IMG/VR virus record: IMGVR_UViG_3300038701_000752
Coordinates: 1-20,952 of that record
From: a virus
Length of the DNA: 20,952 nucleotides
Direction: 5' to 3' (one strand)
Shown: positions 1 to 20,952 of the stretch, in pieces
Numbering within the stretch: the stretch's first letter is position 1
How the letters are laid out: every line of letters begins with the position of its first letter
The notes under the pieces: model-generated
What the model was told of the DNA's origin: nothing
Seen by the model: the letters and a program-made list of their open reading frames with translations, nothing else
Databases searched by the model: none
Translations under genes and position numbers: made by a program

Positions 1-854
1 GGTATGTTACACCAAGAACGTTGGAAGTACATACCAGCCGCAGGCCGGACTTTCCAGTTGCCTTGAAGTAGGCGCTCCCGCTCGACCCGTGGAAGAGCGA
101 GAAGGTTAGCTTGGTAATCTGGGTTGGAGCGCATTAGCGCCTTGTTGTCGGTGAGCTTGGCGCTGATGAAAGTCAGCGACTTGGGCGGGATCGGTACTTC
201 GTCGCCATTCTCGTCAAGCATCTTTAGATGCGCCAACTCCTCCGGGTGATCTGCCCAGTGCAGCGTATCACCGCTTCGAACAAAGTAGCGAACGACGCCG
301 CTTCGCTCCGGGATCGCGTATCCAGTCTCCTGATCAATCCACCACGCAATCACACTGGCCACCCAACTGTCGGCGTCTGGATTGCAAGTGGCCCGCACAT
401 AAGGCCGAACCCCACACATGCTTCGGTTCCGCGACAGCATGTAGAAGAACTGACTTTCACTGAAGTGCGTAAGTTCGTCAAAACACAAAAGCGCAATCTG
501 CGCCCCTTGGTAATTGTGCTTCGTCTTTTCGTGCTCTAGATGGTTGAAACTTACCGTCGCGCCCGAGGGGAACTTCCAGTCTAGTACGTTCTCTCGCGGT
601 GTCGCCCCAACTGGATGATAGAGCGTTATGCTCTCGTCCCAGAGGCCGCCCTCGGTACGAATCTGTGTGGTATTGCGCCGGAAGAATACCGCGCCAAATC
701 CGGGGTTGTGGATGTGGCGCAGCGGTTCCATGAGTAGACCCCATGTTTTACCGCCGCCCGCGCTTCCGCCGTAAATGACGATGTCTGCAGAACTAGCGAG
801 AAAAGCTTCTTGAGGGCCCGCCTGCGGGCGAATGACTTTAATCGGCGCGGTCAT
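1..854 (-). CDS. terL: Terminase large subunit (N-terminal part, runs off the left edge)
   Basis: ATP-driven motor and nuclease that packages phage DNA into the procapsid. The visible 284 codons hold the ATPase domain. I see a Walker A GGSAGGGKT at residues 29-37, a Walker B ALLCFDE at 121-127 with the catalytic Glu, and a TCNPD coupling motif at 156-160, which is the usual TerL order and spacing. The nuclease domain lies beyond base 1. The start is the ATG at 854-852 inside the end of the small terminase gene. The 17-base overlap suggests translational coupling. The neighbouring small subunit fixes the assignment. Nothing in the visible part looks damaged. Confidence 0.93.
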   Translation of the reverse strand, partial: MTAPIKVIRPQAGPQEAFLASSADIVIYGGSAGGGKTWGLLMEPLRHIHNPGFGAVFFRRNTTQIRTEGGLWDESITLYHPVGATPRENVLDWKFPSGATVSFNHLEHEKTKHNYQGAQIALLCFDELTHFSESQFFYMLSRNRSMCGVRPYVRATCNPDADSWVASVIAWWIDQETGYAIPERSGVVRYFVRSGDTLHWADHPEELAHLKMLDENGDEVPIPPKSLTFISAKLTDNKALMRSNPDYQANLLALPRVERERLLQGNWKVRPAAGMYFQRSWCNI

Positions 855-1329
855 CGATTGGATCGTCTCGCCCGTTGCTCGGTAGTGCGTATGCGTATGT
901 TGTGACCTGCGTCACATTATCCGTAGTCACTTCCTGTTTATCGGTCAACCCTAGGTCGCGAGAAACGATATTCGAATTGAGCAAACCGGCAGCGGCGTTC
1001 TCAAACTTCTGAGTGTAGATGATCTGATCTACCAGTTCAGCGGCTTCTTCCCAACCCTCTCGCTTGCGGTAAGACGACAACCGGGACTCGGGAATCCCCA
1101 GATGGACGCAGAGGCCCTTCTTGGTGAACGGTCGAACCTTGGACTTCCAGTCCCTGATCACGGTCCCTTGGTATTGCCAAGACTCTTCCTCTTGCAGTGG
1201 GTGCGACTCGCACCATTCGAAGTATCCCGCACAGGCTTCAAGGAAATCCTCCGGCGTAAGGAACACCGTGTTCCGTTTACGCTTACTCAGGAGGTCCCGA
1301 TAATTGTACGTCATTCCTCGACATTTCAC
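838..1329 (-). CDS. terS: Terminase small subunit, P22 gp3-like
   Basis: Recognises the packaging site on phage DNA and hands it to TerL. The 163-residue protein resembles the DNA-packaging protein gp3 family of P22. It has the FLEACAGYFEWCESHPL segment near residues 29-45, a middle block with TKKGLCVHLGI followed by a Ser/Tyr-rich helix, and the KFENAAAGLLNSNIVSRDLGL block near 107-127. That family is associated with headful (pac) packaging, so headful packaging is my inference here. The start is uncertain: the first ATG (1329) has only a weak GAG upstream, and an ATG five codons later sits directly behind CGAGGA. The gene follows a NusG-like gene after a 113-base gap holding promoter candidates. 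Confidence 0.9.
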   Translation of the reverse strand: MKCRGMTYNYRDLLSKRKRNTVFLTPEDFLEACAGYFEWCESHPLQEEESWQYQGTVIRDWKSKVRPFTKKGLCVHLGIPESRLSSYRKREGWEEAAELVDQIIYTQKFENAAAGLLNSNIVSRDLGLTDKQEVTTDNVTQVTTYAYALPSNGRDDPIDDRAD

Positions 1330-1364
1330 TCGGATGAGTGCCCCACTTGTGAAGAGTTTTGCCA

Positions 1365-1393
1365 GTTAATCCCCGAGACACGGCGGCTGTCAA
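1365..1393 (-). promoter_or_regulatory. Weak sigma70-like promoter candidate before small terminase
   Basis: A perfect TTGACA at 1393-1388 is followed after 17 bases by a poor -10, ATTAAC, at 1370-1365. It points at the terminase genes. The -10 matches TATAAT at only about three of six bases, so this is an alternative to the promoter at 1410-1438. Confidence 0.3.
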
Positions 1394-1409
1394 CACTCGT
1401 TGAAACCAG

Positions 1410-1438
1410 CCTTTACACAACACACAGTAGGTTGACAA
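1410..1438 (-). promoter_or_regulatory. Possible member of the repeated phage promoter family (late genes)
   Basis: TTGTCA at 1438-1433, a 17-base spacer and TAAAGG at 1415-1410, followed by CTGGTTTCAACGAG. The geometry and the downstream GGTTTCA resemble the other sites of the family (for example 7270-7298), but this is the weakest of the eight. It would drive the terminase genes. Confidence 0.35.
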
Positions 1439-1442
1439 CCCC

Positions 1443-1958
1443 CTACGCGCATTTCCGCAGGAATTTCTTCGGGATTTCGACGATATTGGTCAACGCTGTA
1501 CCCTCCACCTTCAACCGCACCTTACCGCACGATCGTATTCGCTGCACCTCACCCCGGAGACCGCTAAAATACGTGTGAGCCGTAACCTCAACACAGTCAC
1601 CGATGTTCAGCCACAGTTCGTCATCGGCTGTCTCCTCTTCAACTTCACCCTCAAACTCCCGGTTCAGGATTTCCTGCATCGTAATCAGTTCGCTTAATTC
1701 CACGATGCGGGGGCGGGAGTTCTGGTCGTACATCTGGCGAATGCGGAAGTGTTCCGGAACGTCCCTGCGGAAGTCCGGCGCTCGGTGCAGCGGAACGAAC
1801 ACCAGACCGATCATGGCGGCGCTGAAGCTAACGACCGTCTTATGCGTTTTGGCGTCCACCCTGCGGCGACGTTCCACGGGGATGTAGACCCCGTGGGATT
1901 CTTTGTACAGCGTGAACAACTCGTAGGGTCGCCGACAGTTGAAGATCGTCAGTTTCAT
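1443..1958 (-). CDS. NusG/RfaH-like transcription elongation or antitermination factor
   Basis: The 171-residue protein has the two-part layout of NusG family proteins. Residues 1-95 look like an NGN domain: a YELF helix start, then GVYIPVERRRR, a basic KTHKTVV strand and the SAAMIGLVFVPL hydrophobic strand where NusG has its GYVFV core. Residues 115-165 form a KOW domain, with NIGDCVEVTAHTYFSGLRGE leading into a VRLKVEG strand. The acidic linker (about 101-114) separates them. Family members bind RNA polymerase and suppress pausing or termination. Its place directly before the terminase genes suggests a role in late transcription, which is inference. The start is ATG 1958, abutting the upstream stop (TGAATG), with GAGG six bases ahead. 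Confidence 0.78.
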   Translation of the reverse strand: MKLTIFNCRRPYELFTLYKESHGVYIPVERRRRVDAKTHKTVVSFSAAMIGLVFVPLHRAPDFRRDVPEHFRIRQMYDQNSRPRIVELSELITMQEILNREFEGEVEEETADDELWLNIGDCVEVTAHTYFSGLRGEVQRIRSCGKVRLKVEGTALTNIVEIPKKFLRKCA

Positions 1959-2345
1959 TCAGGGCCTCTTCGGTGGCGGGGGCGGCGGAGCTGCTGCGGC
2001 CCCCGTGGGTCGGGACGGGGGCGGTGGCGGGGCAACGGGTGCGGCGACAGGCTTGTCCCGACCACTGCGTCGTCTACGGCGCGCGCTGCGTCCGGTGCTT
2101 TCCTCCGACGCCTTGGGCGGCTTCTTGTACTCTGGTGGCAGGCGTCGGATGGTGTGTTCGATACGCACCTCGGCGTAGGCCAGAATCGGCTCCAGCGGCT
2201 CTTGAATGTAGTCCAGGGACAAGGGTCGCAACACAATCACCCACCCGTTCCACGGGACCAGCTCAGCGTTGACGTTCCACCTGCCACCGAAGCGGGCCTC
2301 GCCCGCCTCGATAGCTGCTTTCTTGTTTGCGTGGTAGTAGGTCAT
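1959..2345 (-). CDS. Hypothetical protein with Arg-rich and poly-Pro tail
   Basis: Not recognised. The 128-residue protein has an ordered N-terminal half (residues 1-75, with WNVNAELVPWNGWVIVLRPL and an ELEP/EVRIEH region). A strongly basic stretch (GRSARRRRRSGRD, about 85-97) and a low-complexity Pro/Ala tail with runs of six prolines follow. The tail is probably disordered; the basic patch could bind nucleic acid. It sits between two genes with direct TGAATG junctions on both sides, so it belongs to the same transcript as the NusG-like gene. Confidence 0.72.
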   Translation of the reverse strand: MTYYHANKKAAIEAGEARFGGRWNVNAELVPWNGWVIVLRPLSLDYIQEPLEPILAYAEVRIEHTIRRLPPEYKKPPKASEESTGRSARRRRRSGRDKPVAAPVAPPPPPSRPTGAAAAPPPPPPKRP

Positions 2346-2576
2346 TCACTCGGCCCCGGTTTCGTCAACCACGGTCACGACAGATCCGGCGAATTCCAAA
2401 ACGCGCTTCAGTTCGGCTGCGTGGCTGCGTGCTTTGTTGATCGCGTCCCAATCGTAGTCGCTGTACCCGACTTGAGTGGCGATGCCTTCTTTGTCACCGT
2501 CAATGTGGACCCATGCGGACCATTTGGCGGTTTTGGGAAGTTGGTAAGGGGCGGGGATGGTGATGATGATGTCCAT
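2346..2576 (-). CDS. Small hypothetical protein
   Basis: Not recognised. 76 residues, starting MDIIITIPAPYQLPKTAKWS, with a predicted strand-strand-helix-strand pattern ending in an acidic tail. The start ATG 2576 has GGAG eight bases upstream. It is the first gene behind the promoter at 2606-2634, and its stop abuts the next start (TGAATG). It therefore opens the transcriptional unit that contains the NusG-like gene and perhaps the terminases. Confidence 0.75.
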   Translation of the reverse strand: MDIIITIPAPYQLPKTAKWSAWVHIDGDKEGIATQVGYSDYDWDAINKARSHAAELKRVLEFAGSVVTVVDETGAE

Positions 2577-2605
2577 TTGTCTTGCTCCGTTGCTTGTGTA
2601 ACACC

Positions 2606-2634
2606 TGTCTACAGCGTTCGAGAACGGGTCACAA
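2606..2634 (-). promoter_or_regulatory. Phage promoter family site, ahead of the 2576 gene
   Basis: TTGTGA at 2634-2629, a 17-base spacer, TAGACA at 2611-2606, then AGGTGTTACACAAGCAAC and the ribosome binding site GGAG. The leader matches the sites at 7270-7298 and 6391-6419. The TGA of the -35 is also the stop codon of the upstream gene. Confidence 0.65.
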
Positions 2635-2820
2635 GACCCCTTTTCGATTTCTTGTCAAATAATTTCTCCACCGCTGATAAGCGCTGTTGTTGATCTGCCC
2701 CTTAACCGCGTCACGCACCTGCAAAGGCATCTTGTCTGCTAGGTCCATCGCGTTGCGGTAGGGCGTGGCTTCGTCGGTATCCTTGAACCAGTCAGCGAAG
2801 TTTTTCAGGCCGCCCGTCAT
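2629..2820 (-). CDS. Small hypothetical protein coupled to the nuclease gene
   Basis: Not recognised. 63 residues, MTGGLKNFADWFKDTDEATP at the start, mostly helical and charged, ending RNRKGVL. The ATG at 2820 overlaps the upstream TGA (ATGA), which is why I prefer it over longer in-frame starts that would overlap the nuclease gene heavily. It has no clear ribosome binding site of its own, so translation probably depends on reinitiation. Its last codon and stop (TTG TGA) form the -35 of the next promoter. Confidence 0.7.
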   Translation of the reverse strand: MTGGLKNFADWFKDTDEATPYRNAMDLADKMPLQVRDAVKGQINNSAYQRWRNYLTRNRKGVL

Positions 2821-3236
2821 GTCATTTTCGCTTTCAAAAATGACTGGAACCATACCTTCGCGTTCGCCTCGTCCATGGTTGCAATCACGGGGGCCACGAA
2901 GCCGCCCCCGCTGGTTGGATAGTGGGCGGTGTACAGAACTGTCTGGAACTGCCACCGCTTGCGGTTCTGCCGGTACATGAGCAGCGGGTGTTTGCCGCTC
3001 TTGTTGGTCGCCGTGGTGATCTGCCGCCACCATGCCGGAATCGACAGGGCCTCAACACGCTTGACCTCTATCTCAAGTCCCGGCACTCCGTTGATATCAG
3101 CCCCTCCAGCGCGCACCTGTTCAAGATTGCGTTCAAGGTCGAGGCTGACACCAATCTCTGCCGCCCAACGGGTCAGGAGTGCAGCGGCTTCGCGCTCGCC
3201 GCTGGACCCTTTTGACTTTGGTGATTTGATAACCAT
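2817..3236 (-). CDS. PD-(D/E)XK nuclease, Holliday-junction-resolvase-like
   Basis: Predicted structure-specific DNA nuclease of 139 residues. I see the conserved signature in order: GEREAAALL with Glu14, RNLEQVRAGGADI with Asp47, GLEIEVKR with the Glu57-x-Lys59 pair, then PAWWRQ and LLMYRQNRKRW. This matches phage Holliday-junction-resolvase-like PD-(D/E)XK proteins, which resolve branched DNA before packaging. The start ATG 3236 has AGGGGAAG about eight bases upstream; a GTG 14 codons earlier lacks support and would overlap a 20-codon leader ORF. It ends with an ATGA overlap into the next gene. Confidence 0.85.
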   Translation of the reverse strand: MVIKSPKSKGSSGEREAAALLTRWAAEIGVSLDLERNLEQVRAGGADINGVPGLEIEVKRVEALSIPAWWRQITTATNKSGKHPLLMYRQNRKRWQFQTVLYTAHYPTSGGGFVAPVIATMDEANAKVWFQSFLKAKMT

Positions 3237-3298
3237 CAACGCTTCCCCTGTGGACCGTCGATGCCTGTGTCCCGGCACGATGCGATTTGAAGGTTCAT
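3236..3298 (-). CDS. 20-codon leader ORF coupled to the nuclease gene
   Basis: A tiny ORF, MNLQIASCRDTGIDGPQGKR, starts at ATG 3298 behind a near-perfect AGGAG and ends in TGATG, where its stop shares one base with the nuclease ATG. It is too short to call a functional protein from sequence. The strong ribosome binding site together with the stop-start overlap suggests it is translated and couples or regulates the nuclease. Confidence 0.45.
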   Translation of the reverse strand: MNLQIASCRDTGIDGPQGKR

Positions 3299-3329
3299 TC
3301 GGTCTTTCTCCTGTGTGGTATGGTGTGGT

Positions 3330-3352
3330 CGCCCCCTAAGCAATAGGGGGCG
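3330..3352 (-). terminator. Strong hairpin between MazG-like and nuclease genes
   Basis: A perfect 9-base-pair inverted repeat, CGCCCCCTA and TAGGGGGCG around AGCAA (plus-strand reading). It follows the MazG-like stop by 13 bases on the minus strand but has no T tract, so it may be a Rho-independent-like attenuator, an mRNA-end stabiliser or an operator. A weak promoter-like TTGCCC-17-TAGGGG (3361-3333) overlaps it. Confidence 0.45.
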
Positions 3353-3364
3353 CGAGGGCAAGCT

Positions 3365-3880
3365 CTACCCGGCTTTCTTCTGATTTCCGCGTTTGTGATC
3401 TACGCGGTGTTCGTTGTATGCCTGCTTCAGGTCAATCAGCTTGTCGATGTTCACCCCATTGCGGTTGGCCACCGTGATGACAGCCGCGAGGCCGCGAAGC
3501 ACCTGTTGTTCACGGTCGTTACCGTCCAACATGAACTTCACAGCCCGGTTGAGTTCGGCTGAAACGCTGCTACCGTGCAAGTACCTACGGAACGAGGACG
3601 CGAGTTCTCCCATGTGGAACATACTGAAGCTGATGTTGTACGCACCAGCCAAGTCAAGCAGGATGATGGCCACGTCGGCCAGTTCAACGTCAAACTGAGG
3701 CCATTCAGTCAGCCGGTCGTCGTTGCACTGTCTGCGGTGTCCGTTGAAGGCTTCACCGAATTCGCTGATTGCCCACATGATCATGATGTCATGACGGTGC
3801 GAGCGGTCCGGGTACTCATCCCACCAGCCAACGGCGACCGTGTGCTTGTGGATGCGGGTGGCTTTCGCTTTCAGGTCCAT
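3365..3880 (-). CDS. MazG-like nucleotide pyrophosphohydrolase
   Basis: Predicted all-alpha NTP pyrophosphatase of 171 residues. The metal-binding signature is visible: ExxE at residues 40-43 (EFGE) and ExxD at 66-69 (ELAD), in the helices SEFGEAFNGHRRQ and FDVELADVAIILLDLAG. Family members hydrolyse (d)NTPs to monophosphates. In phages they are thought to alter nucleotide pools or (p)ppGpp signalling, and which applies here is unknown. The start ATG 3880 lies one base behind the upstream stop (TGA C ATG); the long open frame before it is antisense-free overlap with the neighbouring gene and is not used. The C-terminus is basic (DHKRGNQKKAG). Confidence 0.8.
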   Translation of the reverse strand: MDLKAKATRIHKHTVAVGWWDEYPDRSHRHDIMIMWAISEFGEAFNGHRRQCNDDRLTEWPQFDVELADVAIILLDLAGAYNISFSMFHMGELASSFRRYLHGSSVSAELNRAVKFMLDGNDREQQVLRGLAAVITVANRNGVNIDKLIDLKQAYNEHRVDHKRGNQKKAG

Positions 3881-3881
3881 G

Positions 3882-4298
3882 TCATTCTTCCTCGAAGTTG
3901 ATCCAGAGTTCATCGTCCTCTGGAAGGTTGTCGCGCCGCTGCCACATGGCCAGCGCCTTGGTGTCGATCCCGGTGGGACGGTGTTTGAATGCGGTGATAA
4001 TGCCGCACTCGCAGTGCAGCAACACGCCCAGATGACTGTCAATGGTCTGCCGGACGTTGGCGCTGTCGCAATGGGGGCAGCCCTTGGGCGTGCCCTCAAC
4101 CTTGTTCAGGTGGTTGTGGAACGTGACCACGGGTCGGCCTTGCGGCAGGCCGGTGACGCCGTCCACCTGTACGATGTAGCCGTCAATGATCTTTTCCCAT
4201 GGGCATCCCTTGATGCCGCTGTAGGCGCGATAGAGCTCTTCCTCGATGCCGCCTTCGGATGTCCCGTCAACCTTGTTCAGGTGCCAGCGGTATTTCAT
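3882..4298 (-). CDS. Lar-like zinc-ribbon protein with internal duplication
   Basis: 138 residues. The C-terminal half resembles Lar/restriction-alleviation small proteins: CPHC at 74-77, HCECG at 96-99, and an ALAMWQRRD helix near 116-123 that corresponds to the AI..WNRR ending of that family. Lar proteins modulate type I restriction, so an anti-restriction role is possible but not shown. The second cysteine pair is C-x-C rather than C-x2-C. HLNKVDGTSEGG (6-17) and HLNKVEGTPKGC (63-74) are an internal repeat. The start ATG 4298 has GGAGG seven bases upstream and overlaps the previous stop (ATGA). An ATG at 4319 would encode the ribosome binding site. Confidence 0.68.
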   Translation of the reverse strand: MKYRWHLNKVDGTSEGGIEEELYRAYSGIKGCPWEKIIDGYIVQVDGVTGLPQGRPVVTFHNHLNKVEGTPKGCPHCDSANVRQTIDSHLGVLLHCECGIITAFKHRPTGIDTKALAMWQRRDNLPEDDELWINFEEE

Positions 4299-4486
4299 GC
4301 CCCTCCCTCCGTGGGCCATACCCCGATAAGGTCGGTGCGGATGTCTGTCGAGCTGCGGCCGAGTTTCACGCCGACCATTGCGGCCACCGTGAGGGCCAGA
4401 ACGTAGGTCTGTGCAGGGTCCTCACCTGCCAGCTTGCCTAACGCCTTGCCAGCCTCGGCGATCTTTTCAGGGGTGATATTTGTCAT
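4295..4486 (-). CDS. Small hypothetical protein with hydrophobic helix
   Basis: Not recognised. 63 residues: an N-terminal amphipathic helix (ITPEKIAEAGKALGKLAGED), then an apolar stretch, TYVLALTVAAMVGVKLG (about 27-43), that could be a membrane or core helix, then a short tail. The start ATG 4486 has AGGAGA eight bases upstream. The end overlaps the Lar-like gene by ATGA. A TATACT box lies just upstream (about 4506-4511, minus strand) without a clear -35. Confidence 0.7.
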   Translation of the reverse strand: MTNITPEKIAEAGKALGKLAGEDPAQTYVLALTVAAMVGVKLGRSSTDIRTDLIGVWPTEGGA

Positions 4487-4524
4487 TGTCGTCTTCTCCT
4501 ATGGAGTATAGAACATGGAGCGCA

Positions 4525-4713
4525 TCAGCCCCTCCACCGGCTGTAGAGGTAGAAGGCCAACGCGCACAAGAAGTACACCGGCCACACCACCACCCCTAGT
4601 GCGAAGATGTGGCGCGGTATATGGTCGCCGGTGTCCTGTTCATAGGCGAGCAGCAGAGTGGCGAACGCGCCCGCCCCCACCACATAAACAGCCGGAAGGA
4701 TGTACTCAGTCAA
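4525..4713 (-). CDS. Small two-helix membrane protein
   Basis: 62 residues with two hydrophobic segments, about 4-25 (ILPAVYVVGAGAFATLLLAY) and 37-57 (FALGVVVWPVYFLCALAFYL), joined by a short acidic loop and ending SRWRG. The size and two-helix layout would fit a holin or a small membrane effector, but no lysis genes are nearby, so I leave the function open. I chose a TTG start at 4713: AGGAGG lies six bases upstream, and the start overlaps the end of the preceding gene. No ATG lies in a suitable place. Confidence 0.66.
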   Translation of the reverse strand: MTEYILPAVYVVGAGAFATLLLAYEQDTGDHIPRHIFALGVVVWPVYFLCALAFYLYSRWRG

Positions 4714-4978
4714 TGACCACCTCCTTCCCGAGTTCAAAGCAGCGCAGATCATGCCGCCATACGCCGAAGTTTGCCATGAGATCCTCAGCATTGTCGTCGT
4801 AGTAAATCTCGTCTTCGGCGGGTTCGTAGGAATAGACGTAGCGCTTGTCGTCCCAGTCCCTGCCGGTCATGAGCTTGTAGAGGTCGCGCAACTCTTGATC
4901 CGGCAGGTGTGCCAGAAAGCGAACAGTCTGCGTAGGGCTGCGTTGCAGCTTATCGCGCAATTGGTCCATTGAATACAT
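4706..4978 (-). CDS. Hypothetical acidic protein
   Basis: Not recognised. 90 residues: a helical N-terminus (MDQLRDKLQRSPTQTVRFLA), a LPDQELRDLYKLMTGRDWDD segment, and a very acidic middle (EPAEDEIYYDDNAEDL). Small acidic phage proteins can mimic DNA, but there is no specific evidence here. The start ATG shares one base with the upstream stop (TGATG), and the 3' end overlaps the membrane protein gene and contains its ribosome binding site. Confidence 0.7.
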   Translation of the reverse strand: MYSMDQLRDKLQRSPTQTVRFLAHLPDQELRDLYKLMTGRDWDDKRYVYSYEPAEDEIYYDDNAEDLMANFGVWRHDLRCFELGKEVVID

Positions 4979-5181
4979 CAGTCAAACTCCTTCAGGATAT
5001 TGCGCAGATCAGAGCGCAGTTTGGGCTTGTGCGCCAGAAGCAGGCCAACCTGACGGGTGGACAGGTGGCCGTCGCTTGCATGGTGCGTCAGCAGTGTTTC
5101 GATTTCGTGGGCGAGCGCGTCAGCTTTGGTGGGCCAGAGGCCGCCATCGCTGGTTCGATAGGATTGTACGGATTCAACCAT
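4978..5181 (-). CDS. Small hypothetical helical protein
   Basis: Not recognised. 67 residues, starting MVESVQSYRTSDGGLWPTKA, then two helices (DALAHEIETLLTHHA and STRQVGLLLAHKPKLRSDLR). The start ATG 5181 has GGAG eleven bases upstream within an AGCAACTGGAGCACGACA leader, which resembles the leader of the 2576 gene. Longer in-frame starts run into the non-coding gap. It begins a cluster of five genes joined by overlaps (5181 to 3882, except the junction at 4487-4524). Confidence 0.68.
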   Translation of the reverse strand: MVESVQSYRTSDGGLWPTKADALAHEIETLLTHHASDGHLSTRQVGLLLAHKPKLRSDLRNILKEFD

Positions 5182-5307
5182 GGGTGTCGTGCTCCAGTTG
5201 CTGGTGCTTCCTGAAAGGGACGGGGGCCGCTTAGGTGTGACCCCCGCCAAGGTCCAACAGGGAAGTGCCCTACCCCTAGCACGGGGCAGGACAGGCTGTA
5301 AAGCCCC

Positions 5308-5505
5308 TTATTTGAGCATCCGCAAAGCGTTGTCGGCCTGACCCTTGATGAACACCCGCAGGTCTTCAATCTCGCGGCGTTGGGCCTCCAGTTGATCCAT
5401 AACCCGGCGACAGGCGGCGTGAGTGCCTTCCATCAGGAACGTGCCTTCGGTGGTCCACAACTCGCAGGGGGAGTTCTGGCCCGCTTTCAATTCGTATTCA
5501 GCCAT
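5308..5505 (-). CDS. Small hypothetical protein, paralogue of the 7508 gene
   Basis: Function unknown. 65 residues in two parts: a beta-rich head, YELKAGQNSPCELWT (4-18), and a helix, CRRVMDQLEAQRREIEDLRV (32-51). The gene at 7508-7293 has the same layout, YEIRPGKISPCELVA then CQRVLNHIEHYRRKLEELRM, so the two are duplicates that have diverged. The start ATG 5505 has GGAG six bases upstream. The gene overlaps the preceding one by 19 bases. The 126 bases after it (5182-5307) hold short GC-rich hairpins and no gene. Confidence 0.75.
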   Translation of the reverse strand: MAEYELKAGQNSPCELWTTEGTFLMEGTHAACRRVMDQLEAQRREIEDLRVFIKGQADNALRMLK

Positions 5506-5669
5506 TTCATCTCCTCTAAGTAGTCAACATACCGCTGGGCCTCAGCGATGGTGGTAATATGCCCCGGGAACCGGCTGGTGCTCTTACTGCCTTCCGGCCT
5601 GACGCACTGAACGTTCGTGCAGCGGTTGCCTTCGGCGAAGGTGTACTTGATGCTAACGACCGTCCTCAT
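5487..5669 (-). CDS. Small hypothetical protein
   Basis: Not recognised. 60 residues, MRTVVSIKYTFAEGN at the start, beta-rich, with two cysteines (17 and 22) and a C-terminal helix (TTIAEAQRYVDYLEEMKW). The start ATG 5669 overlaps the upstream stop (ATGA) and has GGAGG seven bases upstream, a strong site. Its last 19 bases overlap the next gene in another frame. Confidence 0.7.
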   Translation of the reverse strand: MRTVVSIKYTFAEGNRCTNVQCVRPEGSKSTSRFPGHITTIAEAQRYVDYLEEMKWLNTN

Positions 5670-5827
5670 TTCGTTTCCTCCAAGTGCTTTTTGATGGTGA
5701 TGGCTTCCTTGCGGTAGCCCTGCTTCCGCAGCTTCTGCACCGCGTCGATCTTATCGGACCGGGTCCACTCGGGCCGGTCGAGTTCATTGTAGATGCGCAA
5801 TGCGCTTCGGGTGGTCATGCTGCTCAT
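5666..5827 (-). CDS. 53-residue hypothetical protein
   Basis: Not recognised. Translation of the minus strand from ATG 5827 gives a basic, mostly helical protein starting MSSMTTRSALRIYNELDRPE and ending IKKHLEETK. It overlaps its neighbours by four bases on each side (ATGA at 5827 and ATGA at 5669), exactly filling the space between them. That is the main evidence that it is real. There is a second in-frame Met at codon 4. Confidence 0.7.
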   Translation of the reverse strand: MSSMTTRSALRIYNELDRPEWTRSDKIDAVQKLRKQGYRKEAITIKKHLEETK

Positions 5828-6042
5828 TCGCTGATATCCCCGTTGTCAAATGCTTTGAGGGCTTCCTCCAGCGCTTGCAAGCGCGCCACGGTGGCCCCAT
5901 ACAGTGAAATCTTGCTGGCCGCGCGATGCAGCGGCCGAACCAGCTCGCGCACATCCTCGATACGGACGAGCGTCCCATTTGGGTCTTGCTTGAATTCGGT
6001 CGGGCCGTGCCCGTGCGCGTTGGTTACGGAAAATCTTTTCAT
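5824..6042 (-). CDS. Small hypothetical helical protein
   Basis: Not recognised. 72 residues, starting MKRFSVTNAHGHGPTEFKQD, with a strand (GTLVRIEDV) and a long C-terminal helix (ASKISLYGATVARLQALEEA). The start ATG 6042 overlaps the stop of the upstream membrane-protein gene (ATGA) and has AAGGAA about ten bases upstream. A GTG 13 codons earlier is less likely because it lies inside the upstream gene. Confidence 0.7.
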   Translation of the reverse strand: MKRFSVTNAHGHGPTEFKQDPNGTLVRIEDVRELVRPLHRAASKISLYGATVARLQALEEALKAFDNGDISE

Positions 6043-6170
6043 GGCAAACAGGTTCCTTGTGCTGCGACGTTGTTGAGGCACACGAGCGTTGCATCGTATG
6101 CGATACCAAGGCCCACGAGCAGGGCCAAGGCCAGTACCACGAGGGCGACGAGTTGGGCGCGGCGGATCAC
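6039..6170 (-). CDS. 43-residue single-pass membrane peptide
   Basis: A GTG start at 6170, overlapping the upstream stop (GTGA), opens a 43-codon frame that ends exactly in the ATGA of the next gene. The product has a basic N-terminus (MIRRAQ), one hydrophobic segment (LVALVVLALALLVGLGIAY, residues 7-25) and a short tail with two cysteines (31 and 41). It reads as a small membrane or exported peptide; the topology suggests N-in, C-out. No function can be assigned. Confidence 0.66.
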   Translation of the reverse strand: MIRRAQLVALVVLALALLVGLGIAYDATLVCLNNVAAQGTCLP

Positions 6171-6361
6171 AGGTAGTCTCTCACGAGGTGGTCCGCGACG
6201 ATCATGCGGTTCTTCTGGAGCGGGCCGCTCAGGCTGTCAACCATCGCCTTGGCCTTCGTGTAGTCCAAACCCTTGTGCTGGATGCGCCACACCGGCGTGA
6301 ACTTAACGTCGGCGCGGGGGCTTGCGGGGGCGGACTTGCGGAGGATTGTGAAAGTGGTCAT
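6167..6361 (-). CDS. Small hypothetical basic protein
   Basis: Not recognised. 64 residues, MTTFTILRKSAPASPRADVK at the start, then a strand (FTPVWRIQHKGLDY) and a helix (TKAKAMVDSLSGPLQKN). The start ATG 6361 has AAGGAG eight bases upstream. It is the first gene behind the promoter at 6391-6419 and heads a chain of overlapping genes (6361 to 5308). Confidence 0.73.
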   Translation of the reverse strand: MTTFTILRKSAPASPRADVKFTPVWRIQHKGLDYTKAKAMVDSLSGPLQKNRMIVADHLVRDYL

Positions 6362-6390
6362 TGTGAGGCTCCTTTGTTGCTGTTGAACCC

Positions 6391-6419
6391 TTCATACGTT
6401 CAATTCGTAGGGGACGCAA
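6391..6419 (-). promoter_or_regulatory. Phage promoter family site, ahead of the 6361 gene
   Basis: TTGCGT at 6419-6414, a 17-base spacer, TATGAA at 6396-6391, followed by GGGTTCAACAGCAACAAAGG. The downstream part is nearly identical to that at 7270-7298 (GGGTTCATAGCAACA). The -10 overlaps the stop codon of the upstream gene. Confidence 0.65.
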
Positions 6420-6694
6420 GACTCTTTCCCGAGCCTGTCCGAGAATAAGTGGGTGTTCTGCTTTATGTCGGGCAGGAATTCCAGCACCGACAACGGTGCG
6501 TTCAAGTCAATGTAGTCGTCAAAGTAGACCAGATATCCACTACCGTTACGACTGACAAGTGTGCCCTCCCTACCGACCATGTCGTAGAACACGGACTCCT
6601 CGTTTGGGATCACCCGCACACGTCTTCCAGGCCGCAGCTTGGGGTTGGCGATCAGTTCAGGTGTGTAGTATGGGCCGCTCGGTATTCCGTACAT
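6392..6694 (-). CDS. Hypothetical SH3/KOW-like small protein
   Basis: 100 residues. The segment RPGRRVRVIPNEESVFYDMV followed by GREGTLV, GYLVYFDD and a closing LSVLEFLPD looks like a small five-strand SH3/KOW-type barrel (about residues 22-76); the C-terminal 25 residues are unrelated. I cannot assign a function. The resemblance to the KOW half of the NusG-like protein is in fold pattern, not obvious identity. The start ATG 6694 has AGAGGA seven bases upstream, behind a 7-base-pair hairpin. Confidence 0.7.
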   Translation of the reverse strand: MYGIPSGPYYTPELIANPKLRPGRRVRVIPNEESVFYDMVGREGTLVSRNGSGYLVYFDDYIDLNAPLSVLEFLPDIKQNTHLFSDRLGKESCVPYELNV

Positions 6695-6716
6695 CAGTCT
6701 TCCTCTGTTTTAAGTC

Positions 6717-6737
6717 CCATGCAGGGTTCTTGCATGG
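6717..6737 (-). other. Hairpin in the leader of the 6694 gene
   Basis: Perfect inverted repeat CCATGCA and TGCATGG around a 7-base loop, 23 bases upstream of the ATG at 6694. It could be an operator or a structured leader. No promoter-like sequence of the repeated family is seen here. Confidence 0.4.
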
Positions 6738-6814
6738 CGTTTGGTCGGTAGGGGTACCCCGGCACCCTGTATCCCGACCCCTGCGTCGCCCTGCGGTCCG
6801 CTAGGCGTCGAAGC

Positions 6815-6836
6815 GGGCCGGGTGTTACCCCGGCCC
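6815..6836 (-). terminator. GC-rich hairpin after the 7233 gene
   Basis: Perfect 8-base-pair stem (GGGCCGGG and CCCGGCCC, 6-base loop) starting eight bases behind the stop of the 6844-7233 gene on the minus strand. There is no T tract, so it may be an attenuator or a transcript end protected by structure. The rest of the 149-base gap (6695-6843) is GC-rich without a gene. Confidence 0.45.
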
Positions 6837-6843
6837 CTGCGGT

Positions 6844-7233
6844 TTAGGAGTACATGGAACCCCAGACCTTGCGCCATGCCCGGCGCGCCTTGCTGCGGCT
6901 CCAGCCTTGGCCCATTGCGAAGGTGAGGTACTCTTCCCGGCTGCCCTCGGCCCACGCTGCGGCGTCCAGGTCGTTGGCGGCGGCTGCCTCAGTGGTGGCT
7001 TCCTCAGGGGCGAGGTTGTCCAGCGCGTCCAACTTAACTTCGCAGAAGCAGTCACCGGTGTCGTTGTAGACACCCTTCCGGGTGAGCGAACCTGCAACAC
7101 CCGCGAACGACCGGTCCGACAGACCGTGAGCGGCGTTGTCGAGGTACACGCTGCCCCAACCGTTGTTTTCGAATTCGTAGGCTTCGATGAGGGCGGTGAG
7201 AACTGCGATTTCTTTGGCGGTGAAGTTGGACAT
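6844..7233 (-). CDS. Hypothetical protein, winged-helix-like head and RK-type C-terminal module
   Basis: 129 residues. The head (1-75) has helices and a turn (FTAKEIAVLTALIEAYEFEN, then SDRSFAGVAGSLTRKGVYND) arranged like a small winged-helix DNA-binding domain. An Ala/Glu-rich linker follows. The tail (about 95-129) EEYLTFAMGQGWSRSKARRA ending WRKVWG resembles the tail of the 7901 protein. Role unknown; regulation or DNA binding is a guess from the fold pattern. The start ATG 7233 has AAGGAG eight bases upstream and follows the promoter at 7270-7298. Confidence 0.72.
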   Translation of the reverse strand: MSNFTAKEIAVLTALIEAYEFENNGWGSVYLDNAAHGLSDRSFAGVAGSLTRKGVYNDTGDCFCEVKLDALDNLAPEEATTEAAAANDLDAAAWAEGSREEYLTFAMGQGWSRSKARRAWRKVWGSMYS

Positions 7234-7269
7234 TGGAAGGCTCCTTGGTGTGTGTGTTGCTATGAACCC

Positions 7270-7298
7270 TTCTTACAGCGAGTTCTTACCCCTCACAA
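7270..7298 (-). promoter_or_regulatory. Phage promoter family site, ahead of the 7233 gene
   Basis: TTGTGA at 7298-7293, a 17-base spacer, TAAGAA at 7275-7270, then GGGTTCATAGCAACA and the ribosome binding site. As at 2606-2634, TCTTGTGA is also the last Leu codon and stop of the upstream gene. Confidence 0.68.
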
Positions 7299-7508
7299 GA
7301 GCCTTTCTAGAGATGTTGTCGTTTTCTTCACTGCCATGCGAAGTTCCTCCAACTTCCGCCGATAGTGTTCGATATGGTTCAGGACCCGCTGACATTCGGT
7401 GTAGGTACCTGCAATCAGGACGGTGATGTCCGGACCCTTGTGCATCTGTTCGATGGCGACCAGTTCACAGGGCGAGATCTTGCCGGGACGGATTTCATAT
7501 CTGAGCAT
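7293..7508 (-). CDS. Small hypothetical protein, paralogue of the 5505 gene
   Basis: Function unknown. 71 residues from the second of two adjacent ATGs (7508, six bases behind AGGA; the first ATG would be only three bases away). It shares YE-(I/L)-(R/K)-x-G-x-x-SPCEL at its head and a C-x-RV...E-x-x-RR...E-LR helix with the 65-residue protein at 5308-5505. An extra segment (MHKGPDITVLIAG) sits in the middle. It ends in Leu-stop within the next promoter. Confidence 0.75.
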   Translation of the reverse strand: MLRYEIRPGKISPCELVAIEQMHKGPDITVLIAGTYTECQRVLNHIEHYRRKLEELRMAVKKTTTSLERLL

Positions 7509-7529
7509 CATGGTTCCTAACGTTGATGG

Positions 7530-7543
7530 CCCCCGTTGGGGGG
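7530..7543 (-). terminator. Short GC hairpin between the 7901 and 7508 genes
   Basis: CCCCC and GGGGG around GTT (plus-strand reading), 38 bases beyond the stop of the 7581-7901 gene and just ahead of the next ribosome binding site. Short loop, no T tract; a weak terminator or leader structure. Confidence 0.3.
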
Positions 7544-7580
7544 TGGCGGCACCGGGAGCTGACCCGATGCCCTTGTTGTC

Positions 7581-7901
7581 TTATGCGAACACCGCGCCAT
7601 GGACCTTGCGGTACTGACGACGAGCCAGCGAACGACGGATGCCGGTTGCCTCGGCTTGGGCAAGGAACTCTTTGTAAGAGGTCTTGTCCTTGGCGAAGCG
7701 AGCAGCGGCGGCGCGAAGGAAGGCGCTGACCGAACCGTCGACGGTGGTGACTGCCTCGGGGTTATGTTCAACCACGATACCGTCAAGTTTCTTGGCGCTA
7801 CGGAACTTCTGCGCGCTGTTCTTCTTGGTCCAGGTGCGGATGGTGCCGTCTTCGTTGCGGATGAAGGCGTTGGGTGCGGTGTTGAGTGCGATGGCGAACA
7901 T
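7581..7901 (-). CDS. Hypothetical basic protein with RK-type C-terminal module
   Basis: 106 residues. The head has FIRNEDGTIRTWTKKNSAQK, suggesting a small beta-hairpin plus helix; the middle is SVSAFLRAAAARFAKDK. The tail YKEFLAQAEATGIRRSLARR followed by QYRKVHGAVFA parallels the tail of the 7233 protein. Strongly basic, so nucleic-acid binding is plausible. Function unknown. The start ATG 7901 has GGAG nine bases upstream and lies behind the promoter at 7949-7977. Confidence 0.74.
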   Translation of the reverse strand: MFAIALNTAPNAFIRNEDGTIRTWTKKNSAQKFRSAKKLDGIVVEHNPEAVTTVDGSVSAFLRAAAARFAKDKTSYKEFLAQAEATGIRRSLARRQYRKVHGAVFA

Positions 7902-7948
7902 GTGATTTACTCCGTTTGATGTGTTGCGGCGTTGCTGCCTATGAACTC

Positions 7949-7977
7949 AACTTAGCCGGAGGTCTGGGAGGCTGCAA
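7949..7977 (-). promoter_or_regulatory. Phage promoter family site, ahead of the 7901 gene
   Basis: TTGCAG at 7977-7972, a 17-base spacer, TAAGTT at 7954-7949, then GAGTTCATAGGCAGCAAC. The leader matches GGGTTCATAGCAAC of the 7270-7298 site with small insertions. The -10 includes the stop codon (TAA) of the upstream gene. Confidence 0.6.
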
Positions 7978-8461
7978 GAGCGATTCCACCGATTTTTCGC
8001 TTCCCGACCGATTTTCTCAGTTGGACCTCTGTGGCCCCCGTATGTTCGGGGTCTCCAACACATACCCTGAACTCAAAGAACATACCCGAGAGTCTGTGCG
8101 CCACCCGGAGAGGCGCGACTCTGGCCTCTCTACCTTCTCTGGTTGCTCTCGGGGTTATTCGGGGTGATCTTAGTTCCCTGACCGCCACCTCGTCCTTCGT
8201 CTTGACCTTTGGCCAGTGCTCCAGCCACAACGCCACAGAAGTCTCTGTTCCTATGACCGTCGCCTTGGCACCTTCGTGCACCAGTGCAACCCCACAGATC
8301 TTACCAACCTCGTCCGCCATAGGTCTGAACGGTCGACCACCAACGAACGAATTGATCACCCTGACAGGGTTCTCAGTCGGACCTAAAGGTTCGTGAAAGA
8401 ACGCCATATCCAGAGCGTCTACTTGATCCAACATCACAGATATTCCTGTGAAAACGTCCAT
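7952..8461 (-). CDS. Hypothetical protein
   Basis: Not recognised. 169 residues. The first 95 look like an ordinary soluble domain (DVFTGISVMLDQVDALDMAF at the start, later KICGVALVHEGAKATVIG). The C-terminal third is Arg-rich and lower in typical coding character (SPRITPRATREGREAR), so it may be a disordered tail or an extended frame. A start at ATG 8461 has AGGAG eight bases upstream. An antisense open frame at 8031-8396 has no ribosome binding site and is less likely. It is the first gene beyond the repeat-rich gap. Confidence 0.6.
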   Translation of the reverse strand: MDVFTGISVMLDQVDALDMAFFHEPLGPTENPVRVINSFVGGRPFRPMADEVGKICGVALVHEGAKATVIGTETSVALWLEHWPKVKTKDEVAVRELRSPRITPRATREGREARVAPLRVAHRLSGMFFEFRVCVGDPEHTGATEVQLRKSVGKRKIGGIALAASQTSG

Positions 8462-8507
8462 CTTAAAACTCCTATCACATCCGAGGTTAGATCTACCCAG
8501 TTTCTGC

Positions 8508-8540
8508 CCCCTTTTCTACCCCTTTTCTACCCACTTTTTA
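8508..8540 (+). repeat. Three tandem 11-base iteron-like units
   Basis: CCCCTTTTCTA (8508-8518), an exact copy (8519-8529) and a diverged third unit, CCCACTTTTTA (8530-8540). The period is about one helical turn, as in many protein-binding iterons. Confidence 0.7.
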
Positions 8541-8702
8541 TCCTTTAAAAACAATACTAATGAGGAGAAGTGGGTAAAAGGGTACAAGGGGGGTGTGGGG
8601 CTCCTTCGGAACTAGACGTTAAAACGGCGCGTTTGTCCGCCTACTACCCCCGCAAACCGCCACTTTCCCGACGTACCCCCTTTTTTGTGCCCCTTTCGGG
8701 GT

Positions 8703-8718
8703 TAACTCCTTGTTATTA
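8703..8718 (+). repeat. 16-base direct repeat, copy 1
   Basis: TAACTCCTTGTTATTA, identical to 8780-8795, 77 bases apart. The reverse complement contains AACAAGGAGTTA, but no ORF follows it closely. Confidence 0.75.
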
Positions 8719-8779
8719 AAGGAAAAGAAGTAGTCCATCGTGAACTCCGACCCTTGGTTCTGACCACCTAAAAACCCCG

Positions 8780-8795
8780 TAACTCCTTGTTATTA
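8780..8795 (+). repeat. 16-base direct repeat, copy 2
   Basis: Identical to 8703-8718. A short A/T-rich run (TTATTATTAGCATTAAAAGG) spans its end. Confidence 0.75.
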
Positions 8796-8830
8796 TTAGC
8801 ATTAAAAGGGTACAGGATTTCTACCCCCTT

Positions 8831-11347
8831 TTACGCCCCCTTTTGAAACCCGTCGCCTAGCATGAACAGCGTCGTTTTTACCTGCCCCGGTATAACAATG
8901 CCCCGCTGAGCAGCGAGTTCCGACGCTGTTACTGGTACAAGGTAAGACTGCAGAACCAGTTCCTGAACCGCCTTCCGAACGTGGTCCTCTGTCGTGCGGC
9001 CCTGATCCGTACCCTTGAAATCCTGGTCCCTACGGAGGCCACGGACTAGCACGACTTCCGGAATGATATCGCCGTGACCGTCCAGACATTTAGGACATTT
9101 TCGGTTGTGCCGTGCGGCGGGGGTCATTTGGGTGTACGCCTCAATGAACCTGATGACCTTAGCTGCTCTGACGCTTTCGCCGCCGCCTGCCTCACCTGTT
9201 AACAAGATGTCTGACACGCGTCCGTAGCTCTTGGCCGCTACGGTTTCGGCGTAGTCTAGATAGACGGGGCTGATTACCGGGTTCTCCGGGTTGTCCATGG
9301 CCGCCATAAGGGCCGCCAACCGGCTGACCTGCGCCTGCGCCCGGTTGAAAATATCGTTGGACGTCTTGTCCTTGTTGATGAGGTCGATGTAGTGGTCTTC
9401 CAGATCCTCCAGCCGATCCTGGAGCTCTGTAGCGCAGTGCACGTCGTGTACGGTGTCGCCGCCCATTGTGGCCGTGTGCCGGTAGACCTGCGCCACACGC
9501 GCCGCGAGCGCCTGCGGTACCGAGGCGTCGATGCCGCGCTTCGGTTTAAAGGCTGGTCCCTCGTACATGAAGTACAGGAACCTCTGCGCGAACCCGAGGG
9601 TCACCGCCGGAGTACCAAGGAACCGTTTCACCGGAGGAATTTGGGTGTCCAGCCCTACGGTGTACGCCGGACTGACCACCGCGTTTATCTTGTGCTCGTC
9701 CTTGGCGTACCCGACCGAACCTAGCACCCTGTTCCGACCGGACTTGTCCCAGTGCTTTGACATCTCGGCCCTGAGCCGTTCGCCGTTGCTGTCAGGCGCA
9801 GAAGCTGTCAGGTTGTTGAGCAGGGCGTCGGAGTCTTCCTTGTACGCCGCGCGGGTCTGGTAGTCGCCGCTGAACATCTTGCGCAAGCCCGGAGCCGAAG
9901 CCGCTACGTCGTGCCCGAAGATGTCGATCATTGCTGCCGGGTCCTGAGCCATCTTGAACGCCTCGGCGAGCAAGGCTTCGCGCCGACGTTGGCTTTCGCC
10001 CTTGCCGACGCCAGAGTCACCAGCGATGACCATGTACAGGTTGACACCGCTTCCGTCGATATTGTACCGCGCGCCAAGGATCCCCGCCGCGACATAGAAC
10101 GCTTGCGCAATGGCGAACTGACTAACCGGCCTGCGGCTGGTGGTGTAGATCCACTTCGCTACCTCACCAACGAGGCCGGGCGGCCAGCCGATGTCCCATT
10201 GAAGTTCGGGGTCGTCAATGGGCGCGACCTTGATTTCCTGAAGCGTTTCGGCGCTTTTGGCGAGGTCCTCGCGGACACCGGCTGGACCCGACTTGCTGCC
10301 GATGCGGTACAGACCGTTCCACAACTGGCTCCCGTGCTCGCTGGTGGCGGTGCCATACTTGGCTTCGTCAAGTTCCTTGAGGCATTGCTTGGCGTAATTG
10401 AACGCCGCGATTTCGTCGCCGCCGTGTTGCAGCGCAACGAACAGGTCAAACCCGTCGCCGTTCTTGCGCCCGAGCAGGTTCTCCACATACTCCGATGCAG
10501 TGACCCAACCCCGACCGTCGTCGTCAACCTTGGTTCCGTATGACTTGGTCGACTGTCCCGGATGGTGCCAGTCGTCGCCGTTGCGGGTCTCAAACCCGTA
10601 CATGGCGAGCAATTCAGCGGTCGGGTGTTTAACGGCGAACGCCCGACGGGGGCTTCGCTCTGTCTCGTTCCGCTCACCGCTGTAATCCGCCCGCTGAGTG
10701 TGCTCCAACCGCTCCAGAGCAGGTTCGTACATCCACGAGTTTTGGATGGCGATAGGCTGTCCGGGCTGGTGGTGGAACTGGTACTCTGGCCCCCGGTTGG
10801 GAAGGTAGCAGAGCTGACAGGGCCGGGAAGCCGACCAGTCAGGAACAAGCCCAGCCTGTTCCGCCGCTGCACAGATCACCTCCTTAACCGACTGTACCGC
10901 TTGCAGCGGGAAGGGTTCCACATCCCAGATGACCCGGTACTTGCGTTTGACCGTGCCCGCCTTGTCAACAATTCCTGTCTTGGGGCAGATGTCGTCCTCT
11001 GTTCTAACTTCGCCGTTGCTACGGGTCGTGTACAGAAGGAACTGACAACCCTGCGCCACCTGCTTTGCGAACGTGAGCACCTGCTCGAACGTGGGGTCGC
11101 CACGGTCGAAGTCAGCCCAGAGCGCCGTTGCCTTGGCGGGAATGTTGTCTCGGTACAGAGTCAGGAACGACCTACCGTCCGGACCTGTGAAGTCGTGGGG
11201 GATGACCCACCAATGATCCTTACCGTTGTGACACGGCGGCGCGTGCTGTTCGACCTGCGCCAGTTCAACGATCGCTTGGAATGTGGTCGTGTTGTACGCC
11301 CCTCGGTCTTCCCTGCGGGTGTCCGCGTAGCCCTTACCAACAATCAT
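8831..11347 (-). CDS. Primase-helicase-like replication protein (AEP-like plus DUF3987-like ATPase)
   Basis: 838 residues. The N-terminal part looks like an archaeo-eukaryotic-type primase domain: an acidic ALWADFDRG (DxD at 79-81), YTTRSNG (106-112), KYRVIWDVE (136-144) and an SRPCQLCYLPN block (174-184). The usual motif-II His (TTxSH) appears as Asn, so primase activity is uncertain. The second half resembles DUF3987-type phage helicases: WPPGLVGEVAKWIYTTSRRP (388-407) and a P-loop GDSGVGKGES (443-452). A KCPKC pair lies near the C-terminus. It would prime and unwind DNA at the fork. The start ATG 11347 has AGGAG about five bases upstream. It is the first long gene of the leftward arm and abuts the candidate origin. 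Confidence 0.78.
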   Translation of the reverse strand: MIVGKGYADTRREDRGAYNTTTFQAIVELAQVEQHAPPCHNGKDHWWVIPHDFTGPDGRSFLTLYRDNIPAKATALWADFDRGDPTFEQVLTFAKQVAQGCQFLLYTTRSNGEVRTEDDICPKTGIVDKAGTVKRKYRVIWDVEPFPLQAVQSVKEVICAAAEQAGLVPDWSASRPCQLCYLPNRGPEYQFHHQPGQPIAIQNSWMYEPALERLEHTQRADYSGERNETERSPRRAFAVKHPTAELLAMYGFETRNGDDWHHPGQSTKSYGTKVDDDGRGWVTASEYVENLLGRKNGDGFDLFVALQHGGDEIAAFNYAKQCLKELDEAKYGTATSEHGSQLWNGLYRIGSKSGPAGVREDLAKSAETLQEIKVAPIDDPELQWDIGWPPGLVGEVAKWIYTTSRRPVSQFAIAQAFYVAAGILGARYNIDGSGVNLYMVIAGDSGVGKGESQRRREALLAEAFKMAQDPAAMIDIFGHDVAASAPGLRKMFSGDYQTRAAYKEDSDALLNNLTASAPDSNGERLRAEMSKHWDKSGRNRVLGSVGYAKDEHKINAVVSPAYTVGLDTQIPPVKRFLGTPAVTLGFAQRFLYFMYEGPAFKPKRGIDASVPQALAARVAQVYRHTATMGGDTVHDVHCATELQDRLEDLEDHYIDLINKDKTSNDIFNRAQAQVSRLAALMAAMDNPENPVISPVYLDYAETVAAKSYGRVSDILLTGEAGGGESVRAAKVIRFIEAYTQMTPAARHNRKCPKCLDGHGDIIPEVVLVRGLRRDQDFKGTDQGRTTEDHVRKAVQELVLQSYLVPVTASELAAQRGIVIPGQVKTTLFMLGDGFQKGA

Positions 11348-11473
11348 TTGTGCTCCTGAGCATTTTATCTTGCATCCTTTGGATTTTTGGGGTTGTCAGC
11401 CCGGCTTGTGTTGTGGCACTCATTGGCCGTTGCTGTCCACAGGCGCTTGCATCCTTGCGCTAGTGGGTAAACC

Positions 11474-11513
11474 GGTCCGGCAGGTCTACTCCACCTGTCG
11501 GACCATTTTATTT
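11474..11513 (+). terminator. Strong intrinsic terminator reading rightward
   Basis: Twelve-pair stem (GGTCCGGCAGGT with ACCTGTCGGACC, one G-U, 7-base loop) followed by ATTTTATTT on the plus strand. It has the full form of an intrinsic terminator in the plus direction, yet the nearest genes on both sides are on the minus strand. The right arm lies inside the 3' end of the HTH gene. In the minus direction it lacks a T tract. Confidence 0.55.
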
Positions 11514-11788
11514 GGAAGAGGCGGACAGGGCTTCTTGCGAGGTCTAGGCCCCTTCGGCAACGAATACAAAGGTTCCATCGTTGGGGTCCCCTCGGGTATA
11601 AGACGCTCGCCGGAAAGGGTCTCGTATATCTGGATAAGTACCGCAGAGTCTCCACCTTCGCGCTTACCGCGCATGAACTCGCTGAACCATGTGACCCCGG
11701 TACCAAACTCGCTCCTACAACGGTGGCCAGTGTAGTCACGCGAATGTAAGAGGTGCCGGACTGCGCCGGTCAGGTTGCTGTGCTTCAT
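11486..11788 (-). CDS. Small HTH-type DNA-binding protein
   Basis: 100 residues. The N-terminal two thirds resemble a Cro/XRE-type helix-turn-helix: CRSEFGTGVTWFSEFMRGKR (24-43) has the turn and recognition-helix pattern, followed by DSAVLIQIYETLSGERL (47-63), which is typical of this family's last helices. The tail is Pro/Lys-rich and probably disordered. It likely regulates the divergent promoters next to it, which is inference from position. The start ATG 11788 has GGAG seven bases upstream. Whether it acts as repressor or activator cannot be told. Confidence 0.7.
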   Translation of the reverse strand: MKHSNLTGAVRHLLHSRDYTGHRCRSEFGTGVTWFSEFMRGKREGGDSAVLIQIYETLSGERLIPEGTPTMEPLYSLPKGPRPRKKPCPPLPNKMVRQVE

Positions 11789-11875
11789 CAGTTACTCCGT
11801 CTGCGCGTGGGCCTTGTTTATGGCATGGTATTCGGTAAAACCGCAACCCCCTTTTCTTTGTGCTGCCAGGAACGC

Positions 11876-11904
11876 TTGACGCTATATGTAGCAATCTGTA
11901 TACT
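11876..11904 (+). promoter_or_regulatory. Strong sigma70 promoter, rightward
   Basis: TTGACG at 11876-11881, a 17-base spacer and TATACT at 11899-11904; five of six matches in each box. It is the best host-type promoter in the window and drives the rightward operon. The spacer contains a near-palindrome, GCTATATGTAGC (11881-11892), a possible operator. Confidence 0.75.
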
Positions 11905-11919
11905 CACCGACTTTTTATC

Positions 11920-11948
11920 TTGCCTCGGGGCGCGGTTGCCCGTAAACA
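11920..11948 (+). promoter_or_regulatory. Phage promoter family site, ahead of the 11975 gene
   Basis: TTGCCT at 11920-11925, a 17-base spacer, TAAACA at 11943-11948, then GGTTCCGCAACCAAGGAG. It is a second promoter 44 bases behind the sigma70 one. GGTTGC (11934-11939) and GCAACC (11955-11960) form an inverted repeat around the -10. Confidence 0.6.
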
Positions 11949-11974
11949 GGTTCCGCAACCAAGGAGTAACCGAA

Positions 11975-12490
11975 ATGCAAGACCACCTGAAAAGGATTGC
12001 CGAAGCCCTTGAGCGGTATGGCATGATGAACCATCAACCCGCCGTTGACGAACCGGCCAACGACTTTGAAAAGGTCGTCAACGAGCACGCTGCTCTCCAG
12101 GCGATGCTTGAGGAGGTTAAGTCCCTACTCAAGCCCGCCGAAGCCGCCGAGCGTCGCCTTCGTGACGGTATCGCGGACAGCCTTCGCGCCTTTTACGGTG
12201 TTGACCTGAAGGAGGGCGTCAACAACTACGAACTGTCCAACGGTCGGTTCGTGAAGTTCACGCATAAGGTCGACCGCAAGATTGAATCCAGTATGGTCGT
12301 CGCCGCTCGCGAAGCCTACGAGGCCGCGCCGGACAAGCCTGCCGGTGTAGCGTTTGACGACCTGCTCCGGGTGAAGTATGAACTCACCGCCACCCCGTTC
12401 AAGAAGCTGGCCTCCGGGTCCGCAGCGTCCACCGCCGTTTCGCGTATGCTCGTGACCAAGTTCGCGGCCCCTTCCGTGAAGGTGGACTGA
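11975..12490 (+). CDS. Hypothetical phage protein, first gene of the rightward operon
   Basis: 171 residues from ATG 11975, which has AAGGAG eight bases upstream. The N-terminal half is a long charged helix, likely coiled coil (VVNEHAALQAMLEEVKSLLK, then EAAERRLRDGIADSLRAFYG). It is followed by a strand-rich segment (GVNNYELSNGRFVKFTHKVD) and a basic C-terminal part. The organisation recalls small phage proteins found beside Sak4/SSB cassettes, but I do not recognise a defined function. An upstream in-frame extension to 11753 has no ribosome binding site and covers the promoters, so it is rejected. It lies two bases ahead of the next gene. Confidence 0.8.
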   Translation: MQDHLKRIAEALERYGMMNHQPAVDEPANDFEKVVNEHAALQAMLEEVKSLLKPAEAAERRLRDGIADSLRAFYGVDLKEGVNNYELSNGRFVKFTHKVDRKIESSMVVAAREAYEAAPDKPAGVAFDDLLRVKYELTATPFKKLASGSAASTAVSRMLVTKFAAPSVKVD

Positions 12491-12491
12491 T

Positions 12492-12731
12492 ATGTCCAAG
12501 TTCATCACCCTGCAATGCGCAGACGATGAAGAAGTGGTGTTGCACCTAGACGAGATCGCTATGGTCAAGTCGTGGGACGTCAGCACCAAGCGCAAGGGCG
12601 GCAAGCTGGTGCCCGGCTGCATCGTCGAGCGCCGCACAAGCGAGTTCGCGGTCTGGTGCATCCAGCCCAAGGACGAGGTACTTGGCATGATGGAACACGC
12701 CGGGGCCGATATCACCAGGAACAGCCGGTAG
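12492..12731 (+). CDS. Small hypothetical protein
   Basis: Not recognised. 79 residues, MSKFITLQCADDEEVVLHLD at the start, looking like a compact beta domain (VVLHLDEIAMVKSWD and GCIVERRTSEFAVWCIQ) with a short C-terminal helix. The start ATG 12492 lies one base behind the preceding stop, with AAGGTGGA as ribosome binding site inside the upstream gene. It sits 10 bases ahead of the next gene, in the same operon. Confidence 0.78.
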   Translation: MSKFITLQCADDEEVVLHLDEIAMVKSWDVSTKRKGGKLVPGCIVERRTSEFAVWCIQPKDEVLGMMEHAGADITRNSR

Positions 12732-12741
12732 GAGACGACCA

Positions 12742-13566
12742 ATGCCTGACTATAGCATCCTAACCGAACCGCTGTCGCCCCATAAGGTGCGCATCCACTT
12801 CCAAATTGCCAGCAACAACCTGTGCGGCGTGTTCGACATCAACCGGTCTGGCGAAGTTATCTGGCAGGACGCTCGCTATTTCAGGCTGCCCGCAAAGGTG
12901 GTGGGGGGTATCGAAGTGATACCGCCGACCACCAGCCACGGCAGGTGCAACATGTACACCACCTACCGCGAAACAGCCGGGTGCATCCGCAACGAACTGA
13001 AGAAGAGGCCCGCCACGTTTTCGGATACCCCTCTGTTCCGCAACCCTTACGAACAAATAGACAACAACGACCACACACCCCACGACATCGAAGAACAAAA
13101 GGAGACGACTATGACCAGCAATACCAATGAAATGCTCACCATTCTGCAACTTCAGCAGGGCGCGAAGATCGTGTCCGCCGTGTATATCAACGGCAACAAC
13201 GAAGGGCACCAGTTCCAGCGCTACCACTTCAAGAATTGCCTCGGCCTCGCCCTGAAAGAAGGCGACATGGTGGTCTGCGAGACCAAGGACAGCTTCTCCC
13301 TGTTGGCCGTGAAAGACCCCGACGTGCGGGCCACCGAGTGTGGTTGCGGTCTTGGCGTGCTGAAGCACGTTGTCGCCAAGGTGCGTAGCGATGACTACGA
13401 GGGGCTGAAAGCCACGGAGGCCGAGGTCTTCCACAAGCTGGCATTGTCCGAGGTGACCAGTCGGTTGACCACCTATCGCGACCAGATCGGGGCGGACACC
13501 TACCGCGAGGTCGAGCGGCTGATATGCGGCGAGGCTTGCGAGGACGCCGAGGTCGTCGAAGAATAG
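12742..13566 (+). CDS. Hypothetical two-part protein with internal start
   Basis: 274 residues, function not recognised. Part 1 (1-105) is a beta-rich domain (HKVRIHFQIASNNLCGVFDI and later VVGGIEVIPPTTSH). A charged, probably disordered linker (about 106-123) joins it to part 2 (124-274), another small domain with EGDMVVCETKDSFSLLAVKD and an ECGCG cysteine cluster, then an acidic tail. The start ATG 12742 has AGGAG seven bases upstream. A second ribosome binding site and ATG lie in frame at the part boundary (13111), so part 2 may also be made alone. The parts may be two genes fused by loss of a stop. Confidence 0.72.
   Translation: MPDYSILTEPLSPHKVRIHFQIASNNLCGVFDINRSGEVIWQDARYFRLPAKVVGGIEVIPPTTSHGRCNMYTTYRETAGCIRNELKKRPATFSDTPLFRNPYEQIDNNDHTPHDIEEQKETTMTSNTNEMLTILQLQQGAKIVSAVYINGNNEGHQFQRYHFKNCLGLALKEGDMVVCETKDSFSLLAVKDPDVRATECGCGLGVLKHVVAKVRSDDYEGLKATEAEVFHKLALSEVTSRLTTYRDQIGADTYREVERLICGEACEDAEVVEE
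13111..13566 (+). CDS. Possible shorter product from an internal start
   Basis: An in-frame ATG at 13111 is preceded by AAAGGAGACGACT, a strong ribosome binding site with seven-base spacing and almost the same sequence as that of the full-length start (AGGAGACGACCA). It would give a 151-residue protein, MTSNTNEMLTILQLQQGAKI onward, ending EVVEE. The start coincides with the end of the disordered linker. Either both products are made, or this is an originally separate gene. Confidence 0.5.
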   Translation: MTSNTNEMLTILQLQQGAKIVSAVYINGNNEGHQFQRYHFKNCLGLALKEGDMVVCETKDSFSLLAVKDPDVRATECGCGLGVLKHVVAKVRSDDYEGLKATEAEVFHKLALSEVTSRLTTYRDQIGADTYREVERLICGEACEDAEVVEE

Positions 13567-13626
13567 TCGGTTATGTGAAAGCGCGGCTGCTCACTCTACC
13601 TAACCGCGTATAAATGGGACCGACTA

Positions 13627-13668
13627 GCCCCGCCGCCCGAAACGCAAAGGACCGTAAAGCGGCGGGGC
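13627..13668 (+). other. Long-stem inverted repeat in the 13567-13691 gap
   Basis: A perfect 10-base-pair repeat, GCCCCGCCGC (13627-13636) and GCGGCGGGGC (13659-13668), closes a 22-base loop. Just upstream CGGTTA and TAACCG (13568-13573, 13601-13606) form another. A TATAAA (13609-13614) lies between, with no good -35. No T tract follows, so this looks like a structured leader or attenuator rather than a plain terminator. Confidence 0.42.
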
Positions 13669-13691
13669 ATCAAACAAGCAGAGGAGACAAT

Positions 13692-13889
13692 ATGAGTCTG
13701 CACCAACCCGAAATGGCGCGTATTGCGCTGGAACACCAGATCGACACGTTAAGCAGCGAAAGCTACCATACGCATATGGAGCTGGTGGACAACATCAATC
13801 GGATGCCCGAACGCTACCGGGCTCCCCTACTCACCCGGCTGGTTCACCATATGGCCCATAAGATGATCTCGTGGAACGCGTGGTATTGA
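13692..13889 (+). CDS. Small hypothetical helical protein
   Basis: Not recognised. 65 residues, all-helical by eye, His/Met-rich (MSLHQPEMARIALEHQIDTL, then ELVDNINRMPERYRAPLLTR and VHHMAHKMISWNAWY). The start ATG 13692 has GAGGAG six bases upstream; the open frame upstream of it covers the hairpins and is rejected. It stops one base before the Sak4-like gene, which has no strong ribosome binding site, so it may couple that gene's translation. Confidence 0.72.
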   Translation: MSLHQPEMARIALEHQIDTLSSESYHTHMELVDNINRMPERYRAPLLTRLVHHMAHKMISWNAWY

Positions 13890-13890
13890 C

Positions 13891-14613
13891 ATGAATCACA
13901 GTAATCTTAAATTCACCACGGTCGGTGAAGCGGCGACCACACACGGGATCAAGATCCTTGTGTATGGTTCAGCAGGGGCGGGTAAGACCCGCCTCTGCGG
14001 CACCGCCCCCAAGCCGATCATAATCAGCGCCGAGGCTGGCCTACTCACGTACAAGAAGATGATTGACGAGGGGTTGCTAGACCCCGCCACGCCAGTCATC
14101 GAGGTACATTCCATTGAGACGGTGGAAGCCGCCTACGAATGGTGTCGTGACAACGCTACGTCCTACGGGATTCTTACGCTGGCCCTTGACTCCATCAGCG
14201 AGATCACTGAAAAGTGTCTCCAGGCTGAGAAGGCCAAGACCAAGGATCCGCGTCAGGCTTATGGTGAGATGGCAGGGCGTGTCATTGAACTGGTCAAGAA
14301 GTTCCGCGACTTGCCCGGTTTCCACGTGGTCATCACGGCAAAGCAGACCAGCGTCAAGGACCCGATCACGGGGGTCGAGAAGGCCAGCCCGACCGCGCCC
14401 GGTCAACAGGTCGGTCCGCAACTTCCTTACCTCTTTGATATGGTCTTCCACGCCTATACCGACAAGGACCCGACCACGGGGGCCACCTTCCACGCGCTCC
14501 GGACGCATGCAGCGTTCAACGTGGAAGCCAAAGACCGCTCAGGCGTTCTAGACGAGGTTGAATACCCCGACCTGACGCACCTGATCAACAAGATTCTTGC
14601 ACCGGCAAGCTAG
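13891..14613 (+). CDS. Sak4-like RecA-fold ATPase (single-strand annealing/recombination)
   Basis: 240 residues. A P-loop GSAGAGKT at 26-33 follows the strand IKILVY. IIISAEAGLLTY (44-55) and LTLALDSISEI (95-105, Walker B region) are followed by VVITAKQTS (146-154), and a region near 165-175 is rich in Gly/Pro. This is the single-RecA-core layout of phage Sak4-type proteins (AAA_24), which act with an SSB in recombination or annealing. The DUF669 gene right behind it fits that pairing. Cellular role and activity are inferred from the family. The start ATG 13891 lies two bases behind the upstream stop, with no obvious ribosome binding site. Confidence 0.84.
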   Translation: MNHSNLKFTTVGEAATTHGIKILVYGSAGAGKTRLCGTAPKPIIISAEAGLLTYKKMIDEGLLDPATPVIEVHSIETVEAAYEWCRDNATSYGILTLALDSISEITEKCLQAEKAKTKDPRQAYGEMAGRVIELVKKFRDLPGFHVVITAKQTSVKDPITGVEKASPTAPGQQVGPQLPYLFDMVFHAYTDKDPTTGATFHALRTHAAFNVEAKDRSGVLDEVEYPDLTHLINKILAPAS

Positions 14614-14655
14614 TCGGTTCAAGAGTAACACCGACCGTCACAAGGAGAAACACAG

Positions 14656-15255
14656 ATGGTACAAATCAACTTCAATGCACAGGACTACGACCCGTCCACG
14701 GGCGGCGGCGACATCTTCGAAACCGGCGAGTACGGGTTCCAGATCGTCGGCTCCGACGTCAAGCAGACCAAGAAGGGCGACGGAACGATGCTGGTCTTTG
14801 ACCTGTCCTGTATCGAGCCGGAACTGAAGGGCAAACGCCTGACCGTTCGCCTTAACGTGGCCAACCCCAACGCGCAAGCGGTGGAGATCGCCATGCGGGA
14901 TCTTTCCGCAATCTGCCACGTCACCGGCATCATGCAGATCCAGGACACGCAACAGCTTCACGGTCGTCCCTTCCGGGTTCGTGTTGAAAAGGTGCCGCGC
15001 AACGACGACCCGACCAAGTTCAGCAACGACGTGAAGGCGTTCCTGGACATGAACGGCAACCCTCCGGGGCAGTCCGGAGGTGGTGGTGTTGCGACAGGCC
15101 CTGCGGCACCCGCTGCGCCTACGCCTACGCCTGCGCCTGCGCCTGCGCCTGCGCCTGCGCCTGCGCCTGCGCCTGCGCCTGCGCCTGCGCCTGCGCCTGC
15201 GGCACCCGCTGCACCCGTGGCGACCGCTGCGCCTGCGCCGTGGCAACAAGGCTGA
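14656..15255 (+). CDS. DUF669 / SSB-like protein with Pro-Ala tail
   Basis: 199 residues. The N-terminal domain (1-130) matches the DUF669 phage family: ETGEYGFQIVGSDVKQTKKG, then GKRLTVRLNVANPNAQAVEI and DLSAICHVTGI. It is usually found next to recombinases and is thought to be an OB-fold single-strand DNA-binding protein. A Gly-rich linker leads to a tail of alternating Pro-Ala (about 146-194), ending APWQQG. There is no acidic C-terminal tip of the bacterial SSB kind. The start ATG 14656 has AAGGAG eight bases upstream. Role: protecting or presenting ssDNA for the Sak4-like protein and replication machinery. Confidence 0.83.
   Translation: MVQINFNAQDYDPSTGGGDIFETGEYGFQIVGSDVKQTKKGDGTMLVFDLSCIEPELKGKRLTVRLNVANPNAQAVEIAMRDLSAICHVTGIMQIQDTQQLHGRPFRVRVEKVPRNDDPTKFSNDVKAFLDMNGNPPGQSGGGGVATGPAAPAAPTPTPAPAPAPAPAPAPAPAPAPAPAPAAPAAPVATAAPAPWQQG
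15115..15198 (+). repeat. Hexanucleotide tandem repeat, 14 units
   Basis: Fourteen consecutive 6-base units (GCGCCT, with ACGCCT at units 2 and 3) encode the Pro-Ala tail. The same GCGGCACCCGCTGC word flanks both ends. In-frame slippage would change tail length in steps of two residues. Confidence 0.9.
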
Positions 15256-15261
15256 AGCTTC

Positions 15262-15284
15262 GGGGCGTCCCTACGGGACGTCCC
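15262..15284 (+). terminator. Hairpin behind the SSB-like gene
   Basis: GGGGCGTCCC and GGGACGTCCC (10 pairs, one G-U) around TAC, six bases behind the stop. The right arm also supplies the putative 5' acceptor strand of the tRNA-like sequence. No T tract. Confidence 0.45.
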
Positions 15285-15353
15285 ACCTATGGCCGGTCGA
15301 CGCACTTGATTGCAAATCCCGCCACGCGGGTTCGATACCAGCGCCGTCCTCCA
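15276..15353 (+). pseudogene. tRNA-Cys(GCA)-like sequence, degenerate
   Basis: A 78-base stretch lays out like tRNA-Cys. Acceptor GGACGTC pairs with GCCGTCC (6 of 7), discriminator T (typical of tRNA-Cys) and encoded CCA at 15351-15353. The anticodon loop TTGCAAA carries GCA at 15312-15314. A 4-base variable loop and a T loop TTCGATA follow. Stems are imperfect: D about 2 of 4, anticodon 3 of 5, T 4 of 5. I read it as a decayed tRNA, or a tRNA-derived attachment-like sequence; a functional but odd tRNA is less likely. Confidence 0.55.
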
Positions 15354-15363
15354 AATTTTCCTC

Positions 15364-15392
15364 TTGCTTCCTTTTCGGAGGTGCTATAGACT
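15364..15392 (+). promoter_or_regulatory. Phage promoter family site, ahead of the DUF2786 gene
   Basis: TTGCTT at 15364-15369, a 17-base spacer, TAGACT at 15387-15392 (also an extended TGCTATAGA), then CAGGGTACAGCAACAGC and the ribosome binding site GGAG. It begins 11 bases behind the CCA of the tRNA-like sequence. Confidence 0.68.
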
Positions 15393-15427
15393 CAGGGTAC
15401 AGCAACAGCACACCAACGGAGTCCAAA

Positions 15428-16126
15428 ATGAACTACGCAGACAAAATCGCCAAGATCATCGCCAAGGCCGAAGGCACCGACAACGCAGAGGAAGCCGCAA
15501 TCTTCATGCAGAAGGCTCAGGCCATGATGGAGCAGCACGGCATTGACCTTCTGGAACTAGGCAAGCTGGACGAGCAGGACCCCGTCGGCCTGGACCGCGC
15601 CAAGTTGGACGTCAACGCCACATGGAAGCGTCGCCTTGCCACGCAAGTCGCCCGATTCTACGGTTGCGAGGCGGTCGCCACCACGACCAACACCAAGAAG
15701 GTCTATCTGAGCCTCGCCGGTCGCCAGAATGCTCGCGCCACTTTCTACGCCATGTGGCCATTCGTCCTGGAGCAGGTCAGCAAGCTTGCCTCGGACGGGT
15801 TCAAGTCCGGCGTGTACGGCACCCGGAACAAGGGACAGCGGTACATCGCAAACGCGCTCTGCACTCGCCTGCACGCCATGCGCCTCGAAAACGAGAAAGC
15901 GCTGAAATCAAAGGAAACAGCAACCGTCACGGCAACCGGCCTCAACTCGCTCGTCCCCGTGGACATCATCGCTTCCGCCTTGGAAGAGGAGTTCGGCAAA
16001 CTCGGTTCTTTTAGAGCAGCTCGCGTAACGACCAACGGCGCGGCACGGGCCGACGCCAGTAAGGTCCGCATGGACCGTCAGGTCGGCGGAGCTCCGCGCG
16101 GCGCAGTACAGATCGGGTCCGCGTAA
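15428..16126 (+). CDS. DUF2786-domain protein
   Basis: 232 residues. The first 40 match DUF2786 (KIAKIIAKAEGTDNAEEAAI then MQKAQAMMEQHGID). The rest resembles the domain that commonly follows it in phage proteins (WKRRLATQVARFYGC, then strand-rich parts and basic helices). Function of the family is unknown; it is common in phage replication regions. The start ATG 15428 has GGAG seven bases upstream; earlier in-frame codons cross the tRNA-like region and promoter and are rejected. The stop overlaps the RNase H start by one base (TAATG). Confidence 0.8.
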   Translation: MNYADKIAKIIAKAEGTDNAEEAAIFMQKAQAMMEQHGIDLLELGKLDEQDPVGLDRAKLDVNATWKRRLATQVARFYGCEAVATTTNTKKVYLSLAGRQNARATFYAMWPFVLEQVSKLASDGFKSGVYGTRNKGQRYIANALCTRLHAMRLENEKALKSKETATVTATGLNSLVPVDIIASALEEEFGKLGSFRAARVTTNGAARADASKVRMDRQVGGAPRGAVQIGSA

Positions 16127-16599
16127 TGCGGGCCACGGTATTGACTGACGCCAGTTATGACCACACGAAGCGGGTAGGGGGTTGGTCGGCGTGGGTCCGA
16201 ATCGACCATCACCCCCTCCCGATCAAGGGTTACGGCACGTTCCGTGGTAATGTGCGCAACTCAACAGAGGCTGAGGTCATGGCAGCACTCAACGGTCTGT
16301 ACATCGCCAGCAACAGGGGATCTACAGAGGCTCTTGTGAGGAGTGACTGTATGGCGGTGGAACAACTCATCCAGGGCCAGACGAATGCCGAAAACTTGGT
16401 CGCCCTATGGCGCGAGGCGATGGCCTCCGCGTGGGGCGTACGATTTCAACTCATCACCAGCCGACACGTCAAGGGCCACGCGGACCCGAACAGGCATAAA
16501 GCCGGGTGGGTCAACAACTGGTGCGATCAGCACGCCCGCAAGGGTCTACACGCCGCCCGGAAGGGCCGACATTTCATTAATCTAGGGGAAGACGCATGA
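16126..16599 (+). CDS. Ribonuclease H-like protein
   Basis: 157 residues with the RNase HI catalytic layout: Asp8 in VLTDASYD, Glu50 in NSTEAEVMAAL, Asp74 in VRSDCMAV and Asp134 in WVNNWCDQHAR, preceded by HVKGHAD. It would cut the RNA strand of RNA-DNA hybrids, for example primers made by the replication protein. The N-terminal strands (GGWSAWVRID) also fit. It starts on the last base of the preceding stop and ends with an ATGA overlap into the nuclease gene, so these genes are translated together. Confidence 0.86.
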   Translation: MRATVLTDASYDHTKRVGGWSAWVRIDHHPLPIKGYGTFRGNVRNSTEAEVMAALNGLYIASNRGSTEALVRSDCMAVEQLIQGQTNAENLVALWREAMASAWGVRFQLITSRHVKGHADPNRHKAGWVNNWCDQHARKGLHAARKGRHFINLGEDA

Positions 16600-17624
16600 G
16601 CGTTGACACATTCAAGAAGGCTCTGGACACTGCGTCTCAGGAGGCGCTGACAGAACCGCCACGGGCGCACCTCGGGGCGAGTAGTGTTGGGAAAAAATGC
16701 GCCCGTCAGTTGTGGTACGGTTGGCGGTGGGCGCATCGCACAAAGCACGGAGGCCGGATGATGCGCCTGTTCAACCGGGGACACGAGGAGGAACACCGGG
16801 TCGTCCGTTGGCTTCGTGCCATACCGGGGGTCCAGATACAAGACTACGCTCAGCGCCTTATGTACCACGACGGATCTGACAGTTACGTTTGCATCGGCTG
16901 GGATGCAGAAGACGACGCAGCGTGGTCCGAATGTGACGATGTCAGCGACGACCCGGTTCATATCAAACGTGCAACTGACAGGGGCGAAGGACCGAAGCAA
17001 TGGGGGTTCAGTGTTGACGTAGACGCCGAGCCGTGGCCAGTGTTCGACAAGTTCGGGAACCCCGCGTATACCGGAAAGGGTCACTACGCTGGTTCAGGCG
17101 ATGGTTGTGTCATCGGTCTGGACGAATGGTTCCCAGAGGTCGCCGGGTTGGGTTGGGGCCTGTTCGAGAACAAGACCCACAACGAAAAATCGTTCACGAA
17201 CCTTGTTAAGAAGGGCGTCTTGTCGGCGAAGCCTGAGCATTACGCTCAGATGCAACAATACATGCATTTCTTCGGTCTGAAGTGGGCATTGTACATCGCG
17301 GTCAACAAGAACAACGACGACATCCACCCCGAGGTGATCCATTACAAGCCCGAGGTCGCGGAGCACTATGCCGAACGAGCCATGAAGATTCTGACGCAGC
17401 GAACACCGCCCGCCAAGTTGACAGAGGACCCGTCTTGGTTCGAATGTCGGTACTGCGACTTCCGTGAAATCTGCCATTACCAGAAGGCGATGCAGAAGTC
17501 TTGCAGATCCTGCATCTTTGCGCTACCTGTTGCGGGTGGCGAGTGGGAATGTGCCAAATATCGCCAGATCATACCGAAGAACTTCATTCCGCAGGGTTGC
17601 GACGACTGGGAGCAGATTGACTGA
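16596..17624 (+). CDS. Cas4-like PD-(D/E)XK nuclease with Fe-S cysteines and extra four-Cys tail
   Basis: 342 residues. RecB/Cas4-type nuclease signature: GASSVGKKCARQLWY (Cys35), FNRGHEEE (His63), GDGCVIGLDEW (Asp169), LFENKTH (Glu191-x-Lys193) and QMQQY (Gln218, Tyr222). Cys284, Cys287 and Cys293 (WFECRYCDFREIC) with Cys35 fit the 4Fe-4S clamp of AddB/Cas4 nucleases. A further module (302-342) has C-x2-C, then C and C. Likely a 5'-3' or end-processing DNA exonuclease feeding the annealing proteins. The start ATGA overlaps RNase H; the end TGATG overlaps the helicase. Confidence 0.84.
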   Translation: MSVDTFKKALDTASQEALTEPPRAHLGASSVGKKCARQLWYGWRWAHRTKHGGRMMRLFNRGHEEEHRVVRWLRAIPGVQIQDYAQRLMYHDGSDSYVCIGWDAEDDAAWSECDDVSDDPVHIKRATDRGEGPKQWGFSVDVDAEPWPVFDKFGNPAYTGKGHYAGSGDGCVIGLDEWFPEVAGLGWGLFENKTHNEKSFTNLVKKGVLSAKPEHYAQMQQYMHFFGLKWALYIAVNKNNDDIHPEVIHYKPEVAEHYAERAMKILTQRTPPAKLTEDPSWFECRYCDFREICHYQKAMQKSCRSCIFALPVAGGEWECAKYRQIIPKNFIPQGCDDWEQID

Positions 17625-19504
17625 TGAGGAAGAACCCACGCGACTATCAGATGGACAGTCATACGGCTCTGTGGAGGTTCCTGCACGACCCCGCTCATTA
17701 CGGTAAGAACCCTCTGGTCGTGATGGCCACTGGCCTCGGCAAGTCCCTGAACATTGCGATGTTCATCTGGGCGATGCTGAGTCGGTACCCTCACGTCCGG
17801 ATGGTGCAGGCGTGCCACGTCAAGGAACTGGTCGCCAGTAACTACGAGGAGGCAATGGAGCTCTGGCCCGAATGCCCGGCGGGGGTTTACGCTGCGTCGT
17901 TGAAGCGTCGCGACACCCGGACGCAGGTGACGTTCGCCATGATCAACAGCGTGGCGAAGCGCGCCAAGTCGTTCGGGCACGTGGACTTCCTGATCATTGA
18001 CGAGGCACATCGCCTGTCGGACAACGACGCCAGCCTGTACGGGTTGTTCATCGCTGACCTCAAGGCGAAGAACCCCAACCTGATCATCATCGGGTACACC
18101 GCCACCGACTACCGGATGAAAGGGGGTAGACTCACGGAGATGGGACTGTTCGACGAAGTCGTGTACGACATCGGACACGGAGAGTCGTTCCTATGGGCGG
18201 TGGAGCACGGGTACCTGATCCGACCAGTGCCGACTGACCCCGGCTTTCAAGTTGATGACACAGACATCGGACTGTCAAGCGGCGACTACAAGTCCAGCGA
18301 GGCGTCCGCTGCCATGCACGATCAGGACATCATCGAACGCGCGGTGGACTACTCCATCAAACTGGCCAAGGACGAGAATCGCAAGCGCGCGTTGATCTTC
18401 GCACAGTCCGTTGACGACGCAGACCTGATCGCTGATATGTTCACTTACAAGGGGTATCCGACACGAGCCGTCCACACCCGAAGCGACGATCGCGACGAAA
18501 TCCTTGCGGCTCACAAGCGGGGCGAATTGTGGGGCGTCACGAACCGCGACATCCTGACGACAGGGTACAACGATCCATGGTTGGACCTTATGGTATGTTT
18601 ACGTCTAACACGGTCTCCGGGTTTATGGGTCCAGATGGTCGGCCGCATGACCCGACCCGCGTGGGTAAACCACATCGGACACAACGGCGGACCCCCGCTG
18701 CACGACATCAGCACGTTAGAGGGGCGGCTGGCCAGCATTATGGAAAGCGGTAAGCTGAACGCCCGCGTCCTTGACTTCTGCGGCAACACCGAGCGGCTTG
18801 GACCGATCAACTACCCAAACATCCCCAAGGCTCGGAAGAAAGGGGCTGGAGGTGACGCGCCTGTCAGGACCTGCAAGAACTGCGAACCGTGGACCTTCCA
18901 CCACACCAGCGTCAAGGTCTGTCCGGAATGTGGGTTCGCGTTCCCGGCGGAGACCAAACTCAGGACGATGGCCAGTAAGTCGGCGCTCGTCAGCGGCTCA
19001 AACCCGCTTGGGCTGCCCGAGCCGGAACCTAGGAAGTTCGAGGTGTTCAGTGTCCACGAAATGACCGCCACGTTCAACGAGGGTAAAGGCGACAAGCTGG
19101 ACACGATGCGCGTGACCTACCGTTCGGGCGTCTCCATGTTCAAAACGTGGGTCTGCTTTGAACACGCCTACAATTCATTCCCGAGGCGCAAGGCCGAGGA
19201 GTGGTGGCGCGAACACGGGGGCCAAGGGCCAGCCCCGAGGAGTATCCAGGAAGCGTTGGAAGCTGCGGGTGACCTGAATATGCCCAAGTTCATCAACGTA
19301 TGGACGAACACGAAATACCCCGAAATCACGGGGTACGACTTCATCGGCCACCGATTTGAACCTAGCACCTTGGACTTGACCAAGGGCAGGATGATGCTCC
19401 ACGAACCCGACCCGGACCCGCTGGCCTCCGTGGTGGCGCAGGCGCAGACCGCCGCGTTCTACCAAGGAGGTGGGGATTACTGGGACGATGATATACCTTT
19501 CTAG
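17624..19504 (+). CDS. SF2 DEAH-type DNA helicase with zinc finger and SSB-like C-terminal tip
   Basis: 626 residues. SF2 motifs are in order: RDYQ (6-9), ATGLGKS (35-41), DEAH (126-129), YTATDYR (158-164), RALIFAQSVDDAD (255-267), LTTGYNDP (311-318) and QMVGRMTRP (337-345). A zinc-finger pair, CKNC (417-420) and CPEC (433-436), follows. The last residues are DYWDDDIPF, the same tip that ends bacterial SSB (DDDIPF). It would unwind or remodel DNA in replication or recombination. The start ATG shares one base with the nuclease stop; the ribosome binding site is weak, so coupling is likely. Confidence 0.87.
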   Translation: MRKNPRDYQMDSHTALWRFLHDPAHYGKNPLVVMATGLGKSLNIAMFIWAMLSRYPHVRMVQACHVKELVASNYEEAMELWPECPAGVYAASLKRRDTRTQVTFAMINSVAKRAKSFGHVDFLIIDEAHRLSDNDASLYGLFIADLKAKNPNLIIIGYTATDYRMKGGRLTEMGLFDEVVYDIGHGESFLWAVEHGYLIRPVPTDPGFQVDDTDIGLSSGDYKSSEASAAMHDQDIIERAVDYSIKLAKDENRKRALIFAQSVDDADLIADMFTYKGYPTRAVHTRSDDRDEILAAHKRGELWGVTNRDILTTGYNDPWLDLMVCLRLTRSPGLWVQMVGRMTRPAWVNHIGHNGGPPLHDISTLEGRLASIMESGKLNARVLDFCGNTERLGPINYPNIPKARKKGAGGDAPVRTCKNCEPWTFHHTSVKVCPECGFAFPAETKLRTMASKSALVSGSNPLGLPEPEPRKFEVFSVHEMTATFNEGKGDKLDTMRVTYRSGVSMFKTWVCFEHAYNSFPRRKAEEWWREHGGQGPAPRSIQEALEAAGDLNMPKFINVWTNTKYPEITGYDFIGHRFEPSTLDLTKGRMMLHEPDPDPLASVVAQAQTAAFYQGGGDYWDDDIPF

Positions 19505-19514
19505 GAGTAACTCT

Positions 19515-19721
19515 ATGACCCTACCCGCCGACGAAGACACCCGCCTGCTCGTGCGGTCCTTGATGGAGGTCATCCAGCGCGCCAAGTTCTACAAGACGTG
19601 CCTGACCTGCACCCACTTCAACGATGACACAGAAGTCTGTGCGTTGGCCGAGGGTCAGCGCCCACCCGCCCGCGTTATCGTTAATGCCTGTCCGGCATAT
19701 ACGGAGGAAGTGCCCTTCTAA
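19515..19721 (+). CDS. Four-cysteine mini-protein
   Basis: 68 residues: a short helix (TRLLVRSLMEVIQRAKF), then CLTC (29-32), Cys42 and Cys59, ending YTEEVPF. The cysteine module, K-T-C-x-x-C...C-A...P...A-C-P, resembles the C-terminal tail of the Cas4-like nuclease and probably binds zinc. Function unknown. The start ATG 19515 has AGGAG seven bases upstream; an in-frame start at 19470 would overlap the helicase by 35 bases without a ribosome binding site. Confidence 0.78.
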   Translation: MTLPADEDTRLLVRSLMEVIQRAKFYKTCLTCTHFNDDTEVCALAEGQRPPARVIVNACPAYTEEVPF

Positions 19722-19754
19722 CCTATAAATCTACCAAGGGCCGCAGAAAAGTCC

Positions 19755-19783
19755 TTGCAGCCTCCTCAGCCCCGTGCTAGACA
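19755..19783 (+). promoter_or_regulatory. Phage promoter family site, ahead of the 19826 gene
   Basis: TTGCAG at 19755-19760, a 17-base spacer, TAGACA at 19778-19783, then GAGTGTACGGAGTAACC. It shares GTGCTA-GAC and GTAC with the site at 15364-15392. The gap 19722-19825 holds nothing else recognisable. Confidence 0.6.
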
Positions 19784-19825
19784 GAGTGTACGGAGTAACC
19801 CAATCATTCGCAGGAGCACAAAGCA

Positions 19826-20512
19826 ATGAACGACAACGTCGAAGATAAAGAAGCACAGATCGCCGCCGCCGCTGAAGGCGTAACCAAGGCCGAAGCCACG
19901 GTTGCAACCGCTCAGGAAGCCGCCGACACCGCGAAGACCGCGCTGACCACGGCGAACGCCTCGCTGAAGGAAGCCAAGGGCAACGCGAAACAGGCCGCAG
20001 CGTACATGAAGTCGATCGGTGAACTGACCGACGAAAACGCCGCCGACCACAAGGCCGGTCAGGAATCGCTGGACGGCTGGAATGCCGAAGTAGCCCGCCT
20101 GGAAGCCGAAGCCGGTACCACCAAGGAATCCAAGGTGACCACCGCCGAGGCGCTGAAGGAAGCCAAGAAAGCGCTGACCGTCGCCAAAAAGGCGCTGACC
20201 GCCGCCAAGAAAGAACCCAAGGCTGCGAAGCCCAAGGTGGTACGTGAAACCGCCAACGGTATCCTCCGCCCCATGGAGGGTTCCAAGTCGGCAATCGCGT
20301 GGGGCCTGATCGAGACCGCGAAGGAAGCCGCCAACGGCACCCCGACTTCGGCGCAGGTCAAGGAACAGGTTGACGCGTACAACGCGAACCTCGTCGAAGG
20401 TCAGGAAGCCCTGAAGGCTAGTCGGGTCCAGTCCGCGTTCCGCAAGTGGCGCAAGTTCCACGGCATCGCTGTCGGCGCTCCGGTTGCCGCGCCCGCTGCG
20501 GCCCCTGCGTAA
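19826..20512 (+). CDS. Ala/Lys/Glu-rich coiled-coil protein with RK-type C-terminal module
   Basis: 228 residues. Residues 1-135 are a low-complexity Ala/Lys/Glu/Thr helix, likely coiled coil, with repeats such as ALKEAKKALTVAKKALTAAK. Residues about 138-215 form a separate domain: VRETANGILRPMEGSKSAIA, then TSAQVKEQVDAYN and SRVQSAFRKWRKFHG. It ends in a Pro-Ala-rich tail. The RK ending recalls the 7233 and 7901 proteins. A nucleoid- or DNA-binding structural role is conceivable, without direct evidence. The start ATG 19826 has AGGAG about ten bases upstream. Confidence 0.8.
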   Translation: MNDNVEDKEAQIAAAAEGVTKAEATVATAQEAADTAKTALTTANASLKEAKGNAKQAAAYMKSIGELTDENAADHKAGQESLDGWNAEVARLEAEAGTTKESKVTTAEALKEAKKALTVAKKALTAAKKEPKAAKPKVVRETANGILRPMEGSKSAIAWGLIETAKEAANGTPTSAQVKEQVDAYNANLVEGQEALKASRVQSAFRKWRKFHGIAVGAPVAAPAAAPA

Positions 20513-20518
20513 GGATTC

Positions 20519-20540
20519 AGCCCCGGTTCGCGCCGGGGCT
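20519..20540 (+). terminator. Hairpin behind the coiled-coil gene
   Basis: AGCCCCGG and CCGGGGCT (8 pairs) around TTCGCG, six bases behind the stop. No T tract, so termination would be weak or need other factors. Confidence 0.5.
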
Positions 20541-20577
20541 GTCCACTAAGGCGGACCCCACTCACGGAACCGCCCCG

Positions 20578-20618
20578 CTGTCGCCGGGTCCCTCTCCCAC
20601 CCAGAGGCTCGGCGACAG
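20578..20618 (+). other. Structured leader of the clamp-like gene
   Basis: A two-tier hairpin: outer arms CTGTCGCCG and CGGCGACAG (9 pairs), inner arms CCTCT (20591-20595) and AGAGG (20603-20607). It ends 24 bases ahead of the ATG, just before ACAGCAACACCCCGGAG, a leader like those of the promoter family. Confidence 0.45.
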
Positions 20619-20642
20619 TAACAGCAACACCCCGGAGTCACC

Positions 20643-20952
20643 ATGGAAATCCTCAATACGATTAAGTTCGTGAAAGGTGCGGTCGCCAACAAAGCCTCTT
20701 CTCTGGAAATGAAGCACTACGCTATAGAGAACGGGAACATCCGTGCCACCAACGGCGTCATGAGTTTGGGTTGTCCCATTGACCTAGACCTCGCTTGCGC
20801 CCCCAACGCCGCAACCTTCTACAAGGCGATCACGAACTGTAAAGAAGTCGTCAGCATGAACCTGACGCCGACTAACCGACTGAGTATTCGGAGTGGCAAG
20901 TTCCGCGCCCTCATCCCTTGCGTAGAGCTGAACACCGTTCCGCACCCGAAGC
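20643..20952 (+). CDS. Sliding-clamp-like protein (N-terminal part, runs off the right edge)
   Basis: 103 complete codons are visible, starting MEILNTIKFVKGAVANKASS. The sequence continues with a strand-helix-strand pattern (KHYAIENGNIRATNGVMSLG, CPIDLDLACAPNAATFYKAI, then LSIRSGKFRALIPCVE). This resembles the first domain of DNA polymerase III beta-type clamps as found in phages, where the clamp tethers the polymerase. The match is by pattern only and the protein is incomplete. The start ATG 20643 has GGAG six bases upstream. Confidence 0.62.
   Translation, partial: MEILNTIKFVKGAVANKASSLEMKHYAIENGNIRATNGVMSLGCPIDLDLACAPNAATFYKAITNCKEVVSMNLTPTNRLSIRSGKFRALIPCVELNTVPHPK

Follow-up and report, generated by a model that had tools for sequence, protein, structure and literature searches.

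Few phages have had the control of their late genes worked out in detail, and in most of these it depends on Q, which is loaded at the late promoter, or on dedicated activators. Specialised paralogues of NusG are a further means of promoting the transcription of long operons. The closest parallel to the locus described here is LoaP of Bacillota, a NusG paralogue whose action requires an RNA hairpin in the leader, upstream of an intrinsic terminator (PMC12691694); the hairpin, of the UNCG type, is located in the dfn leader of the polyketide operon that LoaP acts on, and the terminator is NusA-dependent. RfaH of E. coli is recruited by the ops DNA and has a fold-switching, alpha-helical C-terminal domain, and the UpxY proteins are the NusG paralogues of capsule operons in Bacteroidetes. 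NusG paralogues encoded by phages are already known, most of them being held in PHROG 6386 ('transcription antiterminator'), and copies of rfaH-like genes on prophages and plasmids were noted earlier (PMC7593976).

Here we describe a NusG-like gene from the 20,952-base IMG/VR record IMGVR_UViG_3300038701_000752 (the whole of which is called the window in the following), which is probably a fragment of a virus genome. Judging from sequence, predicted structure and gene order, the gene probably encodes a specialised phage NusG paralogue that would act as a processive antiterminator of the late (packaging, head and tail) operon, in the position of Q. The protein itself is a divergent addition to the phage NusG paralogues already known. 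What appears to be new is the pairing of phage NusG paralogues with leader RNAs at the border of the late operon, the RNA half of which was not found in the window itself. If NusG paralogues fill the position of Q in phages of alphaproteobacteria and of a cyanobacterium, many of them with a leader RNA of their own, many natural protein–RNA pairs would be available for testing. Such pairs address the question of how specialised NusG proteins choose their operons, so far answered mainly for RfaH and LoaP.

The NusG-like gene and its predicted product

A previous sequence-only reading had recognized an ORF at 1443-1958. The ORF does exist, but its strand had to be corrected to minus, as the plus-strand frame is interrupted by a stop codon. 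The features of the locus are as follows.

3..854, minus strand: terL (terminase large subunit), truncated by the contig end; PF03237, E 3.8e-37; phrog_979, E 2.2e-115
838..1329, minus strand: terS (terminase small subunit); PF16677 (GP3_package), E 6.2e-20; phrog_606, E 7.6e-40
1330..1442, minus strand: gap of 113 nt from the NusG-like gene to terS, expected site of a recruitment signal
1443..1958, minus strand: NusG-like gene, 171 aa, ATG at 1958-1956
1446..1619, minus strand: predicted KOW beta-barrel, residues 114-171 (AlphaFold2; structural matches)
1641..1958, minus strand: predicted NGN domain, residues 1-106 (AlphaFold2, pLDDT 92.7; structural matches to the NGN of RfaH and NusG)
1959..2345, minus strand: preceding gene, function unassigned, abutting the NusG-like start

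The start codon of the NusG-like gene abuts the stop codon of the preceding gene (TGAATG), with a GAGG upstream as the ribosome-binding site. terS, and then terL, follow directly downstream in the same direction, and the proposed placement of the gene directly before them was borne out by the Pfam and PHROG matches of both terminase genes on the same strand. The contig ends inside terL, and the late genes past terL are not on it. Upstream, again on the same strand, are replication and recombination genes, including those for a RusA-like resolvase (2817-3278) and a primase (8831-11347). Therefore, the NusG-like gene stands at the border between early and late genes.

The architecture inferred from the letters alone, an NGN-like half followed by a KOW half, was confirmed by comparing the AlphaFold2 model of the whole protein (pLDDT 83.8, pTM 0.75) with NusG. 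The best 27 structural matches of the NGN half were all NusG, RfaH or Spt5, the top one being RfaH (Z 8.3, 94 residues, rmsd 2.8), and the KOW half resembles the KOW domains of NusG and Spt5 (Z about 10). The succession of an NGN domain and a KOW beta-barrel, characteristic of the NusG/Spt5 superfamily, is thus found by profile and by predicted structure. Among viral proteins, the best structural match was A0A291AUS6 (222 aa, TM 0.74 by query length), which from its length, equal to that of the phi3LM21 protein, appears to be the phi3LM21 NusG-like protein. The window protein shares with RfaH the NGN fold and would, like it, be a specialised paralogue promoting a long operon. Its C-terminal half is a beta-barrel according to AlphaFold2, a predictor that may show one state only, and no recruitment site was found for it in the window.

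In NusG, the C-terminal domain makes contact with NusE/S10 and Rho through its conserved FGR segment. In the alignments, this segment is replaced by VEGTALTN in the KOW domain of the window protein, which is unlike a housekeeping NusG in this respect; the protein may therefore no longer touch NusE and Rho in the way that housekeeping NusG does.

Searches with general models gave little. Pfam yielded no NusG match in the window, and for the NusG-like protein only KOW2_Spt5 at E 0.051, below the cut-off; nor did the protein match PF06530, the Pfam model of Q, and it is unrelated to lambda Q and Q21 and to GafZ, the late antiterminators of phages or GTA with which it would share the proposed effect on late transcription and, for Q, also the position before the late genes. 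No PHROG model matched at E up to 1, the one for PHROG 6386 included, whereas PHROG models match the other 16 of the 17 aligned phage NusG-like proteins. The best match to a curated model was to the NCBIfam UpxY model NF033644 (E 3.6e-8, residues 17-167), which at 33.6 bits is far below the family cut-off of 100 bits and comes from an unspecific model, also matching the ordinary NusG in every control genome. Searches with the window protein as a single query sequence gave no match among viral contigs, phages, genomes or PDB sequences, and an alignment-based viral scan covering all 17 members found no stretch that was sufficiently conserved.

Membership was seen with a profile built from 14 other phage NusG-like proteins, taken from viral contigs and cultured phages, the window protein being left out. 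Searched against all ORFs of the fetched loci, it recovered the window ORF at E 6.7e-9, while the best non-member reached 0.31. A profile of 17 viral proteins, that of the window included, gave E 2e-31 with E. coli NusG and 3e-15 with RfaH. In the tree, the cellular NusGs fall into a single clade that contains no phage protein, support within the phage part is low, and the longest branch of the family is that of the window protein. The phage NusG-like family is delimited by two traits, a match to a profile made without the protein itself and a co-directional position ahead of the terminase genes. The window gene has both, and its product belongs to the phage-encoded NusG paralogues, though as a highly divergent one. 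The proteins of PHROG 6386 and PHROG 25909 (e.g. Sinorhizobium phi3LM21 p27 and Rhizobium RHph_N28_2 EVB88_001) are likewise phage-encoded, have an NGN domain and are located upstream of terminase genes, but the PHROG models do not detect the window protein because of its divergence. It also has a KOW part, whereas none is recognizable in the PHROG 25909-type members (e.g. those of N28_2 and L032). In these proteins (L098:1-687, L032:333-1073, L099:1-684), the NGN domain is present and the C-terminal part is without a recognizable KOW motif.

Gene order and leader RNAs in related phages

Twenty-one viral contigs were fetched by NusG similarity, regardless of their terminase. In 19 of them terL is downstream of the NusG-like gene on the same strand, and in none is it upstream or on the opposite strand; the other two have no terL within the flank examined. 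Several groups of terL are represented (window/N28, phi3LM21, Nostoc and phrog_3717 types). The same order of nusG and terL occurs in cultured phages, namely RHph_N28_2 and TM3_3_3 of Rhizobium, phi3LM21 of Sinorhizobium, Nsp-JY10 of Nostoc and ppBjS10J-1 of Bradyrhizobium, the terL of the last being unannotated in its record and named by comparison alone. In the two Rhizobium phages, terL is about 70% identical to that of the window, and the RNA element R1 described below is present as well.

When the comparison started from TerL, a NusG-like gene was present in 5 of 80 related loci, within the flanks examined (L009, L032, L048, L056 and L078), always upstream on the terL strand. Most relatives must therefore rely on something else: within the terminase group of the window, the NusG-like gene is a solution that can be exchanged for another and not a fixed component. 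The Pfam Q model PF06530 had no match in 47 related contigs, whether NusG-bearing or NusG-less.

Stretches of DNA downstream of the NusG-like genes are conserved between phages with strongly differing terminases or NusG proteins. They contain the following elements.

L098:698-799, L191:6605-6703 and L201:6557-6651, all plus strand: R1, an RNA element (GCGGAC-hairpin-GGRATACTCGCCGG) downstream of phage NusG-like genes; further IMG/VR contigs are L211-L284
L100:7011-7066 (plus), L101:7282-7337 (minus), L118:6602-6657 (plus), L148:6618-6672 (plus) and L206:6611-6668 (plus): R2, a nested hairpin followed by a AGTGCGAAAGCTATG-like tail
L193:6596-6700, L196:6596-6700, L195:6593-6701 and L199:2341-2455, all plus strand: third leader type, GATTTGGG ... 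AAATTC, past the stop codon of the NusG-like gene

R1 contains two covarying helices, with 96.8% of the cells paired and a score of 0.387, compared with 0.122 +/- 0.019 for shuffled data (none of 500 shuffles reached it). The R1 motif was used as the query in a blind scan of all IMG/VR viral contigs, and 74 contigs were recovered. A NusG-like ORF is present upstream on the same strand, mostly at a spacing of 33-69 nt, in 61 of the 65 contigs having at least 700 nt upstream; many of the 74 contigs are close relatives, 32 with an identical core, and the 61 cases are not independent events. terL, where matched, is always downstream of R1 on the same strand (23/23). The four contigs without a NusG-like ORF in the DNA examined are L264, L219, L247 and L274; the match in L264, within coding sequence, looks like a chance one. 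Run against 0.97 Mb of related loci, the R1 covariance model matched 14 times; apart from the match in L039, each of them follows a NusG-like gene on its own strand, although several of the 14, or near relatives of theirs, were part of the model itself. In L039, R1 (6-107, plus strand) is at the very start of the contig with terL downstream, which suggests that the NusG-like gene lies just outside the contig.

R2, which is distinct from R1, is common to five sequences, those of phi3LM21 and the Nostoc phage named above, two from prophages and one from a viral contig. It is located between the NusG-like gene and the late genes, an intrinsic terminator coming next in four of the five; with five sequences, its support from covariation is modest. 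The third type, compared by alignment, is probably akin to R1, and is followed by an intrinsic terminator in L195, L196 and L199. R1 and R2 are absent, according to the covariance models, beside the NusG-like genes of L009, L056 and L078, loci which have a TerL of the same group as the window and in which the NusG-like gene is likewise close to the packaging genes. The leader elements therefore mark sub-groups, and not the whole phage NusG-like family.

Intrinsic terminators are enriched both after NusG-like genes (5/35 against 1.8%, p 4e-4, in a strict scan; 19/35 against 21%, p 2e-5, in a looser one) and after R1 (10/57 against 4.4%, p 2e-4), the thresholds being our own choice and both scans after NusG genes being given. 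A strong terminator at either place is found in a minority of cases only.

Rfam 15 at the gathering threshold gave nothing except tRNAs in 11 relatives. In several relatives (L195:6741-6811, L199:2502-2572 and L191:6716-6788), tRNA genes directly follow the leader region and precede the late genes, and short blast matches found 176-231 nt past some NusG genes proved to be tRNA genes and were dropped. No publication on a phage NusG late antiterminator or on an R1-type RNA was found in a search that left many subscription journals outside, and a regular pairing of NusG and leader RNA at the late-operon border was found neither in the searchable papers nor in Rfam or annotations.

Proposed role in late transcription

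The sequence-only reading had suggested a search for an ops-like or hairpin element between 1330 and 1440, but none was found there with the RNA models and by folding. The best matches of the R1 and R2 models in the window (E 1.1 and 0.72) are both outside the gap, so that the locus does not fall into either sub-group, and the third leader type, tested by pattern alone, gave no match in the window. The 113-nt gap folds as shuffled sequence does, and contains no U-tract terminator. It holds the following structure.

1385..1411, minus strand: bulged 10-bp hairpin GGCTGGTTTCAACGAGTGTTGACAGCC, the sole candidate signal in the gap, not beyond chance (z-score of the region -0.02)

The loop of this hairpin is GAGU, in comparison with the UNCG of LoaP. 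Two other structures were set aside, an inverted repeat at 1871-1899 (11 pairs, minus-strand loop TCTACAT) within the NusG-like coding sequence, considered as a leader hairpin and dropped (z-score of the region -1.47), and a hairpin from the looser scan 199 nt past the stop of the gene, which lies inside terS. The window thus differs from many relatives, which carry an RNA element.

The reading of the gene product as a late antiterminator is preferred mainly because of its position, which is conserved before the packaging genes across different terminases. We infer that the window protein binds RNA polymerase, acts in antitermination and is recruited by a signal. Produced from the last gene before terS, the protein would bind through its NGN domain to the elongation complex of the host RNA polymerase close to where the late operon begins, and would stay bound. 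The polymerase could in this way pass pause sites and intrinsic or Rho-dependent stops and reach the late genes, the NusG-like protein taking the place that Q has in lambda. In many relatives, the structured RNA between nusG and the late genes would be the likely loading site, like the RNA hairpin of LoaP. As with LoaP, a NusG paralogue adjoins its putative target operon, and in the relatives an RNA hairpin lies between them, sometimes followed by a terminator; the RNA is another one, however, the operon is a phage late operon, binding of the RNA by the paralogue is putative, and no such element was found in the window.

The operon specificity originally proposed is well supported on comparative grounds: the conserved position and, in the relatives, the covarying RNA and the enrichment of terminators argue for it, but the gap in the window contains neither R1 or R2 nor a U-tract terminator. 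Also to be set against late antitermination are the longest branch of the family, the missing FGR segment and the presence of nusG in only 5 of the 80 TerL-related loci.

On a wider scale, phages might commonly possess late switches in which an upstream-encoded NusG paralogue, loaded by a dedicated leader RNA of at least two classes (R1 and R2), allows terminators to be read through into the packaging genes. Such switches would be similar to LoaP in working and to Q in position, and the phage of the window would be among them as a diverged case, its RNA being of another kind or lost. This generalization is a serious possibility, which we put forward tentatively.

Other explanations appear unlikely, the best of them being that the protein competes with host NusG, occupying its site on RNA polymerase without recruiting Rho, with a genome-wide relief of the Rho silencing of phage DNA and a disturbance of host transcription. 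The NGN fold is retained and the C-terminal FGR segment of NusG is not, as expected from such a competitor, and no specific cis-element was found in the window. However, a global factor needs neither a position before the packaging genes, which is conserved in many lineages, nor the dedicated RNA element present in relatives. Still less probable is a negative or timing regulator, i.e. a NusG-like pausing or termination factor or an autoregulator, which would keep the late genes off until the protein or replication accumulates. An attenuator would also fit the RNA element that in relatives directly follows the nusG-like gene, some copies ending in a terminator hairpin, but the known leader-specific NusG paralogues, RfaH and LoaP, have a positive effect on long operons (PMC7819879, PMC12691694), and the gene is just before the late operon and in the same direction. 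Least probable of all is a decayed or repurposed protein of NusG fold without a role in transcription, since, in spite of the very long branch and the absence of a close homologue from the viral contigs, phages and genomes searched, the ORF is intact with a ribosome-binding site, the two-domain model is confident and the location is that seen in relatives.

Other features of the window

All the Rfam matches in the window were below the gathering threshold; among them, one at 5212-5297 (minus strand) is to the SorX sRNA (33.1 bits, gathering 46.6, E 1.3e-4). The non-coding stretch at 8440-8840, after the primase gene, contains the direct repeats TAACTCCTTGTTATTA and TAAAAGGGTACA, each present twice, and an inverted repeat at 8525-8579, and is a possible origin or regulatory site. 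Finally, a strong terminator-like hairpin with 12 pairs and a T-rich tail is present at 11474-11504 (plus strand), between divergent sets of genes.
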